A stretch of DNA of 64,000 nucleotides. Source: Tuwongella immobilis (GTDB taxonomy: Bacteria > Planctomycetota > Planctomycetia > Gemmatales > Gemmataceae). Every line of letters begins with the position of its first letter. Position 1 is the stretch's first letter. The stretch lies in assembly GCF_901538355.1 (NCBI RefSeq), contig NZ_LR593887.1, forward strand, positions 1,650,920 through 1,714,919, read 5' to 3'. This document shows positions 1 to 64,000 of the stretch, in pieces. The notes under the pieces were generated by a model. That model was not told the origin of the DNA. It saw only the letters and a program-made list of their open reading frames with translations, and searched no databases. Position numbers and translations under genes: made by a program.

Positions 1-2
1 TC

Positions 3-1250
3 ATCCACCTGTTTATGGCCGGTGCCCCCAGTCACCTGGATCTGTTTGATCCCAAGCCGACGCTCGCCAAACTCGAAGGCAAGCCGATTCCGCCCGATGT
101 CATTGGTGGGCAACGCTATGCGTTTATTCGCAGCGATGCCAATGTCATGGGGCCGCGATTCAAATTCCAGCCGTATGGCAAGACCGGCACGCAGTTGGCC
201 GAGGTGTTGCCGCACATCGGCGGCATCGCGGACGAGATTTGTCTGATTCGGTCGATGAAGACGGACCAATTCAATCACGCACCAGCGCAAATCTTTCTGA
301 ATACGGGTTTTTCGCAACCGGGTCGCCCCAGCATTGGCTCGTGGGTGCTTTACGGGTTAGGTGCGGAGACGCAAGAACTCCCCGCGTATGTCGTGCTTTC
401 CACCGGCGCAGGAATCAGCGGCGGCTCGGCCAATTGGAGCAGCGGCTTTTTGCCCACGTTGTACACCGGCGTGCGGTTCCGAAATCAGGGCGATCCGATT
501 CTGAATGTCTCGTCGCCGGCGGGAATTACTCCGCAAATGCAGCGGGATTCGCTGGATCTGATTGGCTCGATGAATCGGCAGCGATTGCAGACCGTGGGCG
601 ATCCCGAAATCGCCACCCGAATCGCCAGTTATGAAATGGCATTTCAACTGCAAACCAGTGCCCCAGAATTGATGAATCTGCGAAGCGAATCCAAGGAGAC
701 GCTGCAACTGTATGGGGCGGACCCGGATGCGCCGTCGTTCGCACGGGCGTGTTTGCTGGCGCGGCGGATGATCGAACGCGGTGTCCGATTCGTGAATATC
801 TATCACGAAGGTTGGGATGCCCATTCGGACGTGGTGGGCAATCACCGGAATATGGCCAAAGCGGTCGATCAGGCGTCGGCTGCACTGGTGATGGATCTCA
901 AACGGCGGGGATTACTCGACGATACCTTGGTGATCTGGGGCGGTGAGTTTGGCCGCACGCCGATGGTGGAGACGAACCCCGCGCTGGGCCGCAGTCAAGG
1001 GCGGGATCACCATCCGCAGGCGTTTAGCATGTGGGTCGCTGGAGGCGGATTCAAGGCTGGACTCACCTACGGCAAGACCGACGAATTGGGATTCCATGTG
1101 GTGGAAAATGGCGTGCATGTTCACGATCTGCAAGCGACGCTCTTGCACTGTTTGGGGCTGGATCACGAGCGGCTGACCTATCGCTTTGCGGGCCGTGATT
1201 TCCGACTGACGGATGTGCATGGCCACGTCATGACCGATTTGCTGGCCTAA
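3..1250 (+). CDS. DUF1501 family protein, 3' part (5' end outside window)
   Basis: This is the C-terminal part of a DUF1501 protein, a sulfatase-like family usually exported by the Tat system and abundant in planctomycetes. The frame is open from the window edge: four codons (IHLF) precede the first Met at 15, and the text IHLFMAGAPSHLDLFDPKP is an internal family motif, so the real start with its Tat signal lies upstream. Other family marks are WGGEFGRTP, GRDHHPQAF and a complete C-terminus ending at TAA 1248-1250. In planctomycetes such genes often follow a DUF1549/DUF1553 cytochrome-type gene, which would lie outside this window. The biochemical role of the family is unproven. Confidence 0.88.
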   Translation: MHLFMAGAPSHLDLFDPKPTLAKLEGKPIPPDVIGGQRYAFIRSDANVMGPRFKFQPYGKTGTQLAEVLPHIGGIADEICLIRSMKTDQFNHAPAQIFLNTGFSQPGRPSIGSWVLYGLGAETQELPAYVVLSTGAGISGGSANWSSGFLPTLYTGVRFRNQGDPILNVSSPAGITPQMQRDSLDLIGSMNRQRLQTVGDPEIATRIASYEMAFQLQTSAPELMNLRSESKETLQLYGADPDAPSFARACLLARRMIERGVRFVNIYHEGWDAHSDVVGNHRNMAKAVDQASAALVMDLKRRGLLDDTLVIWGGEFGRTPMVETNPALGRSQGRDHHPQAFSMWVAGGGFKAGLTYGKTDELGFHVVENGVHVHDLQATLLHCLGLDHERLTYRFAGRDFRLTDVHGHVMTDLLA

Positions 1251-1285
1251 TTCGGCACGCCACCATCGGTGGGGCGGGGGACAGT

Positions 1286-2506
1286 GTGGACGCAGCATTG
1301 CAGGGGTTTTTGCAGGCGATCGCGGATGCGGAATCCACGGATGAACTGCCGTGGATGGCCTTCGCGGATTGGCTGGAAGAGCAACATGATCCTGCGAGTG
1401 GGCTGTTGCGGCAAATGTGGGAACATCCGTTGGCCCATTCGCTGCGGGTGTTGCGATCCATGCGGGATCATCGCATCATTGGTCGAACGCAACCACCAAC
1501 GCCCGACGATGGCTTTCAGCGGCTCGGCTGGGTGGAATGGTCGTTGAAACCGGGCGATTTTCTCCGCTGGTTAGCTTCCGGGCAGACCACGCAATGGCCG
1601 TTGTGGGTGTCGCTGGATGTTCGGCAGCCGCGGCAATTGTTGGAAATGCGGCAGATTTTGCAGCGCCCATTGCCCGCCGGAATTCGACTGGGAATGTCGA
1701 TCGAAGCCGCGTTAGCAGATACCGAACTGCTCGCCCCGCTGGTGGCCGATCCCCGGATGATGGGCCTGGAAATCGAAGGGGATCTGCGTGCGCCGTTGCC
1801 GTCCATGCCGAATATTCGCTATCTCGATCTCACCGTCACCAGCTCCAGCACGTTGTCTGAAATTCTCGCCATGCCGAATTTGGAGCGGTTGCGCGTGCGG
1901 ATGGACGGGCGGTTCTTGGGAGGCATTCGCACGCTGGAATCGCTGCCCAAGCTGCAAGAATTGGTGCTGCACACACTGGGGAACATGCCTGCTGAGTTGA
2001 TTGTGCGTTGGGCCGAACAGGTACCATTGCGTGTGTTTGGATTGTCGCTGAATCATCAACTGTGGGATTTGACTGAGGATTTATTCGCGGCGATTCTCCA
2101 ATTTCGACGATTGGAAAATCTGTGGATGCCCGGGGCGTGGCTGCAAGATTCGTTGGAATGGGAGGCACTGCCGCAACTCACGCAATTGCAACGACTCACG
2201 TTGCTGGGCAGTCGCGGCTATTCCCAGCGGTTGATGCGGGCTTTGGCCGAGTTGCCGAAGTTGCATGAACTGGATTTGTCGCACTCTCCCACGTTGCAGG
2301 ACATCCATTTGCGAGCACTGACCGGGTCGCAATCGCTCGTGATGTTGGATCTGGTGTCGTGCCCGTTACTGACGCCCAACTGTCTGCCAACGCTGCAAGC
2401 GATTCCTTCGCTTCAGGGGGTCAACTTGGCATTCAACGATGCGATTTCGGAGGGGCATCGGACGCAATTGCAACAGCAGTGTCCGACCTGGATTGTTCAT
2501 CCTTAG
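1286..2506 (+). CDS. TIGR02996-like N-terminal domain protein with leucine-rich repeats
   Basis: The first 50 residues (DELPWMAFADWLEE and onward) resemble the TIGR02996 repeat-companion domain, known from Gemmata-type planctomycetes at the N-terminus of repeat proteins. The remaining ~350 residues are degenerate leucine-rich repeats such as LPKLQELVLHTLGNM and LPKLHELDLSHSPTL, which suggests a protein-binding solenoid. There is no signal peptide or membrane segment, so it is probably cytoplasmic. The start is GTG at 1286, preceded by a G-rich stretch; no ATG suits the domain start. It is followed after 8 bp by a paralogue, so the two probably form one transcript. The function is unknown. Confidence 0.8.
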   Translation: MDAALQGFLQAIADAESTDELPWMAFADWLEEQHDPASGLLRQMWEHPLAHSLRVLRSMRDHRIIGRTQPPTPDDGFQRLGWVEWSLKPGDFLRWLASGQTTQWPLWVSLDVRQPRQLLEMRQILQRPLPAGIRLGMSIEAALADTELLAPLVADPRMMGLEIEGDLRAPLPSMPNIRYLDLTVTSSSTLSEILAMPNLERLRVRMDGRFLGGIRTLESLPKLQELVLHTLGNMPAELIVRWAEQVPLRVFGLSLNHQLWDLTEDLFAAILQFRRLENLWMPGAWLQDSLEWEALPQLTQLQRLTLLGSRGYSQRLMRALAELPKLHELDLSHSPTLQDIHLRALTGSQSLVMLDLVSCPLLTPNCLPTLQAIPSLQGVNLAFNDAISEGHRTQLQQQCPTWIVHP

Positions 2507-2514
2507 AGGACGGC

Positions 2515-3762
2515 ATGGCCAATCAATTGGAGGAACTGTTGTGGGCCATCGTTCGGGCAGATTCGCTCGATGAGCTCCCCTGGATGGCGTTTCAAGATTA
2601 TCTGCAAGAGTCCGGCCTTGCCCTTGATGGCTGGTTGCGGCAAGCGCGAGAGCATCCATTTCGCCAGGGGATTCTCTCCCTGAACCGCGAACGCTATCGG
2701 CCTGTGATGGATTGGGCCGGGCTGACAGCCACGCTCAATGGGCCGACGGAGTGCTCGGGCGGCATGTTGCGGGTGAGTCTGCCCGCCGTGGTGTTCACAT
2801 CCGAGCTGAAAAAGGGCATCTCGGTCCGCTGGCCGGTGACATTTCAGCTGCACGTCAATCAACTTAGTGAACTTCAGGAATTGGAAAAACGACTGCGAGC
2901 GCATCCGCCGATTCCCGCGCGAATGACGCTATCGTTTTCGCGCCCGCTGACGCCGGCAATGGTGGCGATTCTGGAGAGCATGCCACAACCGACGGGATTG
3001 AAACTGCAATTTGAGGGTGAGGAAATCGGTGTCGAGCGGATTCCGGCGATGCCTCAGTTGCAATCGCTGATTCTGTCGAACACAACGCTGACCACCACCG
3101 GAATGGAGGCACTGACGCGGTTGCGCTCGCTGCAATCGCTCGTGCTGCTGCATTTGCACGATCCCACCGAGGCGGCACTGCGGCGGCTAACGGAATGCTC
3201 GCTGCTGCGATCCATCATCCTGGATTCTCGGCAGATTGTGCCGACGACAGTCCTGGCCGATTGGACCCGCACGCTGCGACTTCAGCGACTCAGCCTCGGG
3301 GCGTTCGACCCACTGACCACGCGGGATCTGGAATGTCTCCAGCAGTGCCCCACGCTCCGCGATATCTCGTTTGCGATGATGAATTTGGCAGCCGTGCGCG
3401 ATGCCTCACCGTTATTGCATCTTCCGAAGTTGGAACGGCTCGATTTCATGCGCTATCGCGGGCTGATTTCGCCGGAATTCTGGCGGATGCTGAGCGAGCT
3501 ACCGCGATTGGTGGAACTCAATCTCGCCATGTGCGAAACACTGCGTGAGAAAGACCTGGAATCCGTGGCGGAACTACCCGCGCTGCGGGTGCTGCATCTG
3601 CATGATTGCCAAGGACTTGGGGCGGGGATCATCCCCATTCTGGCACGGATGCGGCAATTGGAAGAGTTGGATGTTCGCGGTTGTACCAATGTGCGACCAC
3701 GAGAGTGGGAGGGGTTGCGGCGGGCGTTGCCGCGCTGCCAGATGGTCGGGCTACCGAGTTAA
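2515..3762 (+). CDS. TIGR02996-like N-terminal domain protein with leucine-rich repeats, paralogue of preceding gene
   Basis: This protein of 415 residues has the same build as its upstream neighbour: a TIGR02996-like head (DELPWMAFQDYLQE) and then LRR-like repeats, for example LPRLVELNLAMCETL and LPALRVLHLHDCQGL. The frame is open further upstream, but ATG 2515 is chosen because AGAGGA at 2505-2510 gives a ribosome binding site and because the paralogue begins at the same domain position. That site overlaps the stop codon of the previous gene, which suggests coupled translation. Its TAA overlaps the stop codon of the convergent minus-strand gene within a TTAA. The pair looks like a tandem duplication that has since diverged. 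Confidence 0.8.
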   Translation: MANQLEELLWAIVRADSLDELPWMAFQDYLQESGLALDGWLRQAREHPFRQGILSLNRERYRPVMDWAGLTATLNGPTECSGGMLRVSLPAVVFTSELKKGISVRWPVTFQLHVNQLSELQELEKRLRAHPPIPARMTLSFSRPLTPAMVAILESMPQPTGLKLQFEGEEIGVERIPAMPQLQSLILSNTTLTTTGMEALTRLRSLQSLVLLHLHDPTEAALRRLTECSLLRSIILDSRQIVPTTVLADWTRTLRLQRLSLGAFDPLTTRDLECLQQCPTLRDISFAMMNLAAVRDASPLLHLPKLERLDFMRYRGLISPEFWRMLSELPRLVELNLAMCETLREKDLESVAELPALRVLHLHDCQGLGAGIIPILARMRQLEELDVRGCTNVRPREWEGLRRALPRCQMVGLPS

Positions 3763-4457
3763 ACGCCGCGTTTGCGTCCGGTGAGATCGCGGATTGCTTC
3801 GACGATGTTCATGAATTCTTCGTCGGAAGTGTGGTTGTCCACGCTCGCTTGGTCGGTGGAGATGCCAACGAGCAATTCGCGGTCGCTCATGCGCCAGTAG
3901 TAGACGGCACCCATGGCGGTATCGAAGGTGATTTTCTGATTCTTTCCGAGAATGCCATCGGTAAATGATGTTCGATCGATGAGGAGAACGTGCCGATGGA
4001 GCTGCTGGCAGAGCATGCGCCAGCGGGGAATGATCTGCTCCCGGTCGGGCGGGCGGAGTGCGAGTTTGACGGCACGGAGTTGCAATTGATCGTCGTGGAA
4101 CCCCTCGGCGGCGGGTTCCAAGGGAGAATCGGCCGTTTCAAGCGCTTCCAGATCATTGTAATACGCGGCGTAATCGAGGCCGCCTCGCCGAGTGACCCAG
4201 TATTCCACGGCTTTTTGCACGGATGGAAAATATCGGCGGGGGAGAAATCGGGCCAACACCAACGCAATAAGAACGGAGATGGTCGCGCCGGTGAAATAGT
4301 ACCATCCCGGAACCGTCTCGAATCCGAAATAGACGAGTCGCTGGCGGGTTGGCGACGCGAGAAAGAGAATCGCGAGGGCGAAGTAGAGGAAAAATTGCGA
4401 GAGTCGATTCGGGAAGAATCGTTTGATGAGCTGATTGAGCTGAATCCAGATTGACAT
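3759..4457 (-). CDS. hypothetical membrane protein with two N-terminal TM helices
   Basis: I do not recognise a family. The protein has 232 residues. An N-terminal amphipathic stretch is followed by two hydrophobic segments (about residues 18-35, FFLYFALAILFLA, and 52-70, around ISVLIALVLARFL). A soluble C-terminal domain of ~150 residues contains YYWRMSDRELLVGIS. ATG 4457 is chosen because AGGA precedes it by 8 bases and the hydrophobic segments then sit near the N-terminus. It lies downstream of the thioredoxin-fold gene on the same strand, but a strong hairpin separates them. Its stop codon shares bases with that of the convergent LRR gene. Confidence 0.65.
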   Translation of the reverse strand: MSIWIQLNQLIKRFFPNRLSQFFLYFALAILFLASPTRQRLVYFGFETVPGWYYFTGATISVLIALVLARFLPRRYFPSVQKAVEYWVTRRGGLDYAAYYNDLEALETADSPLEPAAEGFHDDQLQLRAVKLALRPPDREQIIPRWRMLCQQLHRHVLLIDRTSFTDGILGKNQKITFDTAMGAVYYWRMSDRELLVGISTDQASVDNHTSDEEFMNIVEAIRDLTGRKRGV

Positions 4458-4486
4458 CGCCGGATTCCTGGAACGATCGTGTGACG

Positions 4487-4524
4487 GGCGGTGGTTTCGG
4501 GCGGGAAAATCCCGAACCACCGCC
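4487..4524 (-). terminator. strong hairpin after the thioredoxin-fold gene
   Basis: Bases 4487-4501 and 4511-4524 form a 14-bp stem with one bulged T and a 9-base loop. It starts about 12 bases past the stop of the minus-strand thioredoxin-fold gene. There is no following U-tract, so it may act as a weak or Rho-assisted terminator, or stabilise the 3' end of the transcript. Confidence 0.55.
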
Positions 4525-4535
4525 GCCGAAAGGGG

Positions 4536-5639
4536 TTACTTCGATTCGGTTTCTTGAATCAGCTTGTTGACCGCCGCTTCAAGATCATCGCCACGCAGAC
4601 CCTTGTGACGGATGACGCCCTTGGCATCGATCACATAGATGGTCGGGAATGCGGTGATATTCCATTTGCCGAGCAGTTCGCCCTTGGCACCTTCGTACCA
4701 ATGCGTCCAGGGCATGGCGGTTTCCTTCAGGAAGGTTTCGAGGTCTTCCTTGGCGTCATCGGCGCTGATGCTGATGAGCGCGAACGGCTTGCCCTTGAGG
4801 CGGGCGACCATTTCGCGTTCGTGCGGGATCATCGCTTTGCACGGGCCACACCAAGTTGCCCAGAAATCGAGCACCACGACTTTGCCGCGATGGTCGCTGA
4901 GCTTGACCTTCTTGCCGTCCAGGCCGGTCGATTCGGCATCCGGAGCGGTCATGCCAATCGCCAGATTCTTGAGGGTGAATTCCAGATTCTTCGCTTGTTC
5001 CGCGGGAATGAACGACTGGAATTTTTCCTTGGCATACGTTTCGTTGATCTTCGCAATCAGCGTGAGGGCTTCTTCACGCATCGCCTTGGCCTTGTCTGGC
5101 GAGGTTTCGGCGAGTTCGTCGCTGGTTTCGCCCAATGCGGTGGCCAGTGCCAAGTGTGCGGTGGCTTGCACGATGCCGGATTTGCTATTCTTCATGACCT
5201 TTTCGACGAAATCCCGGTTGCTCAGATCGCCGCCCAATCGCAGCAGCACATCGATGAGTTGGGGGGAGTCGGCGAAGTTGGTGGAGAGCAAATCTTTGGC
5301 CGAGCCAACGATTTCCTTGTTGTCGCGGCCCACCATCATGGCGAACATGGTTGGTTCGATGGAGTCGGCTTCCTTGGGGTTGGCTTTGGCCAATTCCAGT
5401 GCCTTGGTGGCCAGCGTGTGCCGGTCTTTGCGGAAGCCGGTGATGATGGCGGGGCGTTCGGCTTCCTTGGCTGCTTCGAACTTGGACTGGGTCGATTCTT
5501 GCAGCTTTTGGAATTCTTCAACGATTGCTTTGAATTTCTGTCCGACGGTTTCTTCGCCGCGGCTGGCTGGCATCAGGTAAAATGCTGCGCCACCCAGAGT
5601 TGCGATCAGTAGCGTGAACAGAAGCAGTTTTTGTTTCAT
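4536..5639 (-). CDS. TlpA/ResA-like thioredoxin-fold protein with helical N-terminal region
   Basis: This is an exported or membrane-anchored thiol-disulfide protein of 367 residues. It has a hydrophobic N-terminal segment (residues 3-22), a long charged helical region (~30-225), and a C-terminal AhpC/TSA-redoxin domain (~228-367). The active site is WCGPC at 263-267, within VVVLDFWATWCGPC. The cis-Pro region is FPTIYVIDAKG. The start is ATG 5639 with AAGGA nine bases upstream; the upstream frame extension has no signal sequence. This architecture is common in planctomycetes, and a periplasmic redox role is inferred. The next gene upstream ends 66 bp away on the same strand. Confidence 0.85.
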   Translation of the reverse strand: MKQKLLLFTLLIATLGGAAFYLMPASRGEETVGQKFKAIVEEFQKLQESTQSKFEAAKEAERPAIITGFRKDRHTLATKALELAKANPKEADSIEPTMFAMMVGRDNKEIVGSAKDLLSTNFADSPQLIDVLLRLGGDLSNRDFVEKVMKNSKSGIVQATAHLALATALGETSDELAETSPDKAKAMREEALTLIAKINETYAKEKFQSFIPAEQAKNLEFTLKNLAIGMTAPDAESTGLDGKKVKLSDHRGKVVVLDFWATWCGPCKAMIPHEREMVARLKGKPFALISISADDAKEDLETFLKETAMPWTHWYEGAKGELLGKWNITAFPTIYVIDAKGVIRHKGLRGDDLEAAVNKLIQETESK

Positions 5640-5705
5640 CTTCCCATGTCCTTGTTCCGAAGATCGGATCCCTTCGATGCATCTTATGCAGTTTCGGCCA
5701 CACAT

Positions 5706-7100
5706 TCAAGCATCACTCGTCGCCCGCGAGCGGTGGCTGCGCTCGGGAATCGTCAGAAATCCCCAGCGTAGCGCCTGGTCTTGCGTGTAATTCTTGCCCA
5801 AGGTGAGAGCCGTGACGGCTTTGGACAGTTCGTACCCCAGATAAAACGCATGGCCGGGTGTCATCTTCGCATCTCGTTCCAGTAGTTGCTCGAACAACTC
5901 GAATGGATCGGTGCCGCGCAAGTGCATCATGCCGTTGAACAGATGCAGTTCCCCCCGTTCGGCGATGATGCGATAGTTCCGATCGGTGACACGACTCGCC
6001 AAGTCACGCAACGCTTCTTCGCCGAGTTCGTGCCGTTTCGGGTCGCGGAGCATCACCAAATTCGGCTCCAAGCGTTTGGGCAACACCCGATTCGTCACCG
6101 CGTAATGCACCAATTTGCGAGCGAGGTCAAACTCTTTGACGGCGGATTGGGCCCAATGAATCACTTCCGTGGCGAGAATTGAGTGAATTTGTTGCTCTTG
6201 GCAGAATCCGGCCAGCAAGACGTTGATTCCGGCGGAATCGACATCGGTCAATTCGGTCAGGTTGCCCACGCCCATCATCATCGGCAACTCGGGGTAGCGT
6301 CGCCGAAAATCGAGGTACCGCCCCAATGATGCCGCGAATCCGAACGAAATTGGCTCCAGAATGGGGTCGATTCGGAAGCGCATGCCAATCGCCTGCAACG
6401 CTTGGATGGTGAAATCCAACGTCTCGGGTTCGCTGGGGCTATCGGGAATGGCGACGACTTCCACATGGGGGAATCGCTGGTGCCAACGGGCAGCCGCATC
6501 CAGATTGCCACGATTGACGCTCAGCACTAGATCGGCCCCGGCATCGAGCGCGGCTTCCACCTCGACGGCATTGAAACTGTCGATCGACACGCGGAAGCCA
6601 CGGCTGACCAGATCACGCACCGTCTCTCCGACGGCGTTCCAAGTCTGCGCGGGGTCGCATCCCAGGTCGATGCGATCGGCCCCATCGCGGCGATATTTCT
6701 CTGCTTGGCGAATCAGATCTTCCCGATGCATGCGGGGGGCATGGTTGATTTCGGCGAGAATCTCGATGTTGAAATTCCCGTAGCCAGGCGGGGGACCGCT
6801 TCGTTTGCCGAAATATTCGGGCAAATCGCGGAGTTCCTTGGGGCCACGCTCGACGGGCACGGGAAAATGCCGAGTGAGTTCGTCGAGTTCCCCCCGGCAG
6901 AATCCCGGCAGAATGATGCGCTCGATATTTTCCGGGAGCGTCAGATGTCGGGCAACCCAATTCGTGGTCAGCAGCGCCGCCACGGTGATTGGCATGGTGG
7001 CAATCACGGGTTCAAAGCCGACCTGCGGGCCCAATTCATCCACCATGCGTCGCAGCGATGGCTCGGCCAATTTCCCGGTAATGAACAAAATCCGTCGCAC
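5706..7100 (-). CDS. DUF6513 / dihydropteroate synthase-like protein (probable tetrahydromethanopterin pathway)
   Basis: The 464-residue protein has an N-terminal ~110-residue domain and a central TIM-barrel-like part with dihydropteroate-synthase features: GADRIDLGCDPAQ, RVSIDSFNAVEVEAAL and GADLVLSVNRGN. A C-terminal ~130-residue extension follows. Proteins of this build (DUF6513, related to the archaeal DHPS-like TIGR00284 group) occur with tetrahydromethanopterin C1 genes in methylotrophs and planctomycetes, where they are thought to make the pterin-arylamine link. The fae gene in this window supports that reading. The start is GTG 7100, with AAGGA upstream at good spacing. It follows the permease gene by 7 bp and is probably co-transcribed with it. 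Confidence 0.75.
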   Translation of the reverse strand: MRRILFITGKLAEPSLRRMVDELGPQVGFEPVIATMPITVAALLTTNWVARHLTLPENIERIILPGFCRGELDELTRHFPVPVERGPKELRDLPEYFGKRSGPPPGYGNFNIEILAEINHAPRMHREDLIRQAEKYRRDGADRIDLGCDPAQTWNAVGETVRDLVSRGFRVSIDSFNAVEVEAALDAGADLVLSVNRGNLDAAARWHQRFPHVEVVAIPDSPSEPETLDFTIQALQAIGMRFRIDPILEPISFGFAASLGRYLDFRRRYPELPMMMGVGNLTELTDVDSAGINVLLAGFCQEQQIHSILATEVIHWAQSAVKEFDLARKLVHYAVTNRVLPKRLEPNLVMLRDPKRHELGEEALRDLASRVTDRNYRIIAERGELHLFNGMMHLRGTDPFELFEQLLERDAKMTPGHAFYLGYELSKAVTALTLGKNYTQDQALRWGFLTIPERSHRSRATSDA

Positions 7101-7107
7101 CGATCGA

Positions 7108-9285
7108 TTATCCTTCTTCTCGTTTGTCCCGCGGTGGAGATTCTTGGGATGGTCCGAAATCGAGTTCGAGATTTTCTGGTTTCAATCCAGATTTATCAGC
7201 GGGAGGCGCATCATCGTCCGATGCGCGAGATTTGCCGCGAGGGTTGAATTGTTCCCAGATGCCATCGGAGAGTTGAGCGGATTCCGCCGATCGAGACGCA
7301 TGTTCGCCGCGCATTCGCTCGAATCGCACCAGTGCTTGGCGCATGCATTCCGCCCCCGCCACGGCGAATAGCAACCATCCGGTGAAGCAGCCCAACGCCA
7401 TCGCGATCGCTTCCGAATGGTTGTAGGTGTTTCGAAAGAAATCATCCAAGCTCATTTCGGAAAAGGGGACAATTCCCATGATGGCGATTGGTTGCGTGGC
7501 GACGGCGAGAAAAATGAGGATCTCTTCGAGTCCCACGCGAGGCGAACCGCCAATCGCCAAGCAACAGGTAAAAATGGCGATGACTGCGCTGCAGATGATG
7601 GGGGCATAGCCCAACGCGGGGTAGGTTTTTCCCGCCTTATTGGGTTGGGGGAAGGTGACGGCACACCAGATGCCGAATGACACTTGGGCCAGCAGAAAGA
7701 TGACGACCGAAATCAGCCAGAAAATCAGCCCCAGGAATGATAGCGCCCCGACCAGGAACAGCGCCCCGTAGCAGAGTCCGGCAAGCATCAGCAGGTAGCG
7801 AATCGAGATCGCGGAGCCGACCCATTTCTGCCAGAGAATCTCGCGAGCGGACAAACCGACGAGGAGCAGCGATTCCAGGGTATTGCGTTTGCGTTCGCGG
7901 TCGAGCGTATTGGCGGCGTGACTTCCGGCGGAGGTAAACGCGAAGAATAGCACGAGGGCACCGATGATTCGCACATTCAGATTCATCGATGCCAACTCAT
8001 AACGATCAAGCTCGTAGGCAGTTGCATACCAGATGATGAACATCGGCATCACGATCCCGACACCCAAGGTCAACAACCAGCCGAGTTTGCCGACGATGGT
8101 TTTCGCTTGGCGGCTATCGTAGTACCGCTCTTTCCAGAGAATGGGGTAGTTTCCGATCTGCGGGCGGGAGCGATCAGATACGACTTGCTTGTTCGGCTTG
8201 GCGGGCACACCATCCGCGTAGTTGGCACAAATTGGCCGCAGTCGGCGAATCCCCCAACTGCCCAGAATCAGGAAGATTCCCAGATGGAAAATGGCAAATT
8301 CTCGGAAAACTGATTCCAGGGTCTTGGCACCCGGCACGCTGGGATCGAGAGCAATCCGCAACTCGTCGAGTCGGACAAACGGATTGCCAAATGAAAACCA
8401 TTGGAGCAAGGTGCCCACCGAAATCGGACATTCCGGCCAATATGTCACCGGAAACATGATCACATTCGGGTATTGCGTGATCGCCCCAATCAGCATCGGG
8501 AAGATCACGAAATAGCCGACGACGGTTGCCGATGCGCGTTGGGTGGCTTTGCTGGCGGTGGGGGCGTGGACCGAGATCCAGATGGTGACGCCGGCTGCGC
8601 CAAGGACCATCAACAGGCTGGACAACAGCGCCAGCAGCACCAGCGAATAATCGACACCGCCCAGCAGTGGGATAATCGCCAATACGGGGATGCCCGCCAG
8701 CACATAGCAAAACACATACACCATCCGCGAGGCCGACTTGCCCAGCGTGATTTCCCGACTGCGAAGGTCGGTCATCAGCAAGAAATCGATGCTGCGGCGA
8801 TCCTTCTCTTCGGCAATGACACTCCCCAAGAGCAACGGAGTGGTCATCACCAGAAACACCGTCTGCGCACCCAGGTAGCTGTAGACAATGCTGGTGGCGA
8901 ATTCTGCGGATTCCGCGATGCTCAGTTCGGCGGCCTTCCACCATTGTAATTCGTATCGTTCAACCAAACTGTAGTAAAACATCGAGAAGATGAAGAGGAT
9001 CATCCCGACATAGAGTGCCCGGTTGCGAATGACCGATTTCTTGCGGACGATCTGGCGAAGTTCGAGCAAAAAAACGGGGCCGAACAGCAGAAACCCTTCG
9101 CGCCGCGACCAGCACGCCATCACCAGCAGAGCGAGGATGGTGATGCCCGCCAACGCGGTCCAACTCGTGGCGATTGATAGGCTTCCCAGCAGCAGCACAA
9201 TCGCAATTCCCATCCAGATGGGGGCGTAGTCTTCTGAGTCGAATCCACGAGCGGGCGATCCGATGGGGGTGTCCGTGGTGGCCAT
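7108..9285 (-). CDS. large ABC-2-type permease with two homologous halves
   Basis: This integral membrane protein of 725 residues has about 12 or more hydrophobic segments. Two similar cytoplasmic motifs occur, one per half: EEKDRRSIDFLLMTDLRSRE at about residue 160 and DRERKRNTLESLLLVGLSAR at about 465. Both resemble the E-rich coupling motif of ABC-2 permeases of the NatB/GldF type, so the protein looks like a fusion of two permease halves. The C-terminal ~80 residues are charged and disordered. I see no ATPase gene beside it, so the ATP-binding partner must be elsewhere. ATG 9285 is the first in frame. It sits 7 bp upstream of the DUF6513 gene. Confidence 0.75.
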   Translation of the reverse strand: MATTDTPIGSPARGFDSEDYAPIWMGIAIVLLLGSLSIATSWTALAGITILALLVMACWSRREGFLLFGPVFLLELRQIVRKKSVIRNRALYVGMILFIFSMFYYSLVERYELQWWKAAELSIAESAEFATSIVYSYLGAQTVFLVMTTPLLLGSVIAEEKDRRSIDFLLMTDLRSREITLGKSASRMVYVFCYVLAGIPVLAIIPLLGGVDYSLVLLALLSSLLMVLGAAGVTIWISVHAPTASKATQRASATVVGYFVIFPMLIGAITQYPNVIMFPVTYWPECPISVGTLLQWFSFGNPFVRLDELRIALDPSVPGAKTLESVFREFAIFHLGIFLILGSWGIRRLRPICANYADGVPAKPNKQVVSDRSRPQIGNYPILWKERYYDSRQAKTIVGKLGWLLTLGVGIVMPMFIIWYATAYELDRYELASMNLNVRIIGALVLFFAFTSAGSHAANTLDRERKRNTLESLLLVGLSAREILWQKWVGSAISIRYLLMLAGLCYGALFLVGALSFLGLIFWLISVVIFLLAQVSFGIWCAVTFPQPNKAGKTYPALGYAPIICSAVIAIFTCCLAIGGSPRVGLEEILIFLAVATQPIAIMGIVPFSEMSLDDFFRNTYNHSEAIAMALGCFTGWLLFAVAGAECMRQALVRFERMRGEHASRSAESAQLSDGIWEQFNPRGKSRASDDDAPPADKSGLKPENLELDFGPSQESPPRDKREEG

Positions 9286-9429
9286 TCCATGCGTTCCCTG
9301 CGGAGAAAATATCCGAACGATAGTTGCGATAGTGTAGCAGATTCCGCCTGATTTCCACGAAAAACTATTCCAGGAATCGAGGAATGTCAGAAATGATCGT
9401 CGTTGGAACGCTGGCGGGATCGACCTGCG

Positions 9430-11976
9430 TTATCGCGCGGTGTGGGGCGTGACCGGTTGGATGACTCGCTGCCGGAAACTCTCCACCGACAAGCCGTTGC
9501 GCATCGAACGCACCTCAATGGCTCCATGTTCGTCGGTTCGCCAGTAGGGGATTCCGGCCTGCAAGTAGACTTCGCCGGGAATGCGATTGCCGCGAGGCGA
9601 GCCTTGCGAAGAGATCACGAACCGCGGTCGTGCCCAGCGCAGCAGCTCTGCGGTGTTGCTGGTGTGGCTGCCGTGGTGCGGTGCCATCAGCACATCCACC
9701 GGGGCAATCGGCGTCGCCAGCAACCGACTCAGCCCAACTCCGTGAATATCGCCGGTCAGCAGCATGCGATGCTTCTGATGTCGAACTTCGAGCACCAGCG
9801 AATTGGCGTTGGCATCGCCGGGAACCCCCTCCGCCGGGGGATGCCGGACCAGCAGTTGCACGCCGCCCCAATCGATTTGTTCATCGCTGGCCAACCATTG
9901 GAGTGTCGCCCCACGGTTGGTCAATTCGGCCAAAACCCGTTGCACACCGGGCGTTTGCTTCTGTCGAAAGGTGGGCGAAAGATAGATTTGGCCCACCGAA
10001 AATCGGTCGAGCAGCGCCAACAAGCCGTTGAAGTGGTCGAGATCGGCATGAGACAAGATGACGCCGTCGATTCGAGCGATGCCCCGCTGCCACAAAAACG
10101 GCGCGACGGTGTAGCGAGTCAATTCCGGACCGCGTAATGCGCCGATATCGAAGAGAAAGACTCGGCCATCGGATGATTCCAAAACCGTGGCACTGCCGTG
10201 GCCAATCGATAATGCCGTCAGGCGCAATTCGTCGCGATCCACGGATAACGTCGTTCGGTGGAGTGCCATCAGCGTCAACATGGTCGCCGCGGTGATGCTC
10301 ACCGGGAGGATCCGACGCCGGGCAAGTTGCCGCAAGCGCACGGTGGCAGGCCAGAGCAGAAAGACTGCCACAACCACCAGCGAGCAGGCCACTAACAAGG
10401 TTGGCGGCGAGGGGACATACCAGGAACCACCGGGGAAGCGCATGCCCAGGCCGACAATCCAATCACTGATTCGCAGTCCTGCCCAAATCACCCCAGACAG
10501 CAACCAGTTCAACGGTCCAATCAGGCCACCGGAGAGCAGCAGGAGAAAGCCCGCGATCAGCGAAATCGACGTGGTCAGTACGAGAATCGGGCCAATCAGC
10601 AGGCTGATGGGGCTAAACAGGTGCGTCCAATTGGCGACAATCGGCGCGATGCCCACAAAGATCACCGCGTTGGCCAAGTAGCTCACGCGGATGACGTCAC
10701 CGAGTTTTCGCAGGGCGGTTTCCCACCCGCTGCGCTGCTCGGCGAGCAGTTCCTCCATGGCAGTCGGCTCCCGATTCGGGAGGACTCGCGGCAGGCCGCC
10801 AATCAGCATCGCCACCGCCAAAAACGACAGTTGACAGCCCGCCGTGAACGGGTCACTTGGCGACAGAATCAGCACCCCCAGCCAGGCAAAGGCGAAGGAA
10901 TTGACCGCCAATCCGTCGCGAATCAGCCAAATCCCGCCGGCCCAGGTGAGCACGATCAACGCCGCTCGCATCGACGATGGGCGACCACCCGTGAGAATCG
11001 CATAGGCCAGCAGAATCAGTGCGATCTGCAAGGCCCGACCGCGAGGTTGCATTCCGCACGCGGTGAGAACAATTCCCAGAAACCACCCCAACACGGCCAA
11101 ATGCTGGCCGGAAATCGCCAGCACATGAATCACCCCCGTGCGCAGGTACCCCTCCCACTGAGTCGGGGCGACCAGGCTGGTATCTCCCAGTAGCAGCGCG
11201 ATGGCCAACGGCGCAACATCGCTTGGCAGAATCACTTGCAGCAAATCTCGACAGCGTTCGCGGACACCATCCAGCAGGCTTTTGATGCCCCATCCGCCGG
11301 TGTGCCCCAGCCGGGTGACATCCGCCAGTTCTCGCACGCGCAGCGAACCGAGCGTGCCGAAATCGCGGGCCTGACTGCGCTCATCCAACTCGCCGGGATT
11401 CATCGGCGGTTGTGGACCGACGAGCGTGCCTCGCACTTGGACCCAATCCCCGACTCGGCAATCGTCCCATGCCGCGTAGACCGTCAGATTCACCCTGCCA
11501 TGCGATTCCTGCCAACCATCCGCAACCCGAATCTGCAACAAACTGGCCTGCACACGAGTGGATGCTGTTCGCGGCAAGGCGATCAGTTCGGGCATCTCGG
11601 GCGGGTGACTGATCCGCGGTGTCTCGCTCAGACGCAGCCGCGCTTCGATCGGCATCGGGCCGGATTCCAAGCGAACGGCCAAATCTGAATCCGACCGAAG
11701 TTGTTGCTGCATCTGATGATGCAATCCGCCGAGTGCGAAGACCCACAGCCAGAAAATCGCGGGAATTCCGGCTCGCCAACGGCGGAACGAGGCGATGAGC
11801 AGTGCGATGATGACGATCGCCAGGCCGGAGAGCCAAAGAGTCTGCCCCGGCGTCAGCGCCCGATCGCAGGCCACGCCCAGGGTGGCGGCCAGCGCCACCG
11901 GCACCAACGGCGCACGCACGACATTTTCCCAGGCAAACGCGGGGTAACGATTCCCCAGCGTCATGCGATCAGCCAT
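9430..11976 (-). CDS. comEC: ComEC/Rec2-family DNA uptake protein
   Basis: The 848-residue protein has the full ComEC layout. An N-terminal hydrophobic and OB-like part (1-230) is followed by the multi-helix Competence domain with TGVIHVLAISGQHL at 280-293. The C-terminus is a metallo-beta-lactamase domain: a GHGSATVLESSDG strand, the metal motif SHADLDHFNGL, LLTGDIHG and APHHGSHTSN. In competent bacteria ComEC forms the inner-membrane channel for single-stranded DNA, and its hydrolase domain may degrade the other strand. All usual metal ligands appear present. The start ATG 11976 overlaps the 3' end of the GNAT gene by 8 bp; a later ATG at 11964 is an alternative. Other competence genes are not in the window. 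Confidence 0.9.
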   Translation of the reverse strand: MADRMTLGNRYPAFAWENVVRAPLVPVALAATLGVACDRALTPGQTLWLSGLAIVIIALLIASFRRWRAGIPAIFWLWVFALGGLHHQMQQQLRSDSDLAVRLESGPMPIEARLRLSETPRISHPPEMPELIALPRTASTRVQASLLQIRVADGWQESHGRVNLTVYAAWDDCRVGDWVQVRGTLVGPQPPMNPGELDERSQARDFGTLGSLRVRELADVTRLGHTGGWGIKSLLDGVRERCRDLLQVILPSDVAPLAIALLLGDTSLVAPTQWEGYLRTGVIHVLAISGQHLAVLGWFLGIVLTACGMQPRGRALQIALILLAYAILTGGRPSSMRAALIVLTWAGGIWLIRDGLAVNSFAFAWLGVLILSPSDPFTAGCQLSFLAVAMLIGGLPRVLPNREPTAMEELLAEQRSGWETALRKLGDVIRVSYLANAVIFVGIAPIVANWTHLFSPISLLIGPILVLTTSISLIAGFLLLLSGGLIGPLNWLLSGVIWAGLRISDWIVGLGMRFPGGSWYVPSPPTLLVACSLVVVAVFLLWPATVRLRQLARRRILPVSITAATMLTLMALHRTTLSVDRDELRLTALSIGHGSATVLESSDGRVFLFDIGALRGPELTRYTVAPFLWQRGIARIDGVILSHADLDHFNGLLALLDRFSVGQIYLSPTFRQKQTPGVQRVLAELTNRGATLQWLASDEQIDWGGVQLLVRHPPAEGVPGDANANSLVLEVRHQKHRMLLTGDIHGVGLSRLLATPIAPVDVLMAPHHGSHTSNTAELLRWARPRFVISSQGSPRGNRIPGEVYLQAGIPYWRTDEHGAIEVRSMRNGLSVESFRQRVIQPVTPHTAR

Positions 11977-12466
11977 ACGGTTGTTCCATCAGCGGGGCTG
12001 GGAACCGAAGCGAGAAGATGATTTGATCGTCGCCGTTGGCGTAATAATCCGGGACGCGGGCTGCTTCGGCATAACCGCAACGTCGGTAGAATTCACGGGT
12101 TGCGGCGTAAGCCTCGGTGCCGGAGGTCTCGACCAGCAGCATTCGGCCCCCCTCGACGACAATGGCATCTTCTGCCTCGCGCAAGAGCTTTCGCCCGAAT
12201 CCACGCCCCTGATAGTCCGGATCGACGACAATCCAATACAGGTACCAACCACGATCGGTCATCGCGGCGGGTGCCCAGTAGCAAAAGCCAATCGGTTGGT
12301 CGTCCAGTTCCAGAGTGACGCAGCGGTGCCGCGACTCGTGGTTGACGGCGTGGTAATCATCAAGCACTTCCCGCAGCGTTTCCAATTCCAATGGGCGGAA
12401 CATTCGGGTGGCCTCGGTCAGCGCCACCAAGCGCGGGGTATCTTCGGGAAGGGTGGGACGGATCAT
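11969..12466 (-). CDS. GNAT-family N-acetyltransferase
   Basis: The protein has 165 residues and a single Gcn5-related acetyltransferase fold. The acetyl-CoA-binding motif A is clear: YWIVVDPDYQGRGFGRKLL, with the Q/RxxGxG signature. It is followed by LLVETSGTEAYAATREFY and RRCGYAEAARVPDYY, typical of motif B and the end of the fold. The substrate cannot be told from sequence. ATG 12466 has GGAG seven bases upstream. The gene lies first in a two-gene unit whose second gene is comEC, with an 8-bp overlap; a functional link is not implied. It is divergent from the Clp N-domain gene. Confidence 0.85.
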   Translation of the reverse strand: MIRPTLPEDTPRLVALTEATRMFRPLELETLREVLDDYHAVNHESRHRCVTLELDDQPIGFCYWAPAAMTDRGWYLYWIVVDPDYQGRGFGRKLLREAEDAIVVEGGRMLLVETSGTEAYAATREFYRRCGYAEAARVPDYYANGDDQIIFSLRFPAPLMEQPYG

Positions 12467-12661
12467 CCATGAACTCCCAACTGGAGCCTCGGCAAATCAA
12501 TGACAAGAATTTTTTAAGGACTTTTTCGAGAATTCAAGCGATTTCGGCATCAGATTCCAGGAATGCTTGAAGAAATCCGACAATCCCGCCTTGCGGATCG
12601 AAAGTCGGTGGGGCATAATCACGAAAAATGTGAGCCGTTGATCGTTCTAGGAAGCGATTCG

Positions 12662-13177
12662 ATGGACAACGCCGATCCATTCAATTCGGACATTTTTCAT
12701 CCCGGTGGCCGACTCCGGCTGGAACTGTTCGATGAAACCGCCATCACTGTTCTCCGAGAGATGATCGGGTTTACCCGATCCACCAATTGGGACAGTGTTC
12801 GCACCCCGCACCTATTCATGGGGTTGCTTGCCTCACCCGATGATGGCATCCGCAACTGGGGCCGACGATTGCGGACTGATCTTCCCTGCCTGCTCGAACA
12901 ATTCTGCGATTTGTTCTATCAGAATGTGGATGACCCCGACGCGATCATTGTCTTGAACCGTGAATTCCTTTCCGACAATGTGATTCATCTGCTTCGCCAA
13001 GCCCATCACCGCTGTCAGCAAGGAAATCGCTCGAAAATTCTCCCCATCGACCTATTGATCTGCCTGTTCACCACGCCGGGGAGTATTGTGGCGGGATGCT
13101 TTGAGCAGATTGGCATGACCGCCGCCAAACTCACCGAATTGGCCGTGATGGCCGAACTCACAACCAGCAAGAGTTGA
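12662..13177 (+). CDS. stand-alone Clp N-domain (double Clp_N repeat) protein
   Basis: The 171-residue protein reads as two Clp_N-type repeats without an AAA+ motor. Repeat 1 (about residues 22-75) has ETAITVLREMIGFTRS and TPHLFMGLLASPDDG. Repeat 2 (about 103-160) has NVIHLLRQAHHRC and LPIDLLICLFTTPGS. In ClpA and ClpC this domain binds adaptors and substrates; ClpS-like or Clp-decoy roles for solitary copies are conceivable but unproven. The start ATG 12662 has AGGAAG seven bases upstream. Frame-open sequence before it lacks similarity. Transcription should stop directly after the gene because its stop codon lies in the stem of a strong terminator. Confidence 0.7.
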   Translation: MDNADPFNSDIFHPGGRLRLELFDETAITVLREMIGFTRSTNWDSVRTPHLFMGLLASPDDGIRNWGRRLRTDLPCLLEQFCDLFYQNVDDPDAIIVLNREFLSDNVIHLLRQAHHRCQQGNRSKILPIDLLICLFTTPGSIVAGCFEQIGMTAAKLTELAVMAELTTSKS

Positions 13178-13211
13178 TCCAGTTTGCCCGACCGGATCAA
13201 CTCTTTTTTTT
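13169..13211 (+). terminator. Rho-independent terminator of the Clp N-domain gene
   Basis: A perfect stem of at least 11 bp (13170-13180 with 13194-13204) encloses a 13-base loop and runs straight into eight T residues at 13204-13211. The TGA stop codon of the preceding gene (13175-13177) is inside the left arm. Confidence 0.92.
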
Positions 13212-13347
13212 GGCGCACCTCTCCCAACCGATACGTGGCGCAGTTTTCGCAATCGTTTTTGAAATTGGACTCAAGATTCGCTCTAGGGAATCGCATTCCG
13301 CTCAACGTACAATCGACGCAGGTGAACGTCCTGCTTCGAGGTGTCCC

Positions 13348-14532
13348 ATGCGATTTCGCAAAATTACCATCGTTACGTTAGCAGTGCTGATGCTGCTCGG
13401 TGCGATCGGGTGCCGAAAGGGAGCAAACCGTCGGCAATCGCCGAACGATCTCCCCCCCGGAGCGGTGATCGGTCCACCCGTGACCACGCTCCCGCCCGGT
13501 GTGCAGCCCAATACGCCGTTCCAAGGGTTGCCGCCATCGGCTCCCAATGGTGCTCCCGGTGCCCCACCGCTGGCACCGCCGCCCAGTTCGGGATTGCTCC
13601 CGCCGGGCAGTGTGCCGCCCAGTTCCAGCTTCAATGGTCGGCAGCCGGAAGTGCTGATGCCGTCCGCGCCGCCATCCGGCGTGATGCCGTCGGGGAATTC
13701 GCAGCAAAATCGATCGCTTTCGCCGCCGATTGGCCGGGCGAATGATCCCGCAGTGCAATTGCTGCGGCCTGAATTTTCGACTCCGAATGTGACTCCATCG
13801 CCGAATCGCGGGGAAGTGGCAACGCTGTTCCCGCCGGATCGGGATTACATCGCCGCCGCATCGCCCGCCGTTAGCGAGTTTGCACCGCCGCCCGCCGCCA
13901 AACCGCCGGCTGGGGAAGTGGATCCAAACCAATCGCCGACCGCGCCATCGGCACCCAAACCGGATGCCTTCGCTCAGCAGTCTCCGCCGATGCCCACGAA
14001 TCCAGTCGATTCGTTCAGCAACGACGGCCGATTGCCCGCGCAGAAAGACATCACCGGGGAAATGCAGTTCGATGGCTTCCCGGTCGGCATCCCGGAATTC
14101 ACGCAGGTCAAACCCGGCGTCTTCTCCGGTCGAAAGCCCGATCCGGATGGCATGGAATGGCTTGCGAAGAACAAGTTCCGCACCGTTGTCTGGCTGCATA
14201 AGCCCGGCGAAGATGTCGAAGCGGTTCGCAAAGAGACGACTGCCGCTGGGCTGAAGTTCGAATCGTTCGTGGTCGATCCCGCGAAACTCGAAACCCCCAT
14301 GGTCGAACGGTTCCATCGATTGGTGACGCAGACGAGCGTGCAGCCGATCTTTGTTTGCGATCAAAATGGCGTATTGGCCGGTGGAATGTGGTTTGTCCAC
14401 TTGCGGCAGATTGATCTGCTTGGCGAAGATGAAGCCCGGATTCGGGCAGGTCGGCTCGGACTGCGGGAGCAGGGCGACGCCGAACAATCGCAACTGTGGA
14501 TCAGCCTGCGACGCTACCTCGCCCAAGGCTAA
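13348..14532 (+). CDS. Pro-rich lipoprotein with degenerate dual-specificity-phosphatase-like domain
   Basis: The 394-residue protein has a lipoprotein-like signal (residues 1-22, ending AIGC), a long low-complexity Pro/Ser/Ala-rich region (~23-235), and a C-terminal domain (~240-394) that looks like a cysteine phosphatase fold. The strand FRTVVWLHKPGED matches the family, and VQPIFVCDQNGVLAGGMW sits where the catalytic loop should be. There Cys337 is followed by five residues and then Leu343 rather than Arg, so catalysis is unlikely. The start ATG 13348 has GAGG six bases before it and places the signal peptide at the N-terminus. tenA follows after 16 bp, perhaps on the same transcript. Confidence 0.72.
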   Translation: MRFRKITIVTLAVLMLLGAIGCRKGANRRQSPNDLPPGAVIGPPVTTLPPGVQPNTPFQGLPPSAPNGAPGAPPLAPPPSSGLLPPGSVPPSSSFNGRQPEVLMPSAPPSGVMPSGNSQQNRSLSPPIGRANDPAVQLLRPEFSTPNVTPSPNRGEVATLFPPDRDYIAAASPAVSEFAPPPAAKPPAGEVDPNQSPTAPSAPKPDAFAQQSPPMPTNPVDSFSNDGRLPAQKDITGEMQFDGFPVGIPEFTQVKPGVFSGRKPDPDGMEWLAKNKFRTVVWLHKPGEDVEAVRKETTAAGLKFESFVVDPAKLETPMVERFHRLVTQTSVQPIFVCDQNGVLAGGMWFVHLRQIDLLGEDEARIRAGRLGLREQGDAEQSQLWISLRRYLAQG

Positions 14533-14548
14533 TGCGACTGAGGATGAC

Positions 14549-15220
14549 ATGACCGAACGATTTTCGCAAGTCGTTCGCCAACAAGCGGATGCGATCTGGG
14601 AATCCCAGCACTCGCATCCGTTTGTTCGTGGACTGGGGACGGCCGAACTCCCGTTGCCGTGCTTTCAATATTGGCTGGTGCAGGATTACCGATTTCTCAT
14701 CGACTACGCCCGATTGCTCGGCCTGGGCATTGCGCGGGCCAGCGACTTGGCGACGATGACCCAATTTGCCGAACTCACCCGCACCATCCTCTCCGTGGAA
14801 ATGACCCTGCATCGCTCGTATGCCGCGCAGTTCGGAATCAGCACAAGTCAGCTCGAAAGCACTCCCAAGTCGCCTGCCACTCAGGCTTACACCGACTTTC
14901 TGATTCGCACGGCGACTTGTGCCGACTTTGGCGAGCTAGTCGCCGCGTTGTTGCCGTGCATGTGGGGCTTCAGCGAAATCGGGCAGCGACTTGCCCAACA
15001 GCCCGCCGTGCCTAACAATCCCTATGCCGATTGGATTCGCACGTATGCGGACCCAGAATTCGCCCAACTCGCCCAGTGGTGCTGCGGGTTGTTCGACCGA
15101 CTCGCATCCGAGGCCGGCGAAAGTGGTCGTCTCCGGATGGCGGAAGCGTTTTTGACTTCCAGCCGGTTGGAATGGTGGTTCTGGGACGCCGCCTGGAAAC
15201 TTGAAACCTGGCCCATTTGA
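14549..15220 (+). CDS. tenA: TenA-family thiaminase II / aminopyrimidine aminohydrolase
   Basis: The 223-residue all-helical protein is of the usual TenA length. It carries the conserved Asp46 in WLVQDYRFL, Tyr114 in TQAYTDFLI, the catalytic Cys137 in LLPCMWGFSEIG, and a late Glu208 in SRLEWWFWDAAW. TenA hydrolyses aminopyrimidine breakdown products of thiamine to HMP, which ThiD then phosphorylates. That pairing is exactly what is seen here, since thiD begins 14 bp downstream. ATG 14549 has GAGGA upstream. I saw no TPP riboswitch before it. The preceding lipoprotein gene ends 16 bp upstream. Confidence 0.93.
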   Translation: MTERFSQVVRQQADAIWESQHSHPFVRGLGTAELPLPCFQYWLVQDYRFLIDYARLLGLGIARASDLATMTQFAELTRTILSVEMTLHRSYAAQFGISTSQLESTPKSPATQAYTDFLIRTATCADFGELVAALLPCMWGFSEIGQRLAQQPAVPNNPYADWIRTYADPEFAQLAQWCCGLFDRLASEAGESGRLRMAEAFLTSSRLEWWFWDAAWKLETWPI

Positions 15221-15234
15221 AGTGAGTGGTTCGC

Positions 15235-16038
15235 ATGAGTCGTGCGCGTGTGTTGGTGATTGCCGGGTCGGATTCCAGCGGCGGCGCCGGGATTCAAGCC
15301 GATCTGAAGACCGTCAGCATTCTGGGCGGCTTCGGCATGACCGCCATCACCGCGCTGACTGCTCAAAATACAACCGGAGTCTTCGGCGTTCTGCCCATCG
15401 ATCCGGCGTTCGTGATTCAGCAGATCGATGTTTGTTTGAGCGATATCGGCTTTGATGCGGTCAAGACCGGCATGCTGGCGAGTGTGCCGCTCATCGAGGC
15501 GATTGCCGACGCGCTGCAACGTCAAGTGACGCAACCAGTTGTGGTTGATCCGGTGATGATTGCCAAGAGCGGTGCCCCGTTGTTGGCCGATGATGCGGTA
15601 GGGGCAGTGATTCGCCGCATGGTGCCGTTGGCGACGATGCTGACGCCGAATTTGCACGAGGCGGAGCGGCTCACCGGTCGGACGATCCGCACCCCCGACC
15701 AGATCCGCGAGGCAGCCCAGGCGCTGCTGGATTTGGGGGCGAAAGCCGTTGTCATCAAGGCTGGGCATCGGCCCGAATTCGAGCAAGATTGCTTTACGGA
15801 TGGGCGAGATTGGCTGACGTTGCCGACCAAGCGAATTGACACAACCCGCACGCATGGAACGGGTTGCATCTTCGCCTCCGCCATTGCGACGGGCTTGGCA
15901 CAGAGGATGCCGCTGGTGGATGCAGTGAATCGGGCGAAGCGATTCATCCAACGGGCGATTGAGCAAGCGTTGCCGTTCGGCGCCGGGCGAAGTCCGGCTG
16001 ACCCGATTGCCGCGATTGGCACCGATCAGATCATGTAG
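15235..16038 (+). CDS. thiD: hydroxymethylpyrimidine/phosphomethylpyrimidine kinase
   Basis: ThiD phosphorylates HMP and then HMP-phosphate for thiamine synthesis or salvage, and works in the cytoplasm. The 267-residue ribokinase-fold protein shows the N-terminal GSDSSGGAGIQADLKT substrate loop, VVVDPVMIAKSG, and the ATP/anion-hole motif THGTGCIFASAIATG with the family cysteine. The start ATG 15235 (MSRARVLVIAGSD) is preferred over a GTG nine bases upstream because it fits the family N-terminus. It is adjacent to tenA, giving a two-gene salvage unit. The 3' end overlaps the convergent alpha/beta hydrolase gene by 13 bp. Confidence 0.94.
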   Translation: MSRARVLVIAGSDSSGGAGIQADLKTVSILGGFGMTAITALTAQNTTGVFGVLPIDPAFVIQQIDVCLSDIGFDAVKTGMLASVPLIEAIADALQRQVTQPVVVDPVMIAKSGAPLLADDAVGAVIRRMVPLATMLTPNLHEAERLTGRTIRTPDQIREAAQALLDLGAKAVVIKAGHRPEFEQDCFTDGRDWLTLPTKRIDTTRTHGTGCIFASAIATGLAQRMPLVDAVNRAKRFIQRAIEQALPFGAGRSPADPIAAIGTDQIM

Positions 16039-16829
16039 TCCGGTGTGACGCCGGCGCTGTAGCGTTTGTCTTCAAAGAATTGGCAGATCGATTCGGCGAT
16101 CATTCGCTTGTGGATGGTTAGCCGATGGTCGCCATCTTTGATGAGCCGCAACTCCACATTCGGGGTCGGCACCCGATCGATCATATCCAGGCTGATGGAG
16201 TAGGGCACCGTGGCATCGGCCATGCCATGGAAAATCAGCGTCGGATGCATCCAGCGTGCGTACAATTCGTCCAGCGGAAACAGATCGATTTCGTGGACGA
16301 GATCGTAGCTTAACTCCACATCCAGAAAGGCGTTGCGGAACCGCATGCGTCCGGTGGTTCGCCACTGTTCGCGTTCCTGTTCGGAGAGGCAATCCCAACG
16401 ATTGGTCAAGAATCGGAATGCCGGCGCGAGCAGGGCGAGTCCGGAGACGCGTTCCGGTCGGCGGATTGCGTACCAACTACTGGCGAATCCGCCCATGCTG
16501 GAACCGAAGAGGCCCAAGCGATGGATGCCGCGGCGGCTGAGGGCGGTTGCAATCGCATCGAGGTCGTTGAGCAGCCCGCTTGCCCGCAAATCGAGCATGG
16601 TGCCCGAAGATCGACCATGCCCACGGAAATCGAAACTGGCACAGGTCCAACCTCGTCGGGCACAAGCGTCGTGCATGGCGGCGACTTTCTCACCCCCGCG
16701 ATAGCTGCCCCAACCATGCACGCAGAGAATCGCAAACCCGCTGGAATCGCCGCTGGAAGACAAATCCCCCTCCAAAAACTGACCATTTTCCAGAGGAATT
16801 TGCATCACTTCCCAGTTGCGAATGCTCAT
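16026..16829 (-). CDS. alpha/beta-hydrolase
   Basis: A 267-residue alpha/beta-hydrolase without signal peptide. The nucleophile elbow is GSSMGG, with Ser111. The oxyanion region is VHGWGSYRGG near residue 37, ASFDFRGHGRSSG follows it, the likely acid is the Asp in HGMADATVPY, and the base is the His in KDGDHRLTIH. The combination resembles serine aminopeptidase/acylglycerol-lipase-like hydrolases, but the substrate is not predictable. ATG 16829 follows AAGGAG by four bases and overlaps the TGA of the upstream propeller gene as ATGA, so the two are translationally coupled. Confidence 0.85.
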   Translation of the reverse strand: MSIRNWEVMQIPLENGQFLEGDLSSSGDSSGFAILCVHGWGSYRGGEKVAAMHDACARRGWTCASFDFRGHGRSSGTMLDLRASGLLNDLDAIATALSRRGIHRLGLFGSSMGGFASSWYAIRRPERVSGLALLAPAFRFLTNRWDCLSEQEREQWRTTGRMRFRNAFLDVELSYDLVHEIDLFPLDELYARWMHPTLIFHGMADATVPYSISLDMIDRVPTPNVELRLIKDGDHRLTIHKRMIAESICQFFEDKRYSAGVTPDYMI

Positions 16830-18268
16830 TCGTTCTCCTTGGCGATTCCGAAGCAATACAGCGTCGATTGGGTGCGCAGATAGATGCGGCCATCCACAAT
16901 CGCGGGGGTGGCCAGGGCATCATCCGGGAATTTCGCTTGGCTGAGCACATCCCAATCGCCCGACGCTTGGATGATCGAGAGGTGCCCGCGTTCACTCAAT
17001 GCAAAAATCTTGCCATCGCCCAACACCAGCGAAGCGTAATAATTTGCCGATCCAAAAATCCGTTCGCTTTTGACGATTGTACCAGTCTTGGCGTTGATCG
17101 ACGTGAACAGACCGCCGTTTTTCACGAAAAACAGATGGCCCGCCGCGAAGACCGGCGATGGGACATACGGCAGGGCTTTGGATTGTTCCCACAGCACATG
17201 CGAATCGGTAATGTCGCCGCTGCCGCCGGGCTTGACCGCGACCAGCCGATTCTTGGAATCTTGGAAAATCTTCCGCATCGCGGAATATTCATCGGCGGAA
17301 ATTTTCCCGTCCTTGTTACGGTCCAACTGCGTGAAGCGGTCTTTCAGCGGCCCGTTCGGAACTTCGCTCTCTTCGAGTGCCCCGTTGCCGTTGGCGTCGC
17401 GGGTTTGCAACATGGTTTCCACCGGCGGCACATCAATGCGCTCTCCGGCATCCCCACCGGGCGACCATGCGGGCAGAAACAGTGTGCCATCTGGCCCAAT
17501 CAGCGGCGACATGTTCACAATCCGAGACATGCCACGAACCGTCCAGGCTTCGCGACCGGTGTCGAAATCGTAGCCAATCGCGCGCAGTGTGCCCACCACC
17601 ACGATTTGCCGTTTTCCGGCGTTGTTCCAAATCACCGGCGTGGCATAATTGCGCGGAAATTCGCTGCGGTCAGTCGTCCAAATCGTGCGGCCCGTCTTCT
17701 TATCCAGCGCCATCAAGAACGAGCCATTGTCGTGATCCTGGCTGAGAATCACACGATCTTCGACGATTAACGGCGATGTCCCGGCCCCGAATTCGTTCGG
17801 GAATGGGCCAAACGGACGATGCCAAAGCGGGGTCCCATCATGATCGTACGCATAGAGACCGGATGATCCGAAAAAGGCAACGACGATCTCGGAATCGGCG
17901 GCGGGAGTGGCTTGGGCATAGCTGCCAATGCTGTGGATTTTCTCAAGTTTGGCTGCCGGCGCGAGCCGTTCCCAAAGGACTTTGCCCGTCGCACGATCCA
18001 AACCCAGCGTGAATTGTTTCCCGTCGCGGTCGGCGGTCAAAAAAATGCGTTTCCCAACGACAATCGGCGACGAAATTCCCTTGGGAATGCGAGTCTGCCA
18101 AATCACATTGTCGGTGGGGCTGATCTTCTGCGGCAGTGTCGCGGCATCCGGGGCAGTGGCGGAGCCATTTGGACCACGGAATTGCGGCCAATCTCCCGCC
18201 AGGGCCGACAGCGTGCTCAAGCTGCCCAAGCCGAGTGCCAAAAGTGCTCGACGCAGTGAAATCGACAT
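16826..18268 (-). CDS. exported PQQ-like beta-propeller protein with inserted EF-hand pair
   Basis: The 480-residue protein starts with a signal peptide (SLRRALLALGLGSLSTLSALA). It continues with DWPQFRGPNG, the standard opening of planctomycete PQQ-like propellers, and several propeller blades of the form LDRATGKVLWE and LDKKTGRTIWTT. About two-thirds along, an insertion holds two EF-hand loops, RDANGNGALEESE and LDRNKDGKISADEY, which probably bind calcium. PQQ-ligand residues cannot be confirmed by eye; many such proteins are non-enzymatic. ATG 18268 is used; a TTG two codons earlier is possible. It is the middle gene of DUF1501, propeller, alpha/beta hydrolase, separated from DUF1501 by 12 bp. 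Confidence 0.87.
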   Translation of the reverse strand: MSISLRRALLALGLGSLSTLSALAGDWPQFRGPNGSATAPDAATLPQKISPTDNVIWQTRIPKGISSPIVVGKRIFLTADRDGKQFTLGLDRATGKVLWERLAPAAKLEKIHSIGSYAQATPAADSEIVVAFFGSSGLYAYDHDGTPLWHRPFGPFPNEFGAGTSPLIVEDRVILSQDHDNGSFLMALDKKTGRTIWTTDRSEFPRNYATPVIWNNAGKRQIVVVGTLRAIGYDFDTGREAWTVRGMSRIVNMSPLIGPDGTLFLPAWSPGGDAGERIDVPPVETMLQTRDANGNGALEESEVPNGPLKDRFTQLDRNKDGKISADEYSAMRKIFQDSKNRLVAVKPGGSGDITDSHVLWEQSKALPYVPSPVFAAGHLFFVKNGGLFTSINAKTGTIVKSERIFGSANYYASLVLGDGKIFALSERGHLSIIQASGDWDVLSQAKFPDDALATPAIVDGRIYLRTQSTLYCFGIAKENE

Positions 18269-18280
18269 ATGCAATCTCGC

Positions 18281-19648
18281 TTATGCCAACAAAGGAAGCG
18301 GCGCACCGGCCGCGATCGGAATCGGTCGGTCCAGTTGGTCGCGCAGCATCGTTTCGGGATCGTGCCCCAACGCCGCAAACAGTGTGGCCATCAGATCATC
18401 CGGCTTGCAAGGCTTATCTGCGGGATGTGCCCCGTTCGCGTCCGATGCCCCATGCACATAGCCCGGCTTCATGCCACCCCCGGCGAACATCACCGTCATG
18501 CATTGCGGCCAGTGATCGCGGCCAGCATCGCCATTGATTTTCGGCGTGCGTCCGAAATCGCCTGTCCAAAACACGATTGTCTCATCCAACAGGCCGCGTT
18601 CCTCCAAATCCGTAATCAGTGCCGAGACCGTCTGATCGGTCTGCGGCAGGCGGCTGTCCTTCAGCGTCTTGAAATTGTCCTTGTGGGTGTCCCATCCACC
18701 AATGCCCGCTGAGTAGTACACACAAGTGAAGCGGACACCGGCTTCGATCAGACGCCGGGCCAGCAGTGTACTTTGGCCGTAAGTCGTGCGTCCGTAACGA
18801 TCTCGGATTGCGGGCGATTCGCGGTCCAATTCGATCGCGGTCTTCATCGCGGGCGATGTGAGCAGATCCATCGCCCGTTGCTGATACGCCTGCATCCCCT
18901 GCACGAGTTCCCGTTGATCGGCAAGCCGACTGAGTTTGTCCAGCCCCGTGAGCAGATTGCGACGATCCGCAATGCGCGAAACGGCCAATCCATCCGGGAG
19001 CGTCAGATCGTCCACCTTGAAATTGCGATGGTTGGGATCCCCCAAAATCCACAATGGATCGTGCATTTTCCCCAGGAACCCGGCAAATTCCCCCGGCGTG
19101 CGAAACGGGCCATCCGCGATCATCGTCGGCAGCGAGACAAACGGCGGCACCCGACCATCCCCAGGCGAAAGCGCCGAGACAATCGAGCCGGGATGCGGGA
19201 AATCCGTCGCCGAGGCATTCAGCGTCACAATGTCCCGCTGTGGCTCTCGACCCGTCAAACTGTAATAGGCACCGGGATTGTGCGAAGAGCGATTGTGATG
19301 CACACTTCGCACGAGTGTGAGCTTGTGGGCTAGTTTTGACAGTCGCGGTAGATGCTCACTGTAGCGCACACCTGGCAGACTCGTTGGGATGCTCGCAAAC
19401 TCGCCACGAATTTCCGCTGGGGCGTTCGGCTTCGGATCGAACGTATCGAGTTGAGGTGGGCCGCCGAACTGGAATAGCATGATGACATTTTTGGCTTTCG
19501 CCCGATGTCGCGGCTTGGATTGCTCGGCACGCAGCAAATTGGGAAGCGTCAGCCCGGCAATTCCGGCGGTGCCGATCTGCAGAAACGTGCGACGGTTCGC
19601 GTGCGTGTGCGTGAAATCCGCACAGGCGATCGATGAGCGATTGGGCAT
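18281..19648 (-). CDS. DUF1501 family protein with Tat signal
   Basis: A complete DUF1501 protein of 455 residues. The N-terminus carries a Tat-type signal (NRRTFLQIGTAGIAGLTLP). Family motifs are MLFQFGGPPQLDTFDPKP, SVHHNRSSHNPGAYY, FVSLPTMI, and FWTGDFGRTPKINGDAGRDH. The fold is sulfatase/alkaline-phosphatase-like and the protein is presumably periplasmic; activity is not established for the family. The start ATG 19648 has GAGGAG nine bases upstream. It is the first gene of a three-gene minus-strand unit with a PQQ-like propeller and a hydrolase. A strong hairpin upstream separates it from the previous gene on the strand. Confidence 0.92.
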   Translation of the reverse strand: MPNRSSIACADFTHTHANRRTFLQIGTAGIAGLTLPNLLRAEQSKPRHRAKAKNVIMLFQFGGPPQLDTFDPKPNAPAEIRGEFASIPTSLPGVRYSEHLPRLSKLAHKLTLVRSVHHNRSSHNPGAYYSLTGREPQRDIVTLNASATDFPHPGSIVSALSPGDGRVPPFVSLPTMIADGPFRTPGEFAGFLGKMHDPLWILGDPNHRNFKVDDLTLPDGLAVSRIADRRNLLTGLDKLSRLADQRELVQGMQAYQQRAMDLLTSPAMKTAIELDRESPAIRDRYGRTTYGQSTLLARRLIEAGVRFTCVYYSAGIGGWDTHKDNFKTLKDSRLPQTDQTVSALITDLEERGLLDETIVFWTGDFGRTPKINGDAGRDHWPQCMTVMFAGGGMKPGYVHGASDANGAHPADKPCKPDDLMATLFAALGHDPETMLRDQLDRPIPIAAGAPLPLLA

Positions 19649-19826
19649 GACGTTCGGCTCCTCGACGGCGAATCGGGAGAGCGATTCGCGGCGGCAGGCA
19701 GGCGGGCAAGCAGTTCCCCGGCGAGAGGGCTGAATCGAATTATGCCGAACGCCCAGTCAAAACGCAAGCAGGGACTTTTCGTCACGCGGAATCGCATGGA
19801 ACTCCATTCGATGGCGACCAACGGCT

Positions 19827-19870
19827 AGACCGCTCGGAATCATCTCCCCGAGGAGCGATTCGAGCGGTCT
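19827..19870 (-). terminator. long hairpin between two minus-strand genes
   Basis: Bases 19827-19836 pair perfectly with 19861-19870, and pairing continues inward after a single bulged base. The hairpin starts about 30 bases past the stop of the repeat-tailed exported protein gene. No U-tract follows, so termination is inferred from stem strength and position only. Confidence 0.55.
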
Positions 19871-19899
19871 TGGCGGCCAGCGATGGTTGCGGCATCGAC

Positions 19900-20550
19900 T
19901 TAGCGGGGCGGGAACAGCGAGCTACCCGGACGCGGCATGGGGAAGGGGTTCGCCCCAGATTGATTCGGAAACGGGTTGATCGGCGTCGGCATCGGGAACG
20001 GTTGCGGCATCGGGAACGGATTCACCCCAGGTTGATTCGGGAACGGATTGACCGGAGTCGGCATCGGTTGGGGCATCGGTCGCGGCAACGGCATCGGCTT
20101 CGGGGTCGGAGTCGGATTCACGTCGGGCTTCTTGAAGAAGCGTTGATTTTCCGCAACCGGAGCCTCGTAAGTGGCCATCGCTCGGACTCCACCGCCGACC
20201 GGCACGAAGGTCACGCTGGGGTAGATCAAGCCGACACCGGGGCGAAACACTTCCAAGTACGTCTGGACGTTGACGCCGATTTGATCCTTCGCTTGCTCGA
20301 TCGCTTGCGGGCTGCTGATGTCGTAGACATTGACACCGTCGGGCGTGGCCCGCATCAGTTTGTCGTTGGCTTGCAGAATTCCGACTGCGGGAGTTCCGGG
20401 GATGGTGTTGATGACTCGCAATCCGTTGGGGCTGGGGGCAGCATAGATGCCCAGCAGCAGTCCCGAGGGTGTGTTTTGTGCCCGAGAAGTCGGAGCCATC
20501 ACGCCGACGACCATCGCCACCATCATTCCGATTCGCATGAGCTTGTTCAT
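19900..20550 (-). CDS. exported PDZ-like protein with Pro/Asn-rich C-terminal repeats
   Basis: The 216-residue protein has a signal peptide (residues 1-24, MRIGMMVAMVVGVMAPTSRA). It then has a ~100-residue domain with PDZ-like text (GLRVINTIPGTPAVGILQAND), and a C-terminal tail rich in Pro, Met, Phe and Asn. The tail repeats a unit of about 24 residues, PMPTPVNPFPNQPGVNPFPM, then nearly the same again with I/S/A changes. Such tails are common in exported planctomycete proteins and may contact the wall or a partner. ATG 20550 puts the signal at the N-terminus. The longer upstream frame has no export signal. Function unknown. Confidence 0.7.
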   Translation of the reverse strand: MNKLMRIGMMVAMVVGVMAPTSRAQNTPSGLLLGIYAAPSPNGLRVINTIPGTPAVGILQANDKLMRATPDGVNVYDISSPQAIEQAKDQIGVNVQTYLEVFRPGVGLIYPSVTFVPVGGGVRAMATYEAPVAENQRFFKKPDVNPTPTPKPMPLPRPMPQPMPTPVNPFPNQPGVNPFPMPQPFPMPTPINPFPNQSGANPFPMPRPGSSLFPPR

Positions 20551-20701
20551 GGTTGTGATCCGTTGATTTCGTTCGATCCAGGTTGCGTTCCTGCCTGACG
20601 AATGACGAATCCATCTTGGTTTGCGCCGATTTTTCGAATGAATTCTCCGGATTCTGCGGCTTGTGCAATCCCGGCAACCTGCCAAGCGAAACCGGGTCGA
20701 T

Positions 20702-21211
20702 TCAATCAGGAATCGGAGTTAACCGTTTGATCGAGTCGGCTTGTTGATATGGTGCGCCCGTGAGCTCGTATTTTCCTTGAGTTTTCACCAAATACATCAA
20801 GAACTCCTGTGATTTTCCATGTTTTTGTTCATCGTTGGAATTCGTGAACCGAATTGTCTTTGGTGGGGTTTCCAAAATCACATCGTTGGTGATGATGTCC
20901 GAATAATGATTGAGGACAATTTCCTTTGGTGCATCTCCCTTCAGCGTACTGATGACCCGAACTGTCGTTTCGGAACGGGGCATATATCCGATGATCCCAT
21001 GCGGGCGGAGATCCAGTTTTTGATCGGATAATTTGGTCGTTAACGGTGTGCCAATGATCACAAGGCTGGATCGTGTGAGAAGATTGGGATAGTCCAGATT
21101 TTCCTGGAGGTCTGACCGAATCGCGACAGTTGGTCGAAGCAGAACTGCAATCGAGAGGCCCGATACCAAGAGGAAGGATCGCGTGATGATTGTTCGACTG
21201 GCCCAGTTCAT
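20702..21211 (-). CDS. hypothetical exported protein
   Basis: No family recognised. The 169-residue protein has one N-terminal hydrophobic segment (ITRSFLLVSGLSIAVLL), probably a signal peptide or anchor, then a soluble domain with SLVIIGTPLTTKL, TTVRVISTLKGDAPKEIVLNH and EFLMYLVKTQGKYELTG. The pattern recalls small exported beta-rich proteins that report on transport or secretion costs, but I cannot assign it. GGAGGA at 21221-21226 lies immediately before an ATG at 21220 and nine bases before the ATG at 21211, so the second is the better start. Codon and base composition begin to shift to AT-rich here. Confidence 0.6.
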   Translation of the reverse strand: MNWASRTIITRSFLLVSGLSIAVLLRPTVAIRSDLQENLDYPNLLTRSSLVIIGTPLTTKLSDQKLDLRPHGIIGYMPRSETTVRVISTLKGDAPKEIVLNHYSDIITNDVILETPPKTIRFTNSNDEQKHGKSQEFLMYLVKTQGKYELTGAPYQQADSIKRLTPIPD

Positions 21212-21593
21212 CGTGAACATTCCTCCGATACGAGACGTGGATCGCTTTGGCGGCGGTCCAGATTAACTTTTGAAAATGAACGGTAGATTCCAAGCTTGGA
21301 GCGGATGCGAACTCCAATCGACTTTGGTAACCCCATCGGTAGATCGGCGATACCGGGCGCAGAAATTCGCGGCTGCCTCCAAAAATTGACTGCGATGCCG
21401 CAATGCGGAATCACCTCAGCATTGCTGAACCGATCCCACGGAGAAGCACTTCACCGTTGTCATTCGGATGCTGCCACTGCTCGTTGAGCGGCTCGTTGAC
21501 CCCGAATGGCGGATTATCGATCACGCTCGAAAGAATGATGGCCGAAATGTTGCCGAACGCGTGAACGTGGCGTGCAGGATGTCAGGACTTCGC
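21212..21593. other. gene-free stretch
   Basis: I see no convincing gene here. Short frames occur on both strands but none has a ribosome binding site, export signal or recognisable domain. It contains the strong GGAGGA ribosome binding site of the minus-strand gene that starts at 21211, and presumably its promoter. Confidence 0.5.
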
Positions 21594-22115
21594 TCACCGG
21601 TCGAAAGCCGATTCACTGCGAAGTGTTGATTTCCATTCCACAAGTCCTCCGAAAATACAATCATCCCTGGTAATGCGTTTGATAGAATCCAAAATGTGAC
21701 GTTGCGATTCCGGTAATCGAGTTTTTGGAGTGTCCCATTTGTTGGTCTCGCAGTCAAAAACAGCTGGTACAAAGCAAGGGGAATCTGAGATTACAATTGC
21801 GAGAAAGTTTGGCTCGGATATTGATACGATTCTTATTGGTGGGACTGGAGTTGACTCGGAGATAAGTCCGAGAGAGTGAGTCACAGCGTTCTCGCCTGAT
21901 TTGACAATGTACTCACATTCGATATGATTTATTCCTTCTTCACCCCTTTGAAGTGTGACGATTATCTCGCCGTCGAGCGATTTGTAATGCGACAGAGTCG
22001 TGGAAGAGCAAAATAATAGGTGGAAATCTGGTGACCTTGCACATACCCCGAGGAGGATAAAGATCGGCATGATCAGAGGTGTTAATAGAAAAAGTCTCAT
22101 TCGGCGATGTGGCAT
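21594..22115 (-). CDS. hypothetical exported protein in AT-rich region
   Basis: No family recognised. The 173-residue protein has a strongly hydrophobic N-terminal segment (RLFLLTPLIMPIFILLGVCA), which may be a signal or lipoprotein-like sequence since a Cys lies at its end. A soluble domain follows with LDGEIIVTLQRGEEGIN, ECEYIVKSGENAV and FLAIVISDSPCFVP. ATG 22115 is picked because GGAA precedes it by six bases; ATG 22100 is an alternative. Its AT-rich codon use differs from the GC-rich genes elsewhere, which may mean recent acquisition or relaxed constraint. Confidence 0.55.
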   Translation of the reverse strand: MPHRRMRLFLLTPLIMPIFILLGVCARSPDFHLLFCSSTTLSHYKSLDGEIIVTLQRGEEGINHIECEYIVKSGENAVTHSLGLISESTPVPPIRIVSISEPNFLAIVISDSPCFVPAVFDCETNKWDTPKTRLPESQRHILDSIKRITRDDCIFGGLVEWKSTLRSESAFDR

Positions 22116-22448
22116 TTGTTGTTCCAAATAAACGGGAGTTCGAAATTCGATCAGATCAAGTTGTTGCGGAAATTCATATCAGGAATCCTTGGACTATTTT
22201 GAGCAGATTTTTTATGTATTTGATTTTATGCATGATATGTCTGGGATTTTTCTAAAGCTGCAGGAGAGTGGTATTCGTTATCGGGTTAACCCTGCTCCTT
22301 TCGAACCGCGTAGAAGTCGCAAATATTCTGTCGAATCGACAGGATGCCGATTCGCCGAAGAATCTGGGGCTGGTGGTGTTGAATCGATTCCTGGCGGGAT
22401 CTTCAACCCTTCTCCTCAATTGAGATCCACACTTTGAGAGCAATAAAA
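22116..22448. other. AT-rich gene-free stretch
   Basis: About 330 bases with no supported gene. A plus-strand frame at 22189-22437 exists but lacks a binding site and any domain-like pattern. The left half is among the most AT-rich sequence in the window. I see no clear hairpin or operator. Confidence 0.45.
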
Positions 22449-22742
22449 TTACCGGGGTTCAGTTGGTGCGATGATGGTTTGAGTTTGGTTTTTCATCGTG
22501 CTGAGTAACATCATCGCTCCGTCTTTGGATGGTGTCTCACCTCCCCAATAATACGAGATATCATCAAATGATACAGCTGCTGGGTTATGGCCTGTCCAAC
22601 GAACCCAGATTCGTGATCTCGTTCCATTGGTATGATGAAGAAGGACGGTCACGTCACGATCGGCATCAGAGGCATCGCGTGCGGCGACGATGCTGAAATC
22701 GTTGAGTAGGTCCAGCAGGTGATCGATCGTCGATGGAGCGAG
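22449..22742 (-). pseudogene. probable 5'-truncated gene remnant
   Basis: A minus-strand frame is open from just after a TAG (22743-22745) to the stop at 22449-22451, about 97 codons, with protein-like text: IDHLLDLLNDFSIVAARD, RSRIWVRWTGHNPAAVSF, then SYYWGGETPSKDGAM. No ATG, TTG or plausible GTG lies near its beginning; the first possible start is a GTG at 22652 in mid-frame with no binding site. This suggests the 3' end of a gene whose front was lost. A short functional gene from that GTG cannot be excluded. Confidence 0.4.
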
Positions 22743-22767
22743 CTACCCAGCGAAACTGATTCCGAAA

Positions 22768-23064
22768 TCATTTTTTGCTTCGATGAAACAATGCAGGCAG
22801 TTTAAAGAGCAACAACCCAATGATTGCAACCATTCCGATGCAAAATAGTCTCACAAATAAACTCAGATAATTAATTATTAGTTCGGATCTGGTTGTGTAC
22901 GTGAAGATGAAATGATTGAAGACTTTCTCAGCAAAAAGTATCTCATTTCCTTCAGCTTTCTCGAAATACGTAACATCGATATACCAATCCGCAAACCACA
23001 AACCGATTAAAACACAAAGAATCAATGCGATTCCAAACGTAGCTGGCTTCATCGAAAACCCCAT
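22768..23064 (-). CDS. small membrane protein with two TM helices
   Basis: No family recognised. The 98-residue protein has one hydrophobic helix near the N-terminus (ATFGIALILCVLIGLWFA), a polar middle, and a second helix near the C-terminus (LFVRLFCIGMVAIIGLLLF), ending in basic residues. The topology suggests a small inner-membrane protein with a ~35-residue loop outside. The start could be ATG 23064 or ATG 23052; neither has a strong binding site. It belongs to the AT-rich group of small exported or membrane proteins at 20.7-23.7 kb. Confidence 0.5.
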   Translation of the reverse strand: MGFSMKPATFGIALILCVLIGLWFADWYIDVTYFEKAEGNEILFAEKVFNHFIFTYTTRSELIINYLSLFVRLFCIGMVAIIGLLLFKLPALFHRSKK

Positions 23065-23316
23065 GATGTTCGGGATGGATCGTTCGTCGACTCATGATGT
23101 GGCTGTTCAGGCTAAAATCATTCGCATCTCGAAATCTACCATGATCTGTGCAAAATGCACATGATGGTATGCAGTTGAGTGTGCTTGCTGTGATTTCCCA
23201 TATCGATCTCGGTATTGGATCATCCCTTGGTTGTGAATCGGATAGACAAGTGCAAGGGGCTGATCACATCGGAATAGCCAATTCTGCAGAGCAAATAAAC
23301 TACTTGGATTGTCCGA

Positions 23317-23715
23317 TTAAAGACTGGTCGAGTCAAGCACTTGTTTGTCAAGCATTTTGTCATGAGCATCGAAGCTGATGTAAATTTCGATTCCGATCAC
23401 CTCCCACATGAAAATCTTGTTGCCTTCGACAACTGGTACCACTTGCCGTGACCCATCACGGTGTCTTGTGGAGTTGAACCATTGGATTGTCGGAATATCG
23501 GTAACATTCATTTCCGTCCCTGGTCCGAGACTTAACGTTGATGTGACAGTGTTGTAGCTGTCCCCTGGAGACAGCAACGTCAACTGATGCAAGACAGAAT
23601 CGACGTATCGATCATCCTCGGAATCGACATACCACAACGCAGTTAGGATGCCCAAGATTGTTCCAGTCACGAAGACAACCGCAACGAGGCGTCGTAGGAA
23701 AGATGTTCTGGTCAA
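23317..23715 (-). CDS. small membrane-anchored hypothetical protein
   Basis: No family recognised. The 132-residue protein has an N-terminal anchor (LRRLVAVVFVTGTILGILTA) and then a soluble domain with LTLLSPGDSYNTVTSTLSLG and KIFMWEVIGIEIYISFD. That second part is reminiscent of small exported proteins with a beta-sheet that measure or bind something, without a nameable match. The start codon is TTG at 23715; the call rests on a very good ribosome binding site, GGAGGT, five bases before it. It is the first of the AT-rich minus-strand genes. Confidence 0.55.
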   Translation of the reverse strand: MTRTSFLRRLVAVVFVTGTILGILTALWYVDSEDDRYVDSVLHQLTLLSPGDSYNTVTSTLSLGPGTEMNVTDIPTIQWFNSTRHRDGSRQVVPVVEGNKIFMWEVIGIEIYISFDAHDKMLDKQVLDSTSL

Positions 23716-24035
23716 TCTTCACCTCCATTAAGATGCAACGGTTGTTGCAAATTTGATGGCTTACAATCCGTGTCAGGGACTATCCCATCACCTCAGCGAA
23801 ATCGCTGCAGCATCTCGTATCTTCAACTGGGGAGTGACCCAGCACCGTGCCGATGCCGTTGCAGTGGTGAGACGGAGCGCAGTGGGCGCGAATGACGGGA
23901 CCCCCACTGGGAGAATGTTCCCAATCCGTGGCTTCGCGGCGGGTTCAAATCTGGAGCGAAGCGAACGAAGCAAGACAACACCGATTCGAATTGTGCTGGA
24001 TTTCATCATGAGTCAGTCTTGTTTGTGAGCACGGT
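23716..24035. other. gene-free stretch with a GC-rich patch
   Basis: About 320 bases between the kinase gene and the AT-rich group. Small frames on both strands lack binding sites. Bases ~23880-23990 are clearly more GC-rich than the flanks and contain several short self-complementary pieces, but no single convincing terminator or RNA fold could be settled by eye. Confidence 0.4.
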
Positions 24036-26474
24036 TTATTTCTTCGGCTCAATGTCTCCGCCCTCGTGTTGGATCTTGCAGCCCGGCACCGCCGCATGGA
24101 ATTCCGCGATCGCCTTGGCCGTTACCTTCGTCTGTCGCACATCAAGGTATGTGAGGTTCTTGCAATCTTTGAAGTGGGCCAGCCCCGCATCGCTGACATT
24201 TGTGTTGCGGAGCCAGAGATACGCGAGGTCTTTGCAATTTTTGAAGTGGGCCAGCCCCGCATCGCTCACCTGGGTCTTTTCGAGGTTGAGGTCCCGCATG
24301 GTTTTCCAATCTTTGAACAGCGCGAGCCCTGCGTCGCTCACCTGGGTGGAACGCAGCCACAGGTACGTCAGTTTTTTGCAATCTTTGAAGTGAGCGAGCC
24401 CCGCGTCGCTTACTGCGGTGTCCCCGATGCTGAGATCCTGGAGATCTTTGCAATCCTTGAAGAGAGCGAGTCCCGCATCGGTCACATTCGTGCCAGCGAG
24501 ATTCAAAGAGATGAGTTTTTTGCAATCGATGAGGTGGACGAGACCCGCGTTGCTCACTTGGGTTTCGCCAAGCCAGAGTTGCGTGAGGTTGTGGCAGTTT
24601 TTGAGGTGAACCAGCCCCGCATCGCTCACCTTCGTGCCATATAGGGTGAGATATGTCAGGTGTTTACAATCGGTGAAGCGGGCCAGTCCCGCGTTGTTTA
24701 TCTTCGTGCCGACGAGGTCTACCCATGTCAACGTCAGATCCCCCTTCGGCAAGTCGATCGCGGCCTTAATCTCGCGATTGTCGCCGTTGACTTTTACCGC
24801 GCCGCCGATGGAAAGCACGTACTCTGCCGCTTCGCGGTCGGGTGAGGTTGCCTTTGCCGGATCGGGGTTTTGCTTCGCCAGCGCGTTCGGATCCACGGTG
24901 ACTCGCAGCACGACTTTGCCATCTTTGATCATCTCGAAATTGTCTGTGTTGAGCTTCACACCATCGGCACCCATCACTTGCACCGAATACCGGCCGGGCG
25001 GCAGGGATTTGTTCCGTTCGCTAGGTTTCAGGGTGTATTTGCTCTTTCCATCGGCATCGTAGACACGCAGCTCGCCTTTCTCGAAGCGAACCTCGGCATC
25101 GCCCTCGACATCGACGACCAGCGTGCCGACTTTGCTGTCGAAGATCAATTGGTACGCAGTCAGCCCCCCGGCGAGAAGCAGGCACAACCCGGCGGAAATC
25201 ACCCAGAGTCGGCTCTGGCTGTTCCGAGCAGACTGGGGATGCGCTGTGGTGTGGGCGGGAGGGGATTCCGCGAGTGGGACAGACTTCGTCTGCAAGGCCA
25301 GCAGTTGCTCGGCGACTTCGTTCGCCGATGCGGGACGCTTGGCTGGGTCTTTTTCCAGCAGTCGCATGATGAATTGCGACACATCCATGGGAATCGTTGC
25401 GTCCAACTCCGCCGGAGCGCGTGGCTGGTCCATGGCCAAACTGATGCGATAAAACAGGACCTCTTTCCCATTGAAGGGGCGAACGCCCGTGACCATCTCG
25501 TACAGCACGACACCGAGGCTGAACAGATCGGCTCGATGATCGACGAGTTCTCCGCGGGCTTGCTCGTAGGCCATGTAGCCAGGGGTGCCAATGATCGCGT
25601 CGCTGAGCGTCATGCGAAGATCGTCTTCCCGATGGGCGAGCCCGAAATCAAGAATTTTGACCCGTCCGCTTTCAGTCGGCTTGATCTGGCTCGTGTTGGG
25701 ATCGAACTCGATCCAGATGTTGGATGGTTTGATATCGCGGTGAATCATGCCGCGGGCGTGGGCTGCCGCCAACCCGAGAGCAATTTCCCGCCCCAATCGC
25801 AGCGCATTGGGCACCGAGAATCGTTCGTTTTCTGAGATGAGGACTGTCAATTCACAGCCTTGCAACACGGGCATTGCGAAATAGGGGATTCCGCGATCTT
25901 CGCCTACGTGGTAGATCGGAATGATGTGCTCGTGGTTGAGAGCCGCGGCCGCCCGAGCTTCCCGAAGGAACCGCTCGCGAGGCCGCGATTGTGCCGCGAT
26001 CTCGGATCGCAGCGTCTTGATCGCCACATCACGCCTAAGTTTGGTATCATTCGCTAAATAGACTGTTCCCATGCCGCCTTGGCCGAGCAATCGCTGGATT
26101 TTGTAGTGGTCCAGCCGCTCTGGCATCTCGGAGGCATCGGTCGATCGCGCCAACGCTCCCATCGGCAAGGTGCCACCGCTTGGGCTCGATTGGGTGACCA
26201 CGGCGTCTTCATCGACGGGCATCCCCGAGAGCGGTTGCAATTTGGCCAAGAGGCGGTTCGTGAGCGATTCCATCGCCGGGTCGGGGTTTGGCGACCGGCT
26301 GCGGAGGATCGCGAGCAGGGGATCGTTTGAGAGTGTGAGCTGTTGGTGCGCTTCTTCGAGGATGGTGTCGATCCTCAAATGCGTGGCGATTGTGAGCAGT
26401 TCCACCTCGGACAACTGTCCCAGGAAGAGGCGTTTTAAGGTTTCCGCAGTGATTTCGGGATTCGGTGTGGTCAT
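24036..26474 (-). CDS. transmembrane Ser/Thr protein kinase with C-terminal leucine-rich repeats
   Basis: The 812-residue protein has an N-terminal ~120-residue region, a full Hanks-type kinase domain (~123-395), a membrane helix (~424-445), a ~140-residue linking domain, and eight leucine-rich repeats of 24 residues (588-779). Kinase motifs are intact: GQGGMGTVY at 131-139, Lys153, HRD 245-247, DFG 276-278, and AYE in place of APE at 302-304. The kinase should face the cytoplasm and the repeats the outside, as in a receptor. ATG 26474 has GGAG eight bases upstream; upstream codons in frame are not family-like. The ECF sigma gene just upstream on the strand (76 bp) is the usual planctomycete sigma-kinase pairing. 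Confidence 0.92.
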   Translation of the reverse strand: MTTPNPEITAETLKRLFLGQLSEVELLTIATHLRIDTILEEAHQQLTLSNDPLLAILRSRSPNPDPAMESLTNRLLAKLQPLSGMPVDEDAVVTQSSPSGGTLPMGALARSTDASEMPERLDHYKIQRLLGQGGMGTVYLANDTKLRRDVAIKTLRSEIAAQSRPRERFLREARAAAALNHEHIIPIYHVGEDRGIPYFAMPVLQGCELTVLISENERFSVPNALRLGREIALGLAAAHARGMIHRDIKPSNIWIEFDPNTSQIKPTESGRVKILDFGLAHREDDLRMTLSDAIIGTPGYMAYEQARGELVDHRADLFSLGVVLYEMVTGVRPFNGKEVLFYRISLAMDQPRAPAELDATIPMDVSQFIMRLLEKDPAKRPASANEVAEQLLALQTKSVPLAESPPAHTTAHPQSARNSQSRLWVISAGLCLLLAGGLTAYQLIFDSKVGTLVVDVEGDAEVRFEKGELRVYDADGKSKYTLKPSERNKSLPPGRYSVQVMGADGVKLNTDNFEMIKDGKVVLRVTVDPNALAKQNPDPAKATSPDREAAEYVLSIGGAVKVNGDNREIKAAIDLPKGDLTLTWVDLVGTKINNAGLARFTDCKHLTYLTLYGTKVSDAGLVHLKNCHNLTQLWLGETQVSNAGLVHLIDCKKLISLNLAGTNVTDAGLALFKDCKDLQDLSIGDTAVSDAGLAHFKDCKKLTYLWLRSTQVSDAGLALFKDWKTMRDLNLEKTQVSDAGLAHFKNCKDLAYLWLRNTNVSDAGLAHFKDCKNLTYLDVRQTKVTAKAIAEFHAAVPGCKIQHEGGDIEPKK
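24138..24713 (-). repeat. eight 72-bp tandem units encoding leucine-rich repeats
   Basis: The kinase C-terminus is encoded by eight consecutive 72-bp units, each giving 24 residues of the form xxTxVSDAGLAHFKDCKxLTYL. Units 2 to 8 are highly alike at DNA level, so the array can be expected to change copy number by slippage or recombination. Confidence 0.9.
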
Positions 26475-26549
26475 CTCGATAACTCCAGATTCAGGTGACT
26501 CACTCTTCCAGTAGGAGCACAAACCGGGAACCTGTCGCAAAACCGGAAA

Positions 26550-27107
26550 TTATTCCCAAAAGCCCGTCAACTCGGTTCGGAGCCGGTACAATACCCGGCT
26601 GTAGGTCAGATAGACGGCGTTGGCGGTCATGTGATACTGTCGAGCGACTTCGGCACCGGAACGTTTCTCGATGGCCACGGCAAGGAAGACGGCCCACGTA
26701 TTTGGCTGGAAATCGTTCTGGATGATGGCCAGACCTCGTTCGACCAAGATTCGGGCGAATTCGCGTGATTCCTCGGCACTCACTTCATCGGGGGCTGCGA
26801 GTTGTTCGAGGAATTCTGCGGGAAGGGGTGGGCGCGTGCGTTCTTGCCAATCGTAGACGAAATTGCGAGTCACGGTCCACAGCCACGCATGAAAACTCTT
26901 GTTTGGGTCAACCACGAACGACGCTAACCGCTTGAACAGGAGAATGAACAGTTCCTGCAAGACATCTTCCACATCGTTTTCCGCGACGCCGAAACGGCGA
27001 ACCCAACGAAAAAGGATCGGCGAGAAGAGTTTAACGAATTGTTGCCAATCGTGTGGATTGGGTTGTTCTCGCAAGCGATCGAGAAGTGATCCGGGAGTTT
27101 TGGGCAT
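26550..27107 (-). CDS. ECF-family RNA polymerase sigma factor (kinase-associated)
   Basis: The 185-residue protein has the two ECF sigma regions. Region 2 (~25-95) contains FSPILFRWVRRFG, VEDVLQELFILLFKRL and FHAWLWTVTRNFVYD, which read the -10 element and open DNA. Region 4 (~125-180) contains EKRSGAEVARQYHMTANAVY, the helix-turn-helix for the -35 element. ATG 27107 is chosen because AAGG lies eight bases upstream; a TTG at 27128 is poorly spaced. A membrane kinase gene follows at 76 bp, as in planctomycete groups where the kinase replaces or joins an anti-sigma factor. No anti-sigma gene is nearby on this strand. Confidence 0.9.
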   Translation of the reverse strand: MPKTPGSLLDRLREQPNPHDWQQFVKLFSPILFRWVRRFGVAENDVEDVLQELFILLFKRLASFVVDPNKSFHAWLWTVTRNFVYDWQERTRPPLPAEFLEQLAAPDEVSAEESREFARILVERGLAIIQNDFQPNTWAVFLAVAIEKRSGAEVARQYHMTANAVYLTYSRVLYRLRTELTGFWE

Positions 27108-27600
27108 TGATGTGACCTTTGTATTCAATCACCTGCCAAATAAACAACCCATCTGAGGCCGAATAAACCTACTCAAACACAATCGACTATTTATATTTAC
27201 CAGATTGAAGATGCCATGTCCATCACGGTGTCCCCAATCGGCCGCATTGTTCTCTGGTGACGCATGAGCCACAATCGATTGCCTGATGCAAGAAGCCGAA
27301 TGCCACGATGCGATTCTGCGGATCACCCATGAGCTTCCGCTGCGTCCTTGGGGGCAGATGGTCGATTGTTCCGTGTGGGCAGCCCAAGTTGGAGCTTGCC
27401 GTGGACATTGGCCCGACACCGGATTCGGTTCAGCATTTGTCTTTTTTCATCGCATTTCAATCCAGATGGCCATTTGCAACGAATCCAGCGATAGAACGGT
27501 CGGAATTCAGTCGCCCATCTGCTGATGCGAGAGTCGGTGAGAGGGCCGGGCAACGTCGGGGCACCGCCAGCGATTTTTCGCAGGCATTGAGAGGGACCGC
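27108..27600. other. 493-bp divergent promoter region between two ECF sigma genes
   Basis: No gene supported. The region separates two divergently read sigma-factor modules and should hold both promoters. The left 100 bases are AT-rich. Overlapping frames across the right half are out of frame with the plus-strand sigma gene and look like shadows. I could not place a -35/-10 pair with confidence. Confidence 0.5.
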
Positions 27601-28158
27601 GTGGCGGATACTGTCCTTAACAAAGTTGCCACCGGCGAATTGGGAGCGGTGGAGGACTGCTTGGCACGTTATGGTGGCCTGGTTTGGGCACTTGCTCAGC
27701 GGTTTTCACCCAGTGTGGCCGATGCGGAAGACGCCGTTCAAGAGGTGTTCACCGACCTATGGCGGTATGCGGCACGGTTTGATCCGCAGGTGTCCTCGGA
27801 AGCGACCTTCGTTGCGATGATTGCCCGACGGCGATTGATCGATCGTCGGCGACAGCTTGCGCGACGCATCCCGACCACCGGTCTCGATCTGGCATCGGCG
27901 GTTGTCGCCTCGCCAACTGCGTCGGGGTTGGAATTGAATGACGAAGTTCGCAAAATCCGCGAACAATTTGAGCAACTGCGTGATGAGGAGCGACAGGTAC
28001 TCGAACTCGCCATCTGGCATGGACTCACGCAGGTGCAAATCAGCGAACGGACGGGAATCCCCTTGGGATCGGTCAAAACGCACGCTCGGCAAGGGATGAT
28101 TCGACTTCGCAAACTGGTTGCCGAATCTCAAGGGCTGGTGGCAGGAGGTGAGCAATGA
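27601..28158 (+). CDS. ECF-family RNA polymerase sigma factor (SigK-like, RskA-paired)
   Basis: A 185-residue ECF sigma factor. Region 2 includes LVWALAQRFSPSVADAEDAV and QEVFTDLWRYAARFD; region 4 includes LTQVQISERTGIPLGSVKTH. The pattern resembles the SigK/SigL-type group that is held by RskA-like anti-sigma factors, and exactly such a gene follows with an ATGA overlap (28155-28158). The start is GTG 27601 with GAGAGGG five bases before it. Together with the three downstream genes it forms a plus-strand operon; the sigma factor probably controls its own operon. Confidence 0.9.
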   Translation: MADTVLNKVATGELGAVEDCLARYGGLVWALAQRFSPSVADAEDAVQEVFTDLWRYAARFDPQVSSEATFVAMIARRRLIDRRRQLARRIPTTGLDLASAVVASPTASGLELNDEVRKIREQFEQLRDEERQVLELAIWHGLTQVQISERTGIPLGSVKTHARQGMIRLRKLVAESQGLVAGGEQ

Positions 28159-29015
28159 GCGAACAATCCAAGTTCGGTCGGGAGCGATTGCACGAACTTC
28201 TCGCCGACCGAGCCGTGTTTGGGCTCAGTATCGACGACGAACGCGAATTGCAGGAATTGCTGCGGATTTTTCCGGATGTCGATGCGGATGAATGGGATCG
28301 ACTCGCGGCCCAAGTCGATCTCGCAACCTGCGGCGAGGATCTTCCCGCACTTCCACCGTCGCTCGTGGATCGCGTGCAGGCCCGGATCCCCGCTCAAGTT
28401 TCCGTATCTCGGAAGGGGAATCACCGTTCACGGTTGCAAACTCGGGAGTTGCTTGCCTGGCTCATTGCCGCGGCTTGTTTTCTCGTCGCGGTTTATTCGT
28501 GGACCGCACCGAAATCGGAGCCACCGATCCCCGTGCCAGGCAATGACCGCAGCCCGATTGCGGTCCGGGATTCGGGGGAATCGCCCGCTCCTTCAGTCTC
28601 AGTGCCATCGCTCGCGCAGCAAATGGACGAACTACTTGCATCCTCGGATGGAATTCTCCACGTTCGACTCAGCGAGTCGGTCAGCGCGAACGATCTGACC
28701 GTTTCGGGCGAAATCGTCTGGAGTCGTACCGAACAGCGTGGGTTTCTGCGTCTCAAAGGACTCCCGACAAATGACCCGACGAAGAGTCAGTATCAACTCT
28801 GGATCGTGGAAGATTCCATGTTGCGCAGCGAAACGGTCAATGCTGGGGTGTTTGATGTGGAACAGCAAAATCGAGAGTTGATCGTGCCAATTCGGGCGGA
28901 TCATCTGGTTCAACAGCCCAACACCTTTGTCATCAGCATCGAGCCACCGGGCGGCAGCCGCGATTTAACCGTTGGCGGATACCCACTGGTCGCCAAACTC
29001 GACAACATGCCGTAA
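28155..29015 (+). CDS. RskA-like transmembrane anti-sigma factor
   Basis: The 286-residue protein has a cytoplasmic N-terminal anti-sigma-type helical part (1-95), one membrane helix (~99-116, LLAWLIAAACFLVAVYSW), and a C-terminal ~150-residue domain typical of anti-sigma-K proteins: GEIVWSRTEQRGFLRLKGLP, KSQYQLWIVEDS and TFVISIEPPGG. RskA-type proteins hold an ECF sigma factor at the membrane and release it after outside signals lead to proteolysis. No zinc-binding HxxxCxxC motif is seen. The start overlaps the sigma stop as ATGA, with GGAGGT as binding site. A CxxCH protein gene follows after 75 bp. Confidence 0.88.
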   Translation: MSEQSKFGRERLHELLADRAVFGLSIDDERELQELLRIFPDVDADEWDRLAAQVDLATCGEDLPALPPSLVDRVQARIPAQVSVSRKGNHRSRLQTRELLAWLIAAACFLVAVYSWTAPKSEPPIPVPGNDRSPIAVRDSGESPAPSVSVPSLAQQMDELLASSDGILHVRLSESVSANDLTVSGEIVWSRTEQRGFLRLKGLPTNDPTKSQYQLWIVEDSMLRSETVNAGVFDVEQQNRELIVPIRADHLVQQPNTFVISIEPPGGSRDLTVGGYPLVAKLDNMP

Positions 29016-29090
29016 GCACCCAGCCACCGATTTCCCCGTGACATGAGCAGGCGAAATCATCTGAAATCTCATGTTCTGGAGCGATTCACG

Positions 29091-31718
29091 ATGAATACGA
29101 AGCATTACGTGCCTCGATCATTGGCACTGCGAGTGCGCATCATTCTGCCCCAATGTCTGATTCTATTGCTGGTTCTGGCCTTCCGAGGCGAAGCACAGGC
29201 ATTTGGCCCGTTCGGTTTCGGTTTCACAGAACAGATCCAGCACGTCAATGATCCAGAGACGGCTCGGATGTTGCAACTGAAGTTGGGGCAGACGATTGGC
29301 AACGACATCTGGAGCGGAAGTTGTGCCATTTGTCACCTCGGCGGGCGTGGCGGCACCCCACGAAATGTCTTTGGCAATGCCATCAACACATTCTTGAGCC
29401 AGGAGGATTACAACACTCCCGGTCGAATCGGCGAGGCGGTGCGGCGAGTGCTCGATATTCCAGCAAACCCCACGTTGCCCGATTCGCCGACCTTTGGTGA
29501 ATTGCTTCAATCGGGCGAGTTGCCGGTTCCGATTTTCAGCCGAGCAGTCCCGATGGTTCGCCGCAAGGGACCAGCGCCACTGGCTGAGAAAATCACCGTC
29601 GATGAAGCGCGCAAGCGAATCCAACAGATTGAAAGCGAGTCTCGATTTGGCATCCTTCAACTGAGCAAAACCGACGAGATCAGTCCCGAAGTCGCCAATA
29701 CGCTGGCCGAGTTCCGCGGTGAATTTCTGATTCTGGGGATTCGCTCGCTCACGCCGGAAGTCGCCGCTGCCCTTGCCAACAGTCAAGCGGAGACCATTTG
29801 GCTGCATTCCATCTCGAGCGTATCGCCCGCAGCAGCCGAGGCAATCGTCGACGTGCGGGGGCATCTGGTGCTCACCGGGTTGGCAGAACTGAACTCACCA
29901 GCACTGGCCGCCAAGCTCGCCAAGCGTCCTGGATTGCTCTCGTTTCCGTATCTCAAGCAGATCACGCTCCCCGTTGCAACGGCACTCGTGCAGCACAAAG
30001 GCAGCCTCACGCTCGGCGGGTTGACCAACATTCCCCCGGAAATTCAGGATCAACTCGCCGAGGCATCGGTGATCCATCTCCCGAATCTGAAATCGCTGGA
30101 TTCCATGCTTCTGACGAAGAAACTTGCCGAAAACTGGCGGCTCTTCATTCCGGATGTGGACTTTCTGAACCCTGACCAAGCGGAATGGTTTGCCAATTCC
30201 AAAGGGCAAAAGTTCTTGTCGGCGGCTGCGATGACCGATTCGGTAGCCGAACGATTCTCGCAAAGTATGAAGGCGACCAGCATCGTCCTCTTCGGAAAGG
30301 GTCCCATCTCGGACACGGCATTCGGGTTCCTCCTGCGAACTCGATTTGCGGGGCTTGAGTTGCGCGACATCGAATCCCCCACCGAGGGGCAGATCCGAGT
30401 CATGACGGAGACCAAACGAGCGGCATTCTTCCCACAATTGAAGAAGCTGGATTCGGTGCCGCTGGTCAAGGCGTTATCAGGGTTGGTAACCTTCCCAAGT
30501 GTGGTCGAGATCACGCCCGACGTCGCCGATGCCCTTGGCAAAATGCCGGAAGGGGTGCGAACCGAGCGAGATGGCACCACCATCAGCATTCCATCGGGTC
30601 AACTCGTCTTCTCGATTCTTGACGATTTGCCGCCGGAAACGGCACGGCTGTTGCTCCAGCGCCGCTGGTTGAGCTTGTCGTTCCCAGCAATGCAAGATAC
30701 CTCGGTCGAGTCGCTCAAAGCGATGGGGCGACAGACGGTATCGCTCACGCTTGGCCTGACTGCACTGCCACCCGAACTCGCCACCGCGTATGTCGATGGC
30801 ATCTCGGCCGACACCTCTCGCGGAAATCAGGGCGGATTAACCCTTCCGTATCTTTGGAATCTCTCCGCGGAATCGGCCCGGATTTTGGTGCGCGGAATGA
30901 ATCGCGGAGTTGAATTGCAGGGCAAAATTCGCATCAGCAGGACTCCGAGCTTGTCCATCGGTGGCAGTTACGGTTCCGCGTATTCCGGTCTCAAACTCGC
31001 TCCCGAAGTCGCCGCGGAACTGGGACAATTTGAGGGCACGCTCATGATTTCGAGTCTGCGCGAATTGTCACCCGAATCGGCGGCTGGACTGGCCAAGTTT
31101 CCGGGCCCATACCTGCGGCTGTTCGGCCAAGCGACCCACACGCTTGCCCCCGAGACCGCTGCCGAGCTGGCAAAAATCCCCGGTCGGCTGCTGCTGGAGG
31201 AGTTGAAGCGGGTCGATTCCATTCCGCTCTGCGACAAGAATGCCCGCGACTTCGGGTGGTATTGGAATCGGGTGGAGACCGTCGCCCCAGAAGCAGTGCC
31301 CGCACTGATCCAATTCAAGGGATTGTTCGACCTCGGTGGGCTGGTCGTGCTCGATTCCCCGATTCTGGCCCAGCGGATCATCGATCTGTCACTTTCCACC
31401 GGGCGAAACCTTCACGCACTGCAACGCATCTCTCCCGAAGCTGCCGCGGTGTTTGCCACCTTCGACAAGCCACTTCGGCTCGGATTGACCGTGCTGGATG
31501 ATGTCGCCGTCGCCCAGGCTTTCGCGCAAGCGAAGGGCAAAATCGAGCTGAAACGACTCAAAGCCGCTACTCCTGAAGTCATCGCCATCTTGAAAAACTC
31601 GAAGACTGTTGATGTGCCGAATCTGGAATCGCTCTATCTGCTCATCCAGTCGCAGGAAGATCCCAAGCGTGGTGGATTCCAACTCCCCATTCCCAAGAAC
31701 GGAGAGACGAAGCGATGA
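29091..31718 (+). CDS. exported single-haem CxxCH protein with LRR-like repeats
   Basis: The 875-residue protein has a signal segment (RVRIILPQCLILLLVLAFRG, ~14-33). A short domain follows with one c-type haem motif, SCAICH (Cys78, Cys81, His82). A ~650-residue array of irregular repeats then carries phrases such as LTPEVAAALANSQAETIWL, LSPESAAGLAKFPG and LAPETAAELAKIPGRLLLEE. The repeats have the leucine spacing of LRR-like solenoids. ATG 29091 has TGGAG nine bases upstream and matches the signal; an ATG at 29043 has none. It is in the sigma/anti-sigma operon and overlaps the next gene by ATGA. Function unknown; a redox or ligand sensor at the cell envelope is my inference. Confidence 0.75.
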   Translation: MNTKHYVPRSLALRVRIILPQCLILLLVLAFRGEAQAFGPFGFGFTEQIQHVNDPETARMLQLKLGQTIGNDIWSGSCAICHLGGRGGTPRNVFGNAINTFLSQEDYNTPGRIGEAVRRVLDIPANPTLPDSPTFGELLQSGELPVPIFSRAVPMVRRKGPAPLAEKITVDEARKRIQQIESESRFGILQLSKTDEISPEVANTLAEFRGEFLILGIRSLTPEVAAALANSQAETIWLHSISSVSPAAAEAIVDVRGHLVLTGLAELNSPALAAKLAKRPGLLSFPYLKQITLPVATALVQHKGSLTLGGLTNIPPEIQDQLAEASVIHLPNLKSLDSMLLTKKLAENWRLFIPDVDFLNPDQAEWFANSKGQKFLSAAAMTDSVAERFSQSMKATSIVLFGKGPISDTAFGFLLRTRFAGLELRDIESPTEGQIRVMTETKRAAFFPQLKKLDSVPLVKALSGLVTFPSVVEITPDVADALGKMPEGVRTERDGTTISIPSGQLVFSILDDLPPETARLLLQRRWLSLSFPAMQDTSVESLKAMGRQTVSLTLGLTALPPELATAYVDGISADTSRGNQGGLTLPYLWNLSAESARILVRGMNRGVELQGKIRISRTPSLSIGGSYGSAYSGLKLAPEVAAELGQFEGTLMISSLRELSPESAAGLAKFPGPYLRLFGQATHTLAPETAAELAKIPGRLLLEELKRVDSIPLCDKNARDFGWYWNRVETVAPEAVPALIQFKGLFDLGGLVVLDSPILAQRIIDLSLSTGRNLHALQRISPEAAAVFATFDKPLRLGLTVLDDVAVAQAFAQAKGKIELKRLKAATPEVIAILKNSKTVDVPNLESLYLLIQSQEDPKRGGFQLPIPKNGETKR

Positions 31719-32803
31719 TCCGTTCCATCCTGCAGATGGTCGTGGTCTTGGGAATCCTCTCGGTACTTCCGGATTCACGTGTGATTGCCCAGGCCACATT
31801 CGAATCGGGAACCCAATCCCGAATCGATAGCCTGATCGAACAGCTTGGCCATCCCAATTTCCAAACCCGTGAAGCCGCAAGCCGGGCGATTCTGGATTTT
31901 GGGATGGCCGCCAAACCGGCGGTGGTCAGCGCCTATCAGGATAGTCCCGATCCAGAAATTCGCAGGCGATGCGGGCGGTTATTGCCCAGACTCGACTTCC
32001 ATTTTTGTTGGGGGCGGGCCAGCCAAATCCTCGGCAACTCCCAGGAAACCAAGCGTCAGTTCGCCGACCTCTACTGGACCGAGACGGAGCTCTGGTACGC
32101 TTTCGTCGAAGCGAGTCCCGATCTCCCGACGAAATACGCACGACGCCGTAGCGAATTATCCGCAGGGTATCCCAAAAATCGATTCGGTGCCCCAATCACA
32201 AAGATCGATGTCTCACGATATGAACTCCAAGAAGGGCGATTGGCCACCTTGTTGGTGATTGGGGCCGAGTGCCGACAGCAGATTCCGCCGGATGCACTCC
32301 GAATCGCGACCCGACTTTTCCAGCAGCGCTGGGGCGGTCAATATGCGAAGGACACGCCGCCGTTGCTGCGTAAATCGTACGTCATCTGGGCAGAAGAAAT
32401 CCTGCCATTGCCAATCGAATACGAGGGGGACAAATTGCTGGAATTGGCGCGAACCACCTTGCAATCCAGCGATCTGCCTGCAATGAAACGACAGCAAGCC
32501 TTGCTTCAGCTCGCCCGATCACGAACCAAACAGGACGACGAATTAATCCGTCGATACCTGACTGATGCGACGGTGTGCGACACGGTTTTCAACAAGGGTG
32601 TCAAGTCGCAAGTTCAGTTGCGAGACATCGCCCTCGCAGCATCGATCTACCGCGCGGGCAAAGACCCGATCGCATTCGGGTTTGCGAATCTCAAGTTGGA
32701 CGCCGACTTGATTTTTCGCCCTTCCAGCTTGGGATTCCCCGATGACGATGCGCGTTCCAAGGCGTTTCAAGCGTGGAACGCGGTCATCGGAACCACTCGT
32801 TAA
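31715..32803 (+). CDS. exported HEAT-like repeat protein
   Basis: The 362-residue protein has a signal peptide (MIRSILQMVVVLGILSVLP...AQA, 1-26) and HEAT-like helical repeats at the start: RIDSLIEQLGHPNFQTREAA, SRAILDFGMAAKPAVVSAYQ, DPEIRRRCGRLLPRL. The rest is helical and without named match. It is likely in the same envelope compartment as the CxxCH repeat protein, whose stop codon overlaps its start (ATGA 31715-31718), and is the last gene of the sigma-factor operon. Two hairpins follow at 32894-32941. Confidence 0.72.
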   Translation: MIRSILQMVVVLGILSVLPDSRVIAQATFESGTQSRIDSLIEQLGHPNFQTREAASRAILDFGMAAKPAVVSAYQDSPDPEIRRRCGRLLPRLDFHFCWGRASQILGNSQETKRQFADLYWTETELWYAFVEASPDLPTKYARRRSELSAGYPKNRFGAPITKIDVSRYELQEGRLATLLVIGAECRQQIPPDALRIATRLFQQRWGGQYAKDTPPLLRKSYVIWAEEILPLPIEYEGDKLLELARTTLQSSDLPAMKRQQALLQLARSRTKQDDELIRRYLTDATVCDTVFNKGVKSQVQLRDIALAASIYRAGKDPIAFGFANLKLDADLIFRPSSLGFPDDDARSKAFQAWNAVIGTTR

Positions 32804-32893
32804 CCCACTTAATCCATTGCCCGCCTTCGTTCCCGCCAGCAAGCACAAAGTGGCCGCACGCGAGGAGCATTTTGCGGAGCGAAGCCGGGGTTC

Positions 32894-32941
32894 GCCAAGG
32901 GGACTCCGTTCCCTTGGCCAGGGCGTGGGACAGAGTCCCAC
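32894..32941. terminator. pair of hairpins between convergent genes
   Basis: Two stems lie in the 173-bp gap between convergent genes. Bases 32894-32901 pair with 32911-32918 (8 bp, 9-base loop), and 32925-32931 pair with 32935-32941 (7 bp, 3-base loop). Neither is followed by a U-tract. They likely end transcription from one or both sides. Confidence 0.55.
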
Positions 32942-32976
32942 ACCACATCAACCAACGTTCGCTCCGATTCCTACGA

Positions 32977-35900
32977 TTATTGGGGCAGGTCGGGTTCGGT
33001 GTAGCGGAGTTTGCGGTCGGGGTCGAGTAATCGCAAGAATAGGGGGGCGGGTTCGCGTGACGGTGGGATGGTCAGCGTGATTGTGTTTTCACCCGGTTTC
33101 AGGGTGATTTCGAGCGATTGCTGGTCGGGCTGGTTGGCGGTTCCGGCGGGGATGGCTTGGGGTTTCGGGGTGGTGATGGTGATCGGGATGGAGTTGCCGA
33201 CAAGGAGTCGGGTGGTCATCGCACTCGGGGCGATGACGGTGGCGGTGACCGTGCGTGGCTGGTTGCTAGCGGGCAGGGTGAAGCGGCCCGTGGTGGTGGC
33301 ATGCACGCGGGTGGGGCTGCCGGTGGTGGCAATCTCCAGTGTGGGAATAAACGGGTGGACCATGGTGTAGCGAAGCAGGTCGCGGAAATCCTGGGCAGAC
33401 ATGCCGCTGGCGAGTCCTTCAGGCATCACGGATTTTTCGACGATTTGCACGCTTTCAACGTCCTTTTTGGGGATTATTTTGAGAACGGCGTTTTCGACTT
33501 TGATGACAATTTGTTGGTCATTATCTTCCACCAGCAACCCGGATTCGACGCGGCCATTGGCGAGTTCCACCAGTCGGACGTAGTACGGCGCACCGATGAC
33601 GCGGTTGGGGTCCATGACGTTGCCGATGAGGTATTCCAAATCGCGGGCAGCGCCATCGAGTTTCGGGCCGACTTCCGCACCGATGCCATCGAATTGGTGG
33701 CATTTGGCGCAGGTGTTTTCGAAGACTTTGCGACCGCGGGTGAACGATGCGCTGCCGGTATCGACTTGCGTGCGGGTCTTTTCGATCAGCGCGGCGAGTT
33801 CGGCAGGGGTGGTTCGGTAGCGGCCCCAGACTTTTTCCAGCGTGGCGTTGAGTTCCGGCTGGTTGAACGCGCGAATGCGCAGCGCGAGGTTGTCGCCGAT
33901 CGCGGTTCGTGGGACGCGGCCATCGGTGACGGCGGCGAGCATGGCTTTTGCCCAGGATTGCCGCCCGGCCAGGAGTTGAAGAATTTCCGTTTGAATCGCA
34001 GCGGGTTGGCTGGCGAAATTCGTCAGCAATGCCGTGGCGATTTCGGGCTGTTCGTAAGCCACCAAGGCGCGAATGGCTTCCAGTCGCAATGCTTGAGGCG
34101 TGTTGGCATCGATTGCCAGGGCGAGGATTCCCGGTTGAGCCTCGTTCGGTCGAGCGAGACTGAGATTTCGCATGGCTTCGAGGCGTTCCGGCAGCGGGGC
34201 ATTGCGGTCGATCGCGCGGGCAAGTGCCTGTTTCAGCACCGCCTCATCGCGGAAACTGACGGCGAGCCGATCGGCCAATTTGCGAATCTCGGCATCGGGA
34301 TCTTGCTGCAATTTCGCACGCAGGGAGAACCATTCCGGTGGAGCGGCAAGTGTGCGGTTGGCCATTCCTTCGGCCAAGCCATCGAGTGCCCGTTTGCGGA
34401 TGCGGGCATCCGTTGCTTTGGCGACGAATTGAACACAGGCTGCGATTTCGGCGGGTTTCCCCTCGGCGACGAGTCGGCGCATCGTGCGGCCAACGATTTG
34501 CTCGGTCAGCAGCGGATTGCCCGGAGCGTTGACCGCCAGCCAATCGAGATCGGCCATCGAACTGGCAGCGATTTGTTTTTCGTAGGCCAACCACGCCATC
34601 AGCGGAATCACCGGGTCGGTGTGGTCCTCGGAGTGGGCCAGCAGGCGGTGCATCAGATCGCGTGCCCCTTCGGCCTTGGGATGCTTGCGGACAAGCGACA
34701 CCAATTCCAATCGCATGACGGGCGAGGGATCATTTTTGGCAGCAGATGTAACTGCCTTGAGCATCTCACCTTGCGGAAAACCGAGATCGCCAATCATCCG
34801 CGTCAGCCAGCGGCGCACCGGCAGCGGTTGCTTGGCATCCAGCCCGGCGATCAGCCACGCCGAATCGACCGGACCCAACTTCCGCCAACTATGCAGCAGC
34901 CAAATCGCGGGCAAATCGTATTTGGCGAGTCGTTCGCGGAGTGCAGCAGTGCCGGCATCGTCGAGTGCTTTCCGTTCGGTGAGTAGTCGCAGTGCGGTGC
35001 GTGCGGTGTAGGGGTTGGCATCGCCCAGCTTCGCAACCAGTTCGGCATCGCGGAGTTGGCCCAGATTTTCCGGTTTGCCGCCGCTGCGATTCGTGCGTTG
35101 GATGCGGTAGACGCGGCCACGATCGTAATCCCAGGCATCCGGCGGCGTTTGGTGGCAGGGGTGTTGATCGTGCCAGTCGATCATGTAAATATCCCCGTGC
35201 GGACCCCAGCGGAGATTCACCGGACGCACATTGCGATCCCCCGAACGGAGGAAATCATCCCCCTTGCGGGCTGTGAAGGTGGAGCCTTTGGGCGCGAGGA
35301 TATTTTGCTTCAGCGATGATCCGTGGATGCTGCCAAAAATGACACTGTTGCGGAATCGCTCGGGCATCAGCGGCGTATCCAGGCTGACCAATCCCGCGTG
35401 CGCCCAGCCGGACTCGCGGTGGAAGGTGTGGTCGCAGATTTCGTTGAGCAGGCCATAGGCATACGGATGCTGGCTGACCCCGGCTTGGCGTTTGTACAAT
35501 CCGCCTGGCGAAATGTGGAACAGGTGCGGGATCACGCAGCAGGCCAAAATGTGGTCGCCCGCGTTGGTGTAATCCATGCCCCAGGGATTGCTGGTGCCTT
35601 CGGCGAAAATCTCGAATTTCTTGTTGGGCACATCATAGCGCCAAACGGCGGCATCCATCTTGATTTCGTCGATCTTCGACCGGGTAAACACGCCATGCAG
35701 CCCGTAAAGACCGCCATCGGGGCCCCATTGGAAGGTGTTCAGCACTTCGTGGGTATCTTCGGAGCCAAAGCCTTGCAGCAGAATCTCGAAGGAGTCGGCT
35801 TTGTCGTCACCGTTGGTATCTTTCAGGAACCATAAATACGGAGCCGCCCCGACGAAGACGCCGCCGTGACCGACTTCGATGCCGCTGGCCATGTCGAAGC

Positions 35901-36279
35901 GTTTGGGGAAGTCTTTGCCCTCGGCGAAAATCGTCGATTTGTCGGCTTTCCCGTCGCCGTCGGTGTCTTCGAGAATTTTGATGCGATCCCGCGGCATTTT
36001 GCCCGGCGGCGTTCGTTTGGGGTACTCGAAACTTTCGATGACCCATAACCGGCCGCGCTCGTCGAAGCAGCAGGCGATGGGGTTGGTCATCATCGGCTCG
36101 CCGGCGAAGAGTTTGACCTCGAATCCGTCGGCCACTTGCATCTTGGCAACGGTTTCTTCGGGGGAGAGATACGCTTGGCCGGTGGGTTTGCGATTGTCGA
36201 AGCCGAATTCACGCTGGGCCATCAGCGATGTGGTCATCAGTGCGATGCCGATCGCTGCCAGGAGAGAAGAACGAACCAT
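32977..36279 (-). CDS. PVC-type haem-binding CxxCH protein (membrane-bound dehydrogenase-like propeller, HEAT, cytochrome c)
   Basis: The 1100-residue exported protein has the planctomycete/verrucomicrobial layout. It has a signal peptide (1-21) and an N-terminal propeller with VADGFEVKLFAGEPMM, CCFDERGRLWVIESFEYP and TSNPWGMDYTNAGD. A long alpha-helical HEAT-like middle (~430-800) and a C-terminal cytochrome c domain with CAKCH (Cys857, Cys860, His861) follow, then a short beta-rich tail. The propeller resembles PQQ-type sugar dehydrogenases; substrate unknown. ATG 36279 has GAGGG seven bases upstream. No partner gene of its usual DUF1501 or sulfatase clusters is next to it. The downstream gene is convergent. 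Confidence 0.92.
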   Translation of the reverse strand: MVRSSLLAAIGIALMTTSLMAQREFGFDNRKPTGQAYLSPEETVAKMQVADGFEVKLFAGEPMMTNPIACCFDERGRLWVIESFEYPKRTPPGKMPRDRIKILEDTDGDGKADKSTIFAEGKDFPKRFDMASGIEVGHGGVFVGAAPYLWFLKDTNGDDKADSFEILLQGFGSEDTHEVLNTFQWGPDGGLYGLHGVFTRSKIDEIKMDAAVWRYDVPNKKFEIFAEGTSNPWGMDYTNAGDHILACCVIPHLFHISPGGLYKRQAGVSQHPYAYGLLNEICDHTFHRESGWAHAGLVSLDTPLMPERFRNSVIFGSIHGSSLKQNILAPKGSTFTARKGDDFLRSGDRNVRPVNLRWGPHGDIYMIDWHDQHPCHQTPPDAWDYDRGRVYRIQRTNRSGGKPENLGQLRDAELVAKLGDANPYTARTALRLLTERKALDDAGTAALRERLAKYDLPAIWLLHSWRKLGPVDSAWLIAGLDAKQPLPVRRWLTRMIGDLGFPQGEMLKAVTSAAKNDPSPVMRLELVSLVRKHPKAEGARDLMHRLLAHSEDHTDPVIPLMAWLAYEKQIAASSMADLDWLAVNAPGNPLLTEQIVGRTMRRLVAEGKPAEIAACVQFVAKATDARIRKRALDGLAEGMANRTLAAPPEWFSLRAKLQQDPDAEIRKLADRLAVSFRDEAVLKQALARAIDRNAPLPERLEAMRNLSLARPNEAQPGILALAIDANTPQALRLEAIRALVAYEQPEIATALLTNFASQPAAIQTEILQLLAGRQSWAKAMLAAVTDGRVPRTAIGDNLALRIRAFNQPELNATLEKVWGRYRTTPAELAALIEKTRTQVDTGSASFTRGRKVFENTCAKCHQFDGIGAEVGPKLDGAARDLEYLIGNVMDPNRVIGAPYYVRLVELANGRVESGLLVEDNDQQIVIKVENAVLKIIPKKDVESVQIVEKSVMPEGLASGMSAQDFRDLLRYTMVHPFIPTLEIATTGSPTRVHATTTGRFTLPASNQPRTVTATVIAPSAMTTRLLVGNSIPITITTPKPQAIPAGTANQPDQQSLEITLKPGENTITLTIPPSREPAPLFLRLLDPDRKLRYTEPDLPQ

Positions 36280-36630
36280 GCGAGATCCCTCAAACGATAT
36301 CCGCCACAATGGGAAAGCCTGCGGCTGTGATGCGCTCGATGGTAGGCGATTTTGTGGACCGTTGCAAGCAGCAGACTCGCAAGATGATTTCCCGAATGGA
36401 CGAACGAATCGCCCTTGGAATCCATTGGATCATTCGGCGCGGAAGGTGCCCATGGCATCAGGCCAATCGGTTGCCGATGGTTCGCTGGTGAATAGCGGAG
36501 CTGGGTGGAATGGTGGATCTGGGTGGAATGGTGGATCTGGGTGGAATCGTGGAGATGGGCGGAATGGAGCCACCCCCAGCAATCGTGGCCCGCGAGAATC
36601 CGGGGCGATGATTGCTGAGGGAGCTGGAAA
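36280..36630. other. gene-free stretch with an 18-bp minisatellite
   Basis: 351 bases between fae and the haem protein gene on the same strand. No gene is supported. It includes the promoter area of the haem protein and a short tandem repeat listed separately. The frames crossing it read the repeat as simple peptide strings, which are not evidence of a protein. Confidence 0.5.
36502..36567. repeat. minisatellite of 18-bp units, about 3.6 copies
   Basis: Units at 36502-36519 and 36520-36537 are identical, 36538-36555 has three changes, and a fourth decayed partial unit begins at 36556. The unit is TGGGTGGAATGGTGGATC, strongly purine/thymine-skewed on the plus strand. It lies between fae and the upstream gene, outside any coding region. 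Confidence 0.9.
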
Positions 36631-37125
36631 TCACTCGAAAATCGGGTGCTTGAGGGCGTCCTTTTGGGCGAGGATCGCTTCGATCTTCGGCTCGCCGGCC
36701 ATGGCGCGTTGGATCGCTTCCTTGGTGGCGGCGTAGTTGAATTCGTAAATCTTGGCGTTGTCCTTGGCGGCGGGGTGAATGAACACGCCGCAAACGATCA
36801 CCAGGTTGTCGGCTTGGCTGGCCGGAATGATGCCATCGGCAACGCTATCGGCGACGGCCTTGGCGACGGCCTTTTGAGCCGGGCCGAACATTTGAGCGGC
36901 TTGGGCCATGCCCTTGATGGTCACTTTGGTGATCATCACGGTGGCGGGCTTGCAAACCACGTTCGGAGCGATCACGGCCAGCAGGCTGGTGTGACCGGCC
37001 GATTGATTGGCCAGCGCATTGGCGAACGCCGTGCCGACCGGGCCGTCCTTCGAGCCAATCAACAGGTCGATATGCGCAATTTCATTGCCTTCACCAACCA
37101 GCGATTCACCGATGTACATCGACAT
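36631..37125 (-). CDS. fae: formaldehyde-activating enzyme (H4MPT-linked)
   Basis: Fae joins formaldehyde with tetrahydromethanopterin to give methylene-H4MPT, the entry step of H4MPT-linked formaldehyde oxidation in methylotrophs; several planctomycetes carry the pathway. The 164-residue protein has the family's usual size. Motifs are GEGNEIAHIDLLIGSKDGPV with the conserved active-site His18, AFANALANQSAGHTSLLAV, and NYAATKEAIQRAMAGEP near the C-terminus. The start is ATG 37125 with GGGGAT nine bases upstream. It stands alone, without mtdB, mch or fhc genes beside it, so the rest of the pathway must be elsewhere. Cytoplasmic. Confidence 0.95.
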   Translation of the reverse strand: MSMYIGESLVGEGNEIAHIDLLIGSKDGPVGTAFANALANQSAGHTSLLAVIAPNVVCKPATVMITKVTIKGMAQAAQMFGPAQKAVAKAVADSVADGIIPASQADNLVIVCGVFIHPAAKDNAKIYEFNYAATKEAIQRAMAGEPKIEAILAQKDALKHPIFE

Positions 37126-37370
37126 AATGAAAGATCCCCAACTTCGAGAGCGAGATTGCCCGGAAACCCGACGCGTGTGAGTTTACCGGACCCAACGCCA
37201 ATGGCAACCATCTTTCTGGTGAAACGATGCGTTTGTTGGCCGATCGTCACTCGCTTGAGCATTTCATTCGGTGAAATTTCTGTTCCAGAAGCAGTTGCTT
37301 CGACCGGGGAGCGGATCGCCCGGCCAATCTCGCCGGGCGATGTCGAGTTTCCAGACGGAATTGGCGGACC

Positions 37371-39170
37371 TTACTTCTTGCCACGCGGCGGTTTGATGTC
37401 GAACAGACCGAAGATATCATCCTCGGTCAGGCCCATATTGGCGGGGGGGCCGTTTTGCGAGAGCAGATCGTGGAAGATTTTCCGCTTGGCGTCCAGCACA
37501 TCGGCGATGCGCTTCTCGATGGTATTGTCCGTCGTGAAGCGAGTCACCGTCACGGGATACTTTTGACCGATTCGGTGGGCCCGGTTGATTGCCTGATCCT
37601 CAATCGCCGGGTTCCACCATCGGTCGAACAGAAAGACATAGTTCGTGAACTGAAGGTTCAGTCCCACGCTCCCGGTTCCGTAGCTCATCAGCAGCACATG
37701 GGCGTTGGGATCGCTTTTGAACTTGTCCAAGATTCCGGGGCGATCCGGCGAGGGGATTTTGCCATGGAATTGCAGCGGATTGTACGATTTCAACGCCTTG
37801 GCGATCACTTCCAACGGTTCGACCCATTGCGAGAAGATGATCGCTTTGCGACCGCTTTCCGCGACTTCTTCCATATCAATCAGTAACTGTTCGAGCTTGG
37901 CCGATGCCCCGGTGAGCGGGTCGAAGTTGCAAATCTGCTTCAACCGCATCACCAGTTGAAACACATGCTGCACGGTGAGCGTTTCGCCCATCTCGTTCAG
38001 GCGAATGACCCCTTCTTTTTCCGCCAGGTGATACGCTTCTTGCTGGGCGGGAGTCATTTCCAGGCAAAGATCCCGAAACGATAGCGGCGGCATATCGGAT
38101 TGCGCCAGATCTTTCGTTCGACGCAGAATGCAATCGCTGGTGAGTTGCGGCAGCAGTTTCGGCGGAGTTTCTGCCGGGATGCGGCCCGGATCGATGAACG
38201 CGAAGAGATTCACCAGATCTTCGGGGCGATTCTCAATCGGCGTGCCGGTCAGTGCCCACGAGCGTTCCCGCCGAATCGCGCGCACCGCCTGCGCGGTCTT
38301 GGAATCGCGGTTTTTGATGCGCTGGGCTTCGTCGATCACCACCAGATCAAATCCAACCCGTTCATCTTTCAGAATGTCGATATCCCGAGTGAGGATTTCG
38401 TAATTAATCAGCTTCAACGGGCATTGCGAGACAATCCACGCCGCGCGACGGGATTCGGTATCTCCGCCCAGCACCTCATATGGCAGATCGCCCGCCCACA
38501 GCTTCAATTCACGCATCCAGTTGAACATCAACGGCTTGGGGCAGACCAGCAGCACACGCCGCACCAGCCCTGCGTGCAGCATCAGACGAATCGACAGAAT
38601 CGTCTGCATGGTTTTGCCCAGCCCCATCTCGTCGGCCAAGAGCGCCGCGTGTCGAGGCATCAAAAAGGCGATGCCTTCGAGTTGATAGGGAAAGGGCTGA
38701 AACGGGACCGAGACCGATTTTCCGGCAAACACATCATTCAACGGCGGCTGCAACAGATACAACAGCCGATCTTTGAACAAGACCGTATCCGGTGTCGGAC
38801 GCGGAAGCACCGCGCGTTTTTCTCGCGGTGCCGCAGTGCCATCCGCACTGGTGGGAATGGGCGTTTCTTCGGGCGGAATCATCGCCGGTCGCGGGCTGTT
38901 CGGATCGAGTTCCACCGTATCGCTGGGCAGAACCGGCGGACGAGGCGCACTCTCCATCATCGGCGTGGGAAACCGCCACCCTTCGCTGGTGATGGTGAAA
39001 TTCAGCGGACCCACCGCACGCGTCCACGGGCGATCCCCCAACAGGCGGGCATCGCGCACTTGCACTTGCAGCGGACGATCGAACATGGCCAGCGGACGCG
39101 CCTCGACCGACCAGCCCAAGTCCAGCAATGCGGTTTCCGGTTCGGGCGATTGGTCGAGTTCAGGCGGCAC
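37371..39170 (-). CDS. SNF2-family DEAD/DEAH-box helicase-like ATPase
   Basis: The 599-residue protein has a divergent N-terminal ~150-residue region and then a two-lobe SNF2 core. Motifs are I: ADEMGLGKTMQ (GLGKT 183-187); II: DEAQ 280-283; III: WALTGTPIENR; V: GSVGLNLQFTNYVFLFDRWW; VI: QAINRAHRIGQ. DEAQ replaces the more usual DEAH. SNF2 proteins translocate on double-stranded DNA to remodel complexes; bacterial members of this kind are mostly unstudied. GTG 39170 has GGAGG eight bases upstream and overlaps the end of the upstream gene by 11 bp, so the two are coupled. No nuclease or defence gene is adjacent. Confidence 0.92.
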   Translation of the reverse strand: MPPELDQSPEPETALLDLGWSVEARPLAMFDRPLQVQVRDARLLGDRPWTRAVGPLNFTITSEGWRFPTPMMESAPRPPVLPSDTVELDPNSPRPAMIPPEETPIPTSADGTAAPREKRAVLPRPTPDTVLFKDRLLYLLQPPLNDVFAGKSVSVPFQPFPYQLEGIAFLMPRHAALLADEMGLGKTMQTILSIRLMLHAGLVRRVLLVCPKPLMFNWMRELKLWAGDLPYEVLGGDTESRRAAWIVSQCPLKLINYEILTRDIDILKDERVGFDLVVIDEAQRIKNRDSKTAQAVRAIRRERSWALTGTPIENRPEDLVNLFAFIDPGRIPAETPPKLLPQLTSDCILRRTKDLAQSDMPPLSFRDLCLEMTPAQQEAYHLAEKEGVIRLNEMGETLTVQHVFQLVMRLKQICNFDPLTGASAKLEQLLIDMEEVAESGRKAIIFSQWVEPLEVIAKALKSYNPLQFHGKIPSPDRPGILDKFKSDPNAHVLLMSYGTGSVGLNLQFTNYVFLFDRWWNPAIEDQAINRAHRIGQKYPVTVTRFTTDNTIEKRIADVLDAKRKIFHDLLSQNGPPANMGLTEDDIFGLFDIKPPRGKK

Positions 39171-39711
39171 GTTGGGATCCTCCCATCTTGCGATATTCCA
39201 TCATCGCCTCGCGGACTCGCAAGAACGGCTCGCTGAGATCAAAACTCCGATCCAGCATGGCCAACAGCGCGTCGATTCGCTCGGCATCCGCCTGATGCGC
39301 TGCACTGCGCAACAAGCGACCCTTCGTGGAAACATTGGCATGCACCGCATAGTCCCCACCCTCCGGGCAAGGCCATGGCGGAGCATCCGCAGGTTCCAAC
39401 AGCAATACCGGAACATCCAGCCGCTCGCGCATTGCCAGAGTTGCCGGGGCATCCACAATCAGCAGATGCACGGCCGTAGACGTCTTTTCGATCAACGTCT
39501 TACCAATTAACTCCGCATGCAAAAATTCTTCGAGCGTGCGACCATACAAAATCTGTTGGACCTTGTTGGGAGCGACCGACGACGACAACCGACATTCCAA
39601 CGGTCGTCCCCAACTGTTGGTCACCAGATAACCCCCGGCGTACCCGGTGGCATCGTGCATGATCTTCAGGAATCCCGGTTGCACCGCGGCGGGGAGAGCA
39701 TTCGACTGCAT
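39160..39711 (-). CDS. hypothetical protein translationally coupled to a SNF2 ATPase
   Basis: No family recognised. The 183-residue soluble protein has FLKIMHDATGYAGGYLVTNS, SSSVAPNKVQQILYGRTLEE and LIGKTLIEKTSTAVHLLIVD near its front, and a charged helical C-terminus (LRVREAMMEYRKMGG). There is no signal peptide. The start ATG 39711 has GAGGAG just before it at short spacing; the open frame continues upstream but without domain-like sequence. Its 11-bp overlap with the SNF2 gene suggests it acts with that ATPase, for example as an accessory factor, but nothing in the sequence shows how. Confidence 0.7.
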   Translation of the reverse strand: MQSNALPAAVQPGFLKIMHDATGYAGGYLVTNSWGRPLECRLSSSVAPNKVQQILYGRTLEEFLHAELIGKTLIEKTSTAVHLLIVDAPATLAMRERLDVPVLLLEPADAPPWPCPEGGDYAVHANVSTKGRLLRSAAHQADAERIDALLAMLDRSFDLSEPFLRVREAMMEYRKMGGSQRAA

Positions 39712-39970
39712 AGGCTCCTCATCCTCATGCGACCGATCGCGGACCGAGTCGATCGGCCAACGCGAACTGAGCAACGCAAAGTAGCGATGGATAGTATCGG
39801 CCGAATCCGGCGGCGGCTGAAGCAACGACCGGGTCGTTGGCCTCGGTATGGCCGAATTCTGAGCGTCAGCCCTTACCAAATCGGGTGCAGATTGCCCAGA
39901 ATTCCCAGAATTGTCCTCCCAAGTCGCAAGAATCGCACGCCAGGGCAGGCCACTGCCACCAGCATGGTGG

Positions 39971-41014
39971 TCAGCGAGATGATTCCGGATTCGGGCGATT
40001 GTCCCGGAATTGCCGATGGCAGGCGGTGCAGTCGCTGCGGATCTGCGTCAGTGCGGCGGCGATGGTCGTGGCATTGGGGCGATTCGCTGCCGCAGACGGC
40101 ACAGGGGGATTGCCCGGTGACGACGCTCCATTTAACGCGGCATCCAACGCGGTGGCATGCTGCGTGAGTTGGGCAAGATGACGCTGAAATTCCGCTGGGC
40201 GAGATTCGATGTCGGGCAGACGGGCATATTCGCGCACCGATTCGAGAAACTCGAGCGAGCGCGTCGCCATCATCGCCGAAATCGGCGCATCGGCGGCATG
40301 GTTGGATAACGCGGCCTGCAATGCGCTCCAATGATCGTCTAAGTTGACCATCGCCTCGACCGCATCTGGAATCGTCGCCCGTGGCGGATAATCGGCATCC
40401 GTTCCCGGCTGATTCGGCAGCGTCGGCGGCGATTCCACTGCGGCATATAGTCCGGCATACCGGGGATCGGTCCCGGCTGATTTCAAAAACGCAACCGCTT
40501 GTGGCAACGGACATTGCGGTTGATTGGCCCGCAGTGCCGCCATCGCCGCTGCCGGCCCGCGATGCTTGCCGTGATGACAATGCACATAGATCGGCCCGGG
40601 GAGATCCCGAATCGCCGCCGCGAGTCGCGCTCCCTGCAATGGCGAAATGCCGTCGTAGCCAACCGGCAGATGCACATACCGCATACCCCGCGCTTGAGCT
40701 ACCGCCACATCCGGCACGGCCCCATCTACAGAGAGAATCGTTTTCACACCCAATTGTGCGAGCGAATCAAATCCCGCCGCCCCTTCCGGACTACTTCCGG
40801 AGAGTAATGTCGGGGTGAGACGATAGACATTGTGCAGTCCCGGCCAATCGTGCCAATCTTTCTCGAGTAGAATCGCGGTCGGGGGCGATTCGTGGCCCGT
40901 GGCGGTTGCGGTGGTCGTTTCGGGGGCGATTTGGCGAGGCGGAGCGGGGGAGTCGCCCGAACAGCCGATTCCGCTTCCGAGTAGGCAAACGACGAAGAAC
41001 GATCGATACGGCAT
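39971..41014 (-). CDS. lipoprotein fusing a tyrosine-phosphatase domain to a cytochrome c'-like haem site
   Basis: The 347-residue protein begins with a lipoprotein-like signal ending at Cys18. A dual-specificity/tyrosine-phosphatase domain (~60-195) has the complete catalytic loop PIYVHCHHGKHRG: nucleophile Cys146, Arg152. A helical C-terminal half (~215-347) ends with a single c-type haem motif, SDCTACHRQFRDNR (Cys329, Cys332, His333), placed near the C-terminus as in cytochrome c'/b562-like four-helix proteins. The ATG at 41014 puts the signal first; the 92 extra codons upstream are not coding-like and run into the arsR gene. It is divergent from arsR, 63 bp away, and shares the operator region with it. 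Confidence 0.72.
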   Translation of the reverse strand: MPYRSFFVVCLLGSGIGCSGDSPAPPRQIAPETTTATATGHESPPTAILLEKDWHDWPGLHNVYRLTPTLLSGSSPEGAAGFDSLAQLGVKTILSVDGAVPDVAVAQARGMRYVHLPVGYDGISPLQGARLAAAIRDLPGPIYVHCHHGKHRGPAAAMAALRANQPQCPLPQAVAFLKSAGTDPRYAGLYAAVESPPTLPNQPGTDADYPPRATIPDAVEAMVNLDDHWSALQAALSNHAADAPISAMMATRSLEFLESVREYARLPDIESRPAEFQRHLAQLTQHATALDAALNGASSPGNPPVPSAAANRPNATTIAAALTQIRSDCTACHRQFRDNRPNPESSR

Positions 41015-41025
41015 CGTGAAATCTC

Positions 41026-41061
41026 TTGACGAATCCAAATCCATCGTTAATCTACGATGGA
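41026..41061 (+). promoter_or_regulatory. arsR promoter with ArsR operator dyad
   Basis: A -35-like TTGACG (41026-41031) is followed after 16 bases by TAATCT (41048-41053), a weak -10. A perfect dyad, TCCATCGT, six bases, ACGATGGA (41040-41061), covers the -10. It matches the geometry of ArsR/SmtB operators, and the same core recurs at 41409-41436. It lies between arsR and the divergent phosphatase-cytochrome gene, so it may control both. Confidence 0.75.
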
Positions 41062-41077
41062 CGATGAGGGCGAGAAT

Positions 41078-41407
41078 ATGAGTCCGCGAAAATGTGTGAA
41101 TCTGGAATCCTCCGAATCCACCCCGGTGCCGGATCGTTCCCAAGACGATGCCGAGTTGGCGCGACTGGCGTGGGCGATTGCGCATCCGGCACGGGTTCGC
41201 ATTCTCCGGCTCCTGCTCGCACAAGAAGCCTGCGTCTGTGGCGATCTGGTGTCGCAACTGGATCTCGCCCAATCGACTGTATCGCAGCATTTGAAGATTC
41301 TCAAGGAATCTGGTCTGGTGGTCGGGGAAATTGACGGGGTCAAAACCTGTTACGGGGTCAATCCCGCGGCCTTGCGACGATTACGGGTATTGATCGCCGA
41401 GTTCTAA
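41078..41407 (+). CDS. arsR: ArsR/SmtB-family arsenite-responsive repressor
   Basis: The 109-residue winged-helix protein has the DNA-recognition helix STVSQHLKILKESGL and, before it, the cysteine pair in ACVCGDL (Cys52, Cys54). This is the classic As(III)-binding motif of ArsR (ELCVCDL type). Arsenite binding releases the repressor from its operator. The start is set at ATG 41078, not at the in-frame ATG 41057: the latter lies inside the operator dyad, while GAGGG seven bases before 41078 gives a binding site. arsC and acr3 follow on the same strand. A second operator copy lies in the 33-bp gap to arsC. Confidence 0.93.
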   Translation: MSPRKCVNLESSESTPVPDRSQDDAELARLAWAIAHPARVRILRLLLAQEACVCGDLVSQLDLAQSTVSQHLKILKESGLVVGEIDGVKTCYGVNPAALRRLRVLIAEF

Positions 41408-41408
41408 T

Positions 41409-41436
41409 ATCGTCAATCGACGATCAACGATGAGGG
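41409..41436 (+). promoter_or_regulatory. second copy of the ArsR operator, between arsR and arsC
   Basis: The 28-base element here matches 41043-41070 at 24 positions. Both read ATCGT, six bases, ACGAT, two bases, then ACGATGAGGG. The central six bases differ at their ends only. The final GAGGG serves as the ribosome binding site of the following gene in both places. It implies either a second ArsR-controlled start for arsC-acr3 or repressor contact within the operon. Confidence 0.72.
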
Positions 41437-41440
41437 TGTG

Positions 41441-41860
41441 ATGGGACCAAAGCCACGAATCGTGTTTGTCTGTGTCGAAAATAGCAACCGCAGTCAGATG
41501 GCGGAAGCCTTTGCGCGAATGCTGGCCGGAGATGCGGTCGATGCCCACTCGGCGGGCAGTGCCCCATCGGGCAAAGTGAATCCGCGGGCGATTCAATTCA
41601 TGGCCGAGCGTGGGTACGATCTTTCGACGCACACGTCGAAATCGCTGGATGATCTGCCCGTGGGTGATTATGCGGCGGCAATCACGATGGGGTGTGGCGA
41701 TAGCTGCCCGATGATCGTCTCGCCGATTCATGAAGATTGGGGAATTACCGATCCGAAGCATTTGCCGGATGAGGAGTTCCGTCAAATCCGCGATGGCATC
41801 GAGACGAAGGTCCGCGAACTATTGGGCCGCATCGGCGTGCCGGTGGTGAACCATGGCTGA
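41441..41860 (+). CDS. arsC: arsenate reductase ArsC (low-molecular-weight phosphatase type)
   Basis: A 139-residue protein of the thioredoxin-coupled ArsC class, which reduces arsenate to arsenite. The phosphate-binding loop is CVENSNRS (Cys11, Arg17). The two redox cysteines follow in TMGCGDSCP (Cys85, Cys89). Conserved DPKHLPDEEFRQIRDGIE fits the family C-terminal part. ATG 41441 is preceded by GAGGG four bases upstream; a GTG one codon earlier is possible. Its stop overlaps the acr3 start by 8 bp. Arsenite produced here is exported by the following gene. Confidence 0.9.
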   Translation: MGPKPRIVFVCVENSNRSQMAEAFARMLAGDAVDAHSAGSAPSGKVNPRAIQFMAERGYDLSTHTSKSLDDLPVGDYAAAITMGCGDSCPMIVSPIHEDWGITDPKHLPDEEFRQIRDGIETKVRELLGRIGVPVVNHG

Positions 41861-42923
41861 AGCGACTGCCAGCAAACGGATGAGCGTCTTCGATCGCTAT
41901 CTCACCGTGTGGGTATTTCTCTGCATGGTGTTGGGAGTGCTGCTTGGCCGTGCGGTGCCGCAAAGTATTGGTAGCATTCGGGATGTGGAAATTGTGGCCG
42001 GGTCGCAAATCAATCTCCCAATCGCCGTGCTGATTTGGTTGATGATTACGCCGATGATGATGCGGATTCAGTTCTCATCGTTGGCGTCGGTCGGTCGGCG
42101 GCCCAAGGGCTTGCTCGTGACGCTGCTGGTGAATTGGATCGTCAAGCCGCTGAGCATGGCGGCGTTGGGCTGGCTATTTTTCCAAGGGCTGTTTCTGCCA
42201 CTCATCGGCGAAGAATTGGCGAAACAATACACCGCCGGCGTGATTATTCTGGCGGCGGCTCCTTGTACGGCGATGGTGTTTGTCTGGAGCTATCTGACCG
42301 ACGGCGATCCCGCGTATACCCTCGTGCAAGTGGCGCTCAACGATCTGATCATGCTCGTGCTATTTGTGCCGATGGTGAGCTGGCTGGTGGGTGCAACCGG
42401 GCTGGTGGTGCCGATGCCCGTGCTGGTGACATCGGTGGTGGTGTTCATTGTCGTGCCGTTGGCGTTGGGCGTGCTGCTTCGCACGGTGCTGATTCGGCGA
42501 TTGGGCGAAGTCGCGTTTCAGGAGCGGATTCTGCCGCGGTTTCAACCGATTGCGGTGTCGGCGCTGTTGGCGATGCTGGTGATGATCTTTGCGTTCCAGG
42601 CGGAAAATCTGCTCAATCATCCGCTGCATGTGCTGCTAATCGCCATCCCGATTATTCTGCAAGTGCTGCTCAATTCGGGACTTGCGTATGGATTGATGGC
42701 ATGGCTGCGAGTGCCTGGCGCGATCGCGGCACCGGGGGCGCTGATTGGGGCATCGAACTTTTTCGAGCTGGCGGTGGCCACCGCAATTGCGCTCTATGGG
42801 CCGGAATCCGGGGCGGCGTTAGCCACCACGGTTGGCGTGCTGGTGGAAGTGCCGATGATGCTGTTGGTTTGCACGGCGTGCAATCGCACCCGCGGCTGGA
42901 TTGACCGGCGGGCGATGGCATAA
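41853..42923 (+). CDS. acr3: ACR3-family arsenite efflux permease
   Basis: The 356-residue protein has about ten membrane helices. Family-defining residues are Cys138 in ILAAAPCTAMVFVWSYLTDG and Glu332 in TVGVLVEVPMM, both implicated in arsenite transport. LIGASNFFELAVATAIAL in helix 9 is typical. ACR3 works as an antiporter using the proton gradient and is unrelated to ArsB. It is the last gene of arsR-arsC-acr3 and starts 8 bp inside arsC. A hairpin follows at 42934-42977. Confidence 0.95.
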   Translation: MAEATASKRMSVFDRYLTVWVFLCMVLGVLLGRAVPQSIGSIRDVEIVAGSQINLPIAVLIWLMITPMMMRIQFSSLASVGRRPKGLLVTLLVNWIVKPLSMAALGWLFFQGLFLPLIGEELAKQYTAGVIILAAAPCTAMVFVWSYLTDGDPAYTLVQVALNDLIMLVLFVPMVSWLVGATGLVVPMPVLVTSVVVFIVVPLALGVLLRTVLIRRLGEVAFQERILPRFQPIAVSALLAMLVMIFAFQAENLLNHPLHVLLIAIPIILQVLLNSGLAYGLMAWLRVPGAIAAPGALIGASNFFELAVATAIALYGPESGAALATTVGVLVEVPMMLLVCTACNRTRGWIDRRAMA

Positions 42924-42933
42924 TTCCGCGATT

Positions 42934-42977
42934 GCTACGCGGTCGCAACCATTGAAGCTGGCGGTGACCGCGTTAGC
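42934..42977. terminator. bidirectional hairpin between convergent acr3 and DUF2262-like genes
   Basis: Bases 42934-42944 pair with 42966-42977 with one bulged base (11 bp); loop of 21 bases. The right arm overlaps the minus-strand stop codon at 42973-42975. No U-tract. Confidence 0.55.
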
Positions 42978-43443
42978 CAATCAGATACGGATTGGTGGTG
43001 AGTTTGTGGTCGGTGGAAAGCGTCGCCACAATCGAGTGGCCACCGAACATTTCGATATCGCCATCATCAAAGTACAGCGTGAGTTCGCCTTCGGCATCCA
43101 CATCCAGCGAGGTGAGGTGGATGCGGTCGGCGAAAGTCTCGGCGTTGATGGGGGTTGGGTCAAATTCGTCTTCCCGCCAAGTCTCATTGTACAAATCGAT
43201 CATCCGCAGCGCGACGGCCAGCCGGAGGTCCGGTTCGTGCCGCCGAACCCAGGCGATTGAGGAGCGCAGCAGCGCAAGCAGAGACTCGCAACGCGGCGGC
43301 GCATGATCGTCATCAGACGATGGTGAAAGCGATAGGCTAATGGTGCCGCGCTCGCTGAGGGGAAAATCCTCGTTGCGCCAGTATTGAAGCTGGTCATCCC
43401 AGTCGAGCGTGCCCAGTTCCGGGTCGATCAGGTCATCGGCCAT
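42973..43443 (-). CDS. DUF2262-like protein
   Basis: The 156-residue soluble protein carries a C-terminal signature, LTLYFDDGDIEMFGGHSIVA, resembling the DUF2262 domain of bacterial proteins of unknown role. The N-terminal part (LIDPELGTLDWDDQLQYWRN) also fits: such proteins often begin with a phrase about comparing a value. No catalytic motif is seen. The start ATG 43443 has AAGGAG nine bases upstream; a TTG further up is less likely. The phosphodiesterase-like gene ends 14 bp upstream, so the two are in one unit. Confidence 0.62.
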   Translation of the reverse strand: MADDLIDPELGTLDWDDQLQYWRNEDFPLSERGTISLSLSPSSDDDHAPPRCESLLALLRSSIAWVRRHEPDLRLAVALRMIDLYNETWREDEFDPTPINAETFADRIHLTSLDVDAEGELTLYFDDGDIEMFGGHSIVATLSTDHKLTTNPYLIG

Positions 43444-43457
43444 GCGGTGGGACTCCT

Positions 43458-44858
43458 TCAAGCCAGGTCCAGAGCGTGCAGAATCAGGTCATGCACAGCG
43501 GTCATGGGGCATCCGGTGCTGGTGACGGGGTCATGAGCAGGAACGGGGGCAGTGCCAATCAGCAGGGGGCGATCGAGGGGATCGCTGGCGGCCAGTCCAT
43601 GGCTGCCGCGGACGATTTTGGCATCCAACGGCACAACATCCATCGCCATGCGGAAGCCGAGTTTCTTTTGCACGAGTCGGCGGATGGCATGGAGTTTCGG
43701 GAATCGAAACTTCGGATCGTAGAACATTTCGCAGGGGTCGAAGCCCGGTTTGTGGTGGATGGCGACACAGTGTGCGAAATCGGGGGCACGGGCATCATCC
43801 AGCCAATACGGATACGCGAACCAGGCATTGGGTTGACTGAGGGCGATGATTTCGCCGGAGCGAGGGTGATCCAGATGGATTGCCGCACGTTCTTCACCCA
43901 CAAGCACTTGCGCGACGCCGGGAATCGGCAGCAGCAGGTCACGCACGCGGGGAAGATCCACCGGATTGGGCACCATCACATGGGCGAGCTGATGATCGCA
44001 GATGGCGAAGGCGCGGCTTTGGTACAGATCGACGGTTTCGCCAAACGGACCGTCGCGCGTTGTCAGCAAGCCAGCGGATCGCAGCACGCGATTGAGATAG
44101 ATCGGCAGATCGACATCGCAATGGCCGTATTCGCTGACCACCCAGACTTGGGCACCGAGTCGTTGGGCGGTGTCCAGGAGTGGGGCACAGGCGTCGTCTA
44201 ATTCCCGCACGGATTTTTCGAGATTGCAGCCAGACGGGCCGAATCGCTGAGGATCATAATCCAGGTGCGGCAAATAGACGAGCGTGAGATCGGGCCGATC
44301 CTGCTCCACGACAGCCGCCGCGCAGCGGGCGATCCATTGCGTGCAGGGAATGCCCGCCATCGGACCCCAGAAGGTGTGGAACGGAAATTTGCCGAGTTTC
44401 GCTTCCAACGCTTCGGAGTAGCCTTCGGGGGAACCCGAGATTCCAAAGACTTTGTTGCCATCAATGCCGTAATACGGCTTGGGCGTGACGCTGAACTCGA
44501 CATCGGCCCCCTGATTGAACCACCAAAATAACTTGGCGGTCTTGAAACTGCGGCCGCGTTCTTGGGCGCGTCGCTTGGCGGTGACGTAGACCGGCTCGGC
44601 TTGGATGAGCCGATTCGATTGTTGCCAGAAGCGAACTTCCATCGTGTCGCGGAACAGCCAACCATTGGCGACGATTCCATGCTCGGCAGGGGTTTTGCCG
44701 GTGAGAATCGTCGCTTGGGCGGTGCAGGTGACGGCGGGCAACGTCTCGACCAAGGTGGTCAGCCGCTGCGAAGCCGCCAGTGCGGACAGACGCGGGGCCA
44801 GCCGCAGCAATCGCGGCGTGAGCCCCACGGCATTGATGAGAATCAGCGGTGCCGCCAT
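43458..44858 (-). CDS. alkaline-phosphatase-superfamily phosphodiesterase / nucleotide pyrophosphatase-like enzyme
   Basis: The 466-residue protein reads as a type I phosphodiesterase/nucleotide pyrophosphatase. TLPAVTCTAQATILTGKTPA near residue 40 has the nucleophile Thr and is followed by EHGIVANGW. Metal-site regions appear as LPHLDYDPQRFGP, VVSEYGHCDVDLP and CVAIHHKPGFDP. No signal peptide is seen, which is unusual for secreted members and suggests a cytoplasmic enzyme. The substrate is unknown. ATG 44858 is chosen; a GTG at 44870 would overlap the upstream stop by four bases and is a real alternative. It follows an aminotransferase gene directly. Confidence 0.78.
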   Translation of the reverse strand: MAAPLILINAVGLTPRLLRLAPRLSALAASQRLTTLVETLPAVTCTAQATILTGKTPAEHGIVANGWLFRDTMEVRFWQQSNRLIQAEPVYVTAKRRAQERGRSFKTAKLFWWFNQGADVEFSVTPKPYYGIDGNKVFGISGSPEGYSEALEAKLGKFPFHTFWGPMAGIPCTQWIARCAAAVVEQDRPDLTLVYLPHLDYDPQRFGPSGCNLEKSVRELDDACAPLLDTAQRLGAQVWVVSEYGHCDVDLPIYLNRVLRSAGLLTTRDGPFGETVDLYQSRAFAICDHQLAHVMVPNPVDLPRVRDLLLPIPGVAQVLVGEERAAIHLDHPRSGEIIALSQPNAWFAYPYWLDDARAPDFAHCVAIHHKPGFDPCEMFYDPKFRFPKLHAIRRLVQKKLGFRMAMDVVPLDAKIVRGSHGLAASDPLDRPLLIGTAPVPAHDPVTSTGCPMTAVHDLILHALDLA

Positions 44859-44866
44859 CGAGCATC

Positions 44867-46111
44867 TCACGCGAAGCGAAGTTGCAGTTTGCCCAATCGG
44901 CTGACGGTTTCGGCCATCAAGGCATCTTCCTCGGCTTCCGTGGCGGCCATGTAGGTCACGGAGAATCGCAGGAACGGGCCAGCATCATCCCAGGGGACGC
45001 AGCAGACCGACTGTTCCGTGATGAGGAATTGCGAAGCGGCTTCTGCGTTGGCGAAGCTGCGATCTCCGGCGGCAACCGGCGATTTCACATATAAGAAATA
45101 GGTGCCACCAGGCATGCTCGCTTCGAAGCCGACCTGCTTGAGGGCCGCGACGAGTTTGGCCAGGCGGCGCTTGTACTTCGCACGCACTTGCAGCGGAATC
45201 TGCGGGTCGCGCAGCGCTGCGGCAGCCGCGTGTTGAATCGCCATGAATTGGCCGGAATCGCTGTTGTCTTTGACATCCGCAAAGGCTTGTACGATCTTGG
45301 CATGGCCGCAGACCCAACCGAGTCGCCAGCCGATCATATTGAAGCCCTTGGACATGGAATGCACTTCCACGCCCACGTCCTTCGCGCCGTCCACTTGCAA
45401 GAAGCTCAGCGGTTGGTCATCGTAGCTCAGCATGATGTGAGCCGCGTCTTGGACGATGATGACCTGATTTTCGTGGGCAAATTCGATGGCTTGCTTGTAG
45501 AAATCGCGGGTGGCGACTTTGCCGGTGGGGCTGTTGGGGTAGTTGAGCACCAGCAGCTTGGCCCGCTTGCGAATGTCGGCGGGAATCCCCTTCAGATCGG
45601 GGAAGAAGCCGTTTTCCGCCAGCAGGGGCAAGCGATGCACTTCGCCGCCGTAATAGCGGGTGTGCGTGCCCGCCACCGGGTAGCCGGGAACGGTCATCAG
45701 CGTGACATCGCCGGGATTGACGAACACCGCCGGCATCATCGCATACGCGGGCTTCGAGCCAATGGCGTGGACGATTTCCGTGGTCGGATTCAGCGACACT
45801 TGGAATTCGCGTTGCATGAATTCCGCGACGGCATCCTTGTATGCTTGAATGCCGTTATCGGCATAGCCCCGATTCTCCAGCCGATCCACTTCGCGCTTCA
45901 GCGCTTCGCGGACTTGGGCCGGGGCCATGTCGTCATTTTCGCCGATGCCGAAATCGAGAAGCTGGCGATCGGGGTAAGCGGCCAGAGCGGCGCGTTTGGC
46001 CCGTTTGATCTTCTCGAATTTGTAAATTTCCGTGCCTTTGCCGTAATTGGCTCCGCCCATGCGGTCGGCAAAGAGAGTCTGAAACCAGGGATCGGCGTCG
46101 GTCGTGGCCAT
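44867..46111 (-). CDS. class I/II PLP aminotransferase, LL-diaminopimelate aminotransferase-like
   Basis: The 414-residue protein is a fold-type I aminotransferase. The PLP lysine is in HSMSKGFNMIGWRLGWVCG, the Asp that contacts PLP in QVIIVQDAAH, and the NYPNSPTGK loop is typical of the family. LDFGIGENDDMAPAQV, KDNSDSGQFMAIQHA and YADNGIQAYKDAVAEFM resemble LL-diaminopimelate aminotransferases (DapL), the route planctomycetes are thought to use for lysine synthesis. Other activities are possible. ATG 46111 has AAGGA eight bases upstream. It begins a unit with the phosphodiesterase-like and DUF2262-like genes. Confidence 0.82.
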   Translation of the reverse strand: MATTDADPWFQTLFADRMGGANYGKGTEIYKFEKIKRAKRAALAAYPDRQLLDFGIGENDDMAPAQVREALKREVDRLENRGYADNGIQAYKDAVAEFMQREFQVSLNPTTEIVHAIGSKPAYAMMPAVFVNPGDVTLMTVPGYPVAGTHTRYYGGEVHRLPLLAENGFFPDLKGIPADIRKRAKLLVLNYPNSPTGKVATRDFYKQAIEFAHENQVIIVQDAAHIMLSYDDQPLSFLQVDGAKDVGVEVHSMSKGFNMIGWRLGWVCGHAKIVQAFADVKDNSDSGQFMAIQHAAAAALRDPQIPLQVRAKYKRRLAKLVAALKQVGFEASMPGGTYFLYVKSPVAAGDRSFANAEAASQFLITEQSVCCVPWDDAGPFLRFSVTYMAATEAEEDALMAETVSRLGKLQLRFA

Positions 46112-46304
46112 TGCGGCGGTCCTTCTCAACGGGCAAGCATTGGCATCCGCGTCTGAGATCGCGGTGGAGTTGTTGTACTCGGAATTGCTCGGCTCTCAAG
46201 CGGGGAAGGGAGGACAAAATCGAAAAATCGTGAGGGATTCACGGGGAATCGCTCACGATCGCATCGGTTCAACGGGAATAGAGTCCAGCGGCGAATCGTC
46301 CGAA

Positions 46305-47582
46305 TTATTTCCAGCGATACGCCGTCAAACCAACCAGATCCCGGATGAAGAGTTCATCGCCCGCAACCGCGAGATGGGCCCATGTCTCGGGATTGGGCAG
46401 CTTCTTTTCGGAAATGACGGTAAATTCCTTCGGGTCGGCCTTCAACAGGAACAAAATCCCGCGTTCATCCAACGCCAAAATCTTGTCACCCTGGGCAACC
46501 ATCGACCAGTATTTTCCGTATGCCTTTTCGGTGACCCAGCATTCTTTGCCGGTGGCCAATTCCAAGCAGGCGACCCGCTGATTCCGCAGATGCAGATAGA
46601 TATGGCCGTTGACCACCACTGGGGTGCTCATGTAGCCTTCGCGATTGGTCGTCCAGCGATCCGCCAAGCTGAACGATTCCCCGACCTTGTCGAGATTAAA
46701 TCCGAACGATTTCGAGCCATACGCACTCGTGAACAGCACATCGTCTTTGGCCGTCGGCGTGAGGATGTTCATGCCGCGGAACGACGGAATATCGCGGGTC
46801 CACAGCACTTTGCCGTCGTCTTTGGTGACCCCGGCGAGTTTCGAGCGCGTTTGCACCAGAATTTGCGGCTGACCGGCCACTGTGGCGAACGTGGGCGACG
46901 AAAATGCACTGCCCATCATCGCATCTTTTTCCGGCAGGACATTCCACAGCACTTTGCCGGTTTTCTTATCCAATTTCAAGAAGCCACCGCCGGCTTGCAC
47001 ATAAACGGCCGTTTCGTCCACCAGCGGCGAACAGACCATTCCGAATGCCGGAAGCGTCGATTTCAATTCCTTGACGAAATCGACCCGCCAGCGTTCTTTG
47101 CCATCGGCGGCATTCACGCAGACGAGCACATCGCGGATGCCGCCCACGAACAGCGATTCGCCATCGTAAGTGGGGGTGGCCCGAATCCAACTGCCGTTGG
47201 CCGCCGCGAAGAACGGCACGGTCATCGCGCCTTCCCACGACGATTGCCACAGCAGTTTGCCGTCTTTGCGTGAATAGGCGGAGACGACTTCGGTTTTCTT
47301 ATCAACGGTCGCAGTAGTGAAGACGCGATCGGTGGCAACGATGGTGCCGGAATAGCTGGGGCCAAGGTTATCGACTCGCCAAATTTGCTGAAAATTGCTG
47401 TCGTCGATGGTCTTGGGCCACGTGTTGCCCGGCACGATGCCATCGCGAGTGGGGCCACGCCATTGCGGCCAAGTGGCCAGCGGAGCATCTGCGGCAGCAA
47501 CCGTCGTAACACCCGCGAGCGTGGGAAATGTCCACGCTGCAGCCATCGTTTTCAGCATCGACCGGCGAGTAACCTGCGTCAT
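46305..47582 (-). CDS. exported PQQ-like beta-propeller protein
   Basis: A 425-residue exported propeller. The N-terminus has a Tat-like signal (TRRSMLKTMAAAWTFPTLAG). Then comes WPQWRGPTRDGIVPG, the usual beginning of planctomycete PQQ-like domains, and blades such as LDKKTGKVLWNVLP and SRKDGKLLWQSSWEG. It lacks the EF-hands of the other propeller in the window. No PQQ-ligand claim can be made by eye. ATG 47582 is chosen to place the signal first. The sigma-70 gene ends 67 bp upstream on the same strand. Confidence 0.85.
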   Translation of the reverse strand: MTQVTRRSMLKTMAAAWTFPTLAGVTTVAAADAPLATWPQWRGPTRDGIVPGNTWPKTIDDSNFQQIWRVDNLGPSYSGTIVATDRVFTTATVDKKTEVVSAYSRKDGKLLWQSSWEGAMTVPFFAAANGSWIRATPTYDGESLFVGGIRDVLVCVNAADGKERWRVDFVKELKSTLPAFGMVCSPLVDETAVYVQAGGGFLKLDKKTGKVLWNVLPEKDAMMGSAFSSPTFATVAGQPQILVQTRSKLAGVTKDDGKVLWTRDIPSFRGMNILTPTAKDDVLFTSAYGSKSFGFNLDKVGESFSLADRWTTNREGYMSTPVVVNGHIYLHLRNQRVACLELATGKECWVTEKAYGKYWSMVAQGDKILALDERGILFLLKADPKEFTVISEKKLPNPETWAHLAVAGDELFIRDLVGLTAYRWK

Positions 47583-47649
47583 TCGATTCGCCCCAAGTGG
47601 GTGGGAAACGGCCAAATCGTCCAAAACGGAGAGTGATACCCGATTCGAC

Positions 47650-48450
47650 TCACGCGGGTTTCGTCTCTTCGCTGAGTGCCAGTCGTAATTTGCTCAGTGC
47701 CGAAGCCTGGACTTGGCGCACGCGTTCTTTCGATAAGCCGAGCTCTTTGCCGACTTTTTCGAGCGTTTGCATGTCGGCAGTTTCGTTGAGTCGGAAGCGG
47801 CGAAGGAGAATCATCTTTTCCCGCTGCGACAACAACGGGTGATCTTCGCGGAAGAATTCGTCTAATCTGGACGTTTGCGAAGAAATCGATTCGTTTTCGG
47901 ACTCGTTGCCGGGTTCGCCATCGGAGAGCGATTCCAACGGAACCGAACGGGCCAACCAATCGGACGAAAGCCGTTGCGACAATCGGGCCAATGCGCGTAC
48001 CAAGCAAGTGTAGGCGTAGGTGCTGAAGCGGATGCCCAACCAGGGATTGTAGGCTGCAACGGCCTGAATCAGCACGATATGGCAATCGCCGATGAGATCG
48101 TCCGCACGGTTGCTCATGGCCATGCGACGGCGAACCGCTCGATAAATGAGCTTTCGATTGCCCAGAACGATGCGATCCCGCAGACGGAAGTAGATATTCT
48201 GCCAGTGGTTCTGTTCGCGGGGGCTGGTCGCCTGATGCAGCCGGAATGCCGCATAGTGCATTCGGCGGGCATGATCCCGAGTGACATCATCGGGCATGTA
48301 ACGGGATTCGTATTCGTTTTGGTCGTTTAAAATTTCGTGAGAGAAATGCTGGGCGGCATCAAGATGAGCGAAATCGGGATGATAAACGAAACTCGGCAAA
48401 CCGGCTTCGCGATTCGACCGACGTACCGTTTCAGGCTCAATCGCTGGCAT
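47650..48450 (-). CDS. sigma-70 family RNA polymerase sigma factor (non-ECF)
   Basis: The 266-residue protein has sigma region 2 (~85-150: DRIVLGNRKLIYRAVRRRMA, DDLIGDCHIVLIQAVAAYNP, RFSTYAYTCLVRALARL) and region 4 (~205-255: LSQREKMILLRRFRLNE, LEKVGKELGLSKERVRQVQA). It lacks a region 1.1 and most of region 3, so it is an alternative group 2/3-type factor rather than the housekeeping sigma. ATG 48450 has AGGA six bases before it. It is divergent from the B12-binding MerR-like regulator across a 388-bp gap; in other bacteria light-responsive B12 regulators are found beside sigma genes. Confidence 0.88.
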   Translation of the reverse strand: MPAIEPETVRRSNREAGLPSFVYHPDFAHLDAAQHFSHEILNDQNEYESRYMPDDVTRDHARRMHYAAFRLHQATSPREQNHWQNIYFRLRDRIVLGNRKLIYRAVRRRMAMSNRADDLIGDCHIVLIQAVAAYNPWLGIRFSTYAYTCLVRALARLSQRLSSDWLARSVPLESLSDGEPGNESENESISSQTSRLDEFFREDHPLLSQREKMILLRRFRLNETADMQTLEKVGKELGLSKERVRQVQASALSKLRLALSEETKPA

Positions 48451-48838
48451 TAGGTGTCCTCTTCGCAGCTCGCCTGGATCGCCTCAGCGGGCCAGTGGGA
48501 TGTTCGTCTGGCGGATGCGTGGGCGGTATCCGATTCATAAAACGATCGAAACCGGTCGTTTCGTACCCTTATCCTAACTAAGTTGGACGATTCGTCAAGA
48601 AAAATGAACGTATTTTTCCGGAAGTGGTTGTTTTTCCTACCGCCACCCCCAGGAAAGTGCTATGAATAAGCTAGGAAATGCTTGGCGACGGGATGTCTTC
48701 CAAGCGGATGGGTCGGTTGGGCCAACGCCCTAGCCCAACCCTGTGGTCACGGGATGTGCCGCGGGGCCTGTTCCGCAATGTCCCCACGTCAACGCCTGGG
48801 ATTGCTTCACGGGTGTGCAACGTGAGAACGAGACGAGT
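48451..48838. other. 388-bp divergent promoter region
   Basis: No gene supported. It separates the sigma-70 gene (minus) from the MerR/B12 regulator (plus) and should hold both promoters. A short AT-rich block at ~48580-48640 is the likeliest promoter zone. A frame open from 48743 is only the upstream extension of the regulator. Confidence 0.5.
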
Positions 48839-49834
48839 ATGAATCGCTTACCTGTTCCGGATGACCCCAACGGATCTGAACCGCAATATGTCAGCACCGC
48901 TCAGGTGGCGCGTGCCCTGGGCGTGAGTGTGACGACTGTGAAACGATGGGTGGATGAATCGATTCTGCCCGCTCACCGGACACCTGGTGGGCATCGCAAG
49001 TTGTTGATTAACGATGTGCTCCGACTGGTGCGGGAGGGGAGCTTTCCGCATGCCGATCTGGGGCAACTCCAGATTCCGCGGATGCCGGTCGAAGAGAGCG
49101 ATCCGCGTGCGCTGAGCAAGCAGCTGACCGACGCATTGCTGGCCAGCGATTCCGAAGCGGTGCGTTCGCTCATTCATGGAGCGTATCGCAACGGCGTTTC
49201 GATCGAATTTTTGGCGGATCGCATTATTGGTCCCGCGATGGCCTACGTTGGTCATCAATGGGAAGCCGGTCAGATCGGCATCATGCACGAGCATCGCAGC
49301 ACGCAAGCCTGCGTTGGTGCGCTGTACGAATTGCGTGGCATGCTGCGGATGCAGGCGGTGGACGCGAATCGTCCGGTGGCCATCTGCGGGGCACCCGAGC
49401 ATGACCACTATACGATGCCTTCGCTATTGGCCAAGTTGGTGCTGCTCGATGCGGGCTGGAATGCCATCAATTTGGGGCCGAATACACCGATGTCGGCATT
49501 CCTCGACGCGATGCATTTGTACAAACCGACTCTGATTGTGGTATCAATTAGTTATCTGCCCGATCCGCATCAGTTTTTGCAGAAGTATTCGGAATTTTAT
49601 CGCCAAGCGGAGCAGCTCGGAATCCCCGTCGCGGTTGGCGGTCGCGGGTTGACCGAGACGCTCCGAGTGAATATGCCGTACACCACCTTCGGCGATGGCT
49701 TGACGCACTTGTCCGCATTCGCGCGGACGTTGTATCGTCGGCCCCAGCGACCGCGTCGGGGACGGCCCCCTGGTTCCACTCGGCGAAATGATCTGGGCGG
49801 GATCGATGATGATGGCATGGATGGTGACGATTAA
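48839..49834 (+). CDS. MerR-type HTH regulator with B12-binding domain (CarH/LitR-like)
   Basis: The 331-residue protein has a MerR-like helix-turn-helix with a recognisable hook, VARALGVSVTTVKRWVDESI and PAHRTPGGHRKLLIND (18-60). A helical linker domain (~90-170) follows, then a Rossmann-like B12-binding domain (~178-300). Trp141 and Glu151-His152 match the adenosylcobalamin-capping W...EH motif of CarH with the same 10-residue spacing. His190 sits where the lower axial His of CarH lies, but the surrounding EHxxG is altered to HDHYTM. A light- or cobalamin-sensing repressor is inferred. A basic tail (PQRPRRGRPPGSTRRN) follows. ATG 48839; a frame open further upstream lacks domains. Confidence 0.85.
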   Translation: MNRLPVPDDPNGSEPQYVSTAQVARALGVSVTTVKRWVDESILPAHRTPGGHRKLLINDVLRLVREGSFPHADLGQLQIPRMPVEESDPRALSKQLTDALLASDSEAVRSLIHGAYRNGVSIEFLADRIIGPAMAYVGHQWEAGQIGIMHEHRSTQACVGALYELRGMLRMQAVDANRPVAICGAPEHDHYTMPSLLAKLVLLDAGWNAINLGPNTPMSAFLDAMHLYKPTLIVVSISYLPDPHQFLQKYSEFYRQAEQLGIPVAVGGRGLTETLRVNMPYTTFGDGLTHLSAFARTLYRRPQRPRRGRPPGSTRRNDLGGIDDDGMDGDD

Positions 49835-49852
49835 ACCAGGCCGATCAACGCA

Positions 49853-49878
49853 AAACGGGAGCATGGAAGCTCCCGTTT
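49853..49878. terminator. bidirectional terminator hairpin
   Basis: Bases 49853-49862 pair perfectly with 49869-49878 (10 bp, 6-base loop). It lies between the convergent MerR/B12 regulator and cupredoxin-like genes. The right arm ends in TTT and the complementary strand ends in TTTT, so it can work for both sides. Confidence 0.8.
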
Positions 49879-49913
49879 CTCATTGCATGCCCCTTCGATC
49901 GACTTTCCGATCA

Positions 49914-50864
49914 TCACTTCGATTTTGCGTCCGGCGATCCTGCCGGATCGAGCATCGGCATGGGTGGTGTTGGCAACGGTGCGGGCATCTGAATCGTCAG
50001 CGGCAGATTCAGGGTCCCATCCGCAGGAACCGTGATCGGCTGGCCAGTTTTGGGGACACTCAGTTGGCCTTGTTCGTGCCAAACGCTGAAGGTCAGTTCC
50101 GAACCGGCGGGCACATGTTTGATTTCAAATCGTCCATTGGCATCGGTGACGGCAGAGTAGGGGTGATCGAATGCCCAAACGAAGCCGCGCATCCAGCGAT
50201 GCAAACTACAATTCACGGTCATGACGTTGCGATCCGATTTCAGGCGGAAGGCTTGCTCGGAAGGCTTGCCGCCCGGCACTTTGGCAGGAATCGTGGTGAT
50301 TTGCGAGGAATTCTGAGCGATACTGCCGAGAATTTCGGCGGAGTGAACGACCGGCGAATCGTTGCGGATGACCAGCAGTTGCGAAGTAGACCGCAGCTTA
50401 TTGGCTTGGGCATCGTAATATTCGGGGAACATGGTCACCACCCGCGGCGTGAAGGCGCATTTCGGTTGGTCCATGTGGACTTCATCGGTCCAAGTCTTCT
50501 GCGCGTCGGGCGGGAGCGGGAAGAAACTCCCCTTCGGCGGCTTGACCCACACCACGACATTGGCCACGCCACGATTCGTTGGATTGACCACCCACGATTC
50601 ATCCATCAAATCCTTGGACTGGCAATGCGGGGCATGCGGGTGGTCGCCCATGGCAATCGGTTTCATCAACGGAGGGGTGCCGTCAAAGGTCACCACGCCT
50701 GTGATGGTCCCATATCCCTTCGCTTCGACGGGAGTGAGGACCGGCCCGGAGGCTTCCGGTTCGGTCACGATTGCGACGCCGTTCGAGCCGCCTCGATTAC
50801 ACCCCAGACTGAGCATCGCCAAGCCCAAGGTCCAAACACCGAGCAGTCGAACGGTTCGTCGCAT
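49914..50864 (-). CDS. cupredoxin-like lipoprotein, paralogue of the next gene
   Basis: The 316-residue protein has a lipoprotein signal ending LSLGC (Cys22) and a cupredoxin-like domain. The putative copper site is His in DSPVVHSAEI, then Cys, His and Met in TVNCSLHRWM (C-x2-H-x2-M). After it is a carboxypeptidase-regulatory-like segment (AVTDANGRFEIKHVPAG) and a Pro-rich tail. This set recurs in the next gene, so the two are tandem duplicates. Planctomycete proteins of this type are often annotated as methylamine-utilisation or plastocyanin-like. ATG 50864 has GGAG seven bases before it. The two genes are separated by 36 bp and probably co-transcribed. Confidence 0.75.
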   Translation of the reverse strand: MRRTVRLLGVWTLGLAMLSLGCNRGGSNGVAIVTEPEASGPVLTPVEAKGYGTITGVVTFDGTPPLMKPIAMGDHPHAPHCQSKDLMDESWVVNPTNRGVANVVVWVKPPKGSFFPLPPDAQKTWTDEVHMDQPKCAFTPRVVTMFPEYYDAQANKLRSTSQLLVIRNDSPVVHSAEILGSIAQNSSQITTIPAKVPGGKPSEQAFRLKSDRNVMTVNCSLHRWMRGFVWAFDHPYSAVTDANGRFEIKHVPAGSELTFSVWHEQGQLSVPKTGQPITVPADGTLNLPLTIQMPAPLPTPPMPMLDPAGSPDAKSK

Positions 50865-50900
50865 GGAATCACTCCGAAGCGTCAGGAACAAGAAAGTCGA

Positions 50901-51704
50901 TTAGTTCTTGGACAGTTCGAGTTTGCCGAGGTCGGTGACGGTCCCGGTGACTTCGATCACCTTACCCGCACGTCCTTCGCGACCGCCAAGGTAGCCCGCA
51001 CCTTCATGCCAAATGAAGATCCGCACTTTGCCCTTGGGGGCATTCTTGATTTCGAACTTGCCATCGGCATCCGTAACCGCGAAATAGCCGTGATCGAAAA
51101 CACGCATGTAGGCATTCATCCACGGGTGGACATTGCAATTGATGGTCATCGGCAGCGTATCCGCGACCAGATCGGTGAAGGTGTGAACGCCCGACTTCGA
51201 CGGTAACGAAATGTTGCCCGACCCGTTCGACTTGCTATTCCACTGCACGTTATGGGCCACCGGCGAGCTATTCTTCACCAACACCTTGGTGCCCGCTTGA
51301 ACGGCCAGCACGTGCGGTTCGAATTCGCAGCAGGGTTGATCGATCACCTTTTCGCCGCCACCTTTGGCCATGCTGGGGTGGATCTGTTCGGGGGCGAACT
51401 TGGCGTTCTTCGTGGTGGAATCCGGTCCCAGCCAAACGAAGACGTTCTTGATGCCTTTGTTCTTTTGGTTGATGACCCATTGCGGGTTCAGAATCGGGCC
51501 ACGATCGCCGCGATCACCGACGCAGTGGGCCTTATCTTGGGTAATTTCGACGGGCATCGCCGCGAACGGCTCGCCGCTGAACACGATCTGACCGCTCACG
51601 GAGCCCCATTGGCTATCTTCGGCCGCGATCGATTTGACGGGGGCGGTCGCCCAGCTGAGGCCGACGATCGACATCAGCAACAGTCCCAAAGCGAGGTTAC
51701 GCAT
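50901..51704 (-). CDS. exported cupredoxin-like protein
   Basis: The 267-residue protein has a signal peptide (residues 1-20, LALGLLLMSIVGLSWATA). The same two-part domain as its neighbour follows: a cupredoxin-like half with SSPVAHNVQW and INCNVHPWM (C-x2-H-x2-M) and a beta-rich half with AVTDADGKFEIKNAPKGKV. The cysteine, histidines and methionine suggest a type 1 copper site for electron transfer in the periplasm. It is the first gene of the pair; AGGAG lies nine bases before ATG 51704. The neighbour has a longer tail and lipid anchor, which may split roles into free and anchored. Confidence 0.76.
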   Translation of the reverse strand: MRNLALGLLLMSIVGLSWATAPVKSIAAEDSQWGSVSGQIVFSGEPFAAMPVEITQDKAHCVGDRGDRGPILNPQWVINQKNKGIKNVFVWLGPDSTTKNAKFAPEQIHPSMAKGGGEKVIDQPCCEFEPHVLAVQAGTKVLVKNSSPVAHNVQWNSKSNGSGNISLPSKSGVHTFTDLVADTLPMTINCNVHPWMNAYMRVFDHGYFAVTDADGKFEIKNAPKGKVRIFIWHEGAGYLGGREGRAGKVIEVTGTVTDLGKLELSKN

Positions 51705-51937
51705 GGACGTATGCTCCTGAGAGGTAGGTGGCACTTGCCATCGGTGGGGAGAGTCGGAACTACCGATATTTTCAGGGCTTTCGGAGGTTCCGTCAACACG
51801 CCACCACGAAATTTATCGATTCCAAATCATTCATCCATCGAACATTCCGTCAGGTGAATCAGCCTGTGATTCACTCCGACGGTCGCACAAGCGGGATGCA
51901 ATCGACGCGACGATTGCCAAATCGATTGCTCTTCGGA

Positions 51938-52729
51938 TCAGGCTTCGGGGGGTTGTTTCGCGGCTTGCAAGTAGGTCAGCACTCGAGCATGCAACTGGCC
52001 ATTGCTGGCGAGCACATCCGGGCGGTGAATCGTCGGTTCGTTATCCCAGTCGGTAAAGCGACCGCCCGCTTCTTCCACCAGCACCTTCGTGGCCGCCACA
52101 TCCCACGGGTTGACCCCATGCTCAACCATCAGATCGACTGCGCCTTGGGCCACTAGCACAAACCCGTAGAAATCGCCAAACCCGCGTTGGCGTCCCGTGT
52201 CGCCATACAGCTTCAAAAAGCAGTCCGCTTTGCCCGCGCGTTGGAACCATCCCATGCTCGAATAGGCCAGCACCGATTGCGACAAATCGGTCACCGACGA
52301 GACGCGAATCCGCTTGGAATCCCGATACGCACCGTTCCCCTTCAAGGCATGGAAGGTCTGATCGAACGTGGGAATGTAGACCACCCCGCCGATCTGTTCG
52401 TTGCGGTATTCCAGGCCAATCAGCGTTGCCCAGATGGGAATGCCTCGCACAAAACTCTTGGTACCGTCGATGGGATCAATAATCCAGCGAAAGCCACTGC
52501 TGCTGGGTTGATCGCCGTATTCTTCGCCCAGGAAGCCATCTTGCGGAAAAAACTTTGACACCAATCCACGGATTCGCTCCTCGGCGGAACGATCCGCAAT
52601 CGTCACGGGCGAATCATCCGATTTTCGCTCCACTTCCAGCGGATGCTCGAAGTAGCTCATCGCCAGTTTTCCCGCCTGATGAGCCGCTTCAATCGCCAAT
52701 TCGTATCGGGATCGCCATTCGGGATTCAT
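51938..52729 (-). CDS. inositol-monophosphatase-family phosphatase
   Basis: The 263-residue protein has the Mg-dependent FIG-superfamily motifs: the metal-binding Glu pair in LGEEYGDQ, WIIDPIDGTKSFVRG, and VNPWDVAATKVLVEEAGG. Members hydrolyse inositol phosphates, histidinol phosphate, fructose-1,6-bisphosphate or PAP; the sequence DGTKSFVRG (rather than DGTxNF) is common in histidinol-phosphatase-type (HisN-like) members, but substrate cannot be fixed. Start ATG 52729 has GGAG five bases upstream. It is divergent from chrA across 111 bp. Confidence 0.88.
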   Translation of the reverse strand: MNPEWRSRYELAIEAAHQAGKLAMSYFEHPLEVERKSDDSPVTIADRSAEERIRGLVSKFFPQDGFLGEEYGDQPSSSGFRWIIDPIDGTKSFVRGIPIWATLIGLEYRNEQIGGVVYIPTFDQTFHALKGNGAYRDSKRIRVSSVTDLSQSVLAYSSMGWFQRAGKADCFLKLYGDTGRQRGFGDFYGFVLVAQGAVDLMVEHGVNPWDVAATKVLVEEAGGRFTDWDNEPTIHRPDVLASNGQLHARVLTYLQAAKQPPEA

Positions 52730-52840
52730 GCCAGCTCCGTCAAAATCTGCGGTGAGGTCTGTGGGGTTAGAATGCGATTCCCGACTCCGCTGTCAAGCCA
52801 TAAAACAACCGCATCGCGTCACCTTGCGGAGAAATCGACC

Positions 52841-54130
52841 ATGTCCGACCCGGAATTCTCGAAATCGCTCGCCGCAAGTTCCCCCGCCGAAACCCCACCC
52901 CATCGCGTTTCATTGGGGGAAATCGCGTCTGTCTTCCTACAATTGGGGGCGACTGCTTTCGGCGGCCCCGCCGCGCACTTAGCCCGCATGGAAGAAGAAC
53001 TCGTTCGCCGACGCGGGTGGATCACCCACGCCGAGTTTCTCGATCTACTTGGTGCAACCAACCTGATTCCCGGCCCGAATTCCACCGAAATGGCCATCCA
53101 CATCGGCGGCAAACTCGCCGGGTGGCGCGGGCTGATTGTCGCGGGCGTCGGCTTCATTCTGCCCGCCATGCTCATGGTGATTCTGCTTGCCGCGTTCTAT
53201 GTGCGATTCCACGCCGTGCCTGTGTTCACTGGCATCCTCGACGGTGTCAAACCAGTGCTGATTGTCGTCGTTCTGCAAGCGATTCTGAAGCTCGGCCAAG
53301 CCGCCATTCGCACGCAACGCCTTGCCATGCTTGCCGTTGCGATTCTGGCAGCTCTCATCCTCGGCGGGCATGAGTTGCTGGTGTTGGTCGGTGCGGGGTG
53401 GCTGATGGCCGTGCTGGCCGCCTGCCGATTGCCGCCATCCTCGATGCCGGAGCGTGGGACCGTGCCAATTCTCGGGGCACTCACACTGGTGCTCCTGCTC
53501 ATCGTCGGCGGAATCCTTGCCGGGCGAATGCTCACCACCGACCCATCCATTGTGACTTCTCCCTCAACCGAGCATGGGCCAATTCTCGCAACCAACTCCC
53601 CAAGCGAATTCCGCTTGGAGTCGATGGCGGCGGTTCTGCTGAAAATCGGTGCGGTTTTGTTCGGTTCCGGGTATGTGTTGCTGGCCTACCTGCGGGCGGA
53701 TTTCGTCGAGCGTCGCGGCTGGATCAGCGAAACGCAACTGCTGGACGCCATTGCCATTGGGCAAATCACCCCCGGTCCAGTCTCCACCACGGCGACATTT
53801 CTGGGATATCTCCTCGCCGGAATTCCTGGGGCCATCGTGGCGACCGTGGCGATTTTTCTCCCGGCATTTGTCTTTGTGGCAATCAGCGGCCCATGGATTC
53901 CGCGCATGCGGGAGTCGCGGCTCATGGGGGCATTTCTGGACGGCGTCAATGTCGCTTCGGTCGGTCTGATGCTCATGGTGGCGTGGGAACTCGCCCGATC
54001 CGCGTTGCTCGATCTGCCGACCATCCTCGTGGCGATTGTGTCGGGAATCCTGCTGTTTGGGACGCGAATCAATTCGACCTGGCTGATGCTGGCGGGCGGG
54101 ATTTTCGGACTCATCCGCACTGTCTGTTGA
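52841..54130 (+). CDS. chrA: chromate transporter (two-domain ChrA)
   Basis: The 429-residue membrane protein has the two homologous CHR domains. Domain 1 has FLQLGATAFGGPAAHLARME, RRGWITHAEFLDLLGATNLI and PGPNSTEMAIHIG. Domain 2 has RRGWISETQLLDAIAIGQIT and PGPVSTTATFLGY. ChrA expels chromate or related oxyanions using the membrane potential. ATG 52841 has GGAG nine bases upstream; the open frame before it (64 extra codons) reads through the divergent promoter and is not coding. No chrB regulator is near. Confidence 0.93.
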   Translation: MSDPEFSKSLAASSPAETPPHRVSLGEIASVFLQLGATAFGGPAAHLARMEEELVRRRGWITHAEFLDLLGATNLIPGPNSTEMAIHIGGKLAGWRGLIVAGVGFILPAMLMVILLAAFYVRFHAVPVFTGILDGVKPVLIVVVLQAILKLGQAAIRTQRLAMLAVAILAALILGGHELLVLVGAGWLMAVLAACRLPPSSMPERGTVPILGALTLVLLLIVGGILAGRMLTTDPSIVTSPSTEHGPILATNSPSEFRLESMAAVLLKIGAVLFGSGYVLLAYLRADFVERRGWISETQLLDAIAIGQITPGPVSTTATFLGYLLAGIPGAIVATVAIFLPAFVFVAISGPWIPRMRESRLMGAFLDGVNVASVGLMLMVAWELARSALLDLPTILVAIVSGILLFGTRINSTWLMLAGGIFGLIRTVC

Positions 54131-54188
54131 GTCGCATTCCAAGGGCGAATCGAGCGGAAATCGAATTCCGTCTTGCGATCGCTGGCAG

Positions 54189-54210
54189 ATGATATATCAT
54201 GGTATATCAT
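54189..54210 (+). promoter_or_regulatory. AT-rich operator dyad before the GntR gene
   Basis: Bases 54189-54196 and 54203-54210 form a perfect dyad, ATGATATA, six bases, TATATCAT. Within it, TGATATATCA (54190-54199) is itself a 10-base palindrome. It lies 27 bases before the GntR start, where a self-regulatory operator is expected. Confidence 0.7.
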
Positions 54211-54236
54211 CATTGCGGAAGGAGCGACGGACTCGG

Positions 54237-55004
54237 ATGGAAAACGCCACGTTGTCTCAGCGCGTCTACGAGCAAATCCGCCAGCGACTGCGTGCCGGCA
54301 CCCTGAAACCGGGGGCTCGACTGGTGAATCGCACGCTCGCCGCCGAATTAGGAACCAGCACCATCCCCGTGCGGGAGGCCATTTCGCGGCTGATCTCCGA
54401 AGGGCTGGTCGATGCCACGCCCGGAGGTGGGGCGTTTGTCCGCACACCCGATCCGAATGAGTTGGCCGAGTTATACGATGTCCGCGAAGTGCTGGAAGTG
54501 TTGGCCGCTGGCGAGGCTACTCGCTACGTCAGCGAGACGATGATCGTCGAATTTCGCGGCATCTGCCAGCAATTTCGCCAAATCGCCGATGCAATCGCCG
54601 AATCGACCGCATCAACCGAAGTCGCATCCGCAACCGCCAAGAAACATGCCACCCGAGAGCAGTTGGATCGCTGGTTGGATGTCGAAGAGGCATTCCATAC
54701 CCGCTTGGTTGCCGCCTCGCGGAATCGCTGGCTGGCGAAGACCGTGCAAAGCGTGCGGGTACTATCCGATTTATTCGCTGCCCAGCGATTAGTGCCCGAA
54801 CTTCTGACCGCAGAAGTGGCCGATGCCACGGCCCGCGACCATGCGGAATTCCTGGAAATTCTCCGAAATCGGGATGTTGATCACGCAAAAGCCTGGATGG
54901 TCTTGCATATTCGCACGGGCCGCGCTACTGTATTGGGGCAGCTTGCCAACGCCCCTGGCTCGCGATCTGGTTTTCGCCCATCCACACCAGGGGAAATCGC
55001 ATGA
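54237..55004 (+). CDS. GntR-family regulator, FadR/FCD type
   Basis: The 255-residue protein has an N-terminal winged HTH (1-72: LSQRVYEQIRQRLRAGTLKP, RLVNRTLAAELGTSTIPVRE, AISRLISEGLVDATPGGGAF) and a C-terminal FCD helical ligand domain (EAFHTRLVAASRNRWLAKTV; FLEILRNRDVDHAKAWMVLH). It resembles NanR/UxuR-like regulators that bind sugar acids or sugar phosphates. ATG 54237 is the family start; an ATG at 54189 lies in the operator. It overlaps the sialidase gene as ATGA (55001-55004), so it is translated with the cluster it probably controls. Confidence 0.9.
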   Translation: MENATLSQRVYEQIRQRLRAGTLKPGARLVNRTLAAELGTSTIPVREAISRLISEGLVDATPGGGAFVRTPDPNELAELYDVREVLEVLAAGEATRYVSETMIVEFRGICQQFRQIADAIAESTASTEVASATAKKHATREQLDRWLDVEEAFHTRLVAASRNRWLAKTVQSVRVLSDLFAAQRLVPELLTAEVADATARDHAEFLEILRNRDVDHAKAWMVLHIRTGRATVLGQLANAPGSRSGFRPSTPGEIA

Positions 55005-56224
55005 TTCGTCCATTCGCCACGCTTGCCCTGATGCTGATGGGCAGTGCAGGGGCACTTGCACAACCGATGTCGAACGCGGTTGCGACTCCGACCGCGCCAA
55101 CTCCGACATCTGGCACAACTCCGCAGTTGGTGACCGTTTTCGAGCCAAAAACCGATGGGTTTCGCTCGATTCGCATTCCGGCAGTGGTGGTCAGCAAGCA
55201 GGGGACCGTGCTGGCATTCGCCGAAGGCCGCGCTGCCGATGCAGACCAAGCAAAGAACAAAATCATCCTCAAACGCAGCACCAATTCCGGGCAAAGTTGG
55301 GAACCGGTGAAGATCATCGCCGAACGCGAAGATTTGGCACTGAATAATCCCTGTGCGGTCGTGGAGCAGCAGTCGGGCCGAATTTTGCTGATGGTGCAAT
55401 CGTACAAAATCGGCATCAGCGAGCGTAGCAACACGATTCGCACGGGCTATGACGGCGATGCCGTGGTGCGAAATTGGCTGATTACCAGCGACGATGATGG
55501 CAAAACCTGGTCGGCGATGCGCGACGTGACCCGGTCGACCAAGCGCCCCACGAAAGTCACGACGATTGCCAGTGGACCGGGCATCGGAATTCAGCTCACC
55601 CGTGGCAAGCACGCGGGCCGCATTCTCATGCCGTTCAACGAAGGCCCGTTTGGCATCTGGAACATTTACGCCGTTTTCAGCGATGATCGCGGGGACACCT
55701 GGAAAATGGGGGAAATCGCCCCCAATGGCCTGATTCCAGCGGGAAATCAGCGGCTCAGTAGTCTGGTCAACGAGGCGCAGTTGGTCGAACTGTCCGATGG
55801 CAGCGTGCGATTCAATGTGCGTCGCTGGGCGGGCAAAGCGGTGCGAAAAACCGCCATCAGCCGCGATGGTGGCGAGACCTGGTCGAATGTGGCGGATGTT
55901 CCGGAATTGATCGATCCCAGTTGCATGGCATCGATTCTGCGATTGGCTCCCGCGACACCGAATGCGCTCCCGGAATTGATCTATTCCGGGCCACAAAGCA
56001 CGAAACGGGAGCGCGGCACGGTGTTTCTCAGTCGAGATGATGGGCAGACCTGGCCGATTCGACGTGTCCTGGTGCCGGGAGCGTTTGCGTATTCCTGTCT
56101 GACGCAGTTGCCCGACGGTCAAATTGGCTGCCTATACGAAGCCGATGGCACGCAGCGGGTGATGTGGGCGCGGTTCTCTCGGGAGTGGTTGTTGGCGAAT
56201 GAGCCGACTCCCCCGAGCCGATAG
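55001..56224 (+). CDS. exported exo-alpha-sialidase (neuraminidase)
   Basis: The 407-residue protein has a signal peptide (1-20) and a six-bladed sialidase fold. Marks are the FRIP-type motif with its arginine at FRSIRIP (54-60), EGRAADADQ with the catalytic Asp region, five Asp-boxes (STNSGQSW, SDDDGKTW, SDDRGDTW, SRDGGETW, SRDDGQTW), and the catalytic Glu in NEAQLVEL. It should cleave terminal sialic acids from glycans outside the cytoplasm. It begins the enzyme part of the cluster, directly after the GntR gene. Binding site AGGGGAAAT before ATG 55001. Confidence 0.93.
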   Translation: MIRPFATLALMLMGSAGALAQPMSNAVATPTAPTPTSGTTPQLVTVFEPKTDGFRSIRIPAVVVSKQGTVLAFAEGRAADADQAKNKIILKRSTNSGQSWEPVKIIAEREDLALNNPCAVVEQQSGRILLMVQSYKIGISERSNTIRTGYDGDAVVRNWLITSDDDGKTWSAMRDVTRSTKRPTKVTTIASGPGIGIQLTRGKHAGRILMPFNEGPFGIWNIYAVFSDDRGDTWKMGEIAPNGLIPAGNQRLSSLVNEAQLVELSDGSVRFNVRRWAGKAVRKTAISRDGGETWSNVADVPELIDPSCMASILRLAPATPNALPELIYSGPQSTKRERGTVFLSRDDGQTWPIRRVLVPGAFAYSCLTQLPDGQIGCLYEADGTQRVMWARFSREWLLANEPTPPSR

Positions 56225-56251
56225 ACTTCCTGAATTTCCCTGGAATTGATC

Positions 56252-57274
56252 ATGGTCACACCGAAAGACCGACGCACGGCCGCCGTCCCCGTCCTGGCCC
56301 GCGGCAAAAAATCGGCACGCGATGCCAACCGTTCGAACGGTCGCAGCTCGAGTGAATCGGCGTCCGGAAGTTCCTCCGGATGGTACGATCCCCGCACGGG
56401 AAGCCGCCCCGTTCAAGTGGCGACAATCGAAGTTTCCAGCGGTGCATACGAGCCGAAGCGATCGAATACGTTTGCGATTGTCGCGGTGCATTCGGGGCGC
56501 GGGCGGGTCGAACTGGATGTCGCGTGTCACCGATTCCAAGCGGGATCGCTCGTGTTCGTACTGCCGTACCAATATGTGCGCTGGGAATGCGATGAGCCGA
56601 CACGCTTGCAGCAACTGCAATTCCACGCCAATTTCCTGTGCGTCGAGACGTTCCACGCCGAGGTCGGCTGTGCGGGCAGTCTGTTCAACGATCCGTATGG
56701 ATTGCCGGTGCTGCAACTGGAATCCCGGCAGTTTTCCGCCGCTACCGATTGGCTCAGTCGCATCGAAGTCGAACAACGCGAGCAGGGGTTGGCCTTCGAA
56801 GAATTGTCGCTGGCCTACCTGAAAGCGTTGCTCATTCAGGCAACCCGGGCGAAAGTCGCGCAAGCCGTTGCGTCGGGGAATAGTCCCGCCGCTCAACGCC
56901 ATCCGGTGTTGACGGAATTAACGGAATTGATCGAGAAAAACTACCGAATCTGGCATGGTCCCGCCCAATATGCCGAAGCGCTGCATCAGACTCCGAAAGC
57001 GCTGGGCCGACTCGTCCGCGAACGATTGGGCACGACGTTGACGGATCTGATTCGCCGACGCATTCTGACCCATGCGAAGTGGCAATTACTCCATACGCTG
57101 CGATCGGTGAAGGAAATTGCCGCCGAGTTGGGATTCGACGATATGCTGTATTTTAGCCGATTATTCCGCAATTCCACGGGGTTACCGCCGACCGTATTTC
57201 GGGAGTTTGAGACGACGATTCGCGGTGGCAGAAATTTGTCCATATCTTTGGGCACTCCCTCCATTCCCCAATAG
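56252..57274 (+). CDS. AraC-family regulator
   Basis: The 340-residue protein has a disordered Ser/Gly-rich N-terminus (~1-45), a cupin-like sensory domain (~55-190: RVELDVACHRFQAGSLVFVL, QQLQFHANFLCVET), and a C-terminal AraC double HTH (~230-330: ALGRLVRERLGTTLTDLIRR, KEIAAELGFDDMLYFSRLFR, STGLPPTVFRE). It is the second regulator in the cluster, placed between sialidase and the DUF417 gene. ATG 56252 follows TGGAA by seven bases; an upstream TTG is possible. Probably activates some of the downstream genes; the ligand is unknown. Confidence 0.9.
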   Translation: MVTPKDRRTAAVPVLARGKKSARDANRSNGRSSSESASGSSSGWYDPRTGSRPVQVATIEVSSGAYEPKRSNTFAIVAVHSGRGRVELDVACHRFQAGSLVFVLPYQYVRWECDEPTRLQQLQFHANFLCVETFHAEVGCAGSLFNDPYGLPVLQLESRQFSAATDWLSRIEVEQREQGLAFEELSLAYLKALLIQATRAKVAQAVASGNSPAAQRHPVLTELTELIEKNYRIWHGPAQYAEALHQTPKALGRLVRERLGTTLTDLIRRRILTHAKWQLLHTLRSVKEIAAELGFDDMLYFSRLFRNSTGLPPTVFREFETTIRGGRNLSISLGTPSIPQ

Positions 57275-57346
57275 GCCATGGCTTGCGATGATTTCCTGAG
57301 ATGGGCTGGGCGAGTTCGCTTGGCCGCTTTCGATGGAGGGGATCGC

Positions 57347-57931
57347 ATGTGGCAAAAACTGCTGGGAATGGCGGCAAACGCGGATCGAATCGGCATTGCC
57401 TGGACCCGGTTGGGCCTGATTGTGGTCTTTTTGTGGATCGGCGGATTAAAAGTCGCCAAATATGAAGCCGATGGCATTGTCCCGTTCGTCGCCAATAGTC
57501 CATTCATGAATTTTCTGCTCAATGACCCGACAAACTATCGGGAGCACAAAAATCCCGAAGGGGCGCTCGTTCCTGCGAATCGGGAGTGGCACGAAGCCAA
57601 TGGCACGTATCGCTTTGCGTTCGCCCTCGGATCGGTGATTGTGCTGTACGGGCTGATGCTGTGTCTGCATCCCTGGTTGCCTTCGGTGGCGGCGCTGGGC
57701 AGTTTTCTCATCTTTGTGATGTCGTTTGTCACGTTGTCGTTTCTGATCACAACGCCGGAATGTTGGGTGCCGAATTTGGGCGATTCCACGCATGGATTCC
57801 CGTATTTGAGCGGTGCCGGTCGGCTGGTGTTGAAGGATGCGATCATGATGGGGGCGGCGTTGGTGACGATGGCCGATTCGGCCAAGGCGGCGCTCCGCAA
57901 GCGGCAGTTGGCCCCCGCCATTACCGGATAA
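57347..57931 (+). CDS. DUF417 (YkgB-like) membrane protein
   Basis: The 194-residue membrane protein has four or five helices (VVFLWIGGLKVAKYE; FAFALGSVIVLYGLMLCLHP; SFLIFVMSFVTLSFLITTPE). The DUF417 signature is YEADGIVPFVANSPFMNFLL. The family is related to DoxX-like proteins and its function is open; a link to oxidative or membrane stress is known only loosely. The start ATG 57347 has GGAGGGG five bases before it; the longer frame has no family sequence. It lies in the sialic-acid cluster, 22 bp before the epimerase gene. Confidence 0.85.
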   Translation: MWQKLLGMAANADRIGIAWTRLGLIVVFLWIGGLKVAKYEADGIVPFVANSPFMNFLLNDPTNYREHKNPEGALVPANREWHEANGTYRFAFALGSVIVLYGLMLCLHPWLPSVAALGSFLIFVMSFVTLSFLITTPECWVPNLGDSTHGFPYLSGAGRLVLKDAIMMGAALVTMADSAKAALRKRQLAPAITG

Positions 57932-57952
57932 TCCCCAGAAAATGAGGTTCCG

Positions 57953-59161
57953 ATGCAGTGGTTGTCCCCGGCTCATCGCGCGGCGTTGGCGACGGAATAT
58001 CGACGGCATCTGCTCGACGATGTCATCCCATTTTGGCTGCGGCATGGGATGGATTCGCAGCAGGGGGGATATTTCACCGCGCTGGACCGCGATGGGGCGG
58101 TGGTCGATACCGATAAATCGATTTGGTTCCAAGGACGTGGCGCCTGGATGTTTGCGACGCTGGCGAACACGGTGGAACCGCGTCGGGAATGGCTCGATGC
58201 AGCGCGATCGGGCATCGATTTCTTGCAGCGATTTGGCCGCGATTCCAGCGGAAAATATCACTTTACCGTCACCCGCGATGGCCGCCCGCTGCGGATGCGC
58301 CGCTACGCATTTAGCGAATCCTTCGCCGCGATTGCCTTCGCCGCGTATGCCCGGGCGAGTGGCGACGAATCATTCGCCGATCACGCCCACGAGGCATTCG
58401 CGGCCTATTTGCGCTACGCATTTGATCCGGCACAATCCCTGCCGCAATTTCCGGCCAAGATCAATCCGCAGACTCGCCCCATGTTAGGAATTGGTCCGCT
58501 GATGATCGGCATTGCCACGGCCCAAGAATTGCGGGCGAATCTGGGCGATCGCATCATCGCCGGGCGATCGTGTACGCAGTGGATTGACCACTGGATTGAT
58601 TCGATTGCGACGCGATTCCTTAACCGCGAGCACGAGGCGCTGCTGGAAGTCGTCGCCCCAGATGGCAGCGTGATTGATCATTTTGATGGCCGCATGCTCA
58701 ATCCCGGTCATGCGTTGGAATGCGCTTGGTTTGTGCTGCAGGAAGCCCGCCAACGCGATCGTGCGGATTATCGGCAATTGGGGCTGACGATTTTGGATTG
58801 GATGTGGCGGCGCGGTTGGGATTGCGAGTATGGTGGCATCTTCTATTTCCGCGATCTGCGCGGGTTGCCGGTGCAGGAATACTGGCAGGATATGAAATTC
58901 TGGTGGCCGCATTGCGAGGCGATCATCGCCACCCTGTTGGCCTTCGAGATGACCGGTGAATCTCGCTATGCGGAGTGGCATCGGGCGGTTCACGAGTGGA
59001 GTTTTCGGCATTTTGCGGATGCGGAATTCGGGGAATGGTACGGCTATTTGCACCGCGATGGCCGCATTTCGACGCCGCTGAAAGGGAGCATGTGGAAGGG
59101 GCCGTTCCATCTGCCGCGCATGCTGTGGTATTGCTGGCGATTGTTGGAGCCGCGAGGATGA
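57953..59161 (+). CDS. N-acylglucosamine 2-epimerase family enzyme (AGE)
   Basis: The 402-residue (alpha/alpha)6-barrel protein shows AGE motifs: GGYFTALDRDGAVVDTDKS, YAFSESFAAIAFAAYARAS, NPGHALECAW with one catalytic His, and MKFWWPHCEAIIATLLAFE with the other. KGPFHLPRMLWYC closes the family pattern. AGE interconverts N-acetylglucosamine and N-acetylmannosamine in sialic acid metabolism, though related enzymes act on mannose or cellobiose. The start ATG 57953 has GAGG five bases upstream. Its stop overlaps the next gene (ATGA 59158-59161). Confidence 0.88.
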   Translation: MQWLSPAHRAALATEYRRHLLDDVIPFWLRHGMDSQQGGYFTALDRDGAVVDTDKSIWFQGRGAWMFATLANTVEPRREWLDAARSGIDFLQRFGRDSSGKYHFTVTRDGRPLRMRRYAFSESFAAIAFAAYARASGDESFADHAHEAFAAYLRYAFDPAQSLPQFPAKINPQTRPMLGIGPLMIGIATAQELRANLGDRIIAGRSCTQWIDHWIDSIATRFLNREHEALLEVVAPDGSVIDHFDGRMLNPGHALECAWFVLQEARQRDRADYRQLGLTILDWMWRRGWDCEYGGIFYFRDLRGLPVQEYWQDMKFWWPHCEAIIATLLAFEMTGESRYAEWHRAVHEWSFRHFADAEFGEWYGYLHRDGRISTPLKGSMWKGPFHLPRMLWYCWRLLEPRG

Positions 59162-60216
59162 CCGGAATGCTGCTGCCGTCGATTCTGAGCCTGATTCTGC
59201 AACTTCCCGGCGATGCGGATTCGCTCGCGGGGGGCTGGCGGAAGGTGGAATCGCTGCCGGATCGCGAAGGCTTTGCCGGCATGTTCGCCGGGGCGTGTGG
59301 CGATTCGCTGATCGCGGTGGGGGGCGCGAATTTCCCCGATGCCAAGCCGTGGCAGGGGGGCCGCAAAGTGTGGTACGATCGCATCTTCGCGTTGGATTCC
59401 CCGACGGGAAAATGGCGAATTGTGGGGAAATTACCGCAACCGTTGGGGTACGGTGTCAGCATCTCCACGGGGGATTCGCTTTGTCTGTTCGGTGGAAGTC
59501 ACGAGCGCGGCCATGTGGCGGATGCGTACCGATTGCGAAGGAATGCCGGGAAGTTCACGATTGACCCGCTGCCGAAATTGCCCATGCCGCTGGCGAATGC
59601 GTGTGGCGCATTGGTGGGGGATCTCGTATTCATCGCCGGTGGGCAGGAGACGCCCGATTCGGCGGTCGCGCTCGACCGGGTTTGGACGCTGAATCTGCGG
59701 GAACAATCGGCGAAATGGCAGTCGATTCCGGCCTGTCCGGGGGGCGGTCGGATGCTGGCGATGGCCGCTGCGGTGGGGGATGAATTTTGGCTGGTGGGTG
59801 GGGTGTCGCTGCAAGCCGGTGCGGATGGGAAACCCGTGCGAACCTATCGCGCCGATGCCTGGAAATATACCGCGAAATCGGGTTGGCAACGTCTGGCGGA
59901 TCTACCCACGCCGTTGGCCGCTGCACCCTCGCCATTGTGGACGGAATCGACGGATGTGGGCAAACGCGTGTCGATTTTCGGCGGGGATGACGGCTCGCAA
60001 GTCGGGGCGAATCCGCTGGAGCATCGCGGCTTTTCGAAACGCCACCTGCGCTGGCAGCCGAATCAACAGCGCTGGCAAGATTCCGGCACCATTCCGGTGG
60101 GCCGAGTTACTGTGCCCACGGCATTCTGGCGGGATCAATTTTGGATCGTGAGCGGCGAACAGCGACCCGGTGTCCGCTCTCCCGAAGTCTGGTGTTGGAC
60201 TCCGACGAGGAAATGA
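59158..60216 (+). CDS. Kelch-repeat protein, N-acetylneuraminate epimerase (NanM)-like
   Basis: The 352-residue protein has an N-terminal hydrophobic segment (MLLPSILSLILQLPGDA), probably a signal peptide, followed by six Kelch-type blades, with GDSLIAVGGANFPDAKPWQG, GDSLCLFGGSHERGHVADAY, GDLVFIAGGQETPDS and FWLVGGVSL. NanM is a periplasmic Kelch mutarotase that turns alpha- to beta-sialic acid; the setting between AGE and a transporter fits this. The start overlaps the AGE stop as ATGA; ATG 59167 is an alternative with the same binding site. Confidence 0.85.
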   Translation: MTGMLLPSILSLILQLPGDADSLAGGWRKVESLPDREGFAGMFAGACGDSLIAVGGANFPDAKPWQGGRKVWYDRIFALDSPTGKWRIVGKLPQPLGYGVSISTGDSLCLFGGSHERGHVADAYRLRRNAGKFTIDPLPKLPMPLANACGALVGDLVFIAGGQETPDSAVALDRVWTLNLREQSAKWQSIPACPGGGRMLAMAAAVGDEFWLVGGVSLQAGADGKPVRTYRADAWKYTAKSGWQRLADLPTPLAAAPSPLWTESTDVGKRVSIFGGDDGSQVGANPLEHRGFSKRHLRWQPNQQRWQDSGTIPVGRVTVPTAFWRDQFWIVSGEQRPGVRSPEVWCWTPTRK

Positions 60217-61493
60217 TGAACGACCCTCTCCCACCTGTCCGCTCGGCGGCTGGCACCGCCTGGCTGACGGTTTTGTTGCTGATGCCGGTGGCAATGCTCA
60301 ACTACCTGGATCGGCAGATGCTCGCATCCATGGCCACATCGGTGATGGCCGATATTCCATCGCTCGGAAACGCCGAAAATCCTCAGGAATTATGGGGATT
60401 CATGCTCGGCCAGTTCAAGTGGGTCTACGCCGCGTTCAGCCTCATCGGCGGCTATTTGGCCGATCGATTCAGCCGCAAATTGACCATTTGTGCGAGCCTG
60501 TTCGTCTGGTCCGGCGTGACCGCATGGACGGGCCAAGTCACCACCTACAACGAACTGCTCTGGGCACGATCGCTGATGGGATTCAGCGAGGCGTTCTACA
60601 TTCCGGCAGCGTTGGCGTTGATCGCAGATCATCATTCCGATGCGACGCGATCGCGGGCCGTGGGCTTGCATCAACTTGGCATCAGTCTCGGGGTGATTGC
60701 GGGGGGATTTGGCGGATACGCGGCGGACGCTCCGGGCATCGGCTGGCGAAACGCCTTTGGCTTTTGCGGACTGGCGGGCATGCTGTATGCGTTGCCGTTG
60801 CTGCTGTTGCTTCGCGGTGGCCCCAGCGTCGCCCAATCCGCCGCCCCGAAATTGCGTCAATCGCCGGGTCGCAGTTTGTTGGAATTGCTGCGAAATGGTT
60901 CGTTTTTGCTATTGGTGTTGTACTTCACGCTCCCCGCAATGGCCGGGTGGGTGGTGCGAGATTGGATGCCGAAAATCTTCAAAGATCGCTATCAGTTGGG
61001 GCAGGGATTTGCCGGCGTCACGGCGACGCTCTATTGGCAGATTGCCGCGATTATCGGCGTGATCGTCGGTGGTTATCTCGCGGATCGGGCGATGCAGCGG
61101 AATATCCGCGGGCGAATCTGGATCAGTGCGATCGGCATGGCGATGATTGTCCCCGCGATTTTCGGTGTGGGCTTTGCGCCAACGGTGCTTGTGGCGGTGC
61201 TGTTCCTGGTGCTGTTCGGCTTGGGGTGGGGCTTTTTCGACTGCAACAACATGCCGATTCTCTCGCAAATTGTTCGCCCCGAATTGCGGGCCACCGGTTA
61301 CGGCGTCATGAATTTTGTCAGCATTAGTTGCGGTGGCCTGGCGGATTGGATGTTCGGCAAACTGCAACAGCAAGGCGTGCCGTTGTCGGTGAGTTTCGGC
61401 GGCTTTGCGGCGTTGGCGGTGGTATCGATTGTGCTGGTGCTGCTGATTCGGCCACGGGCAGAATTGGCGTCATCGCCGCGTTCCGAATCGTGA
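60216..61493 (+). CDS. MFS transporter of the anion:cation symporter (sugar-acid) type
   Basis: The 425-residue membrane protein has twelve helices. NYLDRQMLASMATSVMADI in helix 1 is the signature of the ACS family, which includes sialic acid and hexuronate transporters. FKWVYAAFSLIGGYLADRFS (helix 2 and the loop) is the general MFS motif A. VGLHQLGISLGVIAGGFGGY fits helix 5. It is the likely uptake system for the sugar freed by the sialidase. GAGG lies five bases before ATG 60216; an ATG at 60213 overlaps the upstream TGA but is too close to the site. Last gene of the cluster. Confidence 0.9.
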   Translation: MNDPLPPVRSAAGTAWLTVLLLMPVAMLNYLDRQMLASMATSVMADIPSLGNAENPQELWGFMLGQFKWVYAAFSLIGGYLADRFSRKLTICASLFVWSGVTAWTGQVTTYNELLWARSLMGFSEAFYIPAALALIADHHSDATRSRAVGLHQLGISLGVIAGGFGGYAADAPGIGWRNAFGFCGLAGMLYALPLLLLLRGGPSVAQSAAPKLRQSPGRSLLELLRNGSFLLLVLYFTLPAMAGWVVRDWMPKIFKDRYQLGQGFAGVTATLYWQIAAIIGVIVGGYLADRAMQRNIRGRIWISAIGMAMIVPAIFGVGFAPTVLVAVLFLVLFGLGWGFFDCNNMPILSQIVRPELRATGYGVMNFVSISCGGLADWMFGKLQQQGVPLSVSFGGFAALAVVSIVLVLLIRPRAELASSPRSES

Positions 61494-61686
61494 CATTCGG
61501 CGGGCGATCGGCAACATCCGCACGCGAAATCGACGGATTCACCCGATTCGCCCGATTCGCTCACGGGGGAGCCGAAATTTGACTCCCGCTTGGCCCGATG
61601 CGTACAATGCGATCGATGGTACCACGGAGCAATGCCATCACTGGGGGAATGACGGTGCGACAGTGAGACTCCGTGAGGAGGCATCG

Positions 61687-62619
61687 ATGAGATTGCATCG
61701 GATTTGGCAAATCGGACTACCAGTCCTGATGGGGCTGGTGGCAACGGACACCGCACACGCCCAGGACACCTATCGCCTCGACGGTCGCAAGATGGTCGGC
61801 GGGGTTGCTGTGGCTGCGGAATGGGAAACGAGCAATCCGCTGGCCGATCCCAACGCGAAGGATGCGGATACGGAATTGGTCTTCCACAAACGCTATTACG
61901 GTGGTTACTACGGCGGCTATCGTCCGGTCTACCCGGCGTATCGTCCGTACTACGGTGGCTTCTATTCCTATCGTCCGGTCTATCCGCGCTATTACCCGAA
62001 CTACAGTTTCTCGTATGGGTACTATCGCCCGGCTCCATTGCCGTACTATCGTCCGTATTATGGCAATAGCTTCGGATTCGGGGTGCGATTCTACGGTATC
62101 AGCGATTGCGTGGAAGCGGAAACTCCCACCCAAACGCTTGGCTATCAGCCGCAAGATGCGCTCGCCTCATCGCAACCGTTGACGCAGCAGCCGCCACTCG
62201 CGCAACCACACGCGCAGCCGCAACCGGTTCCGTATCAACCCCTTCCGCCGAGTGTGAGCGAACGCTCGCAAGCTCTGCCGACGCCGCGAACCTTGCCGCC
62301 GAGCAACGCGCAAGGTTATCCGTATGATGGTGGTCCGACCAATCCGGTGCCGATGCCCGCGCCAGATGCCCAATCGCCGCAGCCGAATCCGACTCGCTCG
62401 CGGCCGATGCCGCAGCCGATCAATCCGGCCGATGGACGACTGGTGTCGCTGACCCCGAATACGGCCAAGCCGAAGCTGCGCTACCCGGCATATGGCGAAT
62501 CGATCGCCAAGCCGCAACCCATCGCCCCGGCCCCGCAGACGCTCCCGGCGGTGGACACGCAGCCGAATCGGATGACCGGCGGGTTGCTGAATGTGAGCTA
62601 TACACGGCCTGCTCGCTAA
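61687..62619 (+). CDS. exported Tyr-rich protein with Pro/Gln-rich tail
   Basis: No family recognised. The 310-residue protein has a signal peptide (1-26, ending TAHA), a region of Tyr/Gly/Pro/Arg repeats (~70-140, YYGGYYGGYRPVYPAYRPYY, YYGNSFGFGVRFYG), and a Pro/Gln-rich low-complexity tail. Such exported low-complexity proteins are typical of planctomycete envelopes; structural or adhesive roles are guesses. ATG 61687 has GAGGAGG five bases before it. A strong terminator follows. Confidence 0.72.
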   Translation: MRLHRIWQIGLPVLMGLVATDTAHAQDTYRLDGRKMVGGVAVAAEWETSNPLADPNAKDADTELVFHKRYYGGYYGGYRPVYPAYRPYYGGFYSYRPVYPRYYPNYSFSYGYYRPAPLPYYRPYYGNSFGFGVRFYGISDCVEAETPTQTLGYQPQDALASSQPLTQQPPLAQPHAQPQPVPYQPLPPSVSERSQALPTPRTLPPSNAQGYPYDGGPTNPVPMPAPDAQSPQPNPTRSRPMPQPINPADGRLVSLTPNTAKPKLRYPAYGESIAKPQPIAPAPQTLPAVDTQPNRMTGGLLNVSYTRPAR

Positions 62620-62647
62620 GCCCTGAATGCAAATGATGTTACGAGCA

Positions 62648-62693
62648 CCGGCGAATGACCGACCTGATTCGGTTGTTCGTCGGTTGCTTTTTT
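62648..62693 (+). terminator. Rho-independent terminator of the Tyr-rich protein gene
   Basis: A 15-bp stem (62648-62662 with 62669-62683, with a few G-T pairs) and a 6-base loop, followed by TTGC and six T residues (62688-62693). It starts about 29 bases after the stop codon. Confidence 0.88.
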
Positions 62694-62917
62694 GGATTCA
62701 GTCCTGAAATTTCTGGACAGAGCCGCAAATTGTAAAGTAGATTCAATTTGTTCCCGAGCGTCTTCCAATGCCCAACCGTACCCCCCCCTTCTGGTTGCAT
62801 TGGAATGATTGGATGGCCCGACTGGGCAGTGCGTGCCCCAGCGTGTTGGAGCCGTCACCCTGGCAATCGCCGAGCCGGATCGAGACTTCCACCGCTTTTT
62901 TCGCATCGAGATGATCC

Positions 62918-64000
62918 ATGAGTTGGTTACGTGAGCCGGATACGGAGCCGATCCTCGGATATCGCCTCATCTCACCCCTGGGAACCGGGGGATTCGGGGA
63001 GGTCTGGAAGTGCATTGCGCCCGGTGGGATCGAAAAGGCAATCAAATTTGTATACGGGAATTTGAATTCGTCGGAAGATGCCGAACGAGCGGATCAAGAA
63101 TATCGGGCACTGAACCGCGTCAAAGAAGTGCGGCACCCGTTTGTGCTGCAAATGGACCGCATCGAGGTGGTGAGCGGCGAACTGCTCATCGTCATGGAGT
63201 TGGCCGATCGATCGCTTCACGATGTCTTGGTCGAACATCAATCGAATCAACAGACGGGCTTGCCGCGTGAATTGCTGCTGCGGTATCTGCATGATGCCGC
63301 CGAGGGGTTGGATTACCTCATCGAAAAGCACAATTTGCAGCACTTGGACGTGAAGCCACGCAACCTGTTCGTGGTGGCGGATCGGGTGAAGGTGGCCGAT
63401 TTCGGGCTGGTGAAGCATATCGAACGGCAGTCATCGGCGGGGCTGATGGGTGGGGTGTCGCCGTTGTATGCAGCCCCGGAAACCTTTGTCTCGAAGGTCT
63501 CTCGCCATTCGGATCAATATAGTTTGGCGATTGTTTATGTGGAACTTCTGAAGGGGGTTCGTCCCTTTTCTGGGAAGAATATTCGTCAGTTGGCGATGCA
63601 GCATATTTCGGCTCCGCCCGATTTATCGATGCTCAACGACGCGGATCAGCAAGTGGTGGCGCGGGCGCTGGCGAAGAATCCCGATGAGCGATTCCCCAGT
63701 TGCCAAGCCTTTATTCGGGCACTCATGGCCGCCACACCCGGTTTTGGCGATCCGGCCCGCGTCTCGAATTGGTCGCTCAGTATTGCCTCGCTGGGTGATT
63801 CGCGGGCCGAATTGTTCGCTCCGCCGGTGCCCGGTTCGGGGTCGCATCGGGCTCCTCGGCGTGCTGCGCTGGAACCGGATGACGATGGGGCCGTGAGTCT
63901 GGAATTGACCACGAATCCGCCTGAAGAAATGGCCAATTGGATGGCCGATTCGCCAGTCAATTGGTCGATGCCGTCGATGTCCACGACCTCGGCATTGTCA
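62918..64000 (+). CDS. non-RD Ser/Thr protein kinase, 5' part (runs off the window)
   Basis: The frame is open from ATG 62918 to the last base, 361 codons. A kinase domain fills residues 14-270: glycine loop LGTGGFGEVWK, lysine Lys43 in KAIKFV, catalytic loop QHLDVKPRNLF with HLD at 142-144 where HRD is usual, DFG at 161-163, and YAAPE. The change of Arg to Leu makes this a non-RD kinase, which is usually active without activation-loop phosphorylation. The residues after ~280 (DSRAELFAPPVPGSGSHRAP) are disordered and continue past the window, so the C-terminal domain is unknown. It is divergent in sequence from the LRR kinase at 24 kb. Confidence 0.88.
   Translation, partial: MSWLREPDTEPILGYRLISPLGTGGFGEVWKCIAPGGIEKAIKFVYGNLNSSEDAERADQEYRALNRVKEVRHPFVLQMDRIEVVSGELLIVMELADRSLHDVLVEHQSNQQTGLPRELLLRYLHDAAEGLDYLIEKHNLQHLDVKPRNLFVVADRVKVADFGLVKHIERQSSAGLMGGVSPLYAAPETFVSKVSRHSDQYSLAIVYVELLKGVRPFSGKNIRQLAMQHISAPPDLSMLNDADQQVVARALAKNPDERFPSCQAFIRALMAATPGFGDPARVSNWSLSIASLGDSRAELFAPPVPGSGSHRAPRRAALEPDDDGAVSLELTTNPPEEMANWMADSPVNWSMPSMSTTSALS

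What the first reader, a model, noticed from the sequence alone, without database searches (positions are those of the whole stretch)
39971..42923. Arsenic operon whose operator is shared with a phosphatase-cytochrome lipoprotein
The arsR-arsC-acr3 operon is complete, and the gene divergent from it encodes a lipoprotein with a full HCHHGKHRG phosphatase loop and a c-type haem motif. The dyad at 41040-41061 lies in the 63-bp gap between the two. I know of no arsenic system with such a partner. The phosphatase loop is also the fold of ArsC-like enzymes, so an envelope enzyme handling arsenate or arsenite with haem-based electron transfer is a testable idea, not a conclusion.
Basis: partly seen in the sequence, partly recalled or inferred. 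Interest (0 to 1): 0.72.

Follow-up and report, generated by a model that had tools for sequence, protein, structure and literature searches.

The report
Ordinary arsenic operon beside unrelated haem-phosphatase
A standard arsenic-resistance operon with its usual repressor-binding site lies next to a bacterial envelope protein that joins a phosphatase to a haem domain, and in the relatives examined the two are not found side by side, so the pairing is probably accidental.

Summary
arsR-arsC-acr3 (41078-42923) is complete. The divergent gene (39971-41014, minus) encodes a probable lipoprotein with an HCHHGKHRG loop and a CTACH haem motif. An exact dyad (41040-41061) lies in the 63-bp gap.

The dyad is best read as ArsR's own operator. 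Its core ATCGTNNATCNACGAT (at most 2 mismatches) lies upstream of 40 of 46 ArsR relatives tested, against 0 of 271 control windows. None of the 46 holds the phosphatase-haem gene within about 1.5 kb. A second copy follows arsR in 28 of 46, and in the window.

The neighbour belongs to a conserved family: a TpbA/DUSP-like phosphatase domain plus a class-II-cytochrome-like domain. It is in 139 of 392 phylum genomes at E<=1e-10. None of 160 homologue loci has ArsC or Acr3 in its flanks. Presence of the two genes is uncorrelated (58 genomes with both of 392, odds ratio 1.06, p 0.83).

Best reading: an ordinary ars operon beside an unrelated gene, which ArsR may affect incidentally. Arsenite response was not measured. 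The uncharacterised phosphatase-haem family and the conserved second ArsR site are the parts worth keeping.

The parts
39971..41014 (-). Phosphatase-cytochrome lipoprotein gene, 347 aa
   Evidence: ORF and motifs; homologues; model
40556..40582 (-). HCHHGKHRG phosphatase loop, residues 145-153
   Evidence: Translation; HCxxGxxR in 152 of 152 homologues
40016..40030 (-). CTACH haem-attachment motif, residues 329-333
   Evidence: Translation; CxxCH in 148 of 152, the other 4 cut near contig ends
41040..41061 (.). ArsR operator 1, dyad TCCATCGTTAATCTACGATGGA
   Evidence: Exact dyad; core upstream of 40 of 46 ArsR relatives
41026..41031 (+). Possible -35 element TTGACG of the arsR promoter
   Evidence: By eye, with TTGACA/TTGACG at the like place in L231 and L233; not found by the promoter scan, so weak
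41073..41100 (-). Possible promoter of the phosphatase-cytochrome gene (TTCACA-16-TATTCT)
   Evidence: 3 such sites found against 1.4 expected, so not above chance
41078..41407 (+). arsR
41409..41424 (.). Putative ArsR operator 2, ATCGTCAATCGACGAT
   Evidence: like sites after arsR in 28 of 46 relatives
41441..41860 (+). arsC (LMW-PTP type)
41853..42923 (+). acr3
   Evidence: TIGR00832

Best explanation
An ordinary, autoregulated arsR-arsC-acr3 operon. ArsR sits on operator 1 across its own promoter and probably on operator 2 just after arsR, so without arsenite arsR and arsC-acr3 are held down; As(III) binding releases it. ArsC reduces arsenate and Acr3 exports arsenite. The divergent gene belongs to a family of envelope lipoproteins in Planctomycetota, Verrucomicrobia and related bacteria that fuse a TpbA-like phosphatase domain to a covalent-haem, class-II-cytochrome-like helical domain. 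Among the genomes examined it stands next to ars only here, so the placement is most likely chance juxtaposition. Because the genes share 63 bp, ArsR may dampen its transcription as a side effect. The protein most likely works as a periplasmic phosphatase (or related thiol/sulfur-transfer enzyme) whose activity or partner depends on haem redox or ligand state. SHOWN: gene content, operator conservation, family distribution, absence of ars linkage, domain similarities. INFERRED: ArsR binding, repression at operator 2, lipidation, haem attachment, catalytic activity, any haem gating.
For: Operator core (2 mismatches or fewer) upstream of 40 of 46 ArsR relatives and after arsR in 28 of 46, 0 of 271 control windows. 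No fusion gene in the 46 loci. 0 of 160 homologue loci with ArsC/Acr3. No recurrent neighbour: the commonest neighbour family is in 17 of 152 loci. No operator upstream of other fusion genes: 147 of 148 regions have 3 or more mismatches, the exception being the window. Co-occurrence at chance: 58 both, 81 fusion only, 102 Acr3-like only, 151 neither of 392, p 0.83; order 2, 21, 6, 73 of 102, p 1.0. Model mean pLDDT 87.2; TpbA 4r0s Z 16.2, rmsd 2.9 over 151 residues; profile to TpbA 2.7e-12, to cytochrome c' 1.6e-6 and b562 2.2e-6.
Against: No other genome of the window's genus appeared in the searches, so a recent lineage-specific link cannot be excluded by conservation. In one distant genome (L279) the fusion gene lies about 10.5 kb from an arsR-arsC-acr3-like cluster. 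Flanks differ in length and some loci end at contig ends. The 46 ArsR loci are related, so the Fisher values overstate independence. The site after arsR is not associated with a same-strand ORF following it (25 of 28 with the site, 16 of 18 without), which gives no extra support to a road-block role. Two-mismatch matches to the pattern are common genome-wide (174 forward and 182 reverse). The helical domain's fold match is no better than to designed bundles.
Confidence: 0.8

Rival explanations
1. Regulatory capture: in this lineage the divergent gene has come under ArsR control and is usefully induced by arsenite as a general envelope-stress function, without handling arsenic itself.
For: Operator 1 lies 25-46 bp before its start codon; a weak promoter-like site at 41100-41073 would put the operator just after its start point.
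Against: That promoter site is not above chance. No homologue has an operator upstream; arrangement not seen elsewhere.
Confidence: 0.14
2. One reading: an envelope enzyme that handles arsenate or arsenite by haem-based electron transfer.
For: Adjacency to ars, phosphatase loop and haem motif in one protein. Arsenate resembles phosphate (established chemistry).
Against: No ars linkage in 160 loci, no co-occurrence, DSP and not ArsC fold. Many genomes have the fusion and no Acr3 relative (81 of 139).
Confidence: 0.04
3. The dyad is not an ArsR operator but a terminator or other palindrome.
For: A similar palindrome elsewhere in the genome looks like a terminator.
Against: Conserved with ArsR at the promoter position in 40 of 46 relatives, 0 of 271 controls.
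Confidence: 0.02

Closest known systems
arsR-arsC-acr3 arsenic resistance operons
   Same: Gene set; ArsR and Acr3 above curated cut-offs; operator at the arsR promoter
   Different: A second ArsR-type site after arsR, also in 28 of 46 related loci. PMC3918153 (passages) describes a second ArsR binding site inserted downstream of arsR in an engineered bioreporter to lower background, citing Stocker et al. 2003 (not read). Whether the natural layout is in print was searched only (listings)
TpbA, periplasmic tyrosine phosphatase of Pseudomonas aeruginosa (PDB 4r0s, 4r0t)
   Same: Profile 2.7e-12, Z 16.2 over 151 residues, HCX5R loop
   Different: 218-aa chain matched only over the phosphatase part; loop HCKHGNNR instead of HCHHGKHR; no cytochrome part matched
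Class II cytochromes (c', c556, b562)
   Same: Profile 1.6e-6 to cytochrome c', 2.2e-6 to b562, 4.5e-5 to c556; CxxCH near the C-terminus, followed by Arg337; Met222 in the first helix, both invariant in 61 sequences
   Different: Fused to a phosphatase; window protein below the PF01322 gathering score (24.2 against 26.5)
BLH / DUF442 phosphatase-like proteins (PF04273, TIGR01244)
   Same: Same fold class: 3gxg Z 14.9, rmsd 3.0 over 139
   Different: Below cut-offs (21.4 against 26.1; 19.5 against 85.85); no cytochrome part matched

Membership tests
ArsR/SmtB metalloregulator | ArsR-family helix-turn-helix above curated cut-off | tested here: met
   PF01022 57.1 against 22; NF033788 74 against 55
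ArsR/SmtB metalloregulator | As(III)-released binding to its operator | not testable with these tools
   Only conservation of the dyad with the gene was tested
ACR3 arsenite efflux transporter | TIGR00832 equivalog cut-off | tested here: met
   346.6 against 282.8
LMW-PTP superfamily (ArsC type) | LMW-PTP domain above cut-off | tested here: met
   PF01451 72.8 against 23.2
Named ArsC subtypes (TIGR02689, TIGR02691, PRK13530) | Equivalog or subfamily cut-off | tested here: not met
   94.1 against 157.6, 75.8 against 174.3, 78.6 against 215; called ArsC by operon context, subtype left open
Cys-based DSP phosphatase (TpbA-like) | HCX5R loop | tested here: met
   152 of 152 aligned homologues
Cys-based DSP phosphatase (TpbA-like) | DSP fold | tested here: met
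   pLDDT 87.2; 2img Z 16.4, rmsd 2.2 over 137; 4r0s Z 16.2
Cys-based DSP phosphatase (TpbA-like) | Curated Pfam cut-off for the window protein | tested here: not met
   Best PF04273 21.4 against 26.1; so called TpbA-like and not filed in a Pfam family
Cys-based DSP phosphatase (TpbA-like) | Phosphatase activity | not testable with these tools
   Needs an enzyme assay
Class II cytochrome (c'/c556/b562) | C-terminal CxxCH | tested here: met
   148 of 152; the other 4 matches stop 6-40 bases from contig ends
Class II cytochrome (c'/c556/b562) | Four-helix bundle of the cytochrome type | tested here: inconclusive
   Four long helices, pLDDT 89.3; cytochromes c' at Z 10-11 but designed bundles as high; no Foldseek match at E<=0.001
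Class II cytochrome (c'/c556/b562) | PF01322 gathering score for the window protein | tested here: not met
   24.2 against 26.5; 51 of 61 members match at E<=0.01, best 2.8e-9; described as cytochrome-like, not filed as a member
Accessory gene of arsenic operons | Recurrent linkage to ars genes | tested here: not met
   0 of 160 loci with ArsC or Acr3; 0 of 46 ArsR loci with the gene

The most novel reading that the evidence does not exclude
In this lineage the ArsR operator has captured a haem-linked envelope phosphatase, so arsenite exposure switches on a redox- or gas-gated phosphatase signal at the cell surface, tying metalloid stress to envelope signalling through a phosphatase-cytochrome family for which I found no described member.
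Probability: 0.1. Interest if true: 0.65.

Novelty: new variant of a known kind. Interest (0 to 1): 0.35.

Why it matters
The arsenic link is most likely incidental, which saves effort on a false lead. What remains is a family found in 139 of 392 sampled genomes of the phylum at E<=1e-10 (184 at E<=0.001) and also in Verrucomicrobia and Hydrogenedentota contigs. It keeps an intact phosphatase loop and a covalent-haem motif together. If active, it would be a redox- or gas-sensing phosphatase of the envelope, a testable idea. Separately, the second ArsR site after arsR resembles a layout engineered into arsenic bioreporters to lower background (PMC3918153, passages).

Tried and rejected
ArsC-like fold for the neighbour: rejected. 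Conserved neighbourhood of the fusion gene that could betray its role: none found (ORFs were called mechanically, so small families may be missed). Other perfect pattern matches in the own genome as further ArsR targets: one lies within a 200-residue open frame (L248), the other two form an inverted repeat at the end of a glycerol-kinase-like gene (name by eye) facing another ORF (L249); neither looks like an operator. The many one- and two-mismatch matches (174 forward and 182 reverse in all) were not followed. Composition as a sign of recent transfer: ars genes 57-59% GC, neighbours 57-62%, so no signal. Met222 as axial haem ligand: invariant in 61 sequences, but the profile alignment to b562 begins three positions after it, so left open. 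Cytochrome part alone: no Foldseek match at E<=0.001. Weaker phosphatase matches (E above 1e-10, mostly phosphatase part only) were not analysed, so I do not say that the phosphatase part never occurs alone. Literature: the listings showed no title or abstract start describing such a fusion, and searches returned no papers; open-access library only. Papers seen in passages only: PMC2963123, PMC8567305, PMC3918153. In one search the window row used an over-extended start and so reported the 41409 site; the other rows are unaffected.
Full report
What is there. The window lies in a 6,690,754-base single-contig genome. A genome of the same family in the search (G443) has a contig of 9,378,099 bases, the length of the Limnoglobus roseus chromosome in the named collection, so the family is probably Gemmataceae (family name recalled). 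The finding's coordinates are right: a minus-strand gene 41014-39971 and plus-strand arsR (41078-41407), arsC (41441-41860) and acr3 (41853-42923). ArsR and Acr3 pass curated cut-offs; ArsC passes that of LMW-PTP but not those of the named ArsC subtypes. The neighbour reads HCHHGKHRG and CTACH.

The dyad. TCCATCGTTAATCTACGATGGA at 41040-41061 is exact. A second site, ATCGTCAATCGACGAT at 41409-41424, follows the arsR stop and belongs to a 33-nt direct repeat at 82% identity. ArsR relatives were sought in 392 phylum genomes (47 with a match) and 102 order genomes (17 with a match), own genome included, at E<=1e-18. These gave 67 places besides the window's; the 46 for which loci were delivered (the best-scoring, in the main one per genome) were tested. 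With at most two mismatches to ATCGTNNATCNACGAT, 40 of 46 have a site upstream and 28 of 46 one within about 100 bp after the gene; in 24 of those 28 it begins 15-25 bp after the stop. Of 271 control windows from the same loci, away from the gene, none has one; an earlier control that did not keep clear of the sites gave 15 of 230. The site after arsR is not tied to a same-strand ORF following it (25 of 28 with, 16 of 18 without). In 30 loci fetched around acr3 (partly the same places), 5 have an ArsR of at least 50% identity and all 5 have the motif beside it; of the 25 others 2 have a two-mismatch match, one near acr3 and one about 2.7 kb from it. The motif travels with this ArsR, so the dyad is best read as its operator. 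The loci are related, so the p-values should not be taken literally. Genome-wide, perfect matches are few (five places, two of them flanking arsR) but two-mismatch matches are common.

The neighbour's family. Homologues occur in 184 of 392 phylum genomes and 28 of 102 order genomes at E<=0.001; 139 and 23 of these reach E<=1e-10. In the named collection 113 stretches were confirmed and the best 80 kept, including Verrucomicrobia and Hydrogenedentota. I analysed 160 loci: the 80, and 80 picked by hand from the stronger matches (57 and 23). After removing duplicates, 152 proteins including the window's were aligned. H145, C146, G149 and R152 are in 152 of 152. Met222 is in all 151 with a residue there, Arg337 in 148 of 149. 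CxxCH is in 148; the matches of the other four stop 6-40 bases from contig ends. Cys stands at the lipobox column in 106 of 152. A model of mean pLDDT 87.2 shows a phosphatase domain closest to DUSP23 and TpbA (Z 16.4 and 16.2) and a helical domain whose profile matches cytochrome c' (1.6e-6) and b562 (2.2e-6). Modelled alone (pLDDT 89.3) the helical part aligns with cytochromes c' at Z 10-11, but designed bundles and the Kuenenia Kusta0087/0088 complex score as well, and Foldseek gives nothing at E<=0.001. The cytochrome assignment thus rests on sequence profile and CxxCH more than on fold.

Linkage with arsenic. Of the 160 loci none has a tblastn match to the window's ArsC or Acr3 at 1e-4; two (L041, L071) have weak ArsR-like hits 2-5 kb away. 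No gene family recurs beside the fusion gene; the commonest is in 17 of 152 loci. Of 148 upstream regions only the window's holds an operator; the other 147 have three or more mismatches. Of the 46 ArsR loci none holds the fusion gene in its roughly 1.5-kb flanks. Over 392 phylum genomes there are 58 with both, 81 with the fusion only (E<=1e-10), 102 with an Acr3 relative only (E<=1e-30) and 151 with neither: odds ratio 1.06, p 0.83. Over 102 order genomes the counts are 2, 21, 6, 73: p 1.0. Against this, L279 has the fusion gene about 10.5 kb from an ars-like cluster, and no other genome of the window's genus was seen in the searches.

How it most likely works. ArsR represses at operator 1 across the promoter and probably hinders read-through at operator 2, giving tighter control of arsC-acr3. 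PMC3918153 (passages read) reports that a second ArsR binding site inserted downstream of arsR lowers background in a bioreporter; that the natural second site does so is inference. For the divergent gene, a promoter-like site at 41100-41073 would put operator 1 just after the start point, but such sites are not above chance here. Its repression by ArsR is possible and unproven. The protein itself is most likely an exported phosphatase, or related thiol chemistry, tied to a haem; activity and haem attachment are untested.

Verdict. Observation confirmed; operator reading supported and extended; arsenic-enzyme reading not supported. The fusion family and the double operator are the parts worth keeping.

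Noticed in passing
window 41409-41424; L300-L345 after arsR: A second ArsR-operator-like site follows arsR in 28 of 46 related loci (2 mismatches or fewer), in 24 of them 15-25 bp after the stop: a recurrent two-operator layout.
   Followed up: partly
L279 2615-4454 and 14988-15824: In a distant genome of the phylum the phosphatase-cytochrome gene lies about 10.5 kb from an arsR-arsC-acr3-like cluster.
   Followed up: no
L249 3089-3135 (own genome 1237588-1237634): Two perfect operator-pattern matches form an inverted repeat at the end of a glycerol-kinase-like gene facing another ORF; looks like a two-way terminator.
   Followed up: partly
window 41057-41077: The longest arsR ORF starts at an ATG inside the operator; the better start is 41078, so automatic annotation may misplace it.
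   Followed up: yes
L089, L099, L155, L208: The four aligned homologues without CxxCH have matches that stop 6-40 bases from contig ends, so the haem motif is kept in every uncut copy aligned here.
   Followed up: yes
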